From Candidatus Puniceispirillum sp. (GTDB lineage Bacteria; Pseudomonadota; Alphaproteobacteria; Puniceispirillales; Puniceispirillaceae), in contig JAOEUK010000007.1 in the NCBI GenBank assembly GCA_028382965.1, forward strand, positions 62,001 to 126,000: a stretch of 64,000 nt of DNA, read 5' to 3'. Position numbers and translations under genes: made by a program. Positions 1 to 64,000 of this stretch are shown here, piece by piece (positions within the stretch are counted from its first letter, which is position 1; each line of letters opens with the position of its first letter). The notes below the pieces were generated by a model. That model was not told the origin of the DNA. It did no database searches and saw nothing but the letters and a program-made list of their open reading frames with translations.

Positions 1-1071
1 CAGGAAGACCATTGGTCATTTCGTCGGTCAAACTATTTTGAACATATAGGAAATGAAGTCCGTAATGTTTCTGAACACGTTGGTTTGCTTGATATGTCAG
101 CATTCGCTAAGGCGCGAATTTCTGGTTTTGGTGCCGAGGCGTTTTTGGATTATCTTGTTGCTAATAAACTGCCGAAGAAGGTGGGGCGGGTGGCTTTATG
201 TCATGCTCTCACTGAACGTGGTGGTGTGCATTCCGAATTTACCATTCAGCGCGAAAGTGCAGATAGTTTTTATCTTGTGTCTGCTGGGGCTGGGCAGCGG
301 CTTGATCATGACTGGCTCAAAAAGCATATGCCAGATGATGGATCGGTCCGTTTTGATAATCTAACAAACTCGATTGGTGTTCTTGTTCTTGCGGGGCCGC
401 GAGCACGAGATGTTCTTAATAAAATTACCCGCGCAGACTTGTCAAGTTTAGCTTTTCCATGGCTTTCTGGACAGATGATTGATGTGAATCTAGCTCCAGC
501 AATGGCCATGCGTGTCAATTTTGTAGGTGAGCTTGGGTGGGAGCTACATCACCCGATCGAATATCAGAACCATATTTTTGATGCGCTGATGGCAGCTGGT
601 GCCGAATTTGGTTTGAAACCTTTTGGTGTCCGCGCAATGGATGCAATGCGGCTGGAAAAATCTTACCGTTTGGTTGGAACCGAACTATCGATTGAATATT
701 CGGCATTTGAAAGTGGGTTGCATCGCTTTGTTCACCTTGATAAGGGTGATTTCAAAGGCCAGCGCCAATTGAATGATTGGCAGAAACGTGGTTTTGTAAA
801 TAAAATGGTCACGATTGAAGTGCATGACACTACCGATGCTGATGCTATCGGTGGTAACCCTATTATGACTGCGGATGGCACAATTGTTGGCCGTGCGACA
901 AGCGGTGGCTATGGTTTTCGGTTAAAAAAATCATTGGCTTTGGCGATGGTGCGCTCGGATTTAGCCTTGTCCGGCACCAAATTGATGATTGATGTTCTGG
1001 ATCAGCGCCTTCCAGCCACAGTCCTCGAGGATTCGCCATATGATCCTGATAATGCGCAAATTCGTGTATAA
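1..1071 (+). CDS. Dimethylglycine/sarcosine dehydrogenase-type oxidoreductase, C-terminal GcvT part (5' end outside window)
   Basis: The reading frame is open from base 1, so the start lies upstream. The 356 visible residues are the folate-binding GcvT-like half of a two-domain FAD oxidoreductase of the dimethylglycine/sarcosine dehydrogenase family; the N-terminal FAD domain is not in the window. Visible family features are an opening like RSNYFEHIGNEV followed by VGLLDMSAFAKA, then LAGPRARDVL, VGELGWELHHP and FGVRAMDAMRLEKSYR in the usual order. Such enzymes oxidise an N-methyl group and pass the one-carbon unit to tetrahydrofolate. The gene lies 33 bp upstream of an MttB-family gene on the same strand and faces a sarcosine oxidase operon, which supports methylated-amine catabolism. 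The exact substrate (dimethylglycine, sarcosine or another N-methyl compound) cannot be told from this half. Confidence 0.85.
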   Translation, partial: QEDHWSFRRSNYFEHIGNEVRNVSEHVGLLDMSAFAKARISGFGAEAFLDYLVANKLPKKVGRVALCHALTERGGVHSEFTIQRESADSFYLVSAGAGQRLDHDWLKKHMPDDGSVRFDNLTNSIGVLVLAGPRARDVLNKITRADLSSLAFPWLSGQMIDVNLAPAMAMRVNFVGELGWELHHPIEYQNHIFDALMAAGAEFGLKPFGVRAMDAMRLEKSYRLVGTELSIEYSAFESGLHRFVHLDKGDFKGQRQLNDWQKRGFVNKMVTIEVHDTTDADAIGGNPIMTADGTIVGRATSGGYGFRLKKSLALAMVRSDLALSGTKLMIDVLDQRLPATVLEDSPYDPDNAQIRV

Positions 1072-1104
1072 GTGTAGGGTAAGATGTTTGAAAGGATTTG
1101 TTAA

Positions 1105-2658
1105 GTGAGTGATGCAAGCAAAGACGAACGCCGAAATCATCGTAGTGGTGGGCGGGAAGCCCGACGCAAAGCTCGTGCGTCCGGCACTCTGGCCCTTGCC
1201 GCCCCGTTTATCACACGCCAGATTGCGCCTGTTGATATCCTTAATGATGAAGGGGCTGAAATTATTGAAAATAACGCTGAAATAATTCTTGAAGAAATTG
1301 GCATTGATTTTCGTGATGATCCTGAGGCATTGACCATTCTCCACGATGTTGGGTGCGATGTTCAGGGCGAACGTGTGCATTTTCCACGTGGGCTTGCTCG
1401 TAAGTTATGTTCAACTGCACCATCGGGGTATACGCAGCATGCGCGAAACCCGGAACGGTCAGTTAAAATTGGAGGCATGAATACGGTTTTTGCGCCGGTT
1501 TATGGTCCTCCCTTTGTAAGGGACCTGAATGATGAGCGTCGTTATGCGACAATGGAAGACTTCCGCAACCTGATAAAACTGACCTATATGCATCCAGGCT
1601 TGCACCATTCCGGGGGCACAATATGCGAACCTGTTGATTTGCCAGTAACTAAACGCCATTTGGAAATGATCTATGCGCACCAGCGCTTTTCGGATAAGCC
1701 CTATATGGGTTCGGTAACTGCGCCAAGCCGAGCTAAAGATACAGTAGAATTGTCAAAAATTCTGTTTGGAGATGAATTTGTCGCCAATAATGCTGTGTTA
1801 ACAAGCTTGATAAATGCCAATTCCCCAATGACATGGGACGATACTATGCTTGGGGCACTTAAGGTATACGCGCGCAATAATCAGGCAGTGATTATTTCAC
1901 CCTTTATTCTTGCTGGCGCAATGTCGCCTGTATCGGTAGCTGGCACGCTGGCACAAACTCTTGCTGAAGCATTAAGTGGCATCGCCTTTACCCAGGCGGT
2001 AAACCCGGGTGCGCCAGTTGTTTTTGGTAGTTTTGCCAGCTCTATGTCGATGCAAACTGGTGCACCGACATTTGGCACGCCCGAACCAGCAAAGGTTTTG
2101 TATGGCTGTTCTAAGTTGGCCCGTCGCCTTGGCGTACCTTTTCGGTCTGGCGGGTCATTAACCGGGTCGAAAACTGCGGATGCGCAGGCAGCTTATGAAT
2201 CGGCTCATACAATTTTGCCAACGGTCATGGGTGGTACAAATTTTGTACTGCATTCAGCAGGTTGGATGGAAGGTGGCCTGGTAGCCGATTATGCAAAACT
2301 GTTGCTTGACGCCGATCAATTAACCATGATGCCAAAACTAGTTAATGGAATTGATTTGTCTGAAAATGGACAGGCTTTGGATGCCATTCGGGAAACTGGT
2401 CCTGGTCAGCATTTTCTTGGATCAACGCATACGCAAGAAAATTTTGAAGATGCATTCTGGCGTTCCCAAATGGCTGACAACAACACATTTGAGCAATGGT
2501 CAGCTGAAGGGTCGATTGAGAGCGGTGTACGAGCTCGCAAACGTGCTGGTGAAATGCTCGCAGCCTATGAAGCACCTACAATTGATTTGGCAATTGACGA
2601 AGCATTACGTGCCTATATTGACAAACGTATGGAAGAACTACCCGACACGGACTATTAA
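1105..2658 (+). CDS. Trimethylamine methyltransferase (MttB) family protein, non-pyrrolysine type
   Basis: A 517-residue protein starting at GTG, with AAAGGA eight bases upstream. It has the full length of the MttB superfamily and a basic N-terminus (SGGREARRKARA) that I associate with alphaproteobacterial members. The archaeal trimethylamine enzymes read an in-frame amber codon as pyrrolysine; this frame runs unbroken to TAA, so it is a non-pyrrolysine homologue. Characterised relatives demethylate quaternary amines such as glycine betaine by passing the methyl to a corrinoid protein. No corrinoid protein gene is visible here, although the B12-dependent nrdJ shows that the cell uses cobalamin. 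The short gap to the preceding dehydrogenase suggests co-transcription. The substrate is an inference; the family assignment is strong. Confidence 0.85.
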   Translation: MSDASKDERRNHRSGGREARRKARASGTLALAAPFITRQIAPVDILNDEGAEIIENNAEIILEEIGIDFRDDPEALTILHDVGCDVQGERVHFPRGLARKLCSTAPSGYTQHARNPERSVKIGGMNTVFAPVYGPPFVRDLNDERRYATMEDFRNLIKLTYMHPGLHHSGGTICEPVDLPVTKRHLEMIYAHQRFSDKPYMGSVTAPSRAKDTVELSKILFGDEFVANNAVLTSLINANSPMTWDDTMLGALKVYARNNQAVIISPFILAGAMSPVSVAGTLAQTLAEALSGIAFTQAVNPGAPVVFGSFASSMSMQTGAPTFGTPEPAKVLYGCSKLARRLGVPFRSGGSLTGSKTADAQAAYESAHTILPTVMGGTNFVLHSAGWMEGGLVADYAKLLLDADQLTMMPKLVNGIDLSENGQALDAIRETGPGQHFLGSTHTQENFEDAFWRSQMADNNTFEQWSAEGSIESGVRARKRAGEMLAAYEAPTIDLAIDEALRAYIDKRMEELPDTDY

Positions 2659-2733
2659 GCTTAACGTTGACTGTTTAATTCTACAAAAACTGGCAGAACA
2701 GCCAATCCCAAAAAACACCATTTTGCCAATTTT

Positions 2734-3348
2734 TTATACGGCAAATTGATAGCCGTACTCCAGCGAGGCATCGACAAGCCAGTCATGGACATAAGGAGCA
2801 AAACTGGTCCGGCAAATCAAGATAAACTTATCATTTGATAAGGCCATCAATGTTACAGCTGCATGAGAAAGAAGACTTTGTGCGCATGCCCCGGAAAAAA
2901 ATTTTGATGGATGTAGATCTAGGCTACACCCTTTTGCTAGAACGTCACGGACGGCTGGACCACTAAGCGACAGAGCGCACAAACTATCGCTGACATCTGT
3001 TATGGCAAAGTTTTCAGTTTTAATCATGCGGGTCAGATCGTCTTGTAAGATTTTTTCTTTGCCAGCCTCGCATAGCAATAGATGTTCATCTGGTGAAAGC
3101 CAAATAACATGCCGCTCGCCCGCTGATTGAAACTGGTTTTCTGAAGATGGAAAATTACAGCCTATTGCAACTTTGACAGCAGCATTAATGCTTTGATCAC
3201 CCCGAATATTTAGCTTGCCAAGATGTTCTATTTCTCGAAAAATCAGGCCCAAGATACCACCATTGGGGTTGATGCTTTTGCTGGTTGGTTTGTCCGCAAG
3301 TGCGGTCTGGCCAAAAAACATCGATTTATTTTTAGGTGAATTAGCCAT
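2734..3348 (-). CDS. soxG: Sarcosine oxidase, gamma subunit
   Basis: A 204-residue protein, last gene of the minus-strand soxB-soxD-soxA-soxG operon. Its start overlaps the end of soxA by 8 bp, indicating translational coupling. It has the size and organisation of the gamma subunit, a small GcvT-like fold. Visible family-like stretches are RHVIWLSPDEHLLLC, ITDVSDSLCALSLSGPAVRDVLAKG and ICRTSFAPYVHDWL. Gamma is a structural subunit of the heterotetrameric enzyme that oxidatively demethylates sarcosine to glycine. The gene is convergent with the mttB-family gene, 75 bp away; no strong terminator is visible between them. Identification rests on both sequence and operon order, since gamma is the least conserved subunit. 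Confidence 0.88.
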   Translation of the reverse strand: MANSPKNKSMFFGQTALADKPTSKSINPNGGILGLIFREIEHLGKLNIRGDQSINAAVKVAIGCNFPSSENQFQSAGERHVIWLSPDEHLLLCEAGKEKILQDDLTRMIKTENFAITDVSDSLCALSLSGPAVRDVLAKGCSLDLHPSKFFSGACAQSLLSHAAVTLMALSNDKFILICRTSFAPYVHDWLVDASLEYGYQFAV

Positions 3349-6300
3349 CTATCCGTGCTCCCTTCGGATCGTAAAATAGGGGTTCAACCACTTTTGCGTT
3401 CAAAACTGTTCCATCAAGCATTGGAAAGTAAATGCTTTTTCCCATTAAGCCATGGCCACCTTTCAGCATTGCCATTGCAATTGACCGATTAAAATTTGGT
3501 GAGAAATAGGATGATGTCACCTGTCCAAGAATGTCCATTGGCAACGGCTGTTCTGCATCAAAAACTGCATGGGCTCCCTCAGGAATAACTGTTTTAGGAT
3601 CGCTGCATAAAAGCCCAACAAGCTGTTTACGATTATCATTTCCCATACTTTCACGTGCAAGGGCGCGCTTGCCTATAAAGTCAGGTTTAGATTTTGAAAT
3701 AATCCAGTCCATACCAAGATCATGTGGGGTGACAGACCCATCGGTTTCCTGCCCAACGATAATGAATCCCTTTTCCGCGCGTAGTACATGCATTGCTTCT
3801 GTGCCGTAAGGGGTTATGCCGTGGGCCGAGCCCACCTTCATCAGATGGGTCCATAATGCTAACCCATGCCGTGCAGCAATATTGATTTCATAAGACAGCT
3901 CTCCAGTGAATGAAATGCGAAAAATACGCGCTGGCAGCCCACCTATGTGACCATTTTTCATCGACATAAACGGAAAGTTTGCTGGTGATAAATCAATATC
4001 AATTCCTGCATCTTCTAAAATTTTGGCAGCATTTGGTCCGGATACTGTAGCGATTGACCATTGTTCAGTCACGGATGTCAGGTAGACCTCAAGATTGGTC
4101 CATTCGGTTTGGAGCCATTCTTCCATCCAGTCCAGAACGCTTGTGGCACCGCCAGTGGTTGTGGTCATATGAAAGTGATTTTCAGCAATCCGAGTTGTGA
4201 CACCATCATCCATAACCATGCCATCATCTTTTAGCATCAGACCATAGCGGCATTTCCCAATGCCAAGTTTGCTCCAAGCGTTTGTATAAAGACGATTTAG
4301 AAATTTGCTAGCATCACGTCCACGAATATCAATTTTGCCAAGTGTTGATGCGTCAAGAATTCCAGCAGTGGTACGTGCCGCTTTTACTTCGCGGCTCACC
4401 GCTTCATGCATAGTCTCATTTTCTTTGGGGTAATACCAAGCCCGCATCCACTGACCAGCATGTTCAAATGTGGCGCCATGCGACCGGTGCCAATTATCCA
4501 TACGCGTCAGACGCACTGGATCAAATAGTGCGCCGATGTCACGGCCAGCGATAGCCCCGATATTTGATGGCGTATAGGGCATGCGGAAGGTTGTGGTGCC
4601 TACATTGGGAATTTCGTTGCCAAGAGCATCCGCGAGAATTGCTAGGGCGTTAATGTTGGATGTTTTGCCTTGATCGGTCCCCATACCAGTTGTTGTATAA
4701 CGTTTTAAATGTTCAACTGATTGATACCCTTCGCGTGCGGCTAACATCACATCACTGGCGGTGACGTCGTTCTGAAAATCAACAAAGGCTTTGGGGCCGC
4801 GTCCTGCGAGATGTCCGTTTGGAATTTTCCACGCGGCAAGTGGATGCCAATTTTGTTTTGTAATTGTGACGTCGGGTACGGTTAGGCTGATTGCATTATG
4901 CCCGGTCGCTGAGGCGGCCTTGGTGCCAGCGCGGACTGCTTCTTTTAGGCCAGTGGCAAGGTCAAAACTGCCATTGCAGGCACCAATGTTAAAGCTTGGC
5001 TCATGCGTTGCCGATGGGCTAAAACATAATTTGGCATCATCCCATTTCAGCTTGCCGCGTGCTTGTGAATGAAGATGGACCGCAGGTGAAAGACCTCCTG
5101 ACATGGCAATCAAATCACAATCACGATGCATGACCTCGCCAGTGATAGCAGTTGCGCTATCATCAATGGGGGCAATTTCAACCCGGGCAACGCGACGTGT
5201 GCCATAGGCGGAAATAACTGCATGTCCCTCAAGAATTTCAATGCCAGCATCACGCGCAGCGCGAACCAATGGGCCTTGTGGTTTGGCACGAAGATCAGTA
5301 ATCAAAACCTTGGTTCCAACACGATGGAGGTCTAATGCTGTCCGGTAGGCATCATCATTATTGCTTATCACAATGGCACGCTTGCCTGGGCAGACACCAT
5401 AGCGATTGACATAGGTGCGAACAGCACCAGCCAGCATAACTCCTGGAAGATCATTGCCGGCAAACACCAATGGCCGTTCATGCGCACCCTGCGCAAGAAT
5501 GACTTGCTGTGCCCGAACCTTCCACATGCGTTGGCGCGGCAGATGGGCTGGCCGTTTCTCAAGGTGGTCGGTAACACGCTCATTCAACGTCAAGAAATTA
5601 TGGTCCATGTAGCCAAAGACTGTGGTTCTGGGCAGCAAAGTCACATTCTGCAGGGCCTTTAATTGTCTTACTACATCAGCAATCCAGCTTACTGCTGGAT
5701 ATCCGTCAATGATTACATTGGCCTCGCCAAGAAGCCAGCCCCCAAACTCGTTCTGCTCATCCGCCAGAATAATGCGGGCACCACCGCAAGCTGCTTGTAA
5801 TGCTGCCATCAATCCGGCAGCACCGCCACCAGCAACAAGAATATCGCAATGTGCATGGGTTTTTTCATACCGGTCAGGATCATTATGATCATCAGCAGCT
5901 TTTCCAAGACCGGCAACGTGGCGGATCACATGCTCATAGCTCATCCACATTGCTGCTGGCCACATAAAGGTCTTGTAGTAAAAACCTGCAGGAAAAAATC
6001 GGCCAAGAACTGAATTAATGGCACCAATATCAAATTTTAATGATGGTGTACGATTCTGACTTTCTGCATAAAGTCCCTCAAAAATTTCAATTTGGGTTGC
6101 ACGTAAATTTGGCTCAGCATATGCGCCTTTGCCAAGTCTGATTAGCGCATTTGGTTCTTCTGATCCGGCGGCTAGAATCCCACGAGGCCGGTGATATTTG
6201 AAAGAACGCCCAACAAGATGCACATCATTGGCCAACAGTGCAGATGCCAGCGTGTCGCCTGCAAACCCAATATAAGCTTGGCCATCAAAAATAAATGTAA

Positions 6301-6382
6301 CAGGCTTGGAGCAGTCAATACGAGATGCAGCGTTGATGCGGGCCACTTGCTGGCTTTTAGATACCTTTAGGAGCCCTGCCAT
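3341..6382 (-). CDS. soxA: Sarcosine oxidase, alpha subunit
   Basis: A 1013-residue protein, the usual length for the alpha subunit of heterotetrameric sarcosine oxidase. In order: an N-terminal ferredoxin-like fold (about residues 20-110, with RSFKYHRPRGIL at 59-70); a nucleotide-binding Rossmann motif VAGGGAAG ending at residue 190; the middle oxidoreductase signature ILAQGAHERPLVFAGND near 295-311; and a C-terminal GcvT-like tetrahydrofolate domain from about residue 620 with SFTGELSYEI and TEAMHVLRAEKGF. The complex converts sarcosine, O2 and tetrahydrofolate to glycine, H2O2 and methylene-tetrahydrofolate. The ATG overlaps the soxD stop by one base (TAATG), and its own stop overlaps the soxG start. 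No truncation or missing motif is seen. Confidence 0.95.
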   Translation of the reverse strand: MAGLLKVSKSQQVARINAASRIDCSKPVTFIFDGQAYIGFAGDTLASALLANDVHLVGRSFKYHRPRGILAAGSEEPNALIRLGKGAYAEPNLRATQIEIFEGLYAESQNRTPSLKFDIGAINSVLGRFFPAGFYYKTFMWPAAMWMSYEHVIRHVAGLGKAADDHNDPDRYEKTHAHCDILVAGGGAAGLMAALQAACGGARIILADEQNEFGGWLLGEANVIIDGYPAVSWIADVVRQLKALQNVTLLPRTTVFGYMDHNFLTLNERVTDHLEKRPAHLPRQRMWKVRAQQVILAQGAHERPLVFAGNDLPGVMLAGAVRTYVNRYGVCPGKRAIVISNNDDAYRTALDLHRVGTKVLITDLRAKPQGPLVRAARDAGIEILEGHAVISAYGTRRVARVEIAPIDDSATAITGEVMHRDCDLIAMSGGLSPAVHLHSQARGKLKWDDAKLCFSPSATHEPSFNIGACNGSFDLATGLKEAVRAGTKAASATGHNAISLTVPDVTITKQNWHPLAAWKIPNGHLAGRGPKAFVDFQNDVTASDVMLAAREGYQSVEHLKRYTTTGMGTDQGKTSNINALAILADALGNEIPNVGTTTFRMPYTPSNIGAIAGRDIGALFDPVRLTRMDNWHRSHGATFEHAGQWMRAWYYPKENETMHEAVSREVKAARTTAGILDASTLGKIDIRGRDASKFLNRLYTNAWSKLGIGKCRYGLMLKDDGMVMDDGVTTRIAENHFHMTTTTGGATSVLDWMEEWLQTEWTNLEVYLTSVTEQWSIATVSGPNAAKILEDAGIDIDLSPANFPFMSMKNGHIGGLPARIFRISFTGELSYEINIAARHGLALWTHLMKVGSAHGITPYGTEAMHVLRAEKGFIIVGQETDGSVTPHDLGMDWIISKSKPDFIGKRALARESMGNDNRKQLVGLLCSDPKTVIPEGAHAVFDAEQPLPMDILGQVTSSYFSPNFNRSIAMAMLKGGHGLMGKSIYFPMLDGTVLNAKVVEPLFYDPKGARIDG

Positions 6383-6753
6383 TATTTTCTCCCTTCAGTC
6401 TGGCTGTGCTTTCCCGTTTTAGCGGCCTTTTCTGCCAAAGTTCCACGGCGCCAACTAGACGAATAGCTGGTTCTTGCGGAGGCCTTTTTAGGCAAGCTGC
6501 CCATTGGGTAAACTTCGATAATTTCGTGCGTAAAAGTGTCACGTGCAAGGTTGAACCACTTTCGACATCCAGCGCTATGATGCCACCGCTCCAAAAAGAG
6601 TCCCTTTGTATTATCGCGAATAAACAAATAATTGGCAAATTCAGCATCAGAAATCTTGTTTTCTACCAAAGGGCGTGCAATATGTGCCTCGCCGCCGCAG
6701 GCAAATTCAATTTCATCACGAGGGCCACAATGCGGGCAGGGAATGATTAACAT
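6382..6753 (-). CDS. soxD: Sarcosine oxidase, delta subunit
   Basis: A 123-residue protein beginning MLIIPCPHCG. Cys6, Cys9, His59 and Cys63 are all present at the spacing of the zinc site described for the delta subunit of heterotetrameric sarcosine oxidase. The conserved core ends near residue 90 (EVYPMGSLPKK). A further basic, Ser/Arg/Lys-rich tail of about 30 residues follows, making it longer than the roughly 90-100 residues I expect. The tail is in a GC-normal stretch and ends by overlapping soxA, so it looks genuine. The gene lies 21 bp after soxB and its stop shares a base with the soxA start, so it is coupled in the soxBDAG operon. Confidence 0.92.
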   Translation of the reverse strand: MLIIPCPHCGPRDEIEFACGGEAHIARPLVENKISDAEFANYLFIRDNTKGLFLERWHHSAGCRKWFNLARDTFTHEIIEVYPMGSLPKKASARTSYSSSWRRGTLAEKAAKTGKHSQTEGRK

Positions 6754-6774
6754 AATACTCTCCTAAAAACTGGC

Positions 6775-8073
6775 TTAATGCGCAACGCCAGCAGCGCCAT
6801 GCTCATCAATCAGAAGGCCAGAGCTAAACCGGTCCAGCGTATAAGGGGCAGCAATTTTATTGGGGCGATCGTTGGCTATCAAATCGGCAAAAACATGCCC
6901 AGATCCCGGTGTTGCCTTAAAACCGCCGGTGCCCCAACCGCAGTCAAAATAGAGACCTTCGATATCTGTTTTTGAAATTATGGGCGAGGCATCTGGACAT
7001 GTGTCAACAATACCACCCCAATGACGCAGCATACGAAGTCGTGATAGCACTGGAAACAACTCAACCGCAGCTGCCAGCATATGTTCTGGCACTGAAAATG
7101 AGCCGCGCTGTGCGTATGAGTTATACTTGTCAACACCAGCGCCAAGGACCATTTCGCCCTTGTCTGATTGGCTGATATACATATGAACAGCATTTGACAT
7201 AATCACTGTATTAAGGATTGGCTTTATCGGTTCTGAGACAAGTGCTTGTAAAGGACGACTGGCAACTGGCAAATGGATGCCCGCCATTGCTGCAACAACG
7301 CTTGAATGGCCAGCAACAACACATCCAACCTTTTTTGTTTTGATAAAGCCGCGACTAGTTTCAACACCAATGATTTTGCGGCCCTGTCGACGTAGTCCAG
7401 TGACTTCGCATTTTTGAATGATGTCAACGCCCAAATCGTCTGCCGCCCGAGCATAGCCCCACGCCACTGCATCATGGCGTGCGGTGCCACCGCGTTTTTG
7501 CAGAAAGCCACCCATAACTGGATAGCGGATTGATTGATCAATATTGATGGTTGGCACAAATTTCTTAATTTCTGCTGACCCAAGGATTTCTGAATCGATG
7601 CCATTTAGTCTGATCGCGTGAACCCGCCGTGACATTTCGCGCAACTCATGTTCGCTATGGGCAATTGTCAAAACGCCACGTTGGCTGAACATTACATTAA
7701 AGTTTAGATCCTGCGTCATACCTTCCCACAGTTTCATTGAATGTTCATAAATGGCGGCTGATTCGTCCCAAAGATAGTTTGACCGGATAATGGTTGTGTT
7801 ACGGCCTGTATTGCCGCCGCCAATCCAACCTTTTTCAATTACGGCAATATTGTTTATGCCATGTACAGCTGCTAAATAATAAGCTGTTGCCAGCCCATGA
7901 CCGCCGCCCCCAATGATGATTGCATCATATTCAGACTTTGGCTCAGGGTCGCGCCATGCACGCTGCCAGTCCTGATGATAGTTCATCGCTTTTTTGGCAA
8001 GTGCGAGTGCTGAATAGCGTGGGCTGCCGCCTGGCAGTCCGCGTTGACCACGATCTGGCTGGTTTTGTGCCAT
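6775..8073 (-). CDS. soxB: Sarcosine oxidase, beta subunit
   Basis: First gene of the soxBDAG operon. It encodes the FAD-dependent subunit that carries the sarcosine oxidation site. The dinucleotide-binding motif [18 protein letters not shown] has its glycines at residues 55-60, and the protein ends in a typical [13 protein letters not shown] / [14 protein letters not shown] region that closes the FAD site. I chose the ATG at 8073 (MAQNQPD, 432 residues) because AAAAGGG lies about 8 bases upstream. An in-frame GTG at 8082 would add three residues but overlaps that ribosome-binding sequence. The gene is divergent from the M20 amidohydrolase across a spacer of about 325 bp that should contain both promoters. 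Confidence 0.93.
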
Positions 8074-8082
8074 ATCATTCAC

Positions 8083-8390
8083 CCTTTTAACCTAATTAAA
8101 AAATTATTTTTACTAGTATAGACACAGGAACTAGATTTTGCACTGACATGCTGCTGATTTATACAAAAATACCAAGCGTAGCAACGACACTCAATATGTT
8201 CCAATCAATATGAAGGGCCTGGTTCTAAGTCTAAAGGATGCTGATTGTCAATCAAGGCCACGTCAAGAGATTTTGTCTGGGTTGCCTTGCTTGACCTGCG
8301 GAACAAAATTGCGGCAGTATTTAGGCTGTAAATTGTGGTTCCAAGTTAGCAAGAAATTTGGAATCATTTTCTATGTTTTAATGAGATGAG
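8083..8390. other. Divergent intergenic region soxB / amidohydrolase
   Basis: About 310 bp between two divergent starts, AT-rich near soxB. I see no gene or stable hairpin. The only regular element is a short palindrome GATTG-T-CAATC at 8243-8253, which could be a regulator half-site pair but is too short to assign. Promoters for both genes must lie here; no convincing -35/-10 pair stands out. Confidence 0.4.
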
Positions 8391-8399
8391 GTGATTATC

Positions 8400-9581
8400 A
8401 TGGCTGTGATAAATTCAATTGCGGATCGGACACAGGAAATGAAGGGTTGGCGACACCTGCTTCATCAGCATCCGGAATCTAGTTATGAAGAAGTGTGGAC
8501 GTCAGACTTCATCGCTGAAAAGTTGCGGTCTTTTGGCATTGAGCTCCACCGTGGAATGGGAAGAACTGGCATTGTGGGTGTTTTGCGTGGCACCGGCTCC
8601 GGAACTGCTGCGATTGGATTGCGGGCAGATATGGACGCATTGCCAATGCAAGAAATGAATGAATTCGCTCATGCCTCAAAAACGCCTGGACGGATGCATG
8701 CGTGTGGCCATGATGGGCACAGCACCATGCTTCTTGGGGCGGCGCAATATCTTGCAGAAACCAGGAATTTTGATGGCACAGTTTATTTCATTTTTCAGCC
8801 TGCTGAGGAAGGTGGTAATGGTGGCGAGGCGATGATTAAAGATGGCCTATTTGATCAGTTTAATATGAGTACTGTTTGGGGTATGCATAATTGGCCTGGC
8901 ATGGATGTTGGTAAGATTGGTGTGCACAATGGAGCTTGTATGGCAGCGGCTGATTTTTTTGAAATTCATATAACTGGATCAGGTGGACATGCGGCAATGC
9001 CCGATTTGGCAATTGATCCTATTCCCTGTGGGGCGGCGATTGTGCAATCTCTACAATCAATCGTATCGCGCCGTATTACTGCGTTAGAAGCGGCAGTTAT
9101 TTCAGTCACTATTTTTGATGCTGGAAGTGCATTAAATGTCATTCCTGGATCAGCGCGCCTTGGTGGAACAGCACGTTCATTTTCACCTAAAATTCGTAAG
9201 TTGCTGGAAGATTCAATTTACGAAATTGCTCAGTCAACGGCCAAAGCTTATGACTGCGCTGTCGAAATTGACTGGCAGCTGGGTTATCCACCAACAGTAA
9301 ATCATGCTAACGAATCAGTCCGAGCGGTAGCTGTTGCGTCGGATATTTTGGGTCATGAAAATGTTATTACTAACTTGCCACCATCAATGGGGGCAGAAGA
9401 TTTTTCATTTATGCTCTCAAAAAAGCCGGGGTCTTATATTTGGCTTGGTGCTGGGCCGGCAAAAGAAGGGGCAATGCTGCATAATGACCGCTATGATTTC
9501 AATGATAGTGTGCTTGCTACCGGTGCTAGCTATTGGGCGCGGCTGGTTGAAAGCGAATTACCAAATAAAACTGGCGGATAA
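8400..9581 (+). CDS. M20 family metal-dependent amidohydrolase (hippurate hydrolase/aminoacylase type)
   Basis: A 393-residue cytoplasmic peptidase-fold hydrolase of family M20D. Metal-ligand and catalytic signatures are present: GLRADMDALPMQE, ACGHDGHSTM at residues 101-110, PAEEGGNGG with the glutamate pair at 136-137, and GMHNWPG. Near the C-terminus SMGAEDFSFM supplies the last metal-ligand region. These enzymes hydrolyse N-acyl or amide bonds of amino-acid conjugates; the substrate is not predictable. I chose ATG 8400 because GAGGTGA lies five bases upstream; an in-frame GTG at 8391 overlaps that site. The gene is divergent from soxB, so it may share nitrogen or osmolyte regulation, but this is only positional. 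Confidence 0.9.
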   Translation: MAVINSIADRTQEMKGWRHLLHQHPESSYEEVWTSDFIAEKLRSFGIELHRGMGRTGIVGVLRGTGSGTAAIGLRADMDALPMQEMNEFAHASKTPGRMHACGHDGHSTMLLGAAQYLAETRNFDGTVYFIFQPAEEGGNGGEAMIKDGLFDQFNMSTVWGMHNWPGMDVGKIGVHNGACMAAADFFEIHITGSGGHAAMPDLAIDPIPCGAAIVQSLQSIVSRRITALEAAVISVTIFDAGSALNVIPGSARLGGTARSFSPKIRKLLEDSIYEIAQSTAKAYDCAVEIDWQLGYPPTVNHANESVRAVAVASDILGHENVITNLPPSMGAEDFSFMLSKKPGSYIWLGAGPAKEGAMLHNDRYDFNDSVLATGASYWARLVESELPNKTGG

Positions 9582-9627
9582 TCGATCTGCTGTCACTCAT
9601 AATTTGTCATCCTTGTAATTCATTATT

Positions 9628-9657
9628 ACGGGGCAAGCCTTAGGCTGGTTGCTCCGT
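9628..9657 (+). terminator. Hairpin downstream of the M20 gene
   Basis: An imperfect inverted repeat with outer arms ACGGGGCAA and TTGCTCCGT (one G-U pair) and an inner GCC-TTA-GGC hairpin with a three-base bulge. It lies about 46 bp after the amidohydrolase stop and just before the SOS promoter. It lacks a T-run, so it may be a 3' stabilising structure or a weak terminator rather than a classical intrinsic one. Confidence 0.45.
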
Positions 9658-9679
9658 CCAGTTATGCAGCTGAAAAATC

Positions 9680-9708
9680 TTGACTCTTGTCTTTTTCTAA
9701 AATAGAAC
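9680..9708 (+). promoter_or_regulatory. Candidate housekeeping promoter of imuA-imuB-dnaE2
   Basis: TTGACT at 9680-9685, a 17-base spacer, then TAGAAC at 9703-9708. The -10 hexamer overlaps the first half of the SOS box at 9705-9719, so LexA bound there would block RNA polymerase. The fit to consensus is good at -35 and fair at -10. Confidence 0.6.
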
Positions 9709-9719
9709 AAAACAAGAAC
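9705..9719 (+). promoter_or_regulatory. LexA-binding SOS box (GAAC-N7-GAAC)
   Basis: GAACAAAACAAGAAC is an exact match to the direct-repeat SOS box known for alphaproteobacterial LexA (GAAC-N7-GAAC, equivalently GTTC-N7-GTTC). It lies 65 bp upstream of imuA, the first gene of a cassette that is LexA-controlled in several alphaproteobacteria. Site and context support each other strongly. Confidence 0.85.
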
Positions 9720-9783
9720 AAGAAATAAATAGATAAGCTAGGAAGTAACCAATATACGTGAAATTAATCAACCTATATCAACG

Positions 9784-10731
9784 GTGAAGAAAGCAGATTT
9801 GAATATGTCTAAATATCAAATTTATGATATAAAAAATAAACCTGATCTGTCACGCTTGCGGCATAAGTTGGCGTTAGTTGACGGGCATGATAAGCGCGCG
9901 CGCTTGCCTTTGGGCATAGATTCTCTTGACCATGCATTGGCTGGCGGCCTTTCTCTTGGACGGGTGCATCTTATATCAGGGTCGATGCAGGCTCATGGTG
10001 CGGTCAGCGGGTTTGTCATTGCGCTTCTTGGCATGCTGCAACATCACTTATCTATAAAAGAGCATGTAGGGCCTAATTATGCCAGCTCTATCAACCCTGC
10101 TAATTACCAAAATACAGATGTGGGGCTTATAATGTGGTGTCCGTCAAACCAGTGTGGTGGTGCCGGGATATTATATGGTCATGGTTTGGCCGCTGCGGGC
10201 CTAGATCCAGTGCGCTTATTGATTGTAGATACGCCCAGCCCGTTTCAGCGGCTTGCCGCGCTTGATGATATTTTGAGAACCAAAGGGCTAGCCGCAGTTG
10301 TGATTGAATATGATGGATTGCAGAAATCTGCTGACTACTGGACGCGCCTGGCACGACGCGCACAGCTTGCGGCTGAAGGAAGTGGAACAACAGTGTTTTT
10401 TCTTGGCGCCCCCATTGCGACGTCTGGGTTTGAAACAGCATGGCAGATTAAACCAGCCCCTGATTTTGCTATGCAGTCAAACCCCGTATTGGTACCGCGC
10501 AGTGTTTGGGATTTAACTCTACAACGTGCACGTGGTGGTCGCCCGCATACATGTAGGGTAGCCTGGCAGGCTGGCATTATTGGTTTGCAGGCTATAGACC
10601 AGAACGGAATTTCACCCCATATGCCAGTAAAGTCAAATCTGAGTATTCATCATTGGCAGCAAACCCAATGGTCAATTGTTGATGTCCAGTCTCCTGAACA
10701 CAACCCAGCTATACATACCAAAGCTATATAG
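9784..10731 (+). CDS. imuA: ImuA, SOS mutagenesis protein (RecA-like)
   Basis: A 315-residue protein. The region LPLGIDSLDHALAGGLSLGRVHLISG (residues 41-66) resembles the ATP-binding entry of RecA/SulA-type folds, and the genomic position (imuA-imuB-dnaE2) is the standard mutasome cassette. ImuA works with ImuB and the DnaE2 polymerase in error-prone translesion synthesis after DNA damage. A canonical Walker A lysine motif is not obvious, as is common in this family. The start is uncertain: GTG 9784 is taken, and ATG 9805 (MSKYQIYD) is an alternative; neither has a strong ribosome-binding site. A LexA box precedes the gene. imuB follows after 10 bp. Confidence 0.88.
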   Translation: MKKADLNMSKYQIYDIKNKPDLSRLRHKLALVDGHDKRARLPLGIDSLDHALAGGLSLGRVHLISGSMQAHGAVSGFVIALLGMLQHHLSIKEHVGPNYASSINPANYQNTDVGLIMWCPSNQCGGAGILYGHGLAAAGLDPVRLLIVDTPSPFQRLAALDDILRTKGLAAVVIEYDGLQKSADYWTRLARRAQLAAEGSGTTVFFLGAPIATSGFETAWQIKPAPDFAMQSNPVLVPRSVWDLTLQRARGGRPHTCRVAWQAGIIGLQAIDQNGISPHMPVKSNLSIHHWQQTQWSIVDVQSPEHNPAIHTKAI

Positions 10732-10741
10732 GCATAAAATC

Positions 10742-12361
10742 ATGCCACCTGCTTATCGCCATATCATCTATATCCGGTTTCCTTATCTGGCAGCATCTCG
10801 CCTCCAGAGGAAAACTGATGTAGCCCTGCCGCTTGTGATGATTAAAAAAATCAGGGGGTCTGATACTGTGGTGTCCGGCTGTGCCAGGGCGGCAGCTTAT
10901 GGTCTTGATGGCGGTATGCGGCTTGCTGATGCGCGTGCATTATGTCCAGATGTCATAATCGAAGATTGTAACCCTGATGCAGATCATGCTGATCTGCATC
11001 ATCTGGCATTATGGGCCCGCCGTTATAGCCCGATTACCGGGGTTGACCAAAAATCTTATGGAATATGGCTTGATATTGCCGGGGCTGAACATTTGTTTGG
11101 TGGGGTGCGCGGGCTGTTGGCAAATTGCACTAAGCGGCTTCATCGTAGCAATCTTCGGGTGATAATAGCTGCGGCCCCAACTTATGGAGCGGCTTGGGCG
11201 TTGGCACATTATGGGCAGGCATCAAAACGCTTGATCACCGCACCAAAATCAGCAGCTAGTCAACCTGATGTGACAGCATATATGATAAGCAGTACCTGCC
11301 TGCGCCACCATCTAGCCCCTTTGCCAATCGCAGCATTGCGCATTGATACAGATATTGTAGATCATATGCAGCGGGTAGGCTTGAGGATGATTGGCGATAT
11401 TACTGGGCTTGCCCGTGCTCCATTGGCCGCCCGGTTTGGAACGGATGTGCTGCTGCGCCTTGATCAGGCACTTGGCAATGAGGACGAAATTGTTACACCT
11501 GTCAGCCCGCCACAGCCTCGATATGTCTGCCGCCAATTTGCCCAACCCATTGGAGCGCCGGATGATGTAAAAGCGATGATTGATTATTTGGCAATAGAAG
11601 CAGCTGCCTTGCTTGAGCAGGTGGGACTGGCAACGCGCCAGTTACGGCTTGGCTGGCAGCTGGTTGATGGGCTGGTGTTTGCTCATGATGTGCATTTGTC
11701 GTATCCAAGCCGTGATGTGGCTTCATTCCATCGGCTGCTAGCTAATGCCAGTGATAAAATTAACCCTGAATTTGGCCTTGAGATGGGATGGATGGAAATG
11801 CTTGATTGTAGCCCGTTAGCCCCTCTTGAAATAACTCTACCACGCATGGCTAGACAGCAGCAAGATTTTGCAGCAGCACGTAATGCATACACTAGTCTTT
11901 TGGACCGGCTTGTGGCTCGTCTTGGTTATGGTGCGGTGGTAAGCTTGGCTCCACAAGATACCTGGCAGCCTGAAGCTGGGCAATCCTTTGAGCCGCCTGA
12001 TCCAGAGCAGCTTTTTGGTGGGCCTAGAAAAAAGGCTGTCTGGCTTGGAAACTCTGCTTGTGCAACTGCTTCCTCGCGGCCTATCCGGTTGCTTGCCTAT
12101 CCGCAGCCGGTTGATGTTGTTGCTCTTCTTCCTGACCATCCGCCAGCGCAATTTATCTGGAAAAAATGCACCCATAAGATCATCTATGCGACTGGCCCAG
12201 AGCGGATTGCACCAACTTGGTGGCAAGCTCCAAAGGGCAGTCAGACCCGGGATTATTTTCGCCTGCGCGATGATCAAGGAGCTGGATTTTGGTTGTATCG
12301 TGAAGGCTTGCCTGAACGCAATGAAACGCCTGCATGGTTTCTGCATGGTTTTTTTGCCTGA
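10742..12361 (+). CDS. imuB: ImuB, Y-family polymerase-like mutasome hub
   Basis: A 539-residue Y-family DNA polymerase homologue. The ATG at 10742 (MPPAYRHIIYIRFPYLAA) is preferred over an in-frame ATG at 10676 inside imuA because it leaves the usual short ImuB N-terminus. Where active Y-family enzymes carry the catalytic aspartates (DxDxFF type), this protein reads YIRFPYLAASRL. The second carboxylate region reads SYGIWLDIAGAEHLFGG. Loss of the catalytic acids is typical of ImuB, which acts as a clamp-binding scaffold for DnaE2 rather than as a polymerase. Its stop codon overlaps the dnaE2 ATG by one base, indicating coupled translation. Confidence 0.92.
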   Translation: MPPAYRHIIYIRFPYLAASRLQRKTDVALPLVMIKKIRGSDTVVSGCARAAAYGLDGGMRLADARALCPDVIIEDCNPDADHADLHHLALWARRYSPITGVDQKSYGIWLDIAGAEHLFGGVRGLLANCTKRLHRSNLRVIIAAAPTYGAAWALAHYGQASKRLITAPKSAASQPDVTAYMISSTCLRHHLAPLPIAALRIDTDIVDHMQRVGLRMIGDITGLARAPLAARFGTDVLLRLDQALGNEDEIVTPVSPPQPRYVCRQFAQPIGAPDDVKAMIDYLAIEAAALLEQVGLATRQLRLGWQLVDGLVFAHDVHLSYPSRDVASFHRLLANASDKINPEFGLEMGWMEMLDCSPLAPLEITLPRMARQQQDFAAARNAYTSLLDRLVARLGYGAVVSLAPQDTWQPEAGQSFEPPDPEQLFGGPRKKAVWLGNSACATASSRPIRLLAYPQPVDVVALLPDHPPAQFIWKKCTHKIIYATGPERIAPTWWQAPKGSQTRDYFRLRDDQGAGFWLYREGLPERNETPAWFLHGFFA

Positions 12362-15300
12362 TGATATCAATAATTCCAAAGCGCAAGGCCAGATCTCATG
12401 CACTACTTGGCTGTTATAGTAATTTCACTTTTTTAAAAGGAGCGTCACACCCTGATGAAATGGTGGCCACGGCGGCTGAGCTTGGCTGGTCAACAATTGG
12501 CATTGCTGATGTTAATTCATTGGCTGGGATTGTAAGAGCGCATGTGGCTGCACGTAATCACAATGTCCGGTTGCTTGTTGGGGCCAGATTACAACCTGTT
12601 GATGGGCCAGATGTTCTGGTGCACCCATGTGATCGTGAGGGGTATGAAAGCCTTTCAATGCTGCTTAGTGAGGCTAATATGCGTGGCAGCAAGGGGGCAC
12701 CTGTGCTTTATCTTTCTGATCTTGCCCGGTTGCGGGAAAGCACCGCATTGCTGGTCATGCCGCCCCAACATCCAGATGCAAGTTATCAGGCGCATCTGCA
12801 AACAATCCGTCAGATCGCTCATGGTCAGCTATTTGCCGGTATGTGTCTTTATCGGGATGGTGCTGATGCGGCTCGTTGCCAGATACTTGGTGATTTTGCA
12901 GCTGATTTGGGGTTGTGTGTGGCAGCAGCAGCAAATGCGCTTTATCACACTCCTGCACGGCGACCCCTTGCCGATGTGCTTACTTGTATCCGTGAAAAGC
13001 AAGAGTTGGATCATGCAGGGTATCTTTTATCACGTAATGCTGAACGTCATTTGATTGATTGTGATGAGGCGGAACGACGGTGGCAATATGTGCCTGGTGC
13101 ATTGGATGGAGCAACTGCGTTGGCAAATCTATGTCATTTTTCAATGGATGATTTGTCTTATGAATACCCGGATGAGTTATGGCCTGGGGGACGAACTACC
13201 ATGCAAGAGCTGTCGTTCCAAACTTGGGCGGGGGCTAAAAAATGCTATCCTGATACAATTCCTAATCAGGTTATCGCTTATCTAAAACATGAGTTAACTC
13301 TTATAGAGCGGTTAAATATTGCCGCTTATTTTCTGACTGTGTTTGATATTGTCCGCTTTGCTCGTGGACGTGGTATTTTATATCAGGGGCGCGGTTCAGC
13401 AGCTAATTCAGCAGTTTGTTATTGCCTTGATATTACGGTGGTTGATCCTGAGCGATCACAGCCCTTGTTTGAAAGGTTCGTCAGTGAGACAAGGAACGAG
13501 CCACCAGATATTGACGTTGATTTCGAACATGAACGCCGTGAGGAGGTTATCCAGTATATCTATGCAAAATATGGCCATCATCGTGCTGGTATTGCCGCCA
13601 GCGTTATCACCTATCGGCGGCGCAGCGCGTTCCGCGAAGTGGCAAAAGTGTTTGGCCTTAGCCGTGATGTGCAAACAGCTTTGGCTGGTGAGGTGTGGGG
13701 GCGTGAGAAATCTGGCCTGGCTAAAGATGCACTGGAGGCGGCAGGGCTTGATGCAAAGAATCGGCGGTTGCGGCTTGCTCTAAGGCTGGTTAGAGATATT
13801 AGCCGGTTTCCAAGGCATTTATCGCAGCATGTTGGCGGCTTTGTGATTGCGCGCGGGCGGCTTGATCAACTGTGCCCAATTAGCCCTGCGGCAATGGCGG
13901 GGCGCACTGTTATTGAGTGGGACAAGGATGACCTTGATGCTCTTGGGTTGTTAAAAGTGGATATACTGGCTCTTGGCATGCTTAGCTGTATACGGGGCGC
14001 TTTTGATTTGCTTCGCACCCATTATAACCGGTCATTAACTCTTGCATCAGTTCCACCTGAAGATATGGCCATTTATGATATGTTATGCCGTGGTCATTCG
14101 GTTGGTGTGTTTCAGGTGGAATCACGGGCACAAATGTCGATGTTAACCCGCCTACAACCGCGCTGCTTTTATGATCTTGTGGTACAGGTTGCAATCGTGC
14201 GCCCTGGTCCAATTCAGGGAGATATGGTGCATCCGTATTTGCGACGGCGGGCTGGTCTAGAAAAAGTGGATTATCCATCACTAAATCTACGCAAGGTGCT
14301 TGAGCGTACGTTTGGTGTGCCACTTTTCCAGGAACAGGCAATGCAAATTGCGATTGTTGCTGCTGGATTTTCAGGAAGTGAGGCAGATCAACTGCGCCGC
14401 GCGATGGCGACATTTAAAAAGCAAGGTGAAATTAGCCATTTCTGCAAGAAAATGGTCAATGGCATGATCAAGCGTGGGTATGACGAAGAGTTTGCGTTAC
14501 GCTGTTTTCATCAGATTGAAGGTTTTGGCGCCTACGGGTTTCCAGAATCGCATGCTGCCAGTTTTGCGCTTTTGGTTTATGTTTCAGCATGGCTGAAATG
14601 CCATTACCCGGATGTGTTTAGTTGTGCTTTATTGAATGCTCAGCCAATGGGATTCTATGCGCCATCACAGCTAATTGCTGAGGCTAAACGAAGCGGTATT
14701 TCTATCCGGCCAGTTGATGTGAATTTTTCAATCTGGGATAACCGGTTAGAATTGGATCCTGATAATAAAAAGGGGCATCATGCTTTGCGCCTTGGGCTAC
14801 GACTTGTAAAAGGGCTACAACGCAGTGAGGGAGAACGGATTGCCGCCAGTCAAGCAGCGGTAGGGCATCAAGTACGGTCAGGAAAAATGATGCAGGCTTT
14901 TTCTAGCCTTGATGATATTATGCGGCAGGCTGATATATCGGTAAAATCATTGCAGGCTATTGCAAATGCAGATGGGTTTTCTAGTCTTGGCATTAACCGA
15001 CGCCAAGCCTTATGGGCGGCTCGTGGGCTAGCGCGACACCAGTTAAGTGATATGCCCCTATTTGCCCATGCTGGCCGTCGTCATGAACGGCTTGCCGGTA
15101 GGGAGCCTTTGGTAACGCTGCCACAGGCAGCGCTTGGTGAAAATGTTGTTGAAGATTATCGCAGCCTTGGTCTGTCGCTAAAAGCGCATCCGCTTAATCT
15201 TCTACAAAAATCACTAGCAGCAGATGGTTGGCAAATTTGCAGCCATGCACACAATGCTCCTGATGGAAAACGGCTTCGTCTAGCGGGTCTTGTTACGATG

Positions 15301-15579
15301 CGTCAGCGCCCGGGCACAGCCAGTGGAACGGTATTTGTAACGCTTGAAGATGGCCAGGGAATAGTAAATGTTATTATATGGCCAAAATTAACTGAAACCT
15401 ATCGTGAGGCATTATTACGTGCGCAGATTTTGGGGTTAGTTGGCCGCGTGCAGCGCCAGCAAGCGGTGATCCATGTCATTGCTGAATCCTTGTTCAACCT
15501 AAATGGGTTTCTGTGCCATATCGATGCCAAGGCTGGTAAGGGCGACGGTGTTCGTATGAAAAGTCGAGACTTTTACTAG
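12361..15579 (+). CDS. dnaE2: DnaE2, error-prone DNA polymerase III alpha-type subunit
   Basis: A 1072-residue C-family polymerase. The ATG at 12361 overlaps the imuB stop (TGATG), and the N-terminus then reads ARSHALLGCYSNFTFLKGAS, the PHP-domain opening; an upstream in-frame ATG at 12334 is inside imuB and less likely. Catalytic aspartates lie in PDIDVDFEHERR (Asp383, Asp385 and Asp387), preceded by GRGSAANSAVCY. The finger region (LFQEQAMQIA, ESHAASFALLVY) and a C-terminal OB-fold region (LAGLVTMRQRPGT, FVTLEDGQGIVNV) follow. The length matches DnaE2 rather than the roughly 1150-residue replicative DnaE1. It performs damage-induced mutagenic bypass synthesis with ImuA and ImuB. Confidence 0.94.
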   Translation: MISIIPKRKARSHALLGCYSNFTFLKGASHPDEMVATAAELGWSTIGIADVNSLAGIVRAHVAARNHNVRLLVGARLQPVDGPDVLVHPCDREGYESLSMLLSEANMRGSKGAPVLYLSDLARLRESTALLVMPPQHPDASYQAHLQTIRQIAHGQLFAGMCLYRDGADAARCQILGDFAADLGLCVAAAANALYHTPARRPLADVLTCIREKQELDHAGYLLSRNAERHLIDCDEAERRWQYVPGALDGATALANLCHFSMDDLSYEYPDELWPGGRTTMQELSFQTWAGAKKCYPDTIPNQVIAYLKHELTLIERLNIAAYFLTVFDIVRFARGRGILYQGRGSAANSAVCYCLDITVVDPERSQPLFERFVSETRNEPPDIDVDFEHERREEVIQYIYAKYGHHRAGIAASVITYRRRSAFREVAKVFGLSRDVQTALAGEVWGREKSGLAKDALEAAGLDAKNRRLRLALRLVRDISRFPRHLSQHVGGFVIARGRLDQLCPISPAAMAGRTVIEWDKDDLDALGLLKVDILALGMLSCIRGAFDLLRTHYNRSLTLASVPPEDMAIYDMLCRGHSVGVFQVESRAQMSMLTRLQPRCFYDLVVQVAIVRPGPIQGDMVHPYLRRRAGLEKVDYPSLNLRKVLERTFGVPLFQEQAMQIAIVAAGFSGSEADQLRRAMATFKKQGEISHFCKKMVNGMIKRGYDEEFALRCFHQIEGFGAYGFPESHAASFALLVYVSAWLKCHYPDVFSCALLNAQPMGFYAPSQLIAEAKRSGISIRPVDVNFSIWDNRLELDPDNKKGHHALRLGLRLVKGLQRSEGERIAASQAAVGHQVRSGKMMQAFSSLDDIMRQADISVKSLQAIANADGFSSLGINRRQALWAARGLARHQLSDMPLFAHAGRRHERLAGREPLVTLPQAALGENVVEDYRSLGLSLKAHPLNLLQKSLAADGWQICSHAHNAPDGKRLRLAGLVTMRQRPGTASGTVFVTLEDGQGIVNVIIWPKLTETYREALLRAQILGLVGRVQRQQAVIHVIAESLFNLNGFLCHIDAKAGKGDGVRMKSRDFY

Positions 15580-15642
15580 TATATCATCCTTATTCATTAT
15601 GAAGTGTAAATGAAGAAGAGAGGTAAGCAATCTCTATTCTAC

Positions 15643-17034
15643 TTAGCCGCGTGAAATGTTTGGCACCGCTAATGCAATACAGCGTTGTCCAGCGCTAAAT
15701 AAAGCTGCACAGGCTGTACGCGCCTGATCTTCATCTAAATTATTGAAGCGAACACGCCATAAAGGCATCTCGCCGTGGTTAACTAGCGATAGATTAGCTG
15801 GGGTCATTCCGAGCACCTCATCAGCCATGCGGCGAGCTATAATTGCGGCGCGATGTGCATTGACACGTTGAGCAAAATTACCAATTTGAACGCTCCAGCT
15901 TGTTGTGCTGATTATATCAGCGCCTGTTAGGCCTGTGACATCAAGGTTAATGAATTCATCTTGTTGTTTAACAGACTTTTGATAAGTGGTTGTTTTTTTA
16001 GTTGGCAGAGACTTGTATCGCTTTTGGCTGCGTTTGGGCGAGGCCATCGGCAAGGTTGTTGGCAAGTCAAGGGCAGCGCGGCGCACAGTGATAGTCTTTA
16101 TTCTTTTAAATTGATTATCCAAAATTTTCATCATATGACGGTCACGACTGCGCGATGTTTTACCACCAAAAACCACTCCTATTAGACGAATGCCTTTACG
16201 TTCAACCGTGGCGACCAGGTTAAACCCCGATGCATTAATGTAACCGGTCTTAATACCATCTGTACCCCTATATTTTGAAAGCAATTTATTGTGATTTCCG
16301 TATTTCCGGCCTTTCCAGCTAAAGTTCTGAGTGCTGAAATATTTATAAAATTGGGGAAAATCACGCCGCATAGCTACTGCGAGTTTAGCCATGTCGCGGG
16401 CTGTTGATTTTTGTTGTCGATTGGGAAGGCCAGACGCGTTCTTAAAGGTGGTGCGTCTCATGCCAAGCGCTCTTGCTTTGCGGGTCATTCGTTGGGCAAA
16501 TTTGCGTTCTGTGCTTGAAAGTTTTTCTGCGATAGCAGTAGCAACATCATTTGCTGACTTTGTAACAAGTGCAAATATCGCCTGTTCTGCACTAATTGAC
16601 TGGCCTGGTTTCAGATATAGTTTTGATGGTGATCGACCTGCTGCTTTTCTAGAAACTGGTATTAGACTGTTTAGTGTGATTCGGCCAGCTTCGATATCCT
16701 CAAACAACAGGTAAAGTGTCATGATTTTTGTCAATGATGCTGGATAACGCAGATGATCTGCATTTCTAGAAAATAGAACTTTACCGCTAATTTCCTCAAT
16801 GACTATTGCCGCATATTTGTTTGCTAGTGCTGGGGTTGGGCTAAATCCGAAATAAAGAAATAACATTACGCCCGCCGCTATTAGTTTTAATAAAAAAATA
16901 GTTCGTGCCGATATTAAGGCGGTAAGAAGTGGTGCCACAAATATTTGAAAAAGCAATTTAATGCCATGACAAGTCGATTTATTAGCGTTTGGCGGCATGT
17001 TATGTAGCGGCTTGCCTGCGTCTAATATTAGCAT
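15643..17034 (-). CDS. D-alanyl-D-alanine carboxypeptidase with C-terminal SPOR domain
   Basis: A 463-residue exported penicillin-binding protein of the S11 (PBP5/6) family. The active-site triad is intact: SLTK (Ser100-Lys103), SAN (160-162) and KTG (262-264). A long N-terminal region with a hydrophobic stretch (about 45-65) ends at a PALA-NK signal-peptidase-like site near residue 71. The C-terminal 75 residues (SWSVQIGNFAQRVNAHRAA to the end) form a SPOR domain, which binds denuded septal glycan. The enzyme trims the terminal D-Ala from peptidoglycan stem peptides in the periplasm, probably enriched at the division site. It is convergent with dnaE2 and divergent from clpS. Start ATG 17034 has GAGG nine bases upstream. 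Confidence 0.92.
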   Translation of the reverse strand: MLILDAGKPLHNMPPNANKSTCHGIKLLFQIFVAPLLTALISARTIFLLKLIAAGVMLFLYFGFSPTPALANKYAAIVIEEISGKVLFSRNADHLRYPASLTKIMTLYLLFEDIEAGRITLNSLIPVSRKAAGRSPSKLYLKPGQSISAEQAIFALVTKSANDVATAIAEKLSSTERKFAQRMTRKARALGMRRTTFKNASGLPNRQQKSTARDMAKLAVAMRRDFPQFYKYFSTQNFSWKGRKYGNHNKLLSKYRGTDGIKTGYINASGFNLVATVERKGIRLIGVVFGGKTSRSRDRHMMKILDNQFKRIKTITVRRAALDLPTTLPMASPKRSQKRYKSLPTKKTTTYQKSVKQQDEFINLDVTGLTGADIISTTSWSVQIGNFAQRVNAHRAAIIARRMADEVLGMTPANLSLVNHGEMPLWRVRFNNLDEDQARTACAALFSAGQRCIALAVPNISRG

Positions 17035-17309
17035 TTAGGCCAGCCTCTTGTTGGTTTACTAAAAAATACACCAGTCTGTTGGTCAAATCATAATGGAATT
17101 AATAATCTATTCAAGAAACGTGACAATATTCTATATGATTTTTTTGGAATTCTTCCGGTGAACAAAAAAAGTTGCCTTTTTTTTTACTATCCCTCTTTTC
17201 CTAATCAATGAGAATACCAATATCATTAGGTGTAAGTATAGATTTCTTTTTTATGCTAAACTGATAATCGTTCAGTAAAAATATCGACAAAGGTTTCGAA
17301 AAACAGTCT

Positions 17310-17627
17310 ATGACGAATGAAGATGATAAAAATGGTAATGGTCAGCTAGTACTTGATAGCCGCAGCCAAACTAAAAAACCGTCGATGTATAAAGTTGTTA
17401 TGCTTAATGATGACTACACCCCTATGGAATTTGTTGTGCATGTTCTGCAGAAATTCTTTAGGCGGTCTTCATCCGAAGCGACACAGATTATGCTAAATGT
17501 GCATCAACGTGGGGTTGGTGTTTGTGGAGTGTACAGCTTTGAAATTGCTGAGAGCAAAGCGCAGAAAACGATGGATCATGCGCGAGAAAACGATCATCCA
17601 CTGCAATTGCAATTAGAAAAGGAATAG
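17310..17627 (+). CDS. clpS: ClpS, N-degron adaptor of ClpAP
   Basis: A 105-residue adaptor protein. The conserved core includes MLNDDYTPMEFVVHVL (residues 31-46), whose Asn-Asp-Asp part and a later histidine (VHQRG, His65) form the pocket that grips N-terminal bulky hydrophobic residues. ClpS hands such substrates to ClpA for ClpP degradation. clpA starts four bases after the clpS stop, the usual operon. aat, which creates N-degrons by adding Leu/Phe, is about 10 kb away in this window. The N-terminal 25 residues are polar and flexible, as expected. Confidence 0.96.
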   Translation: MTNEDDKNGNGQLVLDSRSQTKKPSMYKVVMLNDDYTPMEFVVHVLQKFFRRSSSEATQIMLNVHQRGVGVCGVYSFEIAESKAQKTMDHARENDHPLQLQLEKE

Positions 17628-17631
17628 GTAA

Positions 17632-19920
17632 ATGCTGTCACGCGAACTCGAAGAAACATTGCGCCGTGCAATGTCGAATGCCGCGCTGCAATCGCATGAA
17701 TTTGCTACGCTTGAACATTTGTTAATGGCTTTGACTGAAGACAGCGACGCTATGGAAGTGCTGCACGCTTGCGATGTTGACATTAAAGAGCTGGTTAAAA
17801 AACTTGTAGAATTTATTGAAGTTGATTTGGCTTCCATTGTTAACACGAATGGTGATGTGGATGTTCAGCCAACTGCCAGCTTCCAGCGCGTAATCCAACG
17901 CGCGATTATTCACACGCAATCGTCTGGACGTGAAGTGGCAACAGGCGCAAACGTTTTAGTTTCTATTTTTTCAGAGCGTGAAAGCCATGCCGCTTGGTTT
18001 CTAAAATCATTGAACATGACGAGGTTAGATGCTGTTTCTTTTATCAGCCATGGCGCCGAGAACAGTGTAGCGAAGAGTGCAGATGAAAATGATAACACTG
18101 ATACTGTTAGCAGTGACGAAAAAGACCCCTTGAGTCAGTTTGCCGTAAATTTGATTAATAAAGCCGCATCAGGCAGGATTGATCCATTAATTGGCCGTGA
18201 TAGTGAAGTTGATAGAACAATCCAGGTTTTGTGCCGTCGGACCAAGAATAACCCTCTGTATGTTGGTGACCCTGGAGTTGGTAAAACGGCTATTGCTGAA
18301 GGTTTAGCGTTAAGAATCTATGAGGGTGCAGTCCCAGAAGTTCTTTCTGCAGCAATAATTTACGCGCTCGATATGGGACAACTGCTTGCTGGAACTCGCT
18401 ATAGGGGTGATTTTGAAGAGCGTTTAAAAGCAGTAATGAAAGCGGTAGTTGATGATGAAAATGCTGTTCTGTTCATTGATGAGATCCACACTGTAATAGG
18501 CGCTGGTGCAACATCTGGTGGGGCAATGGATGCATCCAACTTACTGAAACCCGCTCTTCAAGAGGGTACGCTGCGATGTATTGGTTCGACGACATATAAG
18601 GAGTATCGAGGCCATTTTGAGAAAGATCGAGCTCTTGTTCGTCGGTTCCAAAAAATAGATGTCGCGGAACCGTCTATTCCAGACACCATCAAGATTTTGA
18701 ATGGTTTAAAAAGTCGTTATGAAGACCATCATAAGGTACGATTCACCAGCGCAGCACTGAAGACTGCTGTAGATTTATCAGCGCGTTATATTAATGACAG
18801 AAAACTGCCCGATAAAGCGATTGATGTGATTGATGAGGCGGCAGCGGCACAAAATTTGGTTCCAGTATCTCGCCGCCGGCAGACTATTGGGCAAAAGGAT
18901 ATTGAAGCGACTGTGGCAACAATGGCACGAATTCCGTCAAAGCATGTTAGCCGTGATGACAAAGTTGTATTAGGCTCGCTCGAAGATGACTTGAAGCGTT
19001 TGGTGTTTGGTCAGGATGAAGCAATCGGTGCACTCGCGTCAGCTATAAAACTATCGCGGGCTGGGCTTCGTGAGGCAGAAAAGCCAGTTGGGAACTACTT
19101 GTTTTCTGGACCAACTGGTGTTGGAAAAACTGAGGTTGCACGGCAGCTTGCTGAGGCACTTGGCATAAAACTTATGCGCTTTGATATGTCTGAATATATG
19201 GAACGTCATACAGTGTCTAGGCTAATTGGTGCGCCTCCAGGTTATGTTGGCTTCGATCAAGGTGGCCTTTTGACAGATGCTGTGGATCAGACCCCGCATG
19301 CGGTGCTGCTTCTTGACGAGATTGAAAAGGCCCATCCGGACCTGTTCAATATTTTGCTTCAGGTTATGGATCATGGGAAGTTAACTGACAATAATGGTAA
19401 GTTAGTAGATTTCAGAAATATTATTTTAATAATGACAACTAATGCTGGAGCACAGGAGTTGTCAAAATCAGCAATTGGCTTTAACCGAACCCATAATGAA
19501 GGGGCTGATATTGAGGCTATTGAAAAAATGTTCACCCCAGAATTCCGCAATCGCCTTGACGCGATTATCCCATTTTCTCCACTTGGCAAGGATGTGATCA
19601 GGCGAGTTGTAGATAAATTTATTATGCAGCTTGATGGTCAGCTTGCTGACCGTAATGTTGAGATCGAATTAAGCGATGCCGCATTGGATTGGCTCTCCGA
19701 TCGGGGTTATGATCCAAAATATGGTGCTCGCCCGCTCGCTCGTGTGATCCAAGAGCATATCAAAAAGCCGTTAGCTGATGAATTGTTATTTGGTGGGCTT
19801 GTCGGAGGTGGCTTAGTGTTTGTTGACGTTGCTGATGATAAATTAACTGTCAGTGTGAAAGCGGCTCCTCAAAAAGTGCCAACCGGTGGGCGTAAAAGAG
19901 CTGCCTTGCCAGCTTCGTAA
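17632..19920 (+). CDS. clpA: ClpA, ATPase of the ClpAP protease
   Basis: A 762-residue Hsp100 unfoldase with two AAA+ modules. The N-terminal Clp repeat domain covers about residues 1-140. Walker A of module 1 is GDPGVGKT (212-219), with Walker B FIDE at 281-284; Walker A of module 2 is GPTGVGKT (493-500). The C-terminal part contains [16 protein letters not shown], typical of the D2 small domain. No ClpB-type middle coiled coil is present and the length fits ClpA. It unfolds substrates delivered by ClpS or bearing tags and threads them into ClpP, which is not encoded here. No clear hairpin terminator follows, only a T-run at about 19940. Confidence 0.96.
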
Positions 19921-19972
19921 AATAATTAAATGAGAGATGGTTTTTTTTGTGTGATAATTATTTTGTCTTGAA

Positions 19973-21118
19973 TTAATTGGCTCTAAATGGGCTGGCTAGA
20001 GCTATATGGTTCTTTTCATCGTCAATGCCCTGTTTTTCGGATGACAGGAAACGCAAAACTGCCTCGCGAAATCCAATATGCGAAATCAAATGCACGGAAT
20101 GAGTGGTAACAGGTAAATAGCCGCGTTGCACCTTGTGAAGGCCCTGTGCACCCGCCTCTACCCGTTTCAATTTATGTTGGATCGCAAATTCGATTGCCTG
20201 ATAATAGCACGCCTCAAAATGCAGATTTGGAATGTCAATATCTGCGCCCCAATTACGACCAAAAAGGGCATCCTCTCCAATAAAATTCAGCGCACCACCG
20301 ATAATTTTCCCATTCATTTCTGCCATGACCAGAAGCATCTGGTCAGCCATTGTCTGGTGAAGTTGAGTAAACACCTCATATGTTAAATAAGCGCCACCCC
20401 ATTTTTTGTCGATTGTTGATATATAGAAGCGGTAAAAGTCATCAATATGAGCCACGGTGATTGCATTACCGGTAAGTGGAAGCAACGTAACCCCTGCTGC
20501 CGCCACTGAGGCACGTTCTTTTCGGATATTTTTTCGTTTCCGCGACGATAGGCTTGCCAGAAAGGCATCAAAATCAGAAAAGTCCTGATTGTGCCAATGG
20601 AACTGGATGCCTGTTCGATGAAGCCAACCATCTTTGACAAGTAGCTGGACATCATCTTCAGGTAGAAAATTGATATGGGCTGATGATAGTTGATATTTTT
20701 CCAGCAGGCGGACCACGCCCTTGGCAAGGGCTACCTTTAGATCACTGCGCTCATCATGCACCAGAAAACGTGGGCCGGTGGCGGGTGTAAATGGTATGGC
20801 GCCTAATAATTTTGGGTAATAGGTTCCCCCAGCCTGCTCGAACGCGTTAGCCCAGCCATGGTCAAAAATATATTCGCCTTGAGAGTGATGCTTCAAGTAA
20901 TGGGGCATCGCGCCAAGCAATTGACCGTCATTACTGCGCAAGAGCAGATGCATGGGGCGCCAGCCACTGTCGCCACCAACTGCCCCACCAGCCTCTAGCG
21001 CAGCTAAAAATGCATGGCTAATAAAAGGATTCTGTTTTCCGGCAATGGCATCCCACTCATTTGCATCGATGGCCGCCATTTCGGTGCCAATATCCAGATT
21101 TAATGTGCTACCATTCAT
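19973..21118 (-). CDS. FemAB/GNAT-like acyltransferase of the DUF482 (PF04339) family
   Basis: A 381-residue cytoplasmic protein with the features of the 'peptidogalycan biosynthesis' DUF482 group, related to FemAB/GNAT acyltransferases. Recognisable stretches are NPFISHAFLAALE near the N-terminus, FDHGWANAFEQAGG, SSRKRKNIRKER, then GRNWGADIDIPNLHFEACYY and a C-terminal GAQGLHKVQRGYLP. Family members are thought to transfer acyl or aminoacyl groups, but no reaction is established for this type, so no substrate is assigned. The gene lies about 90 bp downstream of a RidA-family gene on the same strand, and the two may form an operon. It is convergent with clpA. Confidence 0.8.
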   Translation of the reverse strand: MNGSTLNLDIGTEMAAIDANEWDAIAGKQNPFISHAFLAALEAGGAVGGDSGWRPMHLLLRSNDGQLLGAMPHYLKHHSQGEYIFDHGWANAFEQAGGTYYPKLLGAIPFTPATGPRFLVHDERSDLKVALAKGVVRLLEKYQLSSAHINFLPEDDVQLLVKDGWLHRTGIQFHWHNQDFSDFDAFLASLSSRKRKNIRKERASVAAAGVTLLPLTGNAITVAHIDDFYRFYISTIDKKWGGAYLTYEVFTQLHQTMADQMLLVMAEMNGKIIGGALNFIGEDALFGRNWGADIDIPNLHFEACYYQAIEFAIQHKLKRVEAGAQGLHKVQRGYLPVTTHSVHLISHIGFREAVLRFLSSEKQGIDDEKNHIALASPFRAN

Positions 21119-21205
21119 TAATTTTCAAACCGGTAATTAGGTACGAACAGGGATGAGCAGATCTATTACGACTTTTGATAACAATCTAGAAAATTACGCG
21201 AATGG

Positions 21206-21673
21206 CTAATCAATCTCAAAAATACCATCAATTTCAACAAGACAGTTTAGTGGTAACGCATTGGTGCCGACTGCAAAACGAGCATGCTGGCCAGCATCAC
21301 CAAATGCACTAACCATTAAATCAGATGCTGCATTTACCACGATAGGCTGGCTAAAAAAATCATCTGCCGAAGCCACGAACGCGCCAAGCTTTACGACTTT
21401 AACAACTCGGTCTAAATCGCCACCACATGCAACTTTTAACTGAGCCAACAAATTTATAGCACATATCTTTGCCTGTCCTTGCGCTTTTTCAATGCTAGCA
21501 TTTTGACCAACTGTACCGGTCACCTCCAGCTTGCCGTCCACAAACGGAACTTGACCTGATACAAAGACGAGGTTGCCAGTACAAGTGAAAGGCAAATAGT
21601 TGGCTGCGGGGGTGGGGGCATCAGGAATTGTAACGCCAATCCCTTGGAGCCTTTGTTCTACTTTGCTTACCAT
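21206..21673 (-). CDS. RidA/YjgF family protein
   Basis: A protein of 155 residues with the RidA fold. Family stretches are FTCTGNLVFVSGQVPFVDGK and, near the C-terminus, LPLNCLVEIDGIFEID; the usual ligand arginine region reads HARFAVG. Classical RidA deaminates reactive 2-aminoacrylate made by PLP enzymes, but this longer YjgF subgroup has less certain activity. I chose ATG 21673 (MVSKVEQ) because AGGA lies eight bases upstream; an in-frame ATG at 21688 would add five residues and has no ribosome-binding site. It is located between nrdJ and the acyltransferase gene on the same strand; nrdJ has its own terminator in between. Confidence 0.85.
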   Translation of the reverse strand: MVSKVEQRLQGIGVTIPDAPTPAANYLPFTCTGNLVFVSGQVPFVDGKLEVTGTVGQNASIEKAQGQAKICAINLLAQLKVACGGDLDRVVKVVKLGAFVASADDFFSQPIVVNAASDLMVSAFGDAGQHARFAVGTNALPLNCLVEIDGIFEID

Positions 21674-21817
21674 GGTCTCGTTCCTCATTTGTTTACGGTG
21701 GCAACGAATTATTACAGAATATCAGTGCGGAGACACTTAAATTATATTTTACGAAGCTGGCATAAGCACGAATCAATGGCAAGCCAGTTTGAGTTGTGTA
21801 AGGGGTTTTGATTTATT

Positions 21818-21846
21818 AAAAAGGCCCCACAAAACTGTGTGGGGCC
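21818..21846 (-). terminator. Intrinsic terminator of nrdJ
   Basis: A perfect 9-bp stem (GGCCCCACA / TGTGGGGCC) with a 6-base loop. On the minus strand it is followed by five T residues and an AT-rich stretch. It lies 30 bp after the nrdJ stop codon in the right orientation. This is the clearest intrinsic terminator in the window. Confidence 0.88.
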
Positions 21847-21875
21847 AGTTCTGCAGGTTTTTCTGCGAGAAGAGT

Positions 21876-24800
21876 TTAACTGCAACCAGTAGTACCACCA
21901 CAAGTGTTGCATTTTAGACAGGTACCGTTGCGAACCAATGTAAAGTTCTGGCACTCAGGACAGGCTTCACCCTCGTAGCCTTGCATACGGGCCTGCTGGA
22001 CAATATCTGCCGCTCTTTGATTGTTTTTTCCGGCAGTTACACCACTGCCAATCTCGCTTGTCATATCGTTAGCAAGCCCCACTTTGCCAGTTGGAGCCGC
22101 ACCCGGATTGGATGAACGCATAGTTTCTAGATTAGTGCTTTCTTTGGCAGCAACCGCAGCGCTTCCGTCATTGGAATAGACAACTAATCCCTGCCGGCGA
22201 ATAAAACCATGGCTTGTAACACGGTTCATTAGATCTGATTGGCTGTCACCTTCGCCTGTCGTTGTTACGTCAAGGTCCTCAAGATTTACATGGCCAAGAT
22301 CACTCCGGTCAAGATAGGAAATTGCCAGCTCGCGGAATGTGTAATCAAGGATTGATGTTGACATCTTAATGGCGTCATTGCCGGTTACGATGCCTTGTGG
22401 TTCAAACCGGGTAAAGGTGTAGGCTTCGACGAACTCTTCCAAGGGCACGCCATACTGAAGGCCAATCGACACTGCAATAGCAAAATTATTCATCAAAGAA
22501 CGGAAAGCTGCGCCTTCTTTGTGCATGTCAATGAACACCTCACCAATACGACCACTTTCATATTCACCAGTCCGCAGGTATACTTTATGGCCACCAACAG
22601 TTGCCTTTTGCGTATAGCCTTTCCTACGATGTGGCAGACGCTCTCGTTCTGCCCTGATTACGCGCTCTACTATTTTTTCGATCACTTGTGGAGCGGCTGC
22701 AGCCATTGGTGCATCAATTATTTCTTCTTCGTCAATGTCGTCAACAAGGCCAGATGACAATGGCTGGCTAAGTTTTGAGCCATCACGGTAAAGTGCGTTT
22801 GCTTTTAGACCAAGGCGCCATGACTGCATATAGGCCTCACCACATTCCTGCACTGTTGCTGAGTTTGGCATATTGATTGTTTTTGAAATGGCACCGGAAA
22901 TGAAGGGTTGTGCTGCAGCCATCATAGTAATGTGGCTTTCAACTGACAGAAAGCGTTTTCCAACTCGGCCACAAACATTGGCACAATCAAAGATTGGCAG
23001 ATGTACATCTTTCATGTGAGGCGCCCCCTCTAGGGTCATCGCTCCACATACATGAAGATTTGCAACTTCGATTTCGATCTTACTAAAGCCAAGATATTCA
23101 AGAAGGTTGAAGTCAAAATCATTCATTTTCTCATCTGTGACACCAAGCTTGTTTTTGCAGAAATCCGCTCCAAGAGTGAATTGATTGAAAACAAATTTTA
23201 TATCAAAAGCACTGCCAAGGCTGGCTTCGATTTTGGCGATTTCTTTATTGCCAAACCCCTTGTCTCTTAAAGCGTTCAGCGAAATTGACTGACATTTTTC
23301 TAGGCTACCTGACCCAACTGCATATCTAATGATGTCGTCAGTTTGGTCTTGTGCATATCCCAAACGCTCCAACGCCTCGGGAATAACACGATTGATGATC
23401 TTGAAATATCCACCACCCGCAAGCTTCTTAAATTTGACAATGGCAAAATCAGGTTCAATACCTGTGGTGTCACAGTCCATGACTAAGCCAATGGTGCCGG
23501 TTGGTGCAACTACTGTAGCCTGTGCGTTGCGATAACCATGCTTGCTGCCAAGATCAACCGCTAGATCCCATGCTACTTTTGCTGCATCGGTCAGCAATTT
23601 ATCAGGGCATGATTTGATGTCTAGCGGTACAGGCAGGATTTCCAGCCCTTCATATCCGCTGCTTTGGCCATGCGCGGCAAGACGGTGATTGTTCATAACC
23701 CTCATCATGTGTTTAGTATTTTTTTTATAGTTTGGGAAGGCACCAACCTCGCCTGCAATTTCAGCTGAAGTGGCATAGGCTATGCCAGTCATGATTGCTG
23801 ATATTGATCCACAAATTGCTCGGCCTTCATCACTATCATAGGAATGGCCTTCGGCCATCAACAGTCCACCAATATTAGCGAAACCGAGACCAAGCGTTCT
23901 ATACTCGTAAGACCGCTGAGCAATTGCTTTTGATGGGAATTGTGCCATTAAAACTGAAATTTCTAATGTTAATGTCCAGAACCGGACAGCGTGTTCAAAG
24001 GCGGGTATATCAAAACTAAGATCGCCCTTGCGAAATTGCATCAGGTTAAGTGATGCGAGGTTGCAGGCGGTGTCATCAAGAAACATGTATTCTGAACAAG
24101 GGTTGGATGCGTTTATCCTGCCACCCTCTGGACAAGTGTGCCATTCATTTATAGTGGTATCATATTGCAGCCCTGGATCAGCGCATGCCCATGCCGCATG
24201 AGCAATCTTTTCCCAGAGATCGGCTGCCTTGACGCGTTTTGCAACGCCTCCGTCACGGCGCTGGATCAGCTCCCAATCCCCTTTATCGAGCACGGCTTGC
24301 AGATAGTCGTTGCTGACCCGGACAGAGTTGTTCGAGTTTTGTCCAGCTACGGTTAGATAGGCTTCTGAATCCCAGTCTAAATCGTAGGTTTTAAATTCAA
24401 TCTCGGTATAACCTTGCTGAGCAAACTGAATCACGCGCTGCACATAATTTTCTGGTATCATAGATTTGCGAGCTGATAGGATTGCTTTTTTCAATGTTCT
24501 GTTTGATTTTGGATCAAATAGCCCATCACCAGACAGCTCTTCCGTAGCTTGACATGCAGCCATCACTTCGCCCATGTGTTTTTGAGCTAATTTTGAACCG
24601 GCAACAAGAGCTGCGACTTTCTGCTCTTCTATGACCTTCCAATCAATATAGCCCTCAATGTCCGGATGGTCGATATCTACCGTGACCATTTTGGCCGCTC
24701 GACGTGTGGTTCCACCAGATTTGATTGCTCCTGCCGCGCGATCACCAATGCGTAAGAAACTCATCAATCCTGATGATTTTCCACCGCCTGACAGATTTTC

Positions 24801-25526
24801 ACCTTCGCCACGGAGCTGACTGAAATTTGATCCAGTTCCCGACCCATACTTAAACAAGCGCGCCTCACGCACCCACAAATCCATGATTCCACCTTCGTTC
24901 ACTAAATCATCGCTGACAGACTGAATGAAACAGGCATGCGGTTGCGGATGCTCATAGGCACTAGATGAGCGGGTTAATTTTTCAGATTTGTAATCAACAT
25001 AGAAATGGCCCTGACTAGGCCCATCAATCCCATAAGCCCAATGCATACCAGTGTTAAACCACTGGGGGGAGTTTGGCGCCGCCATTTGCGTTGCTAACAT
25101 ATAGCGCATCTCATCAAAATAGATTTTTGCATCTTCCTCGGTGGAGAAATAGTCACCTTTCCAGCCCCAATAGGTCCATGTACCAGCCAATCGGTTAAAT
25201 ACCTGTTTGGCTGAAATCTCACCTGAATAGCGCCCGCCCTCTGGCAGCTTAGCTAGGGCATTTGTATCTGGCTCGCTACGCCACAGCCACGAGGGAATTG
25301 ACGTTTCTTCAATCCGCTTTAATATATTCGGCACACCAGCTTTGCGGAAATATTTTTGTGCTAGAATATCGGTTGCAACCTGTGAAAATTGCAATGGAAC
25401 CTGAACGTTCTCAGCTTGGAACACAATCGTTCCATCAGGATTACGAATCTCACTGGTAGCTGATCTGAACTCAATATTCTCATAAGCGTCTTTCCCAGAT
25501 GTTGTGAACCGTCTTTCAAAATGCAT
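21876..25526 (-). CDS. nrdJ: Adenosylcobalamin-dependent (class II) ribonucleotide reductase
   Basis: A 1216-residue class II ribonucleotide reductase that makes deoxyribonucleotides using B12 and no oxygen-dependent radical subunit. The N-terminal part contains [19 protein letters not shown] and NSPQWFNTG. The middle contains [35 protein letters not shown] with a core cysteine, and [18 protein letters not shown]. The C-terminal tail has paired cysteines ([19 protein letters not shown]), a zinc-type and redox-shuttle end. ATG 25526 has AAAGGA upstream. The upstream region holds a perfect DnaA box and a 24-bp palindrome; an intrinsic terminator follows the gene. Its presence implies access to cobalamin. 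Confidence 0.97.
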
Positions 25527-25548
25527 TTATTTTTTCCTTTGATATAAC

Positions 25549-25557
25549 TTATCCACA
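25549..25557 (+). promoter_or_regulatory. DnaA box (TTATCCACA) upstream of nrdJ
   Basis: A perfect match to the high-affinity DnaA box TTATCCACA, 23 bp upstream of the nrdJ start. DnaA is known to regulate ribonucleotide reductase genes in E. coli, so control of nrdJ by DnaA is plausible. Only one perfect copy is visible here, and binding is not shown. Confidence 0.55.
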
Positions 25558-25594
25558 ACTCTTTCAGTTGAGAATATCGTTTTGTTTCCATGCG

Positions 25595-25618
25595 TTAACA
25601 CAGATTGATCTGTGTTAA
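25595..25618. repeat. 24-bp palindrome upstream of nrdJ (candidate operator)
   Basis: A perfect inverted repeat with 11-bp arms (TTAACACAGAT) around a TG centre, 69 bp upstream of the nrdJ start. It contains an ACAC...GTGT frame like NrdR boxes but the centre differs from the AT-rich NrdR consensus, and the paired second box usual for NrdR is not seen. It may be an operator for NrdR or another dimeric repressor. Confidence 0.6.
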
Positions 25619-26010
25619 TCCTACAACATCTAGCGGGTGCAAGACGAACAACATACCTCATCTAGGAGGTCAGGGACAATAGCCAAAATAAAAGAAGGGT
25701 AGAATAATTATGATCAAATTGCATAAATGTGAATTTTGATGTTCTGATTTTGCTGTTACTGTTACTAATAAGTGATTGATGACGAGTTGTTTTTGCTTTG
25801 AAACGCGCCAAAATTTTTTGGGTTAAAGGGTGTAAAAATATTTTTAAGTCTAACCCTTTTCTGTTATCCTAAATTTAAGCAGTTTATTGACTAGTGTTGA
25901 AAAATTTACCTTTGGGGTCTGTTCGCGACTGGACTGGCTGGGTCACTTAAGGCTATAAAAATGTTGTTTATGTTGCCAACAGCGGAGTTATAAGCGGGGG
26001 GAAAAAATTA

Positions 26011-26367
26011 ATGGATTTAGTAACTCTTCTGACTTTAAAATTAATGGCAAAACAGGTTGGGATTGATCAATTTAAAAATCGGTATTACGAAGAACGTCGG
26101 GCGCGTTTGGGTAAGCCACCTCGTCGTTATGTAAGGTATAATGGCTTATCGGAGGCCACAAAAGTACCAGCAGACTGGCATGGTTGGTTGCATCATACTG
26201 AGCTATCGCCACCACCATCCGGTGGCTATGAAAAATACGAATGGCAGAAAGAACACCTGCCTAACTTAACAGGAACAAGCGATGCTTATCGCCCGCAAGG
26301 ACATATGTTGAATGGTGGGAAACGGAAATCAGCCACCGGTGATTATGAACCATGGAACCCAGTTTAA
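26011..26367 (+). CDS. NDUFA12-family subunit of respiratory complex I
   Basis: A 118-residue soluble protein of the NDUFA12 (B17.2-like) family, a supernumerary subunit of NADH:ubiquinone oxidoreductase found in alphaproteobacteria and mitochondria. The signature is visible as RYVRYNG, the VPADWHGWLHH stretch and a proline-rich C-terminus ending YEPWNPV. It has a strong G-rich ribosome-binding site (AAGCGGGGGG) before the ATG. It lies apart from the nuo operon, as usual in this group, and is followed on the same strand by mlaD and a DUF2155 gene, a neighbourhood I recognise from other alphaproteobacteria. Confidence 0.92.
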   Translation: MDLVTLLTLKLMAKQVGIDQFKNRYYEERRARLGKPPRRYVRYNGLSEATKVPADWHGWLHHTELSPPPSGGYEKYEWQKEHLPNLTGTSDAYRPQGHMLNGGKRKSATGDYEPWNPV

Positions 26368-26441
26368 TCATTTCAGGTTCTGGAAGTATTCTGATATTGC
26401 GTTTTAAGATTTCGGCGTCTAATCGTAAGGAGAAGTAATCG

Positions 26442-26894
26442 ATGCATAGAAATACTGTGGAAACCATTATGGGAGCCATTGTTTTGCTGGCCGCAGCCAG
26501 CTTCTTTGCCATGGCTTACGAGGTTGCTAATCTAAAGGATAGTGATGGGTATGGTATTATTGCGGAATTTGGAAGCACTGGAGGTCTCGCGATTGGTGAT
26601 GACGTTCGTATTTCAGGAATTACGGTGGGTCAAATTACGGCGCAAAAGTTAGATCCTAATACGTATATCGCAAAAATATCTATGTTGATTGATCCTGCAG
26701 TAAAAATACCAACTGATAGTAGTGCTCGAATTACAGCTGCGTCTCTTTTGGGAGGAAATTATCTTGAGCTGATGCCAGGTTCTGCTACTGGCACGCTAGC
26801 TGCTGGGGGGGTTATCTATGATACTCGTGATCCGGTTAGCCTCAGTGATCTGCTTGGCAAGGCAGTTTTTTCACCAAGTTCTTCAAAGAATTAA
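26442..26894 (+). CDS. mlaD: MlaD-type MCE-domain lipid transport protein
   Basis: A 150-residue protein with one N-terminal membrane segment (about residues 8-26) and a single MCE domain. The domain shows EFGSTGGLAIGDDVRISGITVGQI followed by the typical end ARITAASLLGGNYLELMPG. MlaD forms the periplasmic hexamer of the Mla ABC system that moves phospholipids between outer and inner membrane; the other Mla genes are not here. AAGGAG lies upstream of the ATG. The orphan mlaD next to NDUFA12 and DUF2155 is a familiar alphaproteobacterial arrangement. Confidence 0.9.
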   Translation: MHRNTVETIMGAIVLLAAASFFAMAYEVANLKDSDGYGIIAEFGSTGGLAIGDDVRISGITVGQITAQKLDPNTYIAKISMLIDPAVKIPTDSSARITAASLLGGNYLELMPGSATGTLAAGGVIYDTRDPVSLSDLLGKAVFSPSSSKN

Positions 26895-26955
26895 TGTGAT
26901 TCTTATATGAAGGATTCTATCGTTAAAAAAGTTAAGTAGCAGTTAAGCTAAATAC

Positions 26956-27369
26956 ATGATCATTTGCCATTCAATAATACGTCATCATTTGCTAATCGCT
27001 CTAGCCCTCGCTCTTTTGTCTGGTCTTTTGGGCGGAGTTGTTTCTGCCTCTAATGCTGTTTGGATTGATGGAAGTAAAGCTCGATTGCAGGCACTGGATA
27101 AAATTACAGCGCGAATCTCCACTGTTGAATCATTCGTTGGTGTCGCGCATTTTTTTGGCACCCTGGAAATTACAGTTGAGCGATGTGCGTTTCACCCGCC
27201 AGAGGACCCTCCCGAGAATGCAGCATTTATCACCGTATATGACCGAGGCCACCGCGACTTGAAGCCAAACCTCGTTTTTTCGGGGTGGGTCTTTTCATCG
27301 AGTCCAGCGGTGTCAGCTCTTGAGCATCCAGTATATGATCTAACCTTGCTTGCTTGTATTAATGATTAA
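26956..27369 (+). CDS. DUF2155 domain-containing exported protein
   Basis: A 137-residue protein with a signal peptide (hydrophobic residues about 11-30, ending near VSASNA). The mature part is the DUF2155 domain: LQALDKITARISTVESFVG, FGTLEITVERCAFHPPEDPPE and VFSGWVFSSSPAVSALEHPVYDLTLLAC. The two cysteines (ERC and LAC) are in family positions and may form a disulfide. The function of the family is unknown; its fixed neighbourhood with mlaD and accC/aat genes suggests an envelope role. Its 3' end overlaps the convergent aat gene by 11 bp. Confidence 0.87.
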   Translation: MIICHSIIRHHLLIALALALLSGLLGGVVSASNAVWIDGSKARLQALDKITARISTVESFVGVAHFFGTLEITVERCAFHPPEDPPENAAFITVYDRGHRDLKPNLVFSGWVFSSSPAVSALEHPVYDLTLLACIND

Positions 27370-28060
27370 TATTGGATTTTTTAAGACTGTTAAGGAAGGG
27401 CTTGATTAGCTGCTCACTGGGTGTCTCTAAGGCTAGGTCACCTTGACGGACGAGCGCATTATTTAATATTATCTGAAAGTCAAGGCGATCAATTTCTGTG
27501 GTGCCAAATTGTTGCAGGTGGTCATTAGTAAACTGTGCATCAAGCATTAGAAATTTACCATGTTGCAACCGTGCTATAAGATGAACGAGCGCTATCTTTG
27601 AAGCATCTGTTTTCCTTGAGAACATTGATTCACCAAAAAAAGCTGCTCTTAAAGCAACTCCATAGAGGCCACCAACCAGTGTCCCGTCTAACCAAACCTC
27701 AACAGAATGAGCAAATCCCATTTTATGAAGTGCAATGTATAGTTGACGTATGTCTTTATTAATCCAGGTGTCTGTTCTCTGATCATTAAGAAACGCACAT
27801 TCATCAATGACCGCTGCAAAATCCAAATTCAATGAGATCTGATAAGGTGCTTGTCGGATGCGCCGCCGCAACCGTCGGGGCACATGCACTCCATTACCAA
27901 GAGATTCATCAATCGGAATAAGTGCCCGATGGTTGGGGGCATAAAATTTTAACTCAACACTGTCATGACTTTCCGCCATGGGAAACAACCCTAACGAATA
28001 TGCCTTTATAATTGTCTCTGGCGAGTAGGTGTAACGGGTAGCCAAGTGATGCCTCCACAT
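27359..28060 (-). CDS. aat: Leucyl/phenylalanyl-tRNA--protein transferase
   Basis: A 233-residue aminoacyl-tRNA-protein transferase that adds Leu or Phe to proteins with N-terminal Arg or Lys, making them ClpS substrates. Conserved parts include YSPETIIKAYSLGLFPMAE at the N-terminus, RTDTWINKDI, FAHSVEVWLDGTLVGGLYG, FFGESMFSRKTDASKIAL and LDAQFTNDHLQQFG. The ATG at 28060 has no ribosome-binding site; a TTG at 28045 has GGAGG six bases upstream and could be the true start, dropping five residues. It follows accC by 13 bp on the same strand and its end overlaps the DUF2155 gene. Confidence 0.95.
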   Translation of the reverse strand: MWRHHLATRYTYSPETIIKAYSLGLFPMAESHDSVELKFYAPNHRALIPIDESLGNGVHVPRRLRRRIRQAPYQISLNLDFAAVIDECAFLNDQRTDTWINKDIRQLYIALHKMGFAHSVEVWLDGTLVGGLYGVALRAAFFGESMFSRKTDASKIALVHLIARLQHGKFLMLDAQFTNDHLQQFGTTEIDRLDFQIILNNALVRQGDLALETPSEQLIKPFLNSLKKSNINH

Positions 28061-28073
28061 AAAAGACGTGAAG

Positions 28074-29417
28074 TTACTGTTCTTTTAAGAACACCTCTTC
28101 AAGCCACCGTATATTGTAGTTACCATCCTTTATCGCGTCGGCTTCTACAAGGCGTTTGTGAAGGGTTAATGTTGTCGGGATAGGCTCAACAACAAACTCT
28201 TCTAACGCCCGTCTTAACCGTGCCAGACAATGTGTCCTATCATCACCACGAACTATTAGCTTCGCAATCAAGCTGTCATAATGAGGAGGCACAGAATAGC
28301 CCGAGTAGAGACATGATTCAACTCGCACACCGGGACCTCCAGCAGCATGGTATGCTGTCACTTTGCCTGGGGTTGGCATAAAGGTCTCAGGATGCTCAGC
28401 ATTGATTCGGCATTCAATAGCATGACCCGTAAATTTAATATCGTCCTGAGTAAAGGACAAAGGTAGACCTGACGCAATTCGAATTTGTTCGCGCACTAGA
28501 TCAATGCCGGTAATTTCCTCTGTAATAGGGTGTTCAACCTGAAGGCGGGTGTTCATTTCAATAAAGAAAAATTCACCATCCTCGTAAAGAAATTCCATAG
28601 TGCCAACACCAAGATAGCCCAGTTTACGTGTAGCTTCGGAAGCAATGCTGCCAATGTGCATGCGTTGATCTGCTGTTAATCCTGGTGAGGGGGCTTCTTC
28701 AAACAGTTTTTGATGGCGGCGTTGAATTGAACATTCACGTTCGCCAAGATGTACAACGTTGCCGTACGAGTCGGCAATCACTTGAACCTCAATATGACGG
28801 GGCTGGCTTAGATAACGCTCAAGGTAAACTGTGTCATCACCAAAAGCTGACTTGGCTTCGGCACGCGCAGCTAAAAAGGCTTCTTTAAGGTTGTTGGCGG
28901 TCTCGGCTACCTTCATTCCACGCCCACCACCTCCGGAAGCGGCTTTTACCAGCAAAGGATAGCCAACTTCTGCGCTGATAAGCAAGGCTTCCTCGATTGT
29001 GTGGACGGCACCTGGTGAGCCCGGAACCAGAGGCAGTCCAGCATTGGCGGCGGTGACTTTGGCCTCTACTTTGTCGCCCATTGCCCGAATATGACGAGGT
29101 TCTGGTCCAATAAAGGTCAGTCCGTGCGCCGCAACTATCTCTGCAAAATCGGCATTTTCAGATAAAAAACCTACCCCTGGGTGGATTGCATCTGCGCCAG
29201 TAATTGCGACGGCTGAAAGGATGGCAGGGATGTTAAGGTATGATTCTGCACTGCTTGGTGGGCCAATACAAACTGATTCGTCGGCAAGACGAACTGGCAT
29301 AGAATCTGCGTCAGCGGTTGAATGTACGACAACGCTTGGGATATCAAGCTCCTTACATGCACGTAAAACGCGTAACGCAACATCACCACGGTTGGTTATC
29401 AATATTTTTTTAAACAT
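28074..29417 (-). CDS. accC: Biotin carboxylase subunit of acetyl-CoA carboxylase
   Basis: A 447-residue ATP-grasp biotin carboxylase, the usual length. It begins MFKKILITNRGDVALRVLRA. The ATP-binding glycine loop VKAASGGGGRGMKV, RECSIQRRHQKLFEEAPSP and the catalytic FIEMNTRLQVEHPITE are intact. It carboxylates the biotin of AccB in the first step of fatty acid synthesis. The gene follows accB by only five bases, with aat downstream in the same direction. Confidence 0.97.
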   Translation of the reverse strand: MFKKILITNRGDVALRVLRACKELDIPSVVVHSTADADSMPVRLADESVCIGPPSSAESYLNIPAILSAVAITGADAIHPGVGFLSENADFAEIVAAHGLTFIGPEPRHIRAMGDKVEAKVTAANAGLPLVPGSPGAVHTIEEALLISAEVGYPLLVKAASGGGGRGMKVAETANNLKEAFLAARAEAKSAFGDDTVYLERYLSQPRHIEVQVIADSYGNVVHLGERECSIQRRHQKLFEEAPSPGLTADQRMHIGSIASEATRKLGYLGVGTMEFLYEDGEFFFIEMNTRLQVEHPITEEITGIDLVREQIRIASGLPLSFTQDDIKFTGHAIECRINAEHPETFMPTPGKVTAYHAAGGPGVRVESCLYSGYSVPPHYDSLIAKLIVRGDDRTHCLARLRRALEEFVVEPIPTTLTLHKRLVEADAIKDGNYNIRWLEEVFLKEQ

Positions 29418-29422
29418 AATGA

Positions 29423-29914
29423 TTATTCAACTATAACAAGAACTTCACCGAATTCAATCGGCTGAGCGTTGCGCACAAAAACTTTGACCACCTTGCCCGC
29501 TTTTGGTGCTGTAATTGGGTTCATAACTTTCATTGCTTCGACAATAAGAAGAGTTTGACCCGCATTAACGCTATCACCCTCGACGATAAACGCAGGCGCA
29601 TCTGGTTCTGGTGAGGTGTAAACGGTGCCAACCATGGGCGACGTAACGGCGCCTGGATTGTCCGCTGGATTTATTTCCACCTCCGATACTGTCTCAATTG
29701 CTGAAGGCACTACAGCTGATGTCGTTGGCGGTTGGGCTGTGACAACTGGACTAGCACTGCTAACTCGCGATAGCCGAATGGCCACTGTATCTGTTTCATA
29801 CTCGAGCTCAGCAAGATTTGCGTCACTCAGGATATTAGCAAGCTCTTTAATAAACTTCGTTTCACTGCTTGATGAGGTTTTGCTGACTGCAGTTTTTTTT
29901 GATGTTGTTGCCAT
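29423..29914 (-). CDS. accB: Biotin carboxyl carrier protein of acetyl-CoA carboxylase
   Basis: A 163-residue biotin carrier. It has a Lys/Thr/Ser-rich start, a Pro/Ala/Val-rich linker (about residues 50-85) and a C-terminal biotinyl domain with EAMKVMNPI; the biotinylated lysine is Lys129. It works with AccC, encoded immediately downstream, and with the AccAD carboxyltransferase encoded elsewhere. It lies six bases after aroQ, so aroQ-accB-accC-aat look like one operon. The N-terminal KKTAVSKTSSSSETK extension is longer than in E. coli but low in complexity. Confidence 0.96.
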   Translation of the reverse strand: MATTSKKTAVSKTSSSSETKFIKELANILSDANLAELEYETDTVAIRLSRVSSASPVVTAQPPTTSAVVPSAIETVSEVEINPADNPGAVTSPMVGTVYTSPEPDAPAFIVEGDSVNAGQTLLIVEAMKVMNPITAPKAGKVVKVFVRNAQPIEFGEVLVIVE

Positions 29915-29920
29915 TATTAA

Positions 29921-30370
29921 TTATTTCTCCAAAGTCTGATCAGGAATGGCATTGATGGCCATATAGTACGAAGCAGGACCAAAGCCCGCAATCACACCTT
30001 TAGCAATGCCTGAAATTAATGACGTGTGTCGGAAAGGCTCTCTAGTATGAATGTTAGAAATATGAACCTCAATTACGCTGCCGGGGAAGAGTGAAAGTGC
30101 GTCGCGGAGTGCAACCGATGTATGGGTCAAGCCACCCGCATTTATTACAATCCAGTCAGCTTTATTAACGCATTGGTGTATCCGGTCTATAAGTTCACCC
30201 TCTGAGTTTGATTGAAACGAGTCCATAGAAAGCCCGAGATCGGCCGCTATCTCATGACATTTGGTTACGATATCATCAAGAGTTGTGTTTCCATAAATTC
30301 TCGGTTCACGTATGCCAAGCATGTTAAGATTGGGACCATTAATTAAGCAGATATTCATTTTTTTAGCCAT
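29921..30370 (-). CDS. aroQ: 3-dehydroquinate dehydratase, type II
   Basis: A 149-residue type II dehydroquinase, which converts 3-dehydroquinate to 3-dehydroshikimate in the shikimate pathway. Signatures are LINGPNLNMLGIREPRIYG (catalytic tyrosine at 26), INAGGLTHTSVALRDAL and EVHISNIHTREPFR (catalytic histidine at 103). The aroQ-accB-accC order is common in proteobacteria. The start may be Met1 or Met5; neither has a clear ribosome-binding site. It follows the DsbA-like gene by about 40 bp. Confidence 0.96.
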   Translation of the reverse strand: MAKKMNICLINGPNLNMLGIREPRIYGNTTLDDIVTKCHEIAADLGLSMDSFQSNSEGELIDRIHQCVNKADWIVINAGGLTHTSVALRDALSLFPGSVIEVHISNIHTREPFRHTSLISGIAKGVIAGFGPASYYMAINAIPDQTLEK

Positions 30371-30412
30371 TATTCAGTTACATTACACTTATTCGATGGT
30401 TGCGCAAACGAC

Positions 30413-31156
30413 CTAGTTTTGTTTTAAGCGCTCACGATCAATTGCACTTTGTAATTCATCAATGCTAACCGCCCCTGGTATAACATTTTCACCAATTATA
30501 AAGGCAGGCGTTCCATTAAGATCCAAAGCTGCTGCCCCCGCCCGAGTGCGTTTAATAATAGCGGCTGTTGCTAAGCTGTCCATATCTTGCTGCAGTTGGT
30601 CAATGTTTAGTCCAGATTTATTTGCTGCAGCCATAATTGATGCATCACTAACTTGCCCTCTATAGGTCATCATTTCTTTATGGAATTTAGGAAATTTGCC
30701 TTGTTTCTGAGCAGCAATACCCGCTTGTGCAGCTGTCAGTGATGATTGACTAAGGATAGGAAATTCTTTAATCACCATCCGAATATCATCATTATTTGCT
30801 AGCATTTTTTGAATGGGTGCAAACATCCGTTTGCAATAGCCACAATTATAGTCAGTGAATTCATAAATAACTATACTGCCATTTTTATTACCCATAATAG
30901 GGTCGCCATCATCAAGCTGTGCTTTTTTTATTCCTGCTTGTATTTTCACTTTTTCCTCATGGGCTGCTAATCCTATCAGCGCATCACGGAGTATTTCCGG
31001 GTTTTCTTTGATATAGTTTTTGATCACTTGGCGTATCGCTGCTTTTTCACCGTTATTGAAATTATTAGCTGAAGCTGCAGCAACCGAGCAGAGTAGCGTT
31101 AGAGAGCTGAAAAGTATTAAGGATGCCGGGTTAAGTAGAGCTAACAAGCGTGACAT
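30413..31156 (-). CDS. DsbA-family thiol:disulfide interchange protein (periplasmic)
   Basis: A 247-residue exported thioredoxin-fold protein. The signal peptide covers about residues 1-30 (AAASA-NN). A helical N-terminal region (EIRQVIKNYIKENPEILRDAL type) is followed by the thioredoxin domain with active site CGYC (Cys105-Cys108) and the cis-proline stretch NGTPAFIIG near the C-terminus. The layout resembles BdbD/ScsC-like DsbA proteins rather than classical CPHC DsbA. It could be an oxidase or an isomerase; activity cannot be told from sequence. It sits between the M48 protease gene and aroQ in the same direction, a neighbourhood suggesting envelope protein quality control. Confidence 0.9.
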   Translation of the reverse strand: MSRLLALLNPASLILFSSLTLLCSVAAASANNFNNGEKAAIRQVIKNYIKENPEILRDALIGLAAHEEKVKIQAGIKKAQLDDGDPIMGNKNGSIVIYEFTDYNCGYCKRMFAPIQKMLANNDDIRMVIKEFPILSQSSLTAAQAGIAAQKQGKFPKFHKEMMTYRGQVSDASIMAAANKSGLNIDQLQQDMDSLATAAIIKRTRAGAAALDLNGTPAFIIGENVIPGAVSIDELQSAIDRERLKQN

Positions 31157-31251
31157 AAAAATGAACCCTTTTAGATTTGGGTGATGCCCAAGTTATTGAA
31201 ATGATGTTAATCTTGATCTTATATAGGACAAAATGGCTTTTGGCAAAGCGA

Positions 31252-32583
31252 TCACTCTGATGCTTTGCCAAATCTAAATACAATATCCTTAGCACGAGTT
31301 ACTAAATCGTCTGATAAATTAGTTTGCTTTAGAACACGTTTTGCGAGGCGCATTGCTTGTTTTTCATTTCCAACAAGAATTGCTTCTTCGGCAAGACTGA
31401 GATCTGCCAGGGCAATTTTTCCAGCGCGCCCATATGCAATTGCCAATTGTCTGTGGATAAATGCCCACTTAGGCTCACTGTTTTTGGCCAAAGTGATGAC
31501 TTCAATGGCGCGCTGCAAACGACTTTTATCATGTACTGCAATCAAAGCGCGCCCAAGATTAAGCTGAATTTGTGGGCTATTTGGTCTTAATTCTAAGGCC
31601 TCTTCGTAAGCTGCAGCAGCAGCATCAGGTTTGGCCATTGACAGCAATATATCACCCATAAATTCGCGATAGAATGGATCGTTTGGGACTGCTTGGGCTA
31701 GCGTGTCCATCAGTTGATAGGCACTTTCCAGATCACCACGCCGATAATACGCAATTGCATGCCCATATTGGCGGTTGGGATCATCAAGACTATCGTTCTT
31801 GTTTAAAATAGTCTGTGCAGGTTCGCTGTAGGCACGTAATTTATTCACCAAACGGTTCATGAGTTGTTGTTTAACTATTGGCAATTTAGTTGTTTGATGA
31901 CTAGTTTGTTTTGTGTTGTCTTCATAGATTAAAAGACGTTGTGCCGTGCCCGGATGTGTTCGGTAATATTGACTTTGGCGATTTTCAGGAAGAGCACGCT
32001 GCGCTGCCATTCGTCTCATCATTTGTACTAGGCCAGTTGAAGTAATTCCGGCTTTGTTGAGATAGTTTAGCCCAAGCTCATCTGCAACCGCCTCGTCATA
32101 GCGAAATGAGCGCAGCATCTTCCGCTTTGCCTGATCACTGCCCCCAATGACCAAGCCCATCGCGGCATCATTTGGGACCCCACCGGCTGCTAGTGCTATT
32201 GCAGCCAGTGCAGCCAGTGTGCCGGCCCGGCCTGCATCTCGCAACGTTTCATCTCGTCGCGGCACGTGGCCAGCCTTCAGGTGACCGAGTTCATGTGCAA
32301 TAACACCTAGTATTTCTTCTGCTGACTGGGCTTCTAGTAAAAGGCCAGAATTCAGATAGATCACTTGCTCCCCTGCAACAAATGCATTGAAATTGATATT
32401 AAGTATAATACGAAAATCAATACTGTTTGGTGCATATCCAGCTGCCTTGATAAGTGGGGCCGCCAAGTCCTGAATTCCTGTTTCAAGTTCTGTATCTCGA
32501 ATTAATCCAGCAACTGTAGTTTTTGAAATTGAAACAAAAAGTAATAGGCATAAAACTAAATTTGATGCGGATAATGCGTTCAT
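31252..32583 (-). CDS. M48 family periplasmic metalloprotease with C-terminal TPRs (BepA-like)
   Basis: A 443-residue exported protease. I start it at ATG 32583 because the protein then begins with a good signal peptide (MNALSASNLVLCLLLFVSIS); an in-frame ATG at 32715 would add 44 polar residues ahead of it. The zinc site is HELGH (residues 97-101 in this numbering), with the third ligand expected in FRYDEAVADELGL. The C-terminal half holds tetratricopeptide-like repeats (about residues 260-420). The architecture matches BepA/YfgC, which degrades or assists outer-membrane protein assembly intermediates. It is divergent from the aminotransferase gene and upstream of the DsbA-like gene. Confidence 0.9.
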   Translation of the reverse strand: MNALSASNLVLCLLLFVSISKTTVAGLIRDTELETGIQDLAAPLIKAAGYAPNSIDFRIILNINFNAFVAGEQVIYLNSGLLLEAQSAEEILGVIAHELGHLKAGHVPRRDETLRDAGRAGTLAALAAIALAAGGVPNDAAMGLVIGGSDQAKRKMLRSFRYDEAVADELGLNYLNKAGITSTGLVQMMRRMAAQRALPENRQSQYYRTHPGTAQRLLIYEDNTKQTSHQTTKLPIVKQQLMNRLVNKLRAYSEPAQTILNKNDSLDDPNRQYGHAIAYYRRGDLESAYQLMDTLAQAVPNDPFYREFMGDILLSMAKPDAAAAAYEEALELRPNSPQIQLNLGRALIAVHDKSRLQRAIEVITLAKNSEPKWAFIHRQLAIAYGRAGKIALADLSLAEEAILVGNEKQAMRLAKRVLKQTNLSDDLVTRAKDIVFRFGKASE

Positions 32584-32727
32584 GTAACAACTTTTCTGAT
32601 AAATATGTGGCCTCTTTGCGAAAGCTCTGGTATGTCCGGTGATTTTATGATGGCACTGTACATTAACACTATCTACAATTGAATTGTCCATATTTGATGC
32701 GAACGTATCAACCAAACGGAATGAACA

Positions 32728-33897
32728 ATGGCCTTAAAAATCGGTCAAACAAGCAAAATCCCTGCCTTCCTTGCTATGCAGATTATGAGCGTTGCAAATG
32801 ATATGCAGGCTGCTGGTGGTGATCTAATTCATCTTGAGGTTGGGCAACCATCAACTCCACCACCAAATGCTGTTTGCAAAGCTTTACAGGCTTCTTTGAA
32901 AAATACTGAATCGCATGCCTACTCAGTAGGCCTTGGAAACTCATCCCTGCGTCAACGAATTGCTGGGCATTATCATGACTGGTATCAATTATCTGTAGAC
33001 TGGCAAAAAGTCGCTATAACCCCCGGGTCATCACTTGGATTTGCAATCTCTTTTCTGTCTGCCTTTGATAGAGGTGATAGAATTGCCATAGCTACACCTG
33101 GATACCCCGCCTACCGCAATCTAATGCTGGCAATTGGTATTATACCACAATTGTTGCCGGCTCGTTCTGCTCAAAATTGGATGCCTGATCTAGAAGAGCT
33201 GGTTATGAAGGATGACATCCCTGATGGTTTGTTGCTTGCAAGCCCTGCTAACCCAACCGGCGTTGTGATAAGTGATAAAGAATTAGAAAATATTTGTCGC
33301 TGGTGTGAAAAACACGGGGTCCGGCTGATCATGGACGAAATTTACCATGGTCTGACATTTGGTTTGCAAACACAAAGTGCACTTGCCTACACTGAAAAAG
33401 CTATAATTATAAATTCCTTTTCCAAATATTTTTGTATGACCGGTTGGCGGCTTGGTTGGATAGTTCTTCCTGATGATATAGTTTCAACTGCAGAAAAATT
33501 AGCACAGAATATTTACATTTCAGCGGCAACAATTAATCAACTTGGGGCTATTGCCGCCTTTGATTGTTATGAAGAACTTAATGCTAATTTGCCGCGCTAT
33601 CAAGAAAATCGTGATCTACTGTGCCGTGGATTGCCTGCGGAATTTCTTGGCGAACATGCTCCATCAGACGGTGCATTCTACCTATACGCTGACGTCAGCG
33701 CGTTGACAAATGACTCAGTTGCTTTTGCTAACCAAATTCTTGCAGATATAGGAGTAGCAATTACGCCAGGTGTTGACTTTGACCCACTCGAAGGCAAAAC
33801 ACACCTGCGACTATCCTATGCAGGTAGCACAAGGGATATGCAAAAGGCTATTCAAAGGATTAATAACTGGCTTAGCAAAAAACTCCCCAGCGGCTAA
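32728..33897 (+). CDS. PLP-dependent aminotransferase, class I/II
   Basis: A 389-residue fold-type I aminotransferase of the AspC/AlaT-like group. Visible residues are ASPANPTGVV (Asn175), MDEIYHGL (Asp203, Tyr206) and the Schiff-base lysine in SFSKYFCMTGWRLGW (Lys233), plus a final substrate-binding LRLSYAGS arginine. It transfers an amino group between an amino acid and a 2-oxo acid; the amino acid is not predictable from what I can see. It is divergent from the M48 gene and ends in a hairpin shared with the 3' side of rne. Confidence 0.9.
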   Translation: MALKIGQTSKIPAFLAMQIMSVANDMQAAGGDLIHLEVGQPSTPPPNAVCKALQASLKNTESHAYSVGLGNSSLRQRIAGHYHDWYQLSVDWQKVAITPGSSLGFAISFLSAFDRGDRIAIATPGYPAYRNLMLAIGIIPQLLPARSAQNWMPDLEELVMKDDIPDGLLLASPANPTGVVISDKELENICRWCEKHGVRLIMDEIYHGLTFGLQTQSALAYTEKAIIINSFSKYFCMTGWRLGWIVLPDDIVSTAEKLAQNIYISAATINQLGAIAAFDCYEELNANLPRYQENRDLLCRGLPAEFLGEHAPSDGAFYLYADVSALTNDSVAFANQILADIGVAITPGVDFDPLEGKTHLRLSYAGSTRDMQKAIQRINNWLSKKLPSG

Positions 33898-33912
33898 TAA
33901 AAATCAGCCGCT
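33889..33912. terminator. Hairpin between the convergent aminotransferase and rne genes
   Basis: A perfect 7-bp inverted repeat AGCGGCT / AGCCGCT with a 10-base A-rich loop. It starts inside the last codons of the aminotransferase and lies about 28 bp past the rne stop on the other strand. It has no T-run, so it is at best a weak bidirectional terminator. Confidence 0.45.
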
Positions 33913-33940
33913 AGCTTGATCACTTTTCTGGAAGACTGAC

Positions 33941-36436
33941 TTAGCTGCGCGACCACCATCCCCGTCGCGGCGATTTTGGCTCACTACTTCCAATTTCAAT
34001 CACATCTTGCGGTGTTGAACTAATAGCCATTCGCGATGTTGATTTTTTACTTGGGTCAGCTTTAGGAGCTATAGTGCTGGCAGTTTTTCCAGGTGATTTT
34101 TTTATAGGTTTGCGAGCCGGCTTCTTGTCAGCACCCTTTTTCTCAGCTGTAGGCTGATCAATGGCGATTTTTTTGTCTTCAACATTTACCTTTGCTTTTT
34201 GTGTGCGAAATGCTTTTTTCATTTTCGGATCTGAGCTGTCTGGAGCAGTTGTTTTATTTTTGGTGTTGTCAACATTCTCAGCATCGACATTTTGGACGCT
34301 AATTGGCTGCTTTTTTTGGCTTTTGGTTGGTTTTTTTAGAGCTATATGCTCTTTTGCTACCTTGTCATTTTTAGTCACTTTAACGTTGGTGTTTGAACCT
34401 TCACTATTGCTTGATTTAAGTGCTGAAGAATTTTTGCCAACAACAGTTTTTGTCACTTCGTTTGCTTGTCCACGGGTAGGTTTTATCTTTGCAGATGTGC
34501 CATTCTGACTATTGTTAGGTTCATTTGCCTTTTCAGATGAGATTTCATTGAGTATATTTGATGTCTTAACATCAGTAGATTGAACCTCTGCAGTCTGATT
34601 TTCGTCAGTGTGTCCATCTTCTGGATTGCGCCGCCGCCGCCGCCTTCCGCCGCGCCGTCCACGACGACGACGCTTTGAAACACCGTCTTCAGTGTCTTTT
34701 TCAATATCAGTTGGGTGAGTTGATACGATGTTATCTTCGCTCTCACTTTTTTCAGTAATTTCATCATTGTCATTACCACTTTGTTTTTCTTTTGGTGCTT
34801 GACGCAAATGCTGTTTGGAGGAAGACTTGCTTTGCCAGCCAACACGATTCACCGTATATTCAGGCGCAATTAAATTATCATCTGATAACAGTAAGATAGT
34901 TATGCCAAAGCGGCCTTCAATTTCTGCTATTGTGCTACGTTTTTTATTCAATATAAAAAGTACCACATTACGGTGTGCCGTAATGTGTAGCTCATCCATT
35001 TTTCCTTTTTGAGCTTCTTCTTCAATAGAACGTAGCAACTGAAGCGCAGCTGTATCAATAGACCGAATAAGCCCTGTACCTTCACAATGTGGACAAAGGT
35101 TGCTGATTGATTCATTTATGCTAAGCCTAAGCCTTTGACGTGACATTTCCAAAAGGCCAAAATGACTTATTGCGCCAATTTGGATACGAGCCCGGTCATT
35201 GCGCATAGTATCTTTCATTCGACGTTCAACAGCATGTTGATTACGCGTTTCTTCCATGTCGATAAAATCAACGACAATAAGGCCTGAAAGATCACGAAGG
35301 CGCAGTTGGCGGCCTAATTCATCGGCAGCTTCGAGGTTGGTTTTTAACGCTGTTTCCTCAATATTTCTTTCACGCGTTGATTTCCCGGAGTTTACATCGA
35401 TTGCAACAAGAGCTTCAGTCTGGTTTATTACAAGGTAACCTCCCGACTTCAAAGTTACTTGTGGGCTATGGATCGCATCCATCTGATTTTCTATATCAAA
35501 ATGTTGAAAAATAGGATCGGCGCCCTCAAATTTCTTGACCTTTTTAAGGTGGCTAGGAATAAGCATCTTCATCTGGTTTCGGGCAACTTTATAAGCATCT
35601 TCGCCCTCAACTAGCACTTCATCAACCTCATTTGTATAAAGGTCACGAATTGAACGTTTGATTAGGCCACCTTCTTCATGGATGAGGCAAGGGGCCTGAG
35701 ATTCAAGTGTCAGGCCCCGTATATCGTCCCAAAGCTTTGATAGATAACTAAAGTCCCGCGTTATTTCACTTTTTGTGCGTTTTGCTCCAGCTGTGCGAAC
35801 AATTATGGCCAGGCCATCTTGAATGTTCAGCCCGCCAACCACCGTTTTTAGCCGTTTGCGATCTGCTACATTAGTGATTTTTCGGCTTACACCGCCACCA
35901 CGATTATTATTTGGCATCAATACACAATAGCGTCCTGCGAGCGAAAGATAGCTGGTCAATGCTGCGCCTTTATTACCGCGTTCTTCTTTAACTACTTGCA
36001 CAAGCATAATTTGTTTGCGGGAAATAACTTCTTGAATTTTATACTTTTTTATCTGATGCTTTGGTCGAATGTCATCTTCATCTGCGCCTTCACCACCAAG
36101 CGTTTCTGGCGTATCATCCTCTTTTTTTTCAATATTTTCGTTTTCAATGTCAACACGATCAGCTTCAATTAACGCTTCACGATCTTCAACAGGAATTCGG
36201 TAATAATCCGGGTGGATCTCGCTAAATGCTAAAAAGCCTTGACGGTTACCCCCATACTCAACAAAAGCAGCTTGCAAAGAAGGCTCAACTCTTGTGACCC
36301 GCGCTAAATAAACATTTCCTTTGAGTTGCTGCCGGTTCTTTGCTTCATAATCAAAATCTTCAATTCGTGTTCCGCTGAGCAGTACAACCCGTGTTTCTTC
36401 GGCTTGGCGTGCGTCGATCAAAAGGCGCTTTGTCAT
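33941..36436 (-). CDS. rne: Ribonuclease E/G family endoribonuclease
   Basis: An 831-residue RNase E. The N-terminal S1 domain (about residues 36-160) is interrupted by an acidic insertion (KKEDDTPETLGGEGADEDD region), as common in alphaproteobacteria. The catalytic metal aspartates are Asp347 (VAIDVNSGKST) and Asp390 (IVVDFIDM). The zinc-link CPHC is at 448-451. From about residue 540 the protein is disordered and highly charged, with an arginine-rich tract (RRRRGRRGGRRRRRR) for RNA binding and long Lys-rich stretches; this would be the degradosome scaffold. The 5' region upstream holds several potential hairpins. The enzyme starts mRNA decay and processes stable RNA. Confidence 0.95.
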   Translation of the reverse strand: MTKRLLIDARQAEETRVVLLSGTRIEDFDYEAKNRQQLKGNVYLARVTRVEPSLQAAFVEYGGNRQGFLAFSEIHPDYYRIPVEDREALIEADRVDIENENIEKKEDDTPETLGGEGADEDDIRPKHQIKKYKIQEVISRKQIMLVQVVKEERGNKGAALTSYLSLAGRYCVLMPNNNRGGGVSRKITNVADRKRLKTVVGGLNIQDGLAIIVRTAGAKRTKSEITRDFSYLSKLWDDIRGLTLESQAPCLIHEEGGLIKRSIRDLYTNEVDEVLVEGEDAYKVARNQMKMLIPSHLKKVKKFEGADPIFQHFDIENQMDAIHSPQVTLKSGGYLVINQTEALVAIDVNSGKSTRERNIEETALKTNLEAADELGRQLRLRDLSGLIVVDFIDMEETRNQHAVERRMKDTMRNDRARIQIGAISHFGLLEMSRQRLRLSINESISNLCPHCEGTGLIRSIDTAALQLLRSIEEEAQKGKMDELHITAHRNVVLFILNKKRSTIAEIEGRFGITILLLSDDNLIAPEYTVNRVGWQSKSSSKQHLRQAPKEKQSGNDNDEITEKSESEDNIVSTHPTDIEKDTEDGVSKRRRRGRRGGRRRRRRNPEDGHTDENQTAEVQSTDVKTSNILNEISSEKANEPNNSQNGTSAKIKPTRGQANEVTKTVVGKNSSALKSSNSEGSNTNVKVTKNDKVAKEHIALKKPTKSQKKQPISVQNVDAENVDNTKNKTTAPDSSDPKMKKAFRTQKAKVNVEDKKIAIDQPTAEKKGADKKPARKPIKKSPGKTASTIAPKADPSKKSTSRMAISSTPQDVIEIGSSEPKSPRRGWWSRS

Positions 36437-37006
36437 TTATTTTTCTTTCCCCGGCCAACCTACTCCAGCCGCCATCGTAGGACGTCGAAGAAATTAGGTA
36501 AGGCAGGTTTTGTTTGTCCAGCCCTAATTCACGCGAGCCACCAACCAAAAAGCTGTGGCCGTTGCGGCTGCTTTTTAAGTGAGGTTGGGTTGGGTGATAC
36601 ATCAGGTATGTCCAAAGGTTTAAAGTTATATTTTGCGTGCCGAATCATCAGACTTTTTTGGAGCTATTAGTTAATGAGCGTCAATTAAAATGTTCTTTAA
36701 TCGCGGCTCTAAATAAGGTCCTGTAGCCAAACATGATCAGGCGAGTAATTCAAGTTTTGTTCATCTGTGAAAGCATCAATCTCGATACTTCGCTTCCCTC
36801 GCGGCTTTATCAGATCGTAACAGTAAACTGCTCTCATAAATTCAATCTTAAAATACTTATATACCCGCTAAAGCTTTTTTGCCAAGAAAGTAATACAATT
36901 TTGGTGAACAGATCCAAATTAATTTTTTGATTCTGCGTCAAGAGCCAATTGTGAGCTTAAAAGGTTAACTTCAGTGAAAGAAGATCAGAAATGAAAAAAA
37001 ACAGAG
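36437..37006. other. Divergent intergenic region rne / amiC
   Basis: 570 bp between two divergent genes. The left 140 bp contain the hairpins listed as the rne leader. The right 400 bp are AT-rich without a credible gene; small open frames here have no ribosome-binding site and odd composition. Promoters for both genes are expected here. Confidence 0.45.
36459..36576 (-). promoter_or_regulatory. Structured rne leader (three potential stem-loops)
   Basis: In the 140 bp upstream of rne there are three inverted repeats: CCTAC/GTAGG at 36459-36481, AATTAGG/CCTAATT at 36492-36529, and AAAAAGC/GCTTTTT at 36547-36576 with inner pairing. RNase E mRNAs in other bacteria carry structured leaders used for autoregulation, so this may play that role. 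The third hairpin has T-runs on both strands and might instead terminate transcription. Confidence 0.45.
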
Positions 37007-38347
37007 ATGAACTATAGAGTGCGAAAAACAGCACTTTTGGGCTGCTTGTCAATTTTTATACTTTCGCTGATGATAGTGGTGTCTCCTAATCTATCTTATG
37101 CAGAAAACGTAGTAACTGGAATGCGCGTTGGAGTGGTTGAAGTAGATGATCATGCCGCACTTCGAGTTGTGGTTGAATCAAAGTCCCCATTGAATGCTAG
37201 TTTATTATTGCTTCAATCGCCATATCGTTTAGTCATCGACATGCCAAAAACTATTTGGGATGTTAAAAATTTAGCGCCTTATGGCCAGCTAACATTAGCC
37301 CCAAGTAAGGCCTATCGTTTTGGAACACCAGCGCCAGACATAAGTAGGTTAGTAATTGAACTGGAAAAACCAGCAGCACCTATCCGAGTGTTTTCTTTGC
37401 CACCATCTGCGGGAGGAAACCGTTTTGTAATCGATCTAATGGATCGTGGCAAAACAGCTTTCCAAGTTGCTGCCTCTGCATTGGAGAAAAACTCAAATAT
37501 TGATCTGGGTCTGGAATCGCTATCGGATGTACTTGCTAAAAATAAAGTAGGAAAACATATTAACGGAACATTTTTGACACTGTTACCAAAATCAAAACCA
37601 TCTAATCCTGGGGTTAAATCATTACCCAGGATATTGCCGGCTGGAAAGCCACACCCAAGAAAATGGGTGGTGTTTATTGATGCTGGCCACGGAGGCAAAG
37701 ATCCAGGCGCTATTGGTAAGGCTGGAACTAAAGAGAAAACGATTACCCTAGCCGCAGCTCGCGAATTGGAAAGACAGTTACGAGCGAGTGGTCTAATAAC
37801 CCCAATTCTTGCTCGTGATGATGATCGCTTTTTGCGGCTTCGGCAAAGGATTAGGCTTGCCCGGCAAAATCAAGCAGATTTATTTATTTCACTTCACGCT
37901 GACTCGGCTCAGTCCCCTTTTGCGCGAGGTATTTCAGTTTTTACGTTGTCTGATAAAGCGTCAGATAAGGAAGCCGCGGCTTTGGCACGTAGTGAAAATA
38001 ACGCTGATTTAATTGGTGGCCCTGATTTATCGCAAGAAGACCCTGATGCTGCAAGTGCTTTAGTAAGGATGTTCCAGAGGGAGTCTATGAATCAATCTGC
38101 ACGCTTTGCAGCAACAATATTGAAAAAAATTCGTGACTTACCTGGTGGGGACAAGCGTGGCCATCGCTTTGCTGGTTTTGCGGTTTTAAAGGCTCCTGAT
38201 ATGCCGTCTGTGCTGGTTGAAATGGGGTTCTTGTCTAACCGAAGTGACGAAGCTAACCTCAAATTAGAGTCATATCGCCACAATTTATCCAAAAGGTTAA
38301 CAAAAGCTATTTTATTTTACCTCAGTGAACATGGTCCAAAACTTTAG
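37007..38347 (+). CDS. amiC: N-acetylmuramoyl-L-alanine amidase with AMIN domain
   Basis: A 446-residue exported amidase that cuts the bond between N-acetylmuramic acid and the stem peptide, splitting septal peptidoglycan. A signal peptide covers about residues 1-32 (SYA-EN). An AMIN domain (about 35-150) targets the septum, then a linker leads to the zinc amidase domain with IDAGHGGKDPGA (His228 as ligand), SLHADS and a C-terminal VLVEMGFLSN glutamate. It is followed on the same strand by a class A PBP. An ATG 16 bases upstream opens an 8-codon frame that overlaps the start; it may be chance. Confidence 0.94.
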   Translation: MNYRVRKTALLGCLSIFILSLMIVVSPNLSYAENVVTGMRVGVVEVDDHAALRVVVESKSPLNASLLLLQSPYRLVIDMPKTIWDVKNLAPYGQLTLAPSKAYRFGTPAPDISRLVIELEKPAAPIRVFSLPPSAGGNRFVIDLMDRGKTAFQVAASALEKNSNIDLGLESLSDVLAKNKVGKHINGTFLTLLPKSKPSNPGVKSLPRILPAGKPHPRKWVVFIDAGHGGKDPGAIGKAGTKEKTITLAAARELERQLRASGLITPILARDDDRFLRLRQRIRLARQNQADLFISLHADSAQSPFARGISVFTLSDKASDKEAAALARSENNADLIGGPDLSQEDPDAASALVRMFQRESMNQSARFAATILKKIRDLPGGDKRGHRFAGFAVLKAPDMPSVLVEMGFLSNRSDEANLKLESYRHNLSKRLTKAILFYLSEHGPKL

Positions 38348-38463
38348 TTAATGATGGCCTTGATGAGAAGCAGGTATGAAAAAGTGTTAGGGGCTGGTGC
38401 CAAAGTTTTAGGATATTCACATTTGCCTTACATACGCCCAATTTTGGCTGTAACATAGAGATT

Positions 38464-40899
38464 ATGTTTAGATTTGTTTCGATCACACTATCACTTATTT
38501 TTTTAATGCTTCTCCTTGTTGGAGCAGGAATATTGTGGGTTTTTTGGACCTACGGCAAAGGACTCCCTGATTATCAGCAATTGGCGAATTACCAACCGCC
38601 CGTTGTTACCCGAGTTCATGCTGGTAATGGAGCCTTATTGGCTGAATATGCAAGTGAGAAGAGACTTTTTGTTCCAGTTGAGGCTATTCCACCAAGGTTA
38701 ATACAAGCTTTCATTTCGGCTGAGGATAAAGCATTCTATCACCACTTTGGTGTTGATTTTCGCGCGCTGACTCGTGCTGCATTCACTAACATAGTGAACT
38801 ATGGTAACGGTCGTCGGCCTGTTGGTGCTTCAACAATTACGCAGCAGGTAACAAAAAATTTTTTACTTACTAATGAAGTTTCCATTGATAGAAAAATTAA
38901 AGAAGCAATATTATCGTTTAGAATGGAACGGGCTTTTGCTAAAGATCAAATTTTAGCCTTATATTTGAATGAGATTTATCTGGGCCTAGGCAGTTATGGG
39001 GTAGCTGCAGCCGCATTAAAATATTTTGATAAATCACTTGATCAATTAGATTTACCAGAAATGGCTTATTTAGCTGCCTTACCCAAAGCTCCTAACAATT
39101 ACCACCCTATTCGCAATCGTCGAGCCGCCATAACTCGGCGCAATTGGGTGCTCAAGGAAATGCAGCAAAATGGCTATATTTCTGATGATGAAGCCGGTAG
39201 AGCAAAGAATACACAGTTGCAAATGAGCAATCAAAGCGGCTTTGATGCAGCTGATGCTCCCTATTTTACAGAGGAAGTGAGACGGCAACTCATTAGAAAA
39301 TTTGGGAAAACATCGCTTTATGATGGAGGCTTGTCGGTCCGAACAACACTTGATCCTTTCTTGCAGCAAATTGCTGATAACGCGTTGGAACGTGGTCTTG
39401 AGGCACTGGATCGCCGACAAGGGTGGCGCGGACCTCTGGGAGTTCTTGCGGAAGGCGCTGATATTGAGAAAGTGCTTGCTGAACAAACAGCACGGCTGCG
39501 CCCAAACCATTACGCAGCGCTTGTAACTAAGGTTGAACGTCGTGCTGCAGAAATTTATGTTCAAGGAAGAAAGGCAATTATTCCTTTTGAACTAGCATAC
39601 TGGGCATATCCTCCCCGCAGCAAAGATGGAGTTCGCCCACCAGCACTAAGTGATCTTCGAAACGCTCTGTCAAAAAATGATATTGTAATTGTTCAATCAC
39701 CTGGATCTACTCCAGATTTAACTCAAAATAATTTCGACCCAGCACTAAATCATTTTGCACTTGGCCAACGACCTGATGTTGAAGGTGCAATTGTTGCCCT
39801 TGACCCTCACACTGGACGTTTATTAGCAATGAGTGGAGGCTATAACTTTGCTGAGAGTGAGTTCAACCGTGCCGTGCAGGCGCTGCGCCAGCCTGGTTCA
39901 GCCTTTAAGCCCTTTGTGTATCTTGCTGCACTCGATGCTGGCTATAGCCCAACCACTCGCATTTTGGATGCTCCGTTAGTTGTTGATCAAGGACCAGGAA
40001 AACCAAAATGGAAGCCAGCAAATTATACAAAGAGATTTTATGGTCCTTCAATTATGCGAGTTGGTATCGAAAAATCTCGCAACTTAATGACAGCGCGTCT
40101 AGCTATGACCATTGGTATGAAGAAAGTACAAGATTACGCAAAACGATTTGGCTTAAATGATAATTTACCATTACTTTTATCTATGTCACTTGGTGCTGGT
40201 GAAACAACCTTACTCCGGCTGACAGCGGCTTATGGCATGCTTGTGAATGGTGGACGGAAAATAACACCAAGCTTGATTGACCGAATCCAAGATCGTCACG
40301 GTAAAACTATTTACCGACATGATGATCGAAACTGTAAGGCTTGTCTTGTGCCTCAGGGATGGAATGGGCAATCTATTCCATCTCTTCCGGATACGCGTGC
40401 CCAGCTCACTGATCCATTGTCGGCATTTCAGATGGTTTCTATGCTAGAAGGCGTTGTCAAGCGTGGCACGGGTCGGTCTATTCGCAAGTTGGGTTTAGTT
40501 GTCGCTGGCAAAACTGGGACGACTAATGACAATACAAATGGCTGGTTTATTGGGTTTACTCCAGACTTAGCCATTGGAGTTTTTATAGGATATGACAGGC
40601 CACGGCCGCTTGGAAAGCGGGAGACTGGTTCCACAGTCGCAGTACCTATTTTTGGTGATTTTCTGATGCGTTCTCAGATTGATAAACCTGTGATTCCATT
40701 CCGACGTCCAAACGGCATTCAAATTATTCCAGTGCATTCTGAAACAGGTGAACGCGTCTCTGCAAAAAACAAGAAGGCTATTTTAGAGACTTTTAAACCT
40801 GGTCAAAGACCCGGTGGAAAGTTGATTGACGTTGCTCCTGGTATGAATATGAAAATCAGGGCGCCGAATCGAACCTTGACAATTCAGGGCTTATATTAA
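38464..40899 (+). CDS. mrcA: Bifunctional penicillin-binding protein 1A (transglycosylase/transpeptidase)
   Basis: An 811-residue class A PBP that polymerises and cross-links peptidoglycan. It has an N-terminal membrane anchor (residues 7-29). The GT51 glycosyltransferase domain shows EDKAFYHHFGVD (catalytic Glu at 87) and GASTITQQVTKN (121-132). The transpeptidase has SAFK (Ser479, Lys482), KSRN and KTG beginning at Lys683. An OB-like insertion lies between the domains, as in PBP1A. It lies 116 bp after amiC; the rne-amiC-mrcA-prfB neighbourhood is typical of alphaproteobacteria. Confidence 0.95.
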   Translation: MFRFVSITLSLIFLMLLLVGAGILWVFWTYGKGLPDYQQLANYQPPVVTRVHAGNGALLAEYASEKRLFVPVEAIPPRLIQAFISAEDKAFYHHFGVDFRALTRAAFTNIVNYGNGRRPVGASTITQQVTKNFLLTNEVSIDRKIKEAILSFRMERAFAKDQILALYLNEIYLGLGSYGVAAAALKYFDKSLDQLDLPEMAYLAALPKAPNNYHPIRNRRAAITRRNWVLKEMQQNGYISDDEAGRAKNTQLQMSNQSGFDAADAPYFTEEVRRQLIRKFGKTSLYDGGLSVRTTLDPFLQQIADNALERGLEALDRRQGWRGPLGVLAEGADIEKVLAEQTARLRPNHYAALVTKVERRAAEIYVQGRKAIIPFELAYWAYPPRSKDGVRPPALSDLRNALSKNDIVIVQSPGSTPDLTQNNFDPALNHFALGQRPDVEGAIVALDPHTGRLLAMSGGYNFAESEFNRAVQALRQPGSAFKPFVYLAALDAGYSPTTRILDAPLVVDQGPGKPKWKPANYTKRFYGPSIMRVGIEKSRNLMTARLAMTIGMKKVQDYAKRFGLNDNLPLLLSMSLGAGETTLLRLTAAYGMLVNGGRKITPSLIDRIQDRHGKTIYRHDDRNCKACLVPQGWNGQSIPSLPDTRAQLTDPLSAFQMVSMLEGVVKRGTGRSIRKLGLVVAGKTGTTNDNTNGWFIGFTPDLAIGVFIGYDRPRPLGKRETGSTVAVPIFGDFLMRSQIDKPVIPFRRPNGIQIIPVHSETGERVSAKNKKAILETFKPGQRPGGKLIDVAPGMNMKIRAPNRTLTIQGLY

Positions 40900-41007
40900 C
40901 CTCGTTTTCTATGAGGAATTGAATTGAAGACTTGCCATTATACCCATCTGCACGTTAGGAACAATCTGCGTTTTTTTTTATTTAATCTAAGAATGGGCCA
41001 TTAACTT

Positions 41008-42114
41008 ATGCAGGCCGAAACCGCAGCCAAAATTGACATTATTAAAACTGCAATCGATCTGTTGCGAAAACACATTGATTATGAAGACGCAAAATTGCGT
41101 TTGCTTAGCCTTGAAAGTGTAATTTCAGATACAAATTTCTGGAATGATCAGTATCAAGCGCAAGAAACAATGCGTGAGAAGAACCGGATTGACCGTTTGT
41201 TGTTAGTCATTGATACGTTGCAATCTGAAATGGATGACACGATTGAGTTACTTGAACTTGGCATTGCCGAACATGACAGCGAGATTGTTTGTGATGCAGA
41301 GGCTTCACTGGAAAATTTAGTTTGTGAAGCTGAAAAACGGCAGTTGGAAAGTTTGTTGTCTGGGGAGGCAGATGAAAATTACTGCTTCATTGAAATTCAT
41401 GCGGGAGCGGGTGGCACTGAGGCTCAAGATTGGGCTTTGATGCTTATGCGGATGTATAGCCGGTGGAGTGAATCACGTGGATTTAAAATTCAAATTATTG
41501 AGGAGAGTGTTGGAGAAGAAGCAGGGATTAAGTCAGTAACGATGCGAATTGAGGGTGAAAATGCCTACGGCTGGATGAAAACAGAATCTGGAGTTCATCG
41601 ATTGGTTCGGATCTCTCCCTACGATAGTTCATCCCGACGTCATACCAGTTTTGCTAGTGTTTGGGTCTACCCAGTTGTTGATGATAATATTGAGATTGAA
41701 ATAGAAGATAAAGATTTGCGTATTGATACATATCGTGCTTCAGGAGCTGGTGGCCAGCATATAAATAAAACGGACTCCGCAATTCGCATTACTCATTTAC
41801 CAACCAACATTGTTGTGCAATGTCAAAATGATCGTTCACAGCATCGCAATCGTGCTACTGCATTTAGCATGTTAAAAGCCCGTCTTTATGAGTTGGAACT
41901 GCAACGCAGAGAGGATGCCGCTAATGATGCGGCTTCCGGCAAAACTGATATTGGCTGGGGTAATCAAATTCGATCATATGTGCTGCACCCCTACCAGATG
42001 GTTAAGGATTTGCGTACTAATGTTGAAAAAGGCAATGCGCAAAGTGTTCTGGATGGAGATCTTGACGATTTTATTGAAGCAAGTTTGGCTGCCCGTGTTG
42101 GAAATCAGCGTTAA
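41008..42114 (+). CDS. prfB: Peptide chain release factor 2
   Basis: A 368-residue class I release factor that recognises UGA and UAA. The GGQ motif (residues 248-250, SGAGGQHINKTDS) triggers peptide release. The stop-codon recognition tripeptide reads SPY at 203-205 (VRISPYDSSSRRHTS) where E. coli RF2 has SPF. The gene is one continuous frame, so it lacks the programmed +1 frameshift used in many bacteria to autoregulate RF2. It follows the PBP gene on the same strand by about 110 bp. Confidence 0.96.
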   Translation: MQAETAAKIDIIKTAIDLLRKHIDYEDAKLRLLSLESVISDTNFWNDQYQAQETMREKNRIDRLLLVIDTLQSEMDDTIELLELGIAEHDSEIVCDAEASLENLVCEAEKRQLESLLSGEADENYCFIEIHAGAGGTEAQDWALMLMRMYSRWSESRGFKIQIIEESVGEEAGIKSVTMRIEGENAYGWMKTESGVHRLVRISPYDSSSRRHTSFASVWVYPVVDDNIEIEIEDKDLRIDTYRASGAGGQHINKTDSAIRITHLPTNIVVQCQNDRSQHRNRATAFSMLKARLYELELQRREDAANDAASGKTDIGWGNQIRSYVLHPYQMVKDLRTNVEKGNAQSVLDGDLDDFIEASLAARVGNQR

Positions 42115-42761
42115 GTTATATATTTATCTTGAATGTAGTGAGGTGGGTTTATGTTGAAGTGCTTTTTATCTGTACTAGATAAATGGCAAAAGCTATGAAA
42201 GCTGCGGGTTATATCCTTACCATCAAATAAGGTTTAATTGTTAAAGGAACGTTAATGCTTCTTAAACGTCCTGTAGTTTCCCATCAACTTTAAACATTGG
42301 TCACATCGATAAATTTCAAGTACTTTAATTGGGACTTGTTATTTATTTACCAATTATTATCTAAAATTCGTTTAAATTAACTCAAAAACAGAACTTTTCG
42401 CAACAATCATAGCGGTGTTTGTTGTTAAAACTTTTATCACTCATTGTAAAAAAATTAATGGCTAAATTAAATTAGCTAGGAGTGTTGTCACTTGGAAATA
42501 AAAATATGACCACTTTTCTGCCACGTTGTTCGCTTAATAAAAAATAGTGATGATCGTCTGCTGTATATAGCTGAGGAACAAGATTCTCCAATTTGAATCA
42601 TCAGATGGATCCTAGTCGCTTGAGAAGGGTTTTCGATATTTATAAAATATGATTTGAATTCCGAATGAAAAACACTCTAAACAAAATTTTTTCTAGATAG
42701 CAAGACAGTCTGACTTTGGCATGCTAAAAGAGCTAAATTTTTCAGCAATAAGGGACACAGA
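42115..42761. other. Long AT-rich intergenic region after prfB
   Basis: 647 bp with no credible gene, tRNA-like arm set or ribosome-binding site followed by a long frame. One perfect short hairpin, TTTATCT/AGATAAA with a 5-base loop, lies at 42165-42183. The promoter of the following large gene must be in the right part; AAGGGA precedes its GTG. An unrecognised small RNA is possible but not supported. Confidence 0.4.
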
Positions 42762-45700
42762 GTGTCTACAAAAAAACAAACTTCAGCAAAAGGTATTTTT
42801 AAAACCTCTGTTCTAACGGTAGCGATGATAGTTACTGTGACTATTGGTGCTATTTATCTATATGTAAATCAGGCTGGAGGCCTCCGGCGGCTTTTAGAAA
42901 CTGAGTTGTCCCTTATGGTTGGTGTTGACACTGCAACAGTTGGTCAAGCTCGCTTTAGTTTGATTTTTTCGTCACAACCCATTCAGGTCACTGCGAAAAA
43001 TATTGTTATTAGTTTGAAAAGTGAAAAGATAAATCTTCCAAGTACAGACATAAGATTTGGCCTTACAAGCATATTTAATGGCCAACCAGAAATGATTATA
43101 CTCCGTGGCATTAAACTTGACTTGGTAAAAAAAACAGCTGGCTGGGCGGGATCGCCAGCCCTTTTATTTCTTGGTCAGATAACAAAGGGATTAAATCAAG
43201 CAAACTCTCCTTCTAACGAATTGCGCATTGGCCATAATCGCCTTCAAGGAATTAAAAACATTGTGATTGAGACAGATAGATTGTCCCTTTCGCATGAAGT
43301 TGGAACAATACCAAAGCTGGCTTTTGAAGATATTTATATTGATGTCAGATTGGGTGATAATGGCAAGGTTTTTGGACATCTGCGTGCTAATTGTTTAAAT
43401 CAAGATGAACATGATGCAGGAAGTTTTGCTGTATCCTTTGAGGGTTTGCCGGGAAGTCATCAAATTAAACTTGATCTTAGCGCTTCAAAATTAGCAACAC
43501 GTTTTATCAGTGGATATACTGACTTACTGCCTGTGTACTTGCGGCAAATTGGCGTTTTATCTGGACGTGTTGGTTTAGAGGTAAACGATGGATCTTTGGC
43601 TAATCTTAATGCTGATGTAAAGCTAACCGATGGAGTTTTAGTTGTTCCAGGCGCCAGTCAAAATATTGATTTTGATACTGCAAAGCTCGTTTTTGCCTAC
43701 AGAGGATCGAGTGATAGCCTAACTGTTAGCCAAGCAGAATTAAATATGGGTGGTAAGCGTCGTCTATCTTTTGATGGTGTTGTTAGACAACTTTTGGAGC
43801 CTGTATCGGTTATAAAGGGTGTTGTTGAGGCAAGTAATCTTCCAATACAGTCGGTGTTCGAAAGGTGGCCTAATTCGGTAGCACCTGATTTAAAAAACAA
43901 AATCAGAAAAATGTTTAGTGGTGGATATTTCAAATCTGTCAAGGCCACTTTTGAGGGAGCCTTTGTCTCAGAAAATAATAAATGGGACCTTCTAAAAATT
44001 GACCTTGATAGTCAATTCTCAGGTGTGCGCGCCAATGTGGCCAGTGGCCAATACAAACGAATTGTTTCGACTGTTCATGGTAAGTTGGGTTTGACTGGTG
44101 TTACAGGCTCTTCTGTAGAGGAGGTGGTTGTTGATTTAACAATGGAAGACGGGTCGATGTTGATCGCTGGATTTGATCAACCGGTCAATCTTTCTTCAGG
44201 ACAGTTGAAATCGGTATTTCGAGATAAGAAAGCCACCATGGAACGTTTGGCGCTTGATATGGGGGGCGTCGGCCGACTTGCTCTTGATGGTACTCTGAAA
44301 ATGGGGAGCGATTGGGAGTTGCATGACCTAAACGTAAATCTCAATGTGCCAGATATGGATGTAGCTCTGTTTTCTGCTTTATGGCCTCAATGGGCATCAT
44401 CTGAGACACGCGATTGGGTGGCAGAGAACATACCGGTTGGACGCATTATAGATGCAAACTTGTTATTGAGTGCAGATCTTTCTGCTCCTAAAGGGGTTAG
44501 AAAAGTTTATGATGTTAAAGGAGATATGAAATTGCGAAACGCCCATTTGAAATGGGCTAAAGATGCGACTTCATTGACAAATGTTGATGCGGATATCCAA
44601 TGGAATAATGACAGATTTTTTGCGAGTATTCTCGGTGGCAGGGTTGAAGATCTAATTTTGCAAAAGGCGAGCGTCTCAGTTGCGCCAGTTCTTGAGAAGG
44701 TGAAAAAAAATGCAGTCGTATCAGTAATTGCGCAGGGTGGAGTTAGCACTGTCTTTAAGCTGGCTCGCGAAGTTGGTCTCAAAGCATACGGTATTTTTGA
44801 TTTTGAAGAAGTTGGGGTTGATGGCGACATCAAATTCACAACAAAAGCTAATGTTCCTTTGCACCAAGAAAGAAATTTTATTGAACAAATTCAAAATTTT
44901 GAAGCATCCCTCAGCAATGGTTCTTTTAATAATTTGCCGAACAATATGAGTATAGAGAATGCTGAGCTCGAAATGAATATGACAAAATTAAAATCCGAGA
45001 TAGTGGGCACAGCTTTTGTTGATGGCGTGTCAAATGATTTTAGTTTAACGATTGAAAACAAGACTGGCCAAACAAACATAACCAGTCATATCCCGCCTTC
45101 AACTCTGCTTGTGGAAAAAATTGCAAATTTATCCGGCCTTGATCTCAGTGGGGCTGTAGGTGGCAAGTTTGATTATTCTGGTGATTTGTCTGGGCTGAAT
45201 GCTTTACTGGATGTCACTATTGATCTGCAGGGTTTAAAAGCTGTTATTCCAGAATTAGGGTGGTCAAAATCATCCCGAGAAAGTGGATGGTTAAGCCTGA
45301 CTGCTTCGATGAAACGGGGAAAGTTAGATGCATTAAAGAATATAGCGTTGGTAGCTGGGAACCTATCGGCTCACGGTGAGCTGGTTTTTGATAAAAACGG
45401 TCAGTTTGCTGCGGCATTTTTTGAACGTGCTGCATGGCCAAAGAATGATGTTAGGGATTTGATAATTAGACAAAATGATACCCTCAAATGGGCAGTTGAG
45501 GGTAACGCCAAGCTTTTAAATTTAGATACAGTTTTTAATGAGAACCAGACAAAGTTCGTTGGAGAAATAGATTATAATTTTTCGGGTGATCAAATTTCTG
45601 TATCTGACAGAATTACCTTATCGGGTCGTCTTGCTGGCAACAGGGCAAGCAACGGTATTGGCTTTGCTAGCTTCCAGGGAACAATGTTTATTGATGACAA

Positions 45701-46454
45701 TACGTGGCTAGACGAAACGAATATGAAAATACACTCTAGCCCTGATGGGAATAAGGTCACTGCTACTGGTCTTATTGGTGGTGGAGAAGTAAATTTAATA
45801 TTTGATGCAATGAATGGATCCAAGCCTGAATTATTGATTGAGACCATGAATGGAGGAAGGATTTTGTCAGCTCTTGATGTGACAAATACTATTCGTGGCG
45901 GTCGCTTGACTTTAAAAAATGTATTTCAAGATAGTACATTAAGTTCCTATGATACCAAAATCAGACTTAAAAATTTTCAGGTTGTTGAGGCTCCAACCGC
46001 GTTAAGGGCCTTGTCAGTTCTTAGCCTCGTTGGTCTTTATTCTCTAGTTGACGGCGATGGAACGTCTTTTAGGCAGGGTGAAGCAGATCTTGAGGTAAGA
46101 GGGCCAAAGGTCAATATTAAAATCCTAAAAGCAAGCGGCGATGCTTTGGGAATAGCTATAACCGGCACCTACAACAGGTCGAACAAAAAAGTCAATGTTA
46201 GTGGTAATTTAGTGCCCGCAAACTTGATTAGTAAAGCACTTGGGTCATTGCCATTATTAGGAGATCTAATTACTGGGGTTGATAACAGTGGAGTCTTTGT
46301 AACGCAGTTCAACATCACAGGAACTTCTGACAATATGGAGACGTCGGTGATTCCAGTTTCTACCGTCGCCCCTGGATTGATTCGCGATATTTTCTCACCA
46401 AATTGGTTGAATAATGAGCAAAAACGTATACTTTCTCCAGACGAAAAGCAATAA
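42762..46454 (+). CDS. YhdP/AsmA-like protein with DUF3971 and AsmA-type C-terminal domain
   Basis: A 1230-residue protein starting at GTG with AAGGGA upstream. One N-terminal membrane segment (about residues 14-34) is followed by a very long, repetitive beta-rich region in which segments of the type DGVLVVPGASQNIDFDTAKLVF recur. The C-terminus carries ALRALSVLSLVGLYSLVDGDG and ends with GLIRDIFSPNW. This layout is that of the AsmA-like/YhdP group, thought to bridge inner and outer membranes and to move phospholipids. It is convergent with tyrS. Assignment is by architecture; the precise function is not known for this protein. Confidence 0.85.
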   Translation: MSTKKQTSAKGIFKTSVLTVAMIVTVTIGAIYLYVNQAGGLRRLLETELSLMVGVDTATVGQARFSLIFSSQPIQVTAKNIVISLKSEKINLPSTDIRFGLTSIFNGQPEMIILRGIKLDLVKKTAGWAGSPALLFLGQITKGLNQANSPSNELRIGHNRLQGIKNIVIETDRLSLSHEVGTIPKLAFEDIYIDVRLGDNGKVFGHLRANCLNQDEHDAGSFAVSFEGLPGSHQIKLDLSASKLATRFISGYTDLLPVYLRQIGVLSGRVGLEVNDGSLANLNADVKLTDGVLVVPGASQNIDFDTAKLVFAYRGSSDSLTVSQAELNMGGKRRLSFDGVVRQLLEPVSVIKGVVEASNLPIQSVFERWPNSVAPDLKNKIRKMFSGGYFKSVKATFEGAFVSENNKWDLLKIDLDSQFSGVRANVASGQYKRIVSTVHGKLGLTGVTGSSVEEVVVDLTMEDGSMLIAGFDQPVNLSSGQLKSVFRDKKATMERLALDMGGVGRLALDGTLKMGSDWELHDLNVNLNVPDMDVALFSALWPQWASSETRDWVAENIPVGRIIDANLLLSADLSAPKGVRKVYDVKGDMKLRNAHLKWAKDATSLTNVDADIQWNNDRFFASILGGRVEDLILQKASVSVAPVLEKVKKNAVVSVIAQGGVSTVFKLAREVGLKAYGIFDFEEVGVDGDIKFTTKANVPLHQERNFIEQIQNFEASLSNGSFNNLPNNMSIENAELEMNMTKLKSEIVGTAFVDGVSNDFSLTIENKTGQTNITSHIPPSTLLVEKIANLSGLDLSGAVGGKFDYSGDLSGLNALLDVTIDLQGLKAVIPELGWSKSSRESGWLSLTASMKRGKLDALKNIALVAGNLSAHGELVFDKNGQFAAAFFERAAWPKNDVRDLIIRQNDTLKWAVEGNAKLLNLDTVFNENQTKFVGEIDYNFSGDQISVSDRITLSGRLAGNRASNGIGFASFQGTMFIDDNTWLDETNMKIHSSPDGNKVTATGLIGGGEVNLIFDAMNGSKPELLIETMNGGRILSALDVTNTIRGGRLTLKNVFQDSTLSSYDTKIRLKNFQVVEAPTALRALSVLSLVGLYSLVDGDGTSFRQGEADLEVRGPKVNIKILKASGDALGIAITGTYNRSNKKVNVSGNLVPANLISKALGSLPLLGDLITGVDNSGVFVTQFNITGTSDNMETSVIPVSTVAPGLIRDIFSPNWLNNEQKRILSPDEKQ

Positions 46455-46496
46455 ATTCTGCAAGAATTGAAGTATTTAATACAATGGTCTGGCCGA

Positions 46497-47741
46497 CTAT
46501 TTAATGACAATTAATGCATGCCGTTTTTTGCCAGCAGAGATTTTAACTTTTCCATCTTTAAAATCAGTGAGATTAATATTTTCATTTTCAACAGTGACTA
46601 CATTATCATTTATACGTGCACCACCTCCTTGCACTAACCGTCTTGCATCTCCTTTTGATTTAGCAAAGCCTACCATGTTTAACGCGATCACTATTGTCAA
46701 TTTTGCAGCTGCATCAGCTCTAATAGTAACCTGATGTAAACCATCACTCATACCTTTATCATTAAAAGTTATTTTGGCTGTGGCTCTAGCTTTTTCTGCA
46801 GCTTCTTTACCATGGCAAAGGTGGGTTGCTTCATCTGCAAGAATAATTTTTGCATCGTTAATGTCAGCGCCTTTCAGTGCTCCAAGCATACGAACATCTT
46901 TGATTGGTAGTTCGGTGAACAGGCTCAGGAAACGCTCAACATCGCCATCTTCTGTGTTTCGCCAGAATTGCCAAAAATCGAAGCTAGATAACTTTTCCTC
47001 GTTTAGCCAGATTGCACCACTCGCTGATTTGCCCATTTTTGTTCCAGATGAAGTGGTAATCAAAGGTGAAGTTAAACCATAGATTTCTTGCCCATCAACC
47101 CGCCTAGCTAGATCAATTCCGGTTATGATGTTTCCCCACTGGTCTGATCCACCCATTTGTAGTTGGCAGCCATATCGGCGTCGTAGTTCAATAAAATCAT
47201 ATGCCTGTAGAATGACATAGTTAAACTCGAGAAAGGATAATGGCTGTTCTCGGTCAAGGCGTAACTTGACTGAATCCATGCTCATCATACGGTTCACGGA
47301 GAAATGGGAACCATAGTCGCGTAAAAAGCGGATATATTGAAGAGTGTCTAACCAATCAGCGTTATCAACCATCAGTGCATCTGATGGACCATCACCAAAG
47401 GTTAAATATTTTTTAAAAACATTTTTTATACCTCTTTTGTTGGCCTCAATGTCCTGATCAGATAGTAGCGGCCGTGCTGAATCCTTACCAGAGGGATCAC
47501 CTATTTTGGTTGTGCCGCCACCCATTAAAACAATTGGCTTGTGGCCACACTTCTGTAATAAACGCAGCATCATTATCTGGACAAGTGAACCAACATGGAG
47601 GCTATCAGCTGTGCAATCAAATCCAATGTAGCTTGGGATGATGTTATCAGCAGCCCAGGCATCGAGTGCCTCAATGTCGGTTGCTTGGTGGATGTAGCTG
47701 CGTTCGTTAAATTGCTTCATTAGGTTTGATTTATAGGTCAT
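46497..47741 (-). CDS. tyrS: Tyrosyl-tRNA synthetase
   Basis: A 414-residue class I synthetase. The HIGH-type motif is HVGS (49-52, in DSLHVGSLVQ), and KMSKS is KMGKS (235-239). Substrate-site stretches SYIGFDCTADSLHVGSL, NYVILQAYDF and QMGGSDQWGNI are intact. A C-terminal S4-like RNA-binding domain (about 350-414) has DARRLVQGGGARINDN. It charges tRNA-Tyr. It ends 43 bp from the convergent AsmA-like gene; a small AATTCT/AGAATT hairpin lies between. Confidence 0.96.
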   Translation of the reverse strand: MTYKSNLMKQFNERSYIHQATDIEALDAWAADNIIPSYIGFDCTADSLHVGSLVQIMMLRLLQKCGHKPIVLMGGGTTKIGDPSGKDSARPLLSDQDIEANKRGIKNVFKKYLTFGDGPSDALMVDNADWLDTLQYIRFLRDYGSHFSVNRMMSMDSVKLRLDREQPLSFLEFNYVILQAYDFIELRRRYGCQLQMGGSDQWGNIITGIDLARRVDGQEIYGLTSPLITTSSGTKMGKSASGAIWLNEEKLSSFDFWQFWRNTEDGDVERFLSLFTELPIKDVRMLGALKGADINDAKIILADEATHLCHGKEAAEKARATAKITFNDKGMSDGLHQVTIRADAAAKLTIVIALNMVGFAKSKGDARRLVQGGGARINDNVVTVENENINLTDFKDGKVKISAGKKRHALIVIK

Positions 47742-47814
47742 TTTTGATCCAGATTATCAAAAGGTCAGAGCTCGATCCTAACAATGATTATGAACTTATG
47801 TTCCTCGTGGTTGG

Positions 47815-48477
47815 TTAGGCTAGTGGGTCAAAATCAGGTTCAATCAATGCTGCGTCAAGATATGCTGATACGCGTTCAACCATTGGGTCAAGGTGATCCG
47901 TGAAAAAGTGATTGGCGCCAGGAACTATATCGATGTCAATAGTTACGCCCTTCTGTATGGAGAGCCGTTCCACAAGCTTGGAAATGGCGTCAGGCGGAAC
48001 TTGTTCATCTTTTTCGCCGTGTATCATCAAGCCTGAAGCGGGACATGGCGCAAGAAATGAAAAGTCATGAGAAATTGCTGGTGGAGTGGCCGCTATGAAA
48101 CCACGTATCTCTGGGCGCCTCATCATCAACTGCATGCCAATCCAAGCGCCAAAGGAAAAACCGGCAATCCAACATTGACGTGATGATGGGTTTTGTGCCT
48201 GTAGCCAATCCATTGCAGTTGCAGCATCTGAAAGCTCACCGTCGCCGTTGTCATATTGTCCTTGGCTACGTCCAACTCCTCGAAAGTTGAAACGAAGAAC
48301 TGCAAAGCCTCTAGCTTGAAAATGTTTGTACAATGCATAGGTGACACGGTTATTCATAGAGCCACCTTTGTCAGGTTCTGGATGCAGGATCAATGCAGTA
48401 GGGGCATCGGAAATTTCACTCGGCATGTAGCGGCACTCTAGCCGCCCATCAGGACCATTAATAATCACTTCGGGCAT
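47815..48477 (-). CDS. Alpha/beta hydrolase
   Basis: A 220-residue alpha/beta hydrolase of the small dienelactone-hydrolase-like COG2945 type. The oxyanion start ALILHPEPDKGG, VLRFNFRGVGRSQG, the nucleophile elbow GFSFG (Ser108), GEKDEQVPP (acid region) and GANHFF (catalytic His) are in the right order. No signal peptide. Substrate unknown. It lies about 70 bp upstream of tyrS on the same strand and is divergent from cysE. Confidence 0.85.
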   Translation of the reverse strand: MPEVIINGPDGRLECRYMPSEISDAPTALILHPEPDKGGSMNNRVTYALYKHFQARGFAVLRFNFRGVGRSQGQYDNGDGELSDAATAMDWLQAQNPSSRQCWIAGFSFGAWIGMQLMMRRPEIRGFIAATPPAISHDFSFLAPCPASGLMIHGEKDEQVPPDAISKLVERLSIQKGVTIDIDIVPGANHFFTDHLDPMVERVSAYLDAALIEPDFDPLA

Positions 48478-48685
48478 AACTGTTCCGTTCTTCTTGCACT
48501 ATTGTAAACTTGGCTTATATCTTAATATGTGTGCTACGCCAAGCGAGGTTTCACATCTTATTGCTTGTCAGGGCGTGTTTTAAAGGCGTTTCATAATTAT
48601 AAGAGTATTTGATTTTGTCGGACTAGATGGCAAAGCTACGTAACAATCAATTTAATATCACAAAAGAAGCATTGGATTGAGAAAT

Positions 48686-49438
48686 ATGTTTGAGAACTTA
48701 CGCTGTGATCTTAATGCAATATTGGAGCGTGATCCAGCTGCAAGCAGCCGACTGGCCGCAATGTTTCTATACCCTAGTTTTCAGGTGATGGTTGCTTATC
48801 GTCTATCACATTGTCTGTGGCACTCAGGGCTAGAGTTTATTCCGCGTTTAATTATGCAAATTGCACGTGTGTTAACAGGAATTGAAATTCATCCTGAAGC
48901 TAAAATTGGGCCTGGGTTTTTTGTTGATCATGGAATGGGCACGGTTATTGGACAAACTGCTGAAATTGGTCGTGATGTTACGCTTTATCATGATGTAACA
49001 CTTGGTGGGGTCATGCCTGCTGTGGATTCTAAAAAACAGCGTAACGCCAAAAGGCATCCAACTTTAGGGGACAACGTTATTGTTGGCGCAGGAGCACAAA
49101 TACTCGGGCCAATCTTGATTAGTCGTTGCGCAAGAGTTGGAGGTAATTCCGTTGTGACAAAGGATGTGCCCGAAGGTGCAACAGTTGTTGGCGTCCCCGC
49201 TCGCCAGATGAGTAAGGCTGCCATAAAGTTAACTGATACATCGGGGTTTATGCCTTATGCTGTTCAATCTGGTCTTGATTTTGATCCACGTGAGCGTACG
49301 ATCCGGGAGTTGGTTAATGAAGTGCAAAGCCAAAAAATGCGTCTTGTTGACCTTGAAAAAAGCATCTCTGGTGCTGCAATCTCAAAAACTAAAAAGAAAA
49401 TAACGCGTAAAGTTAAATCGAAATTAGCTAGTAGGTGA
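48686..49438 (+). CDS. cysE: Serine O-acetyltransferase
   Basis: A 250-residue left-handed beta-helix acetyltransferase that makes O-acetylserine, the precursor of cysteine. The N-terminal helical part (FENLRCDLNAILERDPAASS) is followed by hexapeptide repeats with IEIHPEAKIGPGFFVDHGMG (catalytic His), DVTLYHDVTLGG and VVGVPAR. A basic, Lys-rich tail follows the core. I chose ATG 48686; a TTG at 48677 is in frame but unlikely. It heads a same-strand group of cysteine desulfurase, ferredoxin and mnmA, which use cysteine sulfur. Confidence 0.94.
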   Translation: MFENLRCDLNAILERDPAASSRLAAMFLYPSFQVMVAYRLSHCLWHSGLEFIPRLIMQIARVLTGIEIHPEAKIGPGFFVDHGMGTVIGQTAEIGRDVTLYHDVTLGGVMPAVDSKKQRNAKRHPTLGDNVIVGAGAQILGPILISRCARVGGNSVVTKDVPEGATVVGVPARQMSKAAIKLTDTSGFMPYAVQSGLDFDPRERTIRELVNEVQSQKMRLVDLEKSISGAAISKTKKKITRKVKSKLASR

Positions 49439-49470
49439 TGATATGACTTTGACCAATGATAATACGTGAT

Positions 49471-50568
49471 ATGTCAATCTATCTTGATAACAATGCGACA
49501 GCACCACTGCGACCAACTGCAATCGCTGCGATGCAAGATGCGATGGGTCCTCCAAGAAATCCATCATCCGTTCATGGGTTTGGGCGTAATGCCCGCTTTA
49601 TCGTCGAAAATGCAAGAGAATCATTAGCAATGCTTGTTGGTTGCTATCCATCAGATATAGTTTTCACGAGTGGTGGCACCGAAAGCAATAATCTTGTTCT
49701 GGCTCAATATGACCATTTGATCACCAGTGCTATTGAACATGACTCTGTTCGGCATGTTCATAATCAGTGTAAAACAATTTCTGTTGACAAAAATGGGTTA
49801 ATTAACCTTGATTTTCTGGCAGGAGAACTTGCTGCCATTGATGAACACAAAAAAACCAAAACTGTTGTTTCGGTGATGGCAGCGAATAATGAAACTGGTG
49901 TTTTGCAGCCAATTGATCAGATTGCAGAAATGGCTCGTAAAGCGAATGTGGCGTTTCATAGCGATATGGTCCAGATAGTTGGCAAGAGCCATTTAGATTT
50001 TACTCATTCACAAATCAGTTATGCTAGCCTGTCTGCTCATAAGATTGGCGGCCCTGCTGGTGTAGGAGCCATACTGGTACGGCCAGGCTTTAAGCTTGCT
50101 AACCTAATGCGTGGAGGAGGACAAGAACAAGGGCGGCGGCCTGGAACAGAAAACCTCATTGGCATTGCGGGCTTTGGCGCAGCCGCCTTGGAGGCGCTTA
50201 ATGATATTGGCCATTTCAATAAGATGGCGGTATGGCGTGATGAATTCGAAACTCGGATGCTTGCTGAACGGAGTGGTATTGAAGTGTTTGGTGGCGTTGC
50301 ATCACGAATTGGAAACACGAGTTGTATTGCTGCTGCAGGCAAGACTGCGGAAACTATGGTGATGTCATTTGACTTGGCTGGCCTTGCTGTCAGTGCTGGT
50401 GCGGCTTGCTCATCTGGAAAGGTTAAATCAAGCCATGTTTTAGAGGCAATGGGGGCAGATGTGCGGGCTAATGAGGCCATCCGTATCTCTGGTGGTTGGG
50501 CAACGTTAAAAAGTGATTTTGAAAGGCTTGCAGATGTGTTTTTACAGCTGTACAAGCAACCTACTTAA
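49471..50568 (+). CDS. Cysteine desulfurase (NifS/IscS family)
   Basis: A 365-residue PLP enzyme that takes sulfur from cysteine as a persulfide. It begins MSIYLDNNATAPLRP. The PLP lysine is in SLSAHKIGGP (Lys191) and the catalytic cysteine in SAGAACSSGKVKSSH (Cys313), both in NifS/IscS-type context. An ATG at 49456 would add five residues; neither start has a strong ribosome-binding site. It is 32 bp after cysE and 75 bp before the ferredoxin gene. No IscU or Suf genes are adjacent, so it may serve tRNA thiolation via MnmA as well as Fe-S assembly. Confidence 0.92.
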   Translation: MSIYLDNNATAPLRPTAIAAMQDAMGPPRNPSSVHGFGRNARFIVENARESLAMLVGCYPSDIVFTSGGTESNNLVLAQYDHLITSAIEHDSVRHVHNQCKTISVDKNGLINLDFLAGELAAIDEHKKTKTVVSVMAANNETGVLQPIDQIAEMARKANVAFHSDMVQIVGKSHLDFTHSQISYASLSAHKIGGPAGVGAILVRPGFKLANLMRGGGQEQGRRPGTENLIGIAGFGAAALEALNDIGHFNKMAVWRDEFETRMLAERSGIEVFGGVASRIGNTSCIAAAGKTAETMVMSFDLAGLAVSAGAACSSGKVKSSHVLEAMGADVRANEAIRISGGWATLKSDFERLADVFLQLYKQPT

Positions 50569-50643
50569 GTCGCTTTGACTTTAAATAGTTATAAAAATGT
50601 TTAATAAAAGCTGCTGAAGGTAAGCTGAGGAGTTACATCGAAG

Positions 50644-50958
50644 ATGCCTGATATTATTTTTATTAAACCGGATGGGACAGAAGAGAATATTACTGTTAAA
50701 ACGGGCGAAACTGTTATGGAGGCAGGGCGCGATGCTGGGCTTGGTATTGAGGGCACATGCGGTGGAAGCTTGTCATGTGCAACGTGCCATGTGATCTTGG
50801 ATATGGATTGGTTTATAAAAGTCGGTGTTCCTGATGAGGATGAAGCTGATATGCTTGATTTAGCGTTTGGACTGACTCAAACTTCCCGGCTAGGCTGTCA
50901 AATTGAGATGTCAGACGCGCTCAACGGTTTGCGCGTTACAATTCCTGAAGAAATGTGA
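50644..50958 (+). CDS. fdx: [2Fe-2S] ferredoxin, adrenodoxin type
   Basis: A 104-residue electron carrier. Cluster cysteines are Cys39, Cys45, Cys48 and Cys85, the C-X5-C-X2-C...C spacing of vertebrate-type/Isc ferredoxins (TCGGSLSCATC). Acidic residues after the cluster (PDEDEADML) form the usual partner-binding face. In many bacteria this ferredoxin serves Fe-S cluster assembly, which fits its position between a cysteine desulfurase gene and mnmA. GAGG lies upstream of the ATG. Confidence 0.92.
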   Translation: MPDIIFIKPDGTEENITVKTGETVMEAGRDAGLGIEGTCGGSLSCATCHVILDMDWFIKVGVPDEDEADMLDLAFGLTQTSRLGCQIEMSDALNGLRVTIPEEM

Positions 50959-50968
50959 AATTATATTT

Positions 50969-52180
50969 ATGGAGCAGATTGTTGTAAATAATAGGGTAAA
51001 TAATGGTTTAACTGAGGAGCTGAACTCGCTGGGGTTTGCCAAATCTCCAGCCGCTACAAGGGTGGTTGTAGCGATGTCTGGCGGGGTTGACTCGTCGGTC
51101 ACAGCGGCGCTGCTAAGTGAACAAGGCTTTGAAGTTATTGGCATTACTTTGCAGCTTTATGATCACGGTGTTGCTGTGCAGGCCAAAGGAGCGTGTTGTG
51201 CCGGTGCTGATATTCATGATGCCCGCAGTGTTGCTGCAAGCCTTGGAATTCCGCATTACGTCCTTGATTATGAAAATCGTTTTCATGATCAGGTGATACA
51301 GGATTTTGCTGATAGCTACCTTCGTGGTGAGACACCTATTCCATGTGTTAGATGCAACCAAACAGTAAAATTTACTGATCTTTTAAAAACAGCACGTGAT
51401 CTTGATGCTGATTGTCTTGCTACTGGACATTATGTCCAGCGTATTAAAAGCGGCAATGGCGTAAACCTTCTTTGTGGAGCTGATTCAGCAAAAGACCAGT
51501 CTTACTTCTTATTCGCAACCACTAGCGAGCAATTAGAATTCTTACGTTTTCCACTTGGTGGTCTTAATAAGATTGAGACAAGGAATCTGGCACATAGATT
51601 TGGACTCAGCGTTGCTGAAAAGCCAGATAGTCAGGATATTTGTTTTGTGCCAAATGGCCGCTACGGCGATGTTGTGCGCCGATTGCGGCCTGGCGCGGTA
51701 GACGCGGGTGATATTTTACACATTGATGGAAATTTCCTTGGGCGTCACAATGGTGTAATTGACTTCACTATTGGTCAGCGTCGTGGCCTTGGAATTGGTG
51801 GCCGCGCCAACGTGAATGAAGCTGATGGCCCACTTTATGTGGTTGCAATCAATTCTGCAGCCAATCAGGTGATTGTTGGTCCACAAGAGGCTTTAGCGTG
51901 TTTTGAGGTGCGTTTATCGGAAGTAAACTGGATTAATGAACGTCCAAATAGTGGGAAAAGCGTTTTAGCGCGGTTGCGCAATACTGCACCTGCAATGTCA
52001 GCAAAGATTTTATATGATAAAGAAAATTCTTGTTCGGTTGTCGTTCTCCTAGATAAGGCTCAATACGGTATTGCCACTGGACAGGCAGCTGCAATTTATG
52101 ATTCTTCAAAACCTGAGATTTTACTTGGCGGGGGTTGGATTTCGCATGCGCCTTTAGCTGCAAATGAAAGCAAAGGCTAG
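50969..52180 (+). CDS. mnmA: tRNA-specific 2-thiouridylase MnmA
   Basis: A 403-residue PP-loop ATPase that thiolates U34 of tRNAs for Glu, Gln and Lys. The PP-loop is AMSGGVDSSV (residues 35-44). Catalytic cysteines are Cys126 (PIPCVRCN) and Cys225 (SQDICFVPNG). About 30 extra residues precede the PP-loop compared with E. coli. The ATG at 50969 is 10 bp after the ferredoxin stop; a longer frame opening inside fdx is unlikely. An intrinsic-like terminator follows. Confidence 0.95.
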   Translation: MEQIVVNNRVNNGLTEELNSLGFAKSPAATRVVVAMSGGVDSSVTAALLSEQGFEVIGITLQLYDHGVAVQAKGACCAGADIHDARSVAASLGIPHYVLDYENRFHDQVIQDFADSYLRGETPIPCVRCNQTVKFTDLLKTARDLDADCLATGHYVQRIKSGNGVNLLCGADSAKDQSYFLFATTSEQLEFLRFPLGGLNKIETRNLAHRFGLSVAEKPDSQDICFVPNGRYGDVVRRLRPGAVDAGDILHIDGNFLGRHNGVIDFTIGQRRGLGIGGRANVNEADGPLYVVAINSAANQVIVGPQEALACFEVRLSEVNWINERPNSGKSVLARLRNTAPAMSAKILYDKENSCSVVVLLDKAQYGIATGQAAAIYDSSKPEILLGGGWISHAPLAANESKG

Positions 52181-52207
52181 TATATTTTTTTGAAAAAAAC
52201 ATAATGA

Positions 52208-52232
52208 TTAGCTGGTCTAGCTAACATTTTTT
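52208..52232 (+). terminator. Intrinsic terminator after mnmA
   Basis: A perfect 6-bp stem TTAGCT/AGCTAA with a 5-base loop, followed within two bases by a run of six T residues. It lies 28 bp after the mnmA stop in the right direction. Confidence 0.7.
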
Positions 52233-52279
52233 GTTTCTGCAAGGCTAACATTTAAGATTTCTGCACCGTTAATATAGGT

Positions 52280-52495
52280 ATGATGAATGATCTGCTGCAA
52301 ATTCAAAAAGGTTTGAGGTCTTCGCGAAGTGACCCTAGTCCTCGTCACGGAAATGATGACGAATTGGAAGAAGATGAGCTTGAACATTTCACACCAGACT
52401 GCTTTGTTTTGCCGGTTAATTACAACCTCTACAATAAAGGCTATACAACCAAGCATTGGTTGAGTGTTTTTAGGGGGTTAGAAGCCGGTAGTTAA
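52280..52495 (+). CDS. Small acidic hypothetical protein
   Basis: A 71-residue frame, not recognised. It starts MMNDLLQIQKG and contains a strongly acidic stretch (NDDELEEDELEHF) followed by an aromatic end. It lies between the mnmA terminator and a sigma-54 site, on the same strand. The ribosome-binding site is poor (AGGT directly before the ATG). Real coding is plausible from its clear acidic pattern but not certain; the opposite-strand frame here is hydrophobic and less likely. Confidence 0.4.
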   Translation: MMNDLLQIQKGLRSSRSDPSPRHGNDDELEEDELEHFTPDCFVLPVNYNLYNKGYTTKHWLSVFRGLEAGS

Positions 52496-52608
52496 TCTCC
52501 TGTTGCCCAATACTTTGTGAGGTTACCGTTGTTGTTTGATTTTTAATTCTTTTGTGGAGGGATGCTAGCTTATCCGCTGGTTGTCAGGCAGTATGAAGGT
52601 CTTAGACT

Positions 52609-52624
52609 TGGCAAGAGTTTTGCA
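52609..52624 (+). promoter_or_regulatory. Sigma-54 (RpoN) promoter, -24/-12
   Basis: TGGCAAGAGTTTTGCA has GG and GC exactly 10 bases apart and matches the TGGCAC-N5-TTGCA consensus except at one -24 base. It lies 40 bp upstream of the coiled-coil membrane protein gene at 52664, in the right direction. Confidence 0.72.
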
Positions 52625-52663
52625 AACCTACCCTGAGATGATGTTTATACAAAGTAGAAATCG

Positions 52664-53332
52664 ATGAGTCAGCAAGCTTCGCTTATAAAGCTCAAAGAAA
52701 AAATTGAAGCTGCAAAACGCAGTCTTTCTGAAATGCCATCATTGGACGGTGCTAACGGGATCGGTGATGGTGCTACTGCGATTATTAATTCTGATCCCAG
52801 TTCAAAGGAAAATGCTGCACTCATTAACATCCAAAAAACGGATGCTCCAAAAATATTTGATAAAACGGTTGTCGATTTGCCAAATATTGTTGCGCTAGAA
52901 GCGGCAAAAATGAATGAGATAAATCGTAGAGAAACGACTTTTGATAAAGCAAAAAATCCTTTTAAGGAATTTCATTTTTTTCACCGAAAAGAGCAGCTAG
53001 CAGACACTCCAATTACAGTGCTAAATGGTCAGGCTAATAAAAATGGGAATATAGTTGTTGAAGGCAATGCTGATGATTGTTTGTTTGACGATTTCGATCG
53101 TCGGTTGAAAGCAATTGAAATTGATGTTGCTCAAAATTGTTTGCATATAGATGAACTCATTGAACTTTCTTCTGGGATTTCTTCTCCTCAAGCGCCTGTT
53201 TCTGCGCCTAAGTCTATGCGCCGTCTTCTTAGGCGCTATGTGTTTTGGTTTGTGATTGGCTGCTTAGCAATGGGTTGGTTTGCGCTGACACCGTCAGGCC
53301 ATATTGGAATCAAGTATTTATTAACCTTATAA
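52664..53332 (+). CDS. Coiled-coil protein with one C-terminal membrane segment, sigma-54 linked
   Basis: A 222-residue protein I do not recognise. Its N-terminus (SLIKLKEKIEAAKRSLSEM) is an amphipathic helix, the middle is low in complexity, and residues 140-170 (DDFDRRLKAIEIDVAQN) look helical. A basic stretch (MRRLLRRY) leads into one membrane segment at about 190-209. The same order (IEAA-x-x-x-L helix, linker, helix, basic stretch, membrane segment) occurs in the 174-residue protein at 54439-54963. A sigma-54 site lies 40 bp upstream. It is probably a membrane-anchored flagellar accessory protein, by context only. Confidence 0.8.
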   Translation: MSQQASLIKLKEKIEAAKRSLSEMPSLDGANGIGDGATAIINSDPSSKENAALINIQKTDAPKIFDKTVVDLPNIVALEAAKMNEINRRETTFDKAKNPFKEFHFFHRKEQLADTPITVLNGQANKNGNIVVEGNADDCLFDDFDRRLKAIEIDVAQNCLHIDELIELSSGISSPQAPVSAPKSMRRLLRRYVFWFVIGCLAMGWFALTPSGHIGIKYLLTL

Positions 53333-53338
53333 TAAAAA

Positions 53339-53414
53339 TTATCCACAGACTAAATATATTCTTAACCTACTATTCATATTAATAAAATCATTATAAAAGA
53401 ATAACTTATGCACA
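53339..53414. promoter_or_regulatory. Pair of DnaA boxes in an AT-rich spacer
   Basis: TTATCCACA at 53339-53347 (perfect) and TTATGCACA at 53406-53414 (matches TTATNCACA), both on the plus strand, with about 58 AT-rich bases between. They lie in the 118-bp spacer upstream of the 89-residue gene. Two boxes are too few for an origin, and the neighbouring genes are not origin genes, so a regulatory role is more likely. Confidence 0.5.
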
Positions 53415-53450
53415 GGTTTTATAAAATATAATAAGATTGGTAAAGGTTGC

Positions 53451-53720
53451 ATGTTAAGCTCTACGTCAGGAGAGCACTCTTTCCCTCATAAATTATCATT
53501 TGATCTGGGGATTGATGAAGCGTTTATGGTAAAACGGGAGAAAAGTGGCATAAAGCGGTCTGTTATTTTCCCTAAAAATATTCAAATCTTCAATGTACCG
53601 GAATTTCAAAGGCAAGTTTCGTACCTATTTGATTCATTAAATATTAATATTGAGTTTCGGGTTACACGGCACAATCGGCTGGAGATGCGCTGGTCATTTC
53701 CACAAGAGGTGATTGAATAA
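53451..53720 (+). CDS. Hypothetical protein, 89 residues
   Basis: A small soluble protein that I do not recognise. No membrane segment or signal peptide is visible; it is mixed charged and aromatic (KLSFDLGIDEAFMVKREK, RVTRHNRLEMRWSFPQ). It lies between a coiled-coil membrane protein gene and the fliL-like gene, which is convergent. Two DnaA boxes lie upstream. TTGG and GGTTGC occur just before the ATG, but the GG-GC spacing is 8, not 10, so no sigma-54 site is assigned. Confidence 0.6.
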   Translation: MLSSTSGEHSFPHKLSFDLGIDEAFMVKREKSGIKRSVIFPKNIQIFNVPEFQRQVSYLFDSLNINIEFRVTRHNRLEMRWSFPQEVIE

Positions 53721-53829
53721 AATCAAAGCAAGTCCAAGACTTGGTCAGAAATTTCGCCTGAAGAAAGTGTAGATTTTGAGACTTTAATTCTTTCTTTCGC
53801 AGGTTCTAGTCATTGAATCAGTTTTCGTT

Positions 53830-54432
53830 TTAATTAGTTCCACTGAGTACAAATTTGATGAGGTGTAAATCTGTGATTGCTAACGGGTCTCCATCTAACG
53901 ATCTAACAACAAGTTTCACTTGCTCTAGTAGCTCTTTTGAAAGTTTTTGACGTTTTTTGACTGTGTTAACATCGGTTAGTTTTTGTTCTGAGAGTTTGAA
54001 ATTAATCACTGAACGGAGTTTTGGGTTAGATGTGTTCAACATTTCGATGATCTCTTCACTATCCATTGCATCTCCATATGTAGCGATTGCAATTTCTAGT
54101 GTTAGCATGCCTTTTCCACTTGCGAGGTTGGTGATAAATGGAAGTGGAAATGTGTAGTAAGTGTGCTTAGAAAAATCGAACTGGCTTTTTGATGGTTTTA
54201 ACTGTTGTTCTTCAGTTTTTTCTGCGTCCAGGGTTTTATCATTATCTGCCTTTGATTTTGCTTTTTCCATGATGGTTTGGATGTCGTCTTGTACTGGTTC
54301 CGTTGACGTTAAAGTTTTATACCCGATAAAAAAAAGTCCTAAAACACCGACCACACAAGTGCCAATTGAGATTGGCAGAATTAACTTTGGTAATTTGTCT
54401 GGATTTGTTTTTTGAGTTTCGTCAGCAGCCAT
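53830..54432 (-). CDS. fliL: FliL-like flagellar basal body-associated protein
   Basis: A 200-residue single-pass membrane protein. The membrane segment is at about residues 16-37, followed by an acidic linker and a C-terminal domain. Family-like features are HTYYTFPLPFITNLASGKG followed by MLTLEIAIATYG, then PKLRSVINFKL. FliL surrounds the stator units and supports motor torque. The C-terminal end differs from E. coli FliL, so the assignment is moderate. It follows the coiled-coil gene by six bases on the same strand and shares its sigma-54 promoter. Confidence 0.72.
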   Translation of the reverse strand: MAADETQKTNPDKLPKLILPISIGTCVVGVLGLFFIGYKTLTSTEPVQDDIQTIMEKAKSKADNDKTLDAEKTEEQQLKPSKSQFDFSKHTYYTFPLPFITNLASGKGMLTLEIAIATYGDAMDSEEIIEMLNTSNPKLRSVINFKLSEQKLTDVNTVKKRQKLSKELLEQVKLVVRSLDGDPLAITDLHLIKFVLSGTN

Positions 54433-54438
54433 AATAAG

Positions 54439-54963
54439 TTAACCAATCCATTTGCTTATGAACTTACCAAGCTGATTAATCCATAATTGTAATAAATCTT
54501 GTTTTGTCGTTAAAAAATAAATGATACTAAAAATTAAGCACATAATGATTGAAAAGGTAATTGTGATGCTGCTTAGATAGCGACGAAAGCTTAAATTTAC
54601 AGCAATTTTTTCTGGCGCATCGCTTCTTTTTTTAATATCACCTTGAAAATCAGTTATTTCACGAATTTTATTAAGCAGTTTATGCAAGTCCTTCTGACTC
54701 GCTAATAATTTTTCCTCTAAGCTTGTAATACGGGCATCTATTCCAGCAGCATCTGACTCAAATGTTTTTTTACTGGTTTGTTTTCTGATATTTGCAGTAG
54801 AGTTGGAAGCCTGCTCTTGAGATAAAACTTGTTGGGTAGCCTGTTCTGCTGGGAATTTTTTGGCTATCTGAGTTGATACTGAAACTGTAGATGTCTTTGA
54901 TTCAGTTCTAGCAAGAGCAGATCTTGCGGCTTCTATTTGTGCTTTTAAGCTTGGATTTGCCAT
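54439..54963 (-). CDS. Coiled-coil protein with one C-terminal membrane segment, operon with fliL
   Basis: A 174-residue protein I do not recognise. Residues 1-20 (ANPSLKAQIEAARSALART) form an amphipathic helix like that at the start of the 52664 protein. A Ser/Thr/Gln-rich linker, a coiled coil (about 72-105, ITSLEEKLLASQKDLHKLL) and a membrane segment (about 130-152) follow, with a short amphipathic tail. It is the first gene of a two-gene operon with the FliL-like gene, under a sigma-54 promoter 82 bp upstream. A flagellar motor or stator accessory role is an inference from context. Confidence 0.8.
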   Translation of the reverse strand: MANPSLKAQIEAARSALARTESKTSTVSVSTQIAKKFPAEQATQQVLSQEQASNSTANIRKQTSKKTFESDAAGIDARITSLEEKLLASQKDLHKLLNKIREITDFQGDIKKRSDAPEKIAVNLSFRRYLSSITITFSIIMCLIFSIIYFLTTKQDLLQLWINQLGKFISKWIG

Positions 54964-55044
54964 CTGCCTGTGCCTTCTTAAGTAATTGTCTGTTTTCTAT
55001 ACCGTTAAAACGAGCAATTTGAACCTCAAATCTAGACCCTTACA

Positions 55045-55060
55045 AGCACTTTTGATGCCA
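55045..55060 (-). promoter_or_regulatory. Sigma-54 (RpoN) promoter, -24/-12
   Basis: On the minus strand TGGCATCAAAAGTGCT, with GG and GC 10 bases apart. It is 82 bp upstream of the coiled-coil gene that is followed by fliL, in the right orientation. Confidence 0.7.
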
Positions 55061-55077
55061 AGCGCGTAAACGAGCTG

Positions 55078-55590
55078 TCAGTAGATTCTGACTGACGTTT
55101 CACCATAATTGTAACCAATAATTTTGCAGGACCGAACCTCACTAAAATTGTGCATTTCTGAATTAATTATTTCGGTCCAGGTGTCTTGTCCTAAACGTTC
55201 TAGTAACCGTTCACTAATTTTTTGAACTGTTTGCGTACACGAACCAAACTCTGTTGGTTTAATACCATTATCCTCGTGCCCGCATTTTGCGCTGCTGTTT
55301 CCAATGATTTCAGCTCGTGTATTAAGCCAATGAACTGAAACTCCACGAACTGCTCGTCGATGTTGGTTATATATTTGCATTTCAAGATTATAGGAAATTA
55401 AGGAAGCTCCTCTTTCATCAGTTCCAAATACTAATTTGATGTCGCATGGGACCTGTTCTCCTTGCAAGTGAACGCCTGCATCTAAAGGATTGATGATTGT
55501 TAAAGCTATTGTCAAAAAGCAAATGATAGAGTTGCGCCGCAGTGCATTATTAAAATTTATTGAAAAAATTTCTAAAAATTTTGAAATCAT
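55078..55590 (-). CDS. Exported hypothetical protein with four cysteines
   Basis: A 170-residue protein I do not recognise. A hydrophobic stretch at about residues 21-36 after a basic RR looks like a signal peptide with a long n-region, with cleavage near DAG-VH. The mature part has four cysteines (VPCDI, AKCGH, GSCTQ, RSCKI), which suggests two disulfides in the periplasm. The mature domain contains YNLEMQIYNQHRRAV and WLNTRAEIIG. It lies upstream of the fliL operon on the same strand, but a sigma-54 site separates them. Confidence 0.65.
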   Translation of the reverse strand: MISKFLEIFSINFNNALRRNSIICFLTIALTIINPLDAGVHLQGEQVPCDIKLVFGTDERGASLISYNLEMQIYNQHRRAVRGVSVHWLNTRAEIIGNSSAKCGHEDNGIKPTEFGSCTQTVQKISERLLERLGQDTWTEIINSEMHNFSEVRSCKIIGYNYGETSVRIY

Positions 55591-55613
55591 GTGGATGCCC
55601 TACTTAATGTTAT

Positions 55614-55629
55614 TGGCATAGTACCTGCA
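55614..55629 (+). promoter_or_regulatory. Candidate sigma-54 (RpoN) promoter
   Basis: TGGCATAGTACCTGCA, with GG and GC 10 bases apart. It points at the 63-residue coiled-coil gene, with a leader of about 118 bases. A sigma-70-like pair (TTGACA at 55672-55677, GCTAAT at 55695-55700, 17-base spacer) also lies before that gene, so this site is less certain than the other five. Confidence 0.5.
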
Positions 55630-55747
55630 AGAGCATTACTGAAACTATAACTATATGATGTTTAGCAAAAGTTGACACAATGATCTACCTTACTGCTAAT
55701 AATGTGCAGGGTTGGCTAGTATTTTAATTTAAAAAGGAACGCTTTAA

Positions 55748-55939
55748 ATGGCAGAAGAAGAAGAGATCAGTGAAGCTGATTTAAGTGGACGCCTGGCGAC
55801 TGTTCTTGAAGAAATTCGTGATGTCATGGAAAAGCGTAAACAGCGTATTGAGGAATTGCGTCAGGAAATTACTGATATTGAAAATGACAATGACGATTTA
55901 GAAAAAACTATCAGTGAGTTATTGGACAGCTTCGGTTAA
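55748..55939 (+). CDS. Small acidic coiled-coil protein
   Basis: A 63-residue protein I do not recognise. It starts MAEEEEISEADLS, then has a continuous heptad-like helix (VLEEIRDVMEKRKQRIEELR and onward) to the end, with no membrane segment. AAAAAGGAAC is upstream of the ATG, a good ribosome-binding site. Candidate sigma-54 and sigma-70 promoters precede it. Its stop overlaps the end of the convergent 61-residue gene by four bases. It is possibly a small flagellar chaperone or adaptor. Confidence 0.7.
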   Translation: MAEEEEISEADLSGRLATVLEEIRDVMEKRKQRIEELRQEITDIENDNDDLEKTISELLDSFG

Positions 55940-56121
55940 TTTTCTTGGCCTTTGGTAACAGCATGTCCTTGAATTGCGGTCGCGCCCAAAACCTCTGTTA
56001 AGTCAGAATTTTCAATAATAAAACGTCGAAGTTTTTCATCAACTAAAGCCTCAGCTGCCTCATTTGAGGCTGCTTCAACTTCCAAAAAACCATCAATAAT
56101 CCACTGTACCTTTACTTTCAT
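55936..56121 (-). CDS. Hypothetical protein, 61 residues, last gene of a three-gene operon
   Basis: A small protein I do not recognise (MKVKVQWIIDGFLEVEAASN, then EALVDEKLRRFI). The pattern is a beta-hairpin followed by a helix. Its ATG overlaps the stop of the Sel1-repeat gene (ATGA), so it is translationally coupled to it. It ends overlapping the convergent coiled-coil gene by four bases. Confidence 0.65.
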   Translation of the reverse strand: MKVKVQWIIDGFLEVEAASNEAAEALVDEKLRRFIIENSDLTEVLGATAIQGHAVTKGQEN

Positions 56122-56792
56122 TTCTTGTCTCCTTTACCTTCTCTCGGTAATGGTTTGAAGTTGTACGTGCTAAAAAGTTCTTGGGATTTACTTTGAAACG
56201 TTACAAGATTCTTATTGTCAAGCTGAGACTCAGAGTCGTCTCGCTCATCTTTAGTATTAGGCAGATCCAGTGCAACCGCTATAGAATACCATATATAGGC
56301 ATTGCCGTAATCTGGTTCCTTTAAGATCGTCAAATGATAATTCGCGTATTGTGGAATTGCTTGTAAATCTTTTTCGTCTATTCGTGCTTGCAAAGCCTCA
56401 CCAACTCGCGCACGAACCTGATCAGCCATCTTTTCAGGCAATAAATCCATGATAGTGTCCGCAAGGTTTTCCGCATCTTCTATGCCACCTAACTGGGCTT
56501 GCCATGACCAGTAAAGCGCGTCAGCGTAATTGCGTGGTCGCCCTTTACCAGCATTTAGTAATACTGCAAGATTGTATTGAGCATCATGGCGAGCCGCTTT
56601 TGCCTGTGCTTTAAAAAGAGTTATGGCATGAACATAATTTTTATCTTTGACGGCCTGTACAGCCTCCTTAAATGCTGCATTTTCAATTTTGACTTTTGTA
56701 TTGCTAGCAAACAAAGGGAGGGGAAAGAGAAAAATAGCAATAATCACAAATCGAACAAAGAACTGATTGGCAAACGTAAAATTTTTAATCAT
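56118..56792 (-). CDS. Exported Sel1-repeat/TPR-like protein
   Basis: A 224-residue protein with a signal peptide (about residues 1-30, FPLPLFAS-NT). Sel1-type repeats follow: KNYVHAITLFKAQAKAARHD, AQYNLAVLLNAGKGRPRNYADALYW and DYGNAYIWYSIAVALDLP. Sel1 proteins are scaffolds for protein complexes, here in the periplasm. The start overlaps the stop of the 128-residue gene (ATGA) and the stop overlaps the next start, so all three genes are coupled. No specific function can be assigned. Confidence 0.82.
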   Translation of the reverse strand: MIKNFTFANQFFVRFVIIAIFLFPLPLFASNTKVKIENAAFKEAVQAVKDKNYVHAITLFKAQAKAARHDAQYNLAVLLNAGKGRPRNYADALYWSWQAQLGGIEDAENLADTIMDLLPEKMADQVRARVGEALQARIDEKDLQAIPQYANYHLTILKEPDYGNAYIWYSIAVALDLPNTKDERDDSESQLDNKNLVTFQSKSQELFSTYNFKPLPREGKGDKK

Positions 56793-57175
56793 CGTCCTGC
56801 CATCATGACCAATTGAAGGTATAATACCCGCATTTTAAATTTTGAATTTGGACGTTGCTCATAAACCACAATTCGTGGCCGATTGGCATTTTGGCGTTGG
56901 AACTCTATAGACATATTTTCTGGTAAGTAGATGCCGTGCGTCTCTAATGTGCCGGAGGGATCACTGTCAAAAGCCTGATGGAAATCTATATCAATCCATG
57001 TTCGTGCTAACGCTTTGCCAAGAATCTCTGGTAAGAACTCGCGCACATCATCGCGGCCAGTGAAGTGTTTTTCACCATCAAAAAGTGAGAAGGGCTGGCT
57101 ACTTTTGTCTTTGTTGGTGGTTGCTGGAAGTCTCTTTTCAAAGGGTACCAGCGATGTATTTTGTTTGTGGGGCAT
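56789..57175 (-). CDS. Protein with a segment resembling a nitrile-hydratase-like leader (NHLP) domain
   Basis: A 128-residue protein, first gene of a coupled three-gene operon. Residues 48-92 read EILGKALARTWIDIDFHQAF then DSDPSGTLETHGIYLPENM, the spacing of nitrile hydratase alpha/NHLP leaders (A-x-x-W-x-D-x-x-F, D-P-x-x-x-L-x-x-x-G-I-x-L-P-E). The N-terminal 45 residues are polar. The C-terminus (RPRIVVYEQRPN and on) is short and has no Cys or Ser/Thr-rich core peptide. No YcaO or radical SAM modification enzyme is seen in the window. The likeness is by eye only; a fold-level relic without RiPP function is quite possible. Confidence 0.6.
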   Translation of the reverse strand: MPHKQNTSLVPFEKRLPATTNKDKSSQPFSLFDGEKHFTGRDDVREFLPEILGKALARTWIDIDFHQAFDSDPSGTLETHGIYLPENMSIEFQRQNANRPRIVVYEQRPNSKFKMRVLYLQLVMMAGR

Positions 57176-57316
57176 CGTCTACTTTCTTCAATTGCCTAGT
57201 TAATATGATGCATTAGCATCTGCTAAACAAGTTGAATCTCAGATGTTATTCAGCTCACGAGTCTCTTGTCACTCTTTGTTTTATTTTTTTGTGAACACTA
57301 AGTAGTTCAATGTCTT

Positions 57317-57332
57317 TGGCATAAAACTTGCT
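57317..57332 (+). promoter_or_regulatory. Sigma-54 (RpoN) promoter, -24/-12
   Basis: TGGCATAAAACTTGCT matches the consensus except one base of the -24 element and has GG-N10-GC. It lies 37 bp upstream of the flagellar rod/hook gene, in the right direction. Confidence 0.8.
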
Positions 57333-57368
57333 GCATTATCATCAAATAATATTGTAGGTTACAAAATC

Positions 57369-58172
57369 ATGATTTCAGTAATTCGTAGTGGTATGGATGC
57401 AGCACTCCAGAATTTGGACGTGACATCTAACAACATAGCTAATGCACGGACTACAGGCTTTAAGAAAAGAGAAGCTAATTTCGTTGATATGTATAGCACC
57501 GCCATTAAAACGCCAACAGGCGGTAGAATTGGTGTTGGTGTTAGAACCCCAGAAATCAGGATGATGCAAACGCAAGGAAACTTAAAGAATACTGATCAAG
57601 CCCTTGACCTCGCCATTGAAGGCAATGGTATGTTTGCGCTTCGCAATGAAGCAAACCCAAACTCTGATTTGTATACTCGTGATGGTTCTTTTGGCCTGAA
57701 TACGGATGGTGTAATAGTTAATAGAGAAGGGTACTCTCTTCTATCAGCAGGGGGCCAACCGATAAATGTCCCGATGACATCTGCTGGAGTTTTGACGGCT
57801 AACGGATTTCAAGAGTTTAATCCTCCTGCAAAATTGACCTCTATCGCGATTATTAAAGATGGCAGTATTGAGGCGACCTACGGCGGAACTAATATAGTTA
57901 CGGTAGGAAAAGTTGGCCTGGCTTCATTTGGTGATCCAAATAGGTTAACGCCCGTTGGTGCCAACCTCTTCCGTTCAAGTAAAGCGTCAGGAGCAGCAGT
58001 TTTAGCTGAGGCTACTATTGAAGGTCGCGGTAAAATCCATTCGGGTGCTTTGGAAATGGCTAACACTGACATTACCGAAGAGTTGTCAAATATGATTAGA
58101 GCACAACAAGCTTTTTCAGGGTCTTCCCGTCTCCTTCAAGCTGAGACAGAAATGGTACGAAAGTTTGTTTAG
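57369..58172 (+). CDS. Flagellar hook-basal body protein (FlgE/FlgF/FlgG family)
   Basis: A 267-residue rod/hook family protein. The N-terminal motif SGMDAALQNLDVTSNNIANA and TTGFKKREANFVDMY are the family signature. The centre has TQGNLKNTDQALDLAIEGNG and YTRDGSFGLNTDG, and the C-terminus has GALEMANTDITEELSNMI followed by an RAQQAF-type end. The length and GVGV segment fit FlgF or FlgG, which form the basal body rod; I cannot separate the two. A sigma-54 promoter lies 37 bp upstream. It is convergent with the fliA operon's last gene, 15 bp apart. Confidence 0.9.
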   Translation: MISVIRSGMDAALQNLDVTSNNIANARTTGFKKREANFVDMYSTAIKTPTGGRIGVGVRTPEIRMMQTQGNLKNTDQALDLAIEGNGMFALRNEANPNSDLYTRDGSFGLNTDGVIVNREGYSLLSAGGQPINVPMTSAGVLTANGFQEFNPPAKLTSIAIIKDGSIEATYGGTNIVTVGKVGLASFGDPNRLTPVGANLFRSSKASGAAVLAEATIEGRGKIHSGALEMANTDITEELSNMIRAQQAFSGSSRLLQAETEMVRKFV

Positions 58173-58187
58173 GGTTTGGTAAGTCTA

Positions 58188-58601
58188 TTACTTTAATGTC
58201 AAAGACCAATTTAAACTAGTAATTGAAGCGTCGGTTGGCTCTTCAATTATCAAGCAACCGTTGCTATCCAAAACCAGTGTTGTATTTAATATCATTTTTG
58301 CTGTTCCTGCTCTTTCAGCCGTTCGAGCAATTTGTTTAATTAGTTTGTCAAAATGACGCCGTGGAATTTCCACACTTGCTTCAATCACATTACGGTTTAA
58401 AGGGATGTGTAATTGCCCATTAGGGCTTATTTCTGAATCGTTGGGATTTATCACCATCAAGCATGTGCCGCGGGCGATAGTTATTAGTGATAATGTAATT
58501 AAAAGGCTTTCAGTGCCTGCCCAAGACTGGATTTGTTGTTCAGCGCCACGAATCCGCATTTCAATAGTGTCAATATGCTCAAAAAATTCGGGCTTTGTCA
58601 T
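58188..58601 (-). CDS. Hypothetical protein, last gene of the flhA-flhF-flhG-fliA operon
   Basis: A 137-residue soluble protein that I do not recognise. It has an N-terminal helix (EFFEHIDTIEMRIRGAEQQI) and a beta-rich middle (LMVINPNDSEI, MILNTTLVLDSNGCLIIEEP). It starts four bases after the fliA stop, so it belongs to the flagellar operon. The position suggests an anti-sigma or flagellar assembly role, but no FlgM-like sequence is visible and this is speculation. Confidence 0.65.
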   Translation of the reverse strand: MTKPEFFEHIDTIEMRIRGAEQQIQSWAGTESLLITLSLITIARGTCLMVINPNDSEISPNGQLHIPLNRNVIEASVEIPRRHFDKLIKQIARTAERAGTAKMILNTTLVLDSNGCLIIEEPTDASITSLNWSLTLK

Positions 58602-58605
58602 GTTT

Positions 58606-59328
58606 TTATATTGCTTGTAGGTTTTTCATGTTGTCACGAAGGTTTGCAATTGCTGCTTTTTTAATTTGTGAGACTCTGCCACTGGAAACATCGAGGACTT
58701 CAGCAATTTCCATGACATTGAGTTCTTCCACATAGTACAATTGGATAACGAGGGCTTCATTGCCAGAAAGCTCCTGTAAAGCAAGTTTCAGCACTTCTTT
58801 AAGGTCTTTGCTGTTCAGCAAATCTTCAGGTGAGTCATCAGCAGAGGCAAACCAGATTGAATATTGATCATATACGCTATCAAGAGACTCATGGGAGTTA
58901 GCTTGAAACGCTCTTTCCCATTCTCTAAATTCAGGCTCACTTATCCCCATAGCATTGCTTATTTCCACCGACGTTGGCTCGTGGAAGAGTTTCCCCCGGA
59001 GGTCTGATACTACTTTATTGTAACGCTTTTTCATCGTTATTGTGGTTCGACATAAATTAGAAGCTTTTCTCAAGTGATCAATAATGTCACCTTTGATTCT
59101 TATTGAGGCGTAAGTTGCAAAGGTTGCACCTTCTTTCAAAGTGTATTGCTGTGCTGCATTTATAAGAGCGGCAAACCCGATCTGGATTATGTCTTCAATC
59201 TCAATGGCATGACTTGCTCGGCCATAGATGTGCCAGGCAATTTTCTTTACCAGATTGGTGTGTGACTTGATGACCTCGTCAACATCCATTTTTTGATCAG
59301 CATAATGGTCGCGTTTTACTGAACTCAT
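58606..59328 (-). CDS. fliA: Flagellar sigma factor FliA (sigma-28)
   Basis: A 240-residue sigma-70 family factor without region 1, with the length and layout of FliA. Region 2 shows DIIQIGFAALINAAQQY and FATYASIRIKGDIIDHLRK. Region 3 has EPTSVEISNAMGISEPEF. Region 4 has the helix-turn-helix VMEIAEVLDVSSGRVSQIKK. It directs late flagellar genes such as flagellin. Its start overlaps the flhG stop by four bases (ATGA), so it is coupled. The genome thus seems to use both sigma-54 and FliA for flagella. Confidence 0.93.
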   Translation of the reverse strand: MSSVKRDHYADQKMDVDEVIKSHTNLVKKIAWHIYGRASHAIEIEDIIQIGFAALINAAQQYTLKEGATFATYASIRIKGDIIDHLRKASNLCRTTITMKKRYNKVVSDLRGKLFHEPTSVEISNAMGISEPEFREWERAFQANSHESLDSVYDQYSIWFASADDSPEDLLNSKDLKEVLKLALQELSGNEALVIQLYYVEELNVMEIAEVLDVSSGRVSQIKKAAIANLRDNMKNLQAI

Positions 59329-60113
59329 TTTCGACCTCCGTTATCAAAAAATTTTAAAGATTTACTGGAATGAATGGGCACAGTTATCAAAGTCTTGGCC
59401 ATCTCTTTAAAACAAGCTGAAGGCACTGAATTGGGCTGGCTAAGCGTTACTGGGTTTCGTTGAGTGACAGCGTGTTTTATTTCTTTTGAATATGGTATCA
59501 TCCCAGCGTAATGCAAATTCACGTCCAAAAAGCGTATTGCTATTTCACGAAATTTTTCAAAGCTATTTTTTGCCATACTATTAGTTTCAGCCATATTTAC
59601 GGCAACTGCAAAGTTTTTTACTCTGGCCTCCAAATTTGCTGCTTTAATTAAAGCGTAAGCATCTAGAAAACTTGTTGGCTCCTCTACCAATACAACCAAG
59701 GAGATGTCTGATGCGCTGGTGAAAAATAATGTGCTCTCTGCAGCACCAGCCGGGCAGTCCACAATCAAATAATCAATATTTCTACTAAGATTTGAAATCC
59801 CTGATAAAATTTGATGACGCCGCTTATTATCTAAATTTAAAAGCTCGGTTAATCCTGAACCCCCTGATAAAATACTCAAATTATCACTAAATCTCGTAAT
59901 ACTTTCTTCCATTGTGCATGTGCCATCTAAAAAATCTGCCACTGATTTACTTGGTTTTGTTCCAAGTAATACATGCACGTTTGCAAGGCCAAAGTCGGCA
60001 TCAAAAAGAAGCACATTCCTTCCGGACTGTCCAAGTGAGATTGCAAGGTTGACTGCGGTGTTTGTTTTTCCGACACCGCCTTTGCCACTAGTTACTGCAA
60101 TTGAAAGTGTCAT
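59325..60113 (-). CDS. flhG: FlhG (MinD-like ATPase), flagellar number regulator
   Basis: A 262-residue ParA/MinD family ATPase. The deviant Walker A motif SGKGGVGKTNTAVNLA has Lys11 and Lys16; LLFDADFGLANVHVLLG and IVDCPAGAAEST follow. FlhG limits the number and sets the place of polar flagella, acting with FlhF. It lies between flhF and fliA in the usual order. The short C-terminal extension (SSKSLKFFDNGG) is less conserved and the amphipathic MinD membrane helix is not obvious. Confidence 0.93.
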   Translation of the reverse strand: MTLSIAVTSGKGGVGKTNTAVNLAISLGQSGRNVLLFDADFGLANVHVLLGTKPSKSVADFLDGTCTMEESITRFSDNLSILSGGSGLTELLNLDNKRRHQILSGISNLSRNIDYLIVDCPAGAAESTLFFTSASDISLVVLVEEPTSFLDAYALIKAANLEARVKNFAVAVNMAETNSMAKNSFEKFREIAIRFLDVNLHYAGMIPYSKEIKHAVTQRNPVTLSQPNSVPSACFKEMAKTLITVPIHSSKSLKFFDNGGRK

Positions 60114-60115
60114 TT

Positions 60116-61261
60116 TTAATTTTCTGACTTATGAGTAAAAGGTGAATTTGTAACTTCAGAATTCAGGTTCTCTTGCAGATATTGCATCAATACACTCTCT
60201 GATGCAAATATTGGGGCGTCTACGATAGACTTTGAGGCTGAAAAAAGGCCAATTTTAGCATCAACTGCTGCAAGGGAAGAAAACTCGGTGGTTGTTACGT
60301 CACATTCATCAAGTTTTGTCAGCGCAACTATTGGGTCAAGGAATTTTAATTTATTCATTGTTAATTCAATCATGTTTGAGCTAGTACTAGCTGGGATTGT
60401 TGCAATCACGCTTAAATCTTGAGGATCAAAACCCTGATATATTTCTGCTAGCTTGGGTATTGCTTGTCCAATTGGCAATGCTAAATCAAAAACCATTATT
60501 TCGTTGGGTTTCATTTTTTTGAAATCTGATGAAGGCGTATTAGTGCCAACTGTATAAACCTGGCTGTTGAGCAACCTAGCAAAATCCTGCAATCGATTAA
60601 ATTCACTTTGTCCTTCTGATCTCATTTCAACTGTTATCACCTCTTTGTTTGGACTCGCTTCTTTTAGCATGGCAGTAAGTTTGCCAACTAGTGTTGTTCT
60701 ACCAGTGCCAGATTGACCTGTTACAAAAATCAGTTTTTTTGACAAAAGCTTTTCACTGTTCGTATATGTCAAATGCGAAGTCAAATCGGTTAAAAAGGCC
60801 TCACAGCCGTCATGATAAGCCAAACCCAGATAGGAACTCTTGAAGTCATTAAGAATTTGGGATGAAAATCCAGCTTGCTGAAGAATAACCCTGCTATTTG
60901 CGGATAAATTCTGATTGGTACCATTTAAATCTGTGATGAAGAGTCCGTTCAGCATGTCTTGAAATTCAATCATCTGTTTACGTAAACTATTTAGTTCGCT
61001 GACATGCGGTGTTGATTGTTCGGGCACAATTAAAGGTAGTTGTTTGCCTGGAGCATTGATGATCTTATCAGAAAAAATATTTGCAAATTTATTTTTGGCA
61101 GTTGAGTTTTGCTGACTTAGTGTTGAGCCGGCAGACGCCTCCATAACAACTTTTCCATTTCTTTTAGTTGTTGATAAAATCACTGCATCTGGTCCGAGTT
61201 TACTAACAATCTCATCCATAGCGGCTGCGCTATCTATTGCTTGTACCGTTAATTTTGACAT
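60116..61261 (-). CDS. flhF: FlhF-like flagellar GTPase with degenerate nucleotide site
   Basis: A 381-residue SRP-type GTPase, identified by order (flhA-flhF-flhG) and by sequence: an N-terminal basic start, a linker, and a C-terminal NG-like domain. The P-loop reads TGQSGTGRTTLVGK (181-194), with arginine 188 in place of the invariant lysine. The region where G3 (DTAGR) belongs reads VFDLALPIG (257-265). G4 is kept as TKLDE (315-319). The N-terminal half is short. It may bind GTP weakly or act only as a scaffold; functional homologues elsewhere control polar flagellar placement. It lies two bases upstream of flhG. Confidence 0.88.
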   Translation of the reverse strand: MSKLTVQAIDSAAAMDEIVSKLGPDAVILSTTKRNGKVVMEASAGSTLSQQNSTAKNKFANIFSDKIINAPGKQLPLIVPEQSTPHVSELNSLRKQMIEFQDMLNGLFITDLNGTNQNLSANSRVILQQAGFSSQILNDFKSSYLGLAYHDGCEAFLTDLTSHLTYTNSEKLLSKKLIFVTGQSGTGRTTLVGKLTAMLKEASPNKEVITVEMRSEGQSEFNRLQDFARLLNSQVYTVGTNTPSSDFKKMKPNEIMVFDLALPIGQAIPKLAEIYQGFDPQDLSVIATIPASTSSNMIELTMNKLKFLDPIVALTKLDECDVTTTEFSSLAAVDAKIGLFSASKSIVDAPIFASESVLMQYLQENLNSEVTNSPFTHKSEN

Positions 61262-61301
61262 TAGTTAAAATCCTTTTTTTAATGCAGCAAAAAATGCTTT
61301 G

Positions 61302-63422
61302 TTAATCTTTGATCTCTAATTTTGGATCTTCATCATTGCTAATGGTGGCAATAACATTAATTTTACGATTGTCCGGTAATTCTGTGAAACCAAAGACAAA
61401 CAAGTCATCTATATGATTTCTCAGTAACACAGATAATTGACGCCTGATTTGCGGTGCAACAATTAGCACGGCCTGTTTCCCATCAGCCAAAGATTTTTCA
61501 CTGGTTTGCGATATAGACTTGATTAATCGTTGTGCTAGGTTTGCATCAAGAAGTAAGCTACCATCAGTACTTTGGTTAGCTATTGAAATCAGCATATGTT
61601 CAAGTTCTGAGCTGAGCGTAATCACTGGAAGTGCTTGATTTAAGGGTGCTATTTGTTGGATAAGAAGACCTGCCAAACTTGGGCGCAAAGACTCAGCTAT
61701 CTCTACTACACCTAGGTTTTGTCCAGACATGTTTGCCAACGCTTCAAGAATTTTTCGAAGATCACTAATTGGCACTCTTTCTTTAAGTAACTCGCAAAGG
61801 ATCCCAGTTAAGGTGTGTAGTGGAACTAACTTTGGAACTACGGACTCCACTAAACTAGGTGAAGTCTGTGACAAATTATCAAGCAATTTTTGTACATCGT
61901 CCTGCCCCACTAATTCAGAGGCAAATTTATACATTATTTGTGACAAATGTGTTGCGAGAACTGATTCGGGCTCAATAACTACATATCCATTATTTTCGGC
62001 TTCAGACTCTTTGTGCCGTTCAATCCAAATTGCATCCATATTGAAACTTGGATCTTTGACTTCTATGCCAGAAATTTTTATGTTTGTCTCATCCCCTGGA
62101 ATAGCCATCTTGCAGTTTGGATAAATGACATCTTCTCCTACAATGGTTTGACCAACCCTTACTCGATATTCATTTGCACCCAATGACATGTCATCACGGA
62201 CCCGAACAGCAGGCATTACAAAGCCAAGTGACTTAGATACTTGTTTCCTGATGCTAGTGATTCGATTGACCAGAGGACCCCCTGTATCCTCATCTACCAT
62301 TTCGATGAGTCCGTAGCCAAGCTGAACTGATAAAGGTGAGTTATCAGTCACATCAGTTAAATCAATTTGATCTGGTTTTCTTTCTAATTCATCTTCAGCG
62401 TTTTCTCCCATCTCATCTGGTTTATTTTCAGCGGTCAGCTCTTTGCGCCGCATGATAAACCCTGCCACTCCAGCAACCGCGGCAGCTACTAAAAAGAGTG
62501 CGTTTGGCATGCCTGGAACTAATCCCATAAGGAGTAACACGGCTGAAACAGGGATCCATGCGCGTGAAAGCGAAATTTGTGTGCCAATATGGGATGCCAT
62601 GTTTTGAGTTGATGAGACGCGTGTAACAATTATTGCTGTGGCAATAGCTAGCATTAGTGAAGGAATTTGGGCCACTAACCCATCACCAACAGATAGTAAA
62701 ATATATGTTTCTGCTGCTTGTCCAAAATCTAGGTTGTGCTGTGAAACGCCAATAATCAAACCACCAATTATGTTGATTGCGAGAATTAAGATGCCTGCTA
62801 TTGCATCACCTTTTACAAATTTTGAAGCACCATCCATTGCGCCATAAAAATCCGCCTCCCGTGAAACTTCTTCCCGTCGTTCTTTAGCTTCTTCATTGGT
62901 TAGCACGCCTGCGTTGAGGTCGGCATCAATTGCCATTTGTTTGCCTGGCATGGCGTCAAGAGTAAACCGTGCTGAAACTTCGGCCACTCGTCCTGCACCC
63001 TTTGTAATAACTACCAAATTAATGATCACTAATATTACAAAGACAAAAATTCCAACAACATAATTGCCAGCAATTATAAACTGACCAAAGGCACTAATAA
63101 CCTGGCCTGCTGCTTCTGACCCCTCTTGGCCTTTACCAAGGATGATACGGGTTGAAGCAACATTGAGGCCGAGCCTTAACACTGTTGCAATTAGGAGTAG
63201 GCTTGGAAAACTTGAAAAATCAAGTGGTTTGAATGTGTGAAGGGCTACCATCAATACTAATATTGACAACAAAATATTCGAGACAAAAAACGTATCAAGT
63301 AAAAAAGTTGGTAATGGCAATACCATCATGGCTACCAAAGCCAAAATTCCTGTTGATAGAATTAGTGCTGAAATAGTGGAGCTTAGGCCCGTCATTCCAA
63401 ATTTTTTTAGTGTCATAATCAT
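61302..63422 (-). CDS. flhA: FlhA, flagellar type III export gate protein
   Basis: A protein of about 706 residues, usual for FlhA. Eight membrane segments lie in the N-terminal 330 residues, with LLIATVLRLGLNVASTRIIL, FIMRRK and the cytoplasmic loop VAEVSARFTLDAMPGKQMAI (FHIPEP signature). The C-terminal cytoplasmic domain (about 360-700) docks export substrates. Starts at GTG 63431, ATG 63422 and ATG 63416 are all possible; I took ATG 63422. It heads the flhA-flhF-flhG-fliA operon, with a sigma-54 promoter about 160 bp upstream. Confidence 0.95.
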   Translation of the reverse strand: MIMTLKKFGMTGLSSTISALILSTGILALVAMMVLPLPTFLLDTFFVSNILLSILVLMVALHTFKPLDFSSFPSLLLIATVLRLGLNVASTRIILGKGQEGSEAAGQVISAFGQFIIAGNYVVGIFVFVILVIINLVVITKGAGRVAEVSARFTLDAMPGKQMAIDADLNAGVLTNEEAKERREEVSREADFYGAMDGASKFVKGDAIAGILILAINIIGGLIIGVSQHNLDFGQAAETYILLSVGDGLVAQIPSLMLAIATAIIVTRVSSTQNMASHIGTQISLSRAWIPVSAVLLLMGLVPGMPNALFLVAAAVAGVAGFIMRRKELTAENKPDEMGENAEDELERKPDQIDLTDVTDNSPLSVQLGYGLIEMVDEDTGGPLVNRITSIRKQVSKSLGFVMPAVRVRDDMSLGANEYRVRVGQTIVGEDVIYPNCKMAIPGDETNIKISGIEVKDPSFNMDAIWIERHKESEAENNGYVVIEPESVLATHLSQIMYKFASELVGQDDVQKLLDNLSQTSPSLVESVVPKLVPLHTLTGILCELLKERVPISDLRKILEALANMSGQNLGVVEIAESLRPSLAGLLIQQIAPLNQALPVITLSSELEHMLISIANQSTDGSLLLDANLAQRLIKSISQTSEKSLADGKQAVLIVAPQIRRQLSVLLRNHIDDLFVFGFTELPDNRKINVIATISNDEDPKLEIKD

Positions 63423-63583
63423 GACATTCACTCTGAACTTGTGGGTTGATTAAATTTAAAGTCGACAAAAACAAGCTGTATACTAATAAGACTAATTAAT
63501 TTAAAGATGATAAAAAACAACAATTTAATCCCTTTTCTTTTGAACTCGAATCTAAATTTTTGTACGTTCAAGTCACCTTAAAA

Positions 63584-63599
63584 GGCAATTTTTGTGCCA
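63584..63599 (-). promoter_or_regulatory. Sigma-54 (RpoN) promoter of flhA operon
   Basis: On the minus strand TGGCACAAAAATTGCC, a near-perfect match to TGGCAC-N5-TTGC. It is about 160 bp upstream of flhA in the right direction. The element is also an inverted repeat (GGCA...TGCC). Confidence 0.8.
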
Positions 63600-63740
63600 A
63601 TTTTCTTAGTAAGTTTTGATTGATTAAAATGTTACAAATTTTGGGTTGGTTCAAATGGGCTGATAATGTAGCAAAAAGCCAAGAAAGGTTAAGTCAACAA
63701 TGATTGGGCTGTGAGCAGTCAATTTTCTGGAGAATCTGGT

Positions 63741-63756
63741 TGGCACAGAAGATGCA
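63741..63756 (+). promoter_or_regulatory. Sigma-54 (RpoN) promoter of the lipoprotein gene
   Basis: TGGCACAGAAGATGCA matches TGGCAC-N5-TTGCA with one mismatch and has GG-N10-GC. It lies 50 bp upstream of the ATG at 63807, in the right direction. Confidence 0.8.
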
Positions 63757-63806
63757 TAAAGGGGTGTGATCAAAAAAATGACGCGCGAGCACTTCAGGAG
63801 CTTTTT

Positions 63807-64000
63807 ATGAACAATGTATCATTAACATCAATGAGTTTAATCACAGGCATGGCTCTTTTGACTGGTTGTGGGCACATTTACAAACAACCAGAAGCGAGTG
63901 CCATAGCTGCTGTAGAAGCATCACAAACCCAAACGCTCGTTAATATAAAAGATGTGTTTGACACGACTTCAGAAAACATTCCTACGGTAACGGCGGTCGG
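63807..64000 (+). CDS. Partial lipoprotein gene, sigma-54 linked (3' end outside window)
   Basis: The visible 64 residues begin MNNVSLTSMSLITGMALLTG followed by Cys, a clear lipobox (LLTGC). The following CGHIYKQPEAS is the start of the mature part, then Ala/Thr-rich sequence. AGGAG lies six bases upstream of the ATG. Divergent from flhA and under a sigma-54 site, it is probably a flagellar outer-membrane or assembly lipoprotein. FlgH (L ring) is a candidate, but the visible part does not show a FlgH signature, so no symbol is given. Confidence 0.75.
   Translation, partial: MNNVSLTSMSLITGMALLTGCGHIYKQPEASAIAAVEASQTQTLVNIKDVFDTTSENIPTVTAV

Follow-up and report, generated by a model that had tools for sequence, protein, structure and literature searches.

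In Caulobacter-type flagellar control (CtrA, FlbD), sigma-54 promoters serve the rod and hook genes. The polar cascade of Vibrio and Pseudomonas (FlrA/FleQ, sigma-54, FliA) goes with the gene order flhA-flhF-flhG-fliA, and FlgT of Vibrio has been described as an H-ring protein. The Fla1 set of Rhodobacter (Cereibacter) sphaeroides is thought to have been gained from a gammaproteobacterium. Its hierarchy is described as comprising FleQ, FleT, sigma-54-2, FliA/FlgM, FlgT and FlgP (PMC7277832). We analysed a 64-kb stretch of DNA (64,000 nucleotides, the window) that had been proposed to carry six sigma-54 promoters for flagellar genes; its host shares a family with Candidatus Puniceispirillum marinum (SAR116).

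Six exact TGGCA-N7-TGC matches were found between genes, each with GG and GC ten bases apart and a start codon ahead (Table 1). All six motifs proposed in the preliminary description are thus exact, with the spacing, placement and orientation claimed for them; its two minus-strand coordinates (55045 and 63584) were each one base too low. Counted from the last base of the 15-mer, the next start codon lies 41, 83, 120, 38, 154 and 52 bases away in site order, the 154-base gap running to GTG 63431 and the 52-base gap leading from the 63741 site to ATG 63807. The six are very probably real flagellar start signals.

Table 1. Predicted promoters, genes and further motif matches in the window
Feature	Position	Strand	Remarks
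Sigma-54 promoter TGGCAAGAGTTTTGC of A222	52609..52623	+	least canonical among six
Sigma-54 promoter TGGCATCAAAAGTGC of B174-fliL	55046..55060	-	exact match and conservation
Sigma-54 promoter TGGCATAGTACCTGC of S63	55614..55628	+	exact match and conservation
Sigma-54 promoter TGGCATAAAACTTGC of flgF	57317..57331	+	exact match and conservation
Sigma-54 promoter TGGCACAAAAATTGC of flhA-flhF-flhG-fliA-E137	63585..63599	-	exact match and conservation
Sigma-54 promoter TGGCACAGAAGATGC of flgP-flgT-LysM-flgA-flgM-(flgN)-DUF2802	63741..63755	+	exact match and conservation
A222, 222 aa	52664..53332	+	N-terminal LKEKIEAAKRSL motif, C-terminal hydrophobic stretch; genus only
x89, small and conserved, encoded between A222 and fliL	53451..53720	+	
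fliL-like, second gene of B174 operon	53830..54432	-	PF03748, 1.5e-10
B174, precedes fliL	54439..54963	-	N-terminal LKAQIEAARSAL motif, C-terminal hydrophobic stretch
C170, exported-looking (by eye)	55078..55590	-	
S63, 63-aa coiled-coil-like protein	55748..55939	+	94% identity within genus
t61, small conserved protein	55942..56121	-	
Sel1-repeat-like protein	56118..56792	-	PF08238 below cut-off; conserved next to flagellar genes
D128	56789..57175	-	conserved next to flagellar genes
flgF-type rod gene	57369..58172	+	PF22692, PF06429, PF00460
E137, last gene of flhA operon	58188..58601	-	after fliA in most relatives inspected
fliA-like sigma-28 gene	58606..59328	-	sigma-70 regions 2 and 4; region 3 below cut-off
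flhG-like MinD/ParA ATPase gene	59325..60113	-	
flhF-like GTPase gene	60116..61261	-	TIGR03499 48.4 bits, below FlhF equivalog cut-off 174.15
flhA	61302..63431	-	PF00771, 1.7e-241
FlgP-like LPP20 lipoprotein gene, start	63807..64000	+	runs past window end
Eight further motif matches, inside long open frames	15661, 23771/23773, 26789, 29295, 56473(-), 60670/60672		

Over the whole window we counted 14 exact matches where 5.1 would be expected, and none of 100 shuffles reached this number. The other eight all sit inside long open frames taken as coding, including the palindromic pairs 23771/23773 and 60670/60672 (the latter within the flhF-like gene), and the motif alone is therefore no proof. 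Between 52181 and 63806, five sites fall within 1,508 mapped intergenic bases. Expectation there is 0.046 under equal base use, and 500 dinucleotide shuffles gave a mean of 0.044 and a maximum of 1, so that the earlier estimate of about 0.03 was fair. The sixth site is absent from this count, being hidden in a spurious GTG start extension on the ORF map. No match occurred in the remaining 3,949 mapped intergenic bases of the window (shuffle mean 0.108).

Profile matches agreed with the three targets first listed as recognised or likely flagellar, namely the flgF-type, flhA and fliL-like genes (Table 1). The target of the 63741 site, then listed as unknown, is also flagellar (flgP-flgT-LysM-flgA-flgM): FlgT matched PF16548 (1.3e-11) and the FlgP-like protein PF02169 (LPP20, 1.3e-8), the name FlgP being given from this match plus gene position. 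FliA, correctly reported as encoded here, belongs to the flhA operon and FlgM to the flgP operon; judged by promoter position and gene order, both operons lie behind sigma-54 sites. Pfam searches at E 0.1 returned nothing for A222, x89, C170, D128 and E137; S63 and B174 gave matches below the curated cut-off only.

Conservation was counted over the loci retrieved for each gene, own genome included. The exact core was present upstream of flhA (25/25), flgP (25/25), flgB (13/13) and flgF (12/18); the relatives compared ranged in G+C from 0.30 to 0.64. Three control genes (C170, FliL and D128) had it in 1/34 loci in total, with 0/8 for a sigma-54 core of C170's own and 1/16 for D128. The B174-fliL site was exact in 4/4 loci, all within the genus. 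At the level of sequence, this conservation is decisive support for the predicted sigma-54 promoters.

We consider it unlikely that only the flhA, flgP, flgF and B174-fliL sites work, with those of S63 and A222 arising by chance or being lineage-specific and their genes non-flagellar. Such a reading draws on the confinement of A222 to the genus (5/31 genomes, own included), on its site being the least canonical and on the exact S63 core being confined to the genus. The A222 site has the exact core in 3/5 genomes (G014, G027 and the own genome), or 4/5 with G003, where A222 was skipped in the count since the BLAST match was partial and the site was read directly from the locus; it is missing in G021, one of the five genus members. 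S63 occurs in 11/31 family genomes (the G030 copy with an internal stop), and its site, scored in ten of the eleven, is exact in 4/10, equal to 4/4 within the genus; outside it, two g4 genomes show one mismatch and four others two or three. Against this reading, however, both sites recur in the same place within the genus although their spacer bases differ. FlhA was detected in 10/11 S63 genomes; in the remaining one, G005, flgF-fliA-flhG-flhF are found on the contig of S63, which ends there. A222 also shares an N-terminal motif with B174. In g4, g5 and one g10 genome, a protein with the B174 motif is encoded at the place that B174 has here. Flagellar neighbours of A222, B174 and S63 are kept in other genera or relatives. 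As suggested earlier, the uncharacterised promoter targets are probably part of the flagellar machinery.

The genome encodes rpoN, the family profile of which also matches in 4/14 control genomes, and four proteins that strongly match the sigma-54 activator domain; two weaker activator-domain matches are meaningless because the family matches in 14/14 control genomes. Two of the four are divergent beside fliE, one with and one without HTH_8, and neither matched a receiver domain at E 0.01. Gene order and domains place one of them in an operon with fliE onwards; the labels FleQ-like and FleT-like rest on the same two features, likened to R. sphaeroides by description. Homologues of both activators (58% and 54%) are encoded divergently, in this same order, in a Rhodobacteraceae MAG, where TGGCATGGTGTATGC precedes the first of them. 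The order also appears, in others' annotation, on Octadecabacter arcticus plasmid pOA238_118, together with rpoN, FliA, FlgM, FlgT_N and LPP20 genes. A possible lead on a MotF counterpart is a 268-aa frame adjoining the flhB operon; it shows weak similarity (24% over 88 aa, E 0.002) to a protein that Octadecabacter encodes between rpoN and flhB. A candidate enhancer motif common to 15 promoters was rejected: the top gapped four-base words, found near 7/15, were A/T-only, and five shuffles gave 5–6.

As far as its description goes, R. sphaeroides Fla1 resembles this system in having two sigma-54 activators, one ahead of fliE onwards, in placing fliA and flgM under sigma-54 (here by promoter position) and in encoding FlgT and FlgP-like proteins. 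R. sphaeroides has an additional Fla2 set, whereas no second set was seen here, since one FlhA and six rod/hook matches were found. S63, A222, B174, C170 and others lie in the flagellar neighbourhood here. With Vibrio and Pseudomonas the host shares the flhA-flhF-flhG-fliA order and, as proposed here, the succession of sigma-54 and sigma-28, and with Vibrio also FlgT; its FlhA is 42–48% identical to gamma- and betaproteobacterial proteins among the 80 matches listed. A strict site lay near the flhA start in 10/79 loci, four of these being the alphaproteobacterial ones. In a quick tree, with flags on long branches (Rossellomorea, Phyllobacterium) and on five compositionally unusual rows, of which L107 and L109 are Fla1-like, the host FlhA sequence groups with Fla1-like alphaproteobacteria, apart from five classic alphaproteobacterial FlhA that form a separate group. 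The ten FlhA rows of the family are not one clade in this tree, as three rows of Rhodobacterales type are interspersed with them.

The same sites could be sigma-54 promoters of a Caulobacter-type hierarchy, with FlbD as activator and no sigma-28 step, but we hold this to be very improbable. The host is an alphaproteobacterium and FlbD is the best NCBIfam match of the 424-aa activator; the score of 297.6 bits, however, falls short of the equivalog cut-off of 750, no HTH domain was detected in that protein, FliA and FlgM are both encoded, and the host FlhA stands outside the classic group in the quick tree.

Across the genome, the bare 15-mer matched 257 times and the reversed pattern 25 times; of the first 30 matches, all on contig C1, 29 were in open frames and 1 was intergenic. 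A bare match in this genome is mostly noise. The stricter 16-mer TGGCAYRNNNNNTGCW gave 40 matches, all inspected, with 29 in open frames and 11 intergenic. Ten of the latter lie directly 5' of a start codon, six in flagellar clusters (an estimated ~3% of the genome) and four ahead of genes outside them. 'Coding' here follows the automatic ORF map. Two of the matches it counts as coding (L057, beside rpoN, and L090) fall within the opening codons of GTG/TTG frames that are too long; these two may truly lie ahead of a gene. Sites on other contigs precede flgB, flgG, fliO and fliK, and the fleT-like/fliE operon has an upstream site with one mismatch; candidate sites at motA, fliD and the fleT-like operon each deviate from the core. 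The weight matrix for site scoring was trained on 45 ortholog sites, five from this genome, and its scores for those five are therefore circular. With rpoN, the fliE operon and these sites elsewhere, the regulon extends over three or more contigs and is therefore not delimited by the window, contrary to the preliminary description, the sigma-54 reading of which is otherwise supported, also by the genome scan, rpoN and the activators. Chance hits of a degenerate motif, a reading that the 257 bare matches and their frequency in open frames might favour, can be dismissed as a source of the six sites given their position, orientation and conservation, found in the same place in distant relatives at flhA, flgP, flgB and mostly flgF.

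We are highly confident that the six sites are -24/-12 RpoN promoters opened by the activator pair beside fliE, within a Fla1-type flagellar hierarchy. Weighing against this are the failure to find a shared enhancer word, the uneven retention of the S63, flgF and A222 cores, the deviating sites at motA, fliD and the fleT-like operon, the scarcity of the sigma-28-like pattern relative to its control, and the four strict promoter-placed sites outside the flagellar clusters. The sites with their positions and conservation, rpoN, the activators and the gene content were observed directly; we infer transcription from the sites, the division of work between the activators and, following R. sphaeroides, the sequence of steps. 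The FleQ-like activator with the DNA-binding domain would first induce the FleT-like activator and fliE to fliJ. Both activators would then induce the middle genes, including those behind the six window promoters: flhA-flhF-flhG-fliA, flgP-flgT-flgA-flgM, flgF, B174-fliL, S63 and A222. FliA from the flhA operon would be restrained by FlgM until the hook is complete and, once freed, would drive late genes such as flagellin. A sigma-28-like TAA-N15/16-GTCGTTA precedes two flagellin genes. The pattern matched 9 times in the genome vs 51 for the reversed control; this location is its only suggestive feature.

More tentatively, the Fla1-type motor of SAR116 bacteria might have an accessory set not described before, made up of S63, C170, B174, A222, D128, the Sel1-like protein, t61 and E137. 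In this reading B174, and A222 as its paralogue specific to the genus, could each span the membrane once, bind the same motor component by way of an N-terminal LKxQIExAK helix, and act with FliL on the stator, like R. sphaeroides MotF. The structure prediction for E137 was unusable (mean pLDDT 41.6). That for D128 (mean pLDDT 75) matched nothing in the PDB at E ≤ 0.001; a dihydrolipoamide dehydrogenase came first (E 0.082, TM 0.21), and similarity to the proteusin precursor 8tb1 (E 0.32, probability 0.85) gives no more than a lead.

PMC3368413 describes SAR116 as a marine clade that is ubiquitous worldwide. In two descriptions of cultured members we found no word beginning 'flagell'; one of them lists motility as unknown, yet assigns 41 genes to cell motility. 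The cascade is of a known kind in an apparently undescribed host, with the new flagellar genes as candidates. SAR116 thereby gains a concrete model of motility control. The Fla1-type hierarchy known from R. sphaeroides is the sole flagellar set found in this genome, and a few candidates for new flagellar genes emerge from the promoter list: S63, A222, B174 and E137.

TGGCA-N7-TGC, proposed as the core of sigma-54 (-24/-12) promoters delimiting a flagellar regulon at 52609-63756, was present at all six places claimed (Table). The plus-strand coordinates of the preliminary description stood; its two minus-strand ones were off by one. The window holds 14 exact matches against 5.1 expected, and the other eight all lie inside long open frames. 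Between 52181 and 63806, five intergenic matches fell within 1,508 mapped bases, against 0.044 expected from shuffles (n=500, maximum 1). The site at 63741 is outside this count because the ORF map masks it with a spurious GTG start; the likely start of the gene behind it is ATG 63807. The rest of the window (3,949 mapped intergenic bases) gave zero matches.

Across the genome (2.38 Mb, 39 contigs, with the window at G000:C37:62001-126000), the bare 15-mer has 257 matches, some ten times the 25 of its reversal, probably through word and codon bias; among the first 30 matches, all on contig C1, 29 lie within open frames. The stricter pattern TGGCAYRNNNNNTGCW gave 40 matches, all inspected (36 outside the window and four in it), and its reversal one. 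It recovers three of the six sites (55614, 57317 and 63741). Twenty-nine strict matches fall in open frames and 11 are intergenic; two of those counted as coding, L057 (beside rpoN) and L090, lie within the opening codons of frames called too long and could join either side. Ten of the 11 are placed at a start or a short way before one. Flagellar clusters, estimated at ~70 kb (~3% of the genome), hold six of these ten (flgG, a 129-aa gene, a 268-aa frame, S63, flgF and flgP), and four lie elsewhere. The TPR gene among the four is, at a guess, a flagellin-modification gene.

Sites, genes behind them and other features (window positions unless a contig C or locus L is given; promoters are probable sigma-54 promoters)
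Position	Strand	Feature or gene(s)	Remark
52609	+	A222	promoter
55046-55060	-	B174, fliL	promoter
55614	+	S63	promoter
57317	+	flgF-type rod gene	promoter
63585-63599	-	flhA, flhF-like, flhG-like, fliA-like, E137	promoter
63741	+	LPP20/FlgP-like lipoprotein, FlgT_N protein, FimV/LysM protein, FlgA, FlgM, FlgN-position protein, DUF2802-like protein	promoter; operon runs past window end
C23:301		TPR protein	intergenic strict site, outside flagellar clusters; named by eye
C35:670		kinase-like gene	intergenic strict site, outside flagellar clusters; named by eye
C35:57624		88-aa gene	intergenic strict site, outside flagellar clusters
C36:33497		149-aa gene	intergenic strict site, outside flagellar clusters
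52664-53332		A222	gene
54439-54963		B174	gene
56789-57175		D128	gene
L074:16157-16963		268-aa frame	C23, adjoins flhB operon
L074:15343-16137		open frame	C23, adjoins flhB operon
L101:6741-10526		long hook-type open frame	1,261 aa
L102:4066-7110		long flagellin open frame	1,014 aa

In the 63741 operon, the FimV/LysM match of the third gene and that of the DUF2802-like protein are below cut-off, and the domain scan gave no match for the small protein at the FlgN position. Beyond the window, exact sites lie upstream of flgB, flgG, fliO, fliK and the 129-aa gene, which an M23 peptidase gene follows, and at the beginning of the 268-aa frame, which more likely starts at its second methionine. The fleT-like/fliE operon, fliD and motA are preceded by sites that depart from the core at one base. 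Flagellar genes on C23 and C16 outside the domain scan are presumably as named, from gene order and a look at the sequence.

Conservation was scored at a subset of loci here and in 26 relatives, of which 21 belong to the family and five are more distant, as an exact core within about 260 bases upstream; the counts include the own genome, and their family genomes are related to one another. The core was kept upstream of flhA (25/25), flgP (25/25), flgB (13/13) and flgF (12/18). It also preceded B174 (4/4, all within the genus), S63 (4/10, the genus's four, with one mismatch in two g4 genomes) and A222 (3 of 5 scored; G003 has the site by separate inspection, G021 lacks it). Genes expected to have no sigma-54 promoter of their own scored 0/8 (C170), 0/10 (FliL) and 1/16 (D128). 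Retention in distant relatives is not mere closeness, since the four most distant show FlhA identities of 59-64% and G+C of 0.30 to 0.64.

A check of the genome for rpoN found it on contig C23. Strong matches to the sigma-54 activator domain came from four proteins and weak ones (E about 1e-6) from two more; activator family matches occurred in 14/14 control genomes. Two of the strong four are neighbours on C23 and divergently transcribed. One, of 424 aa, directly precedes fliE-fliF-fliG-fliH-fliI-fliJ, and the domain scan found no helix-turn-helix match in it; the other, of 362 aa, carries HTH_8. Neither gave a receiver-domain match at E 0.01. The 424-aa protein failed the equivalog test for FlbD, the Caulobacter-type activator.

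By position, fliA and flgM lie within sigma-54 operons. TAA-N15/16-GTCGTTA occurs upstream of two of the three flagellin genes on C19, and no intergenic TGGCA-N7-TGC was found before the three, one of which has only ~150 bases to the contig end. This sigma-28-like pattern is only suggestive, because its reversal is the commoner of the two in the genome (51 matches versus 9).

In a quick FlhA tree (52 rows), the family grouped with a Rhodobacteraceae MAG, a Paracoccaceae MAG, two other uncultured alphaproteobacteria, one named SAR116, and plasmid pOA238_118 (15 rows, SH-aLRT 100). This group adjoins four sphingomonad rows, apart from five classic alphaproteobacterial FlhA. The Octadecabacter arcticus plasmid (NC_020909; L229, L247) carries a large Fla1-like flagellar set amid many transposase genes. 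Others' annotation of it lists rpoN, an activator before fliE, a divergent activator, and FliA, FlgM, FlgT_N and LPP20 genes, the same composition as Rhodobacter sphaeroides Fla1 in the relevant passages of PMC7277832. According to those passages, FleQ drives fleT-fliEFGHIJ, class III genes (fliA and flgM among them) are under FleQ and FleT together, and fliC is under FliA; FlgT makes up the H-ring, and the lipoprotein FlgP, located in the outer membrane, is essential. A profile built from three close rows detected FlhA in 20 of 31 family genomes, one match each. These 20 thus gave no sign of a second, Fla2-like set, though a very diverged second FlhA might escape the profile.

Among the uncharacterised genes, S63 was detected in 11 of the 31 genomes of the family, counting this one, with a stop inside the G030 copy. 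The 20 FlhA-bearing genomes divide into ten with S63 and ten without; in the eleventh S63 genome, G005, flgF, fliA, flhG and flhF share S63's contig, whose end falls there. A222 was detected in the genus alone (5/31, own included). A222 and B174 have a common N-terminal LKxQIExAK motif and a C-terminal hydrophobic stretch, and from sequence look like paralogues. A pattern derived from these same proteins matched 14 of the 2,400 ORFs scanned, all A222 or B174-position proteins, counting overlapping loci and one cut copy without the hydrophobic stretch. The order flgF, D128, Sel1-like, t61, S63, C170, B174 position, fliL, x89 recurs in genera g4, g5 and g10; in two of three g10 stretches inspected (L221, L227), C170 was not detected and the B174-position protein is without the N-terminal motif. 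D128, Sel1-like and t61 adjoin flgF in g2, g6, g7 and g8, with no S63 or B174 detected there. The Rhodobacteraceae MAG, too, has D128 and the Sel1-like gene in its flagellar cluster, and the Octadecabacter plasmid has a Sel1-like homologue in its own.

In the AlphaFold model of D128 (mean pLDDT 75), helices are followed by strands; Foldseek ranked proteusin RiPP precursor 8tb1 16th, a weak match (E 0.32, probability 0.85). Such a domain next to flagellar genes would be odd, if present. The 268-aa frame, a MotF-like candidate, weakly matches (E 0.002) one of the two Octadecabacter proteins whose genes lie between rpoN and flhB; the other L074 frame beside the flhB operon weakly matches the second (E 4.5e-9).

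Literature searches on SAR116/Puniceispirillum flagella and on FlgT/FlgP/FleQ in alphaproteobacteria showed no title on the present regulon among those listed. Term searches of PMC11813361 and PMC3368413 returned no word starting 'flagell'; PMC3368413 gives motility as unknown and puts 41 genes in a cell-motility class. Sections of a 2025 sigma-54 regulon survey (PMC12316311) report motility genes as enriched in alphaproteobacteria too, and a term search of its text returned no 'Puniceispirill'. The preliminary description was right on the sites and largely right on their meaning. The regulon is a cascade of known kind, in a host for which no description was found, and it yields a handful of candidate flagellar genes.
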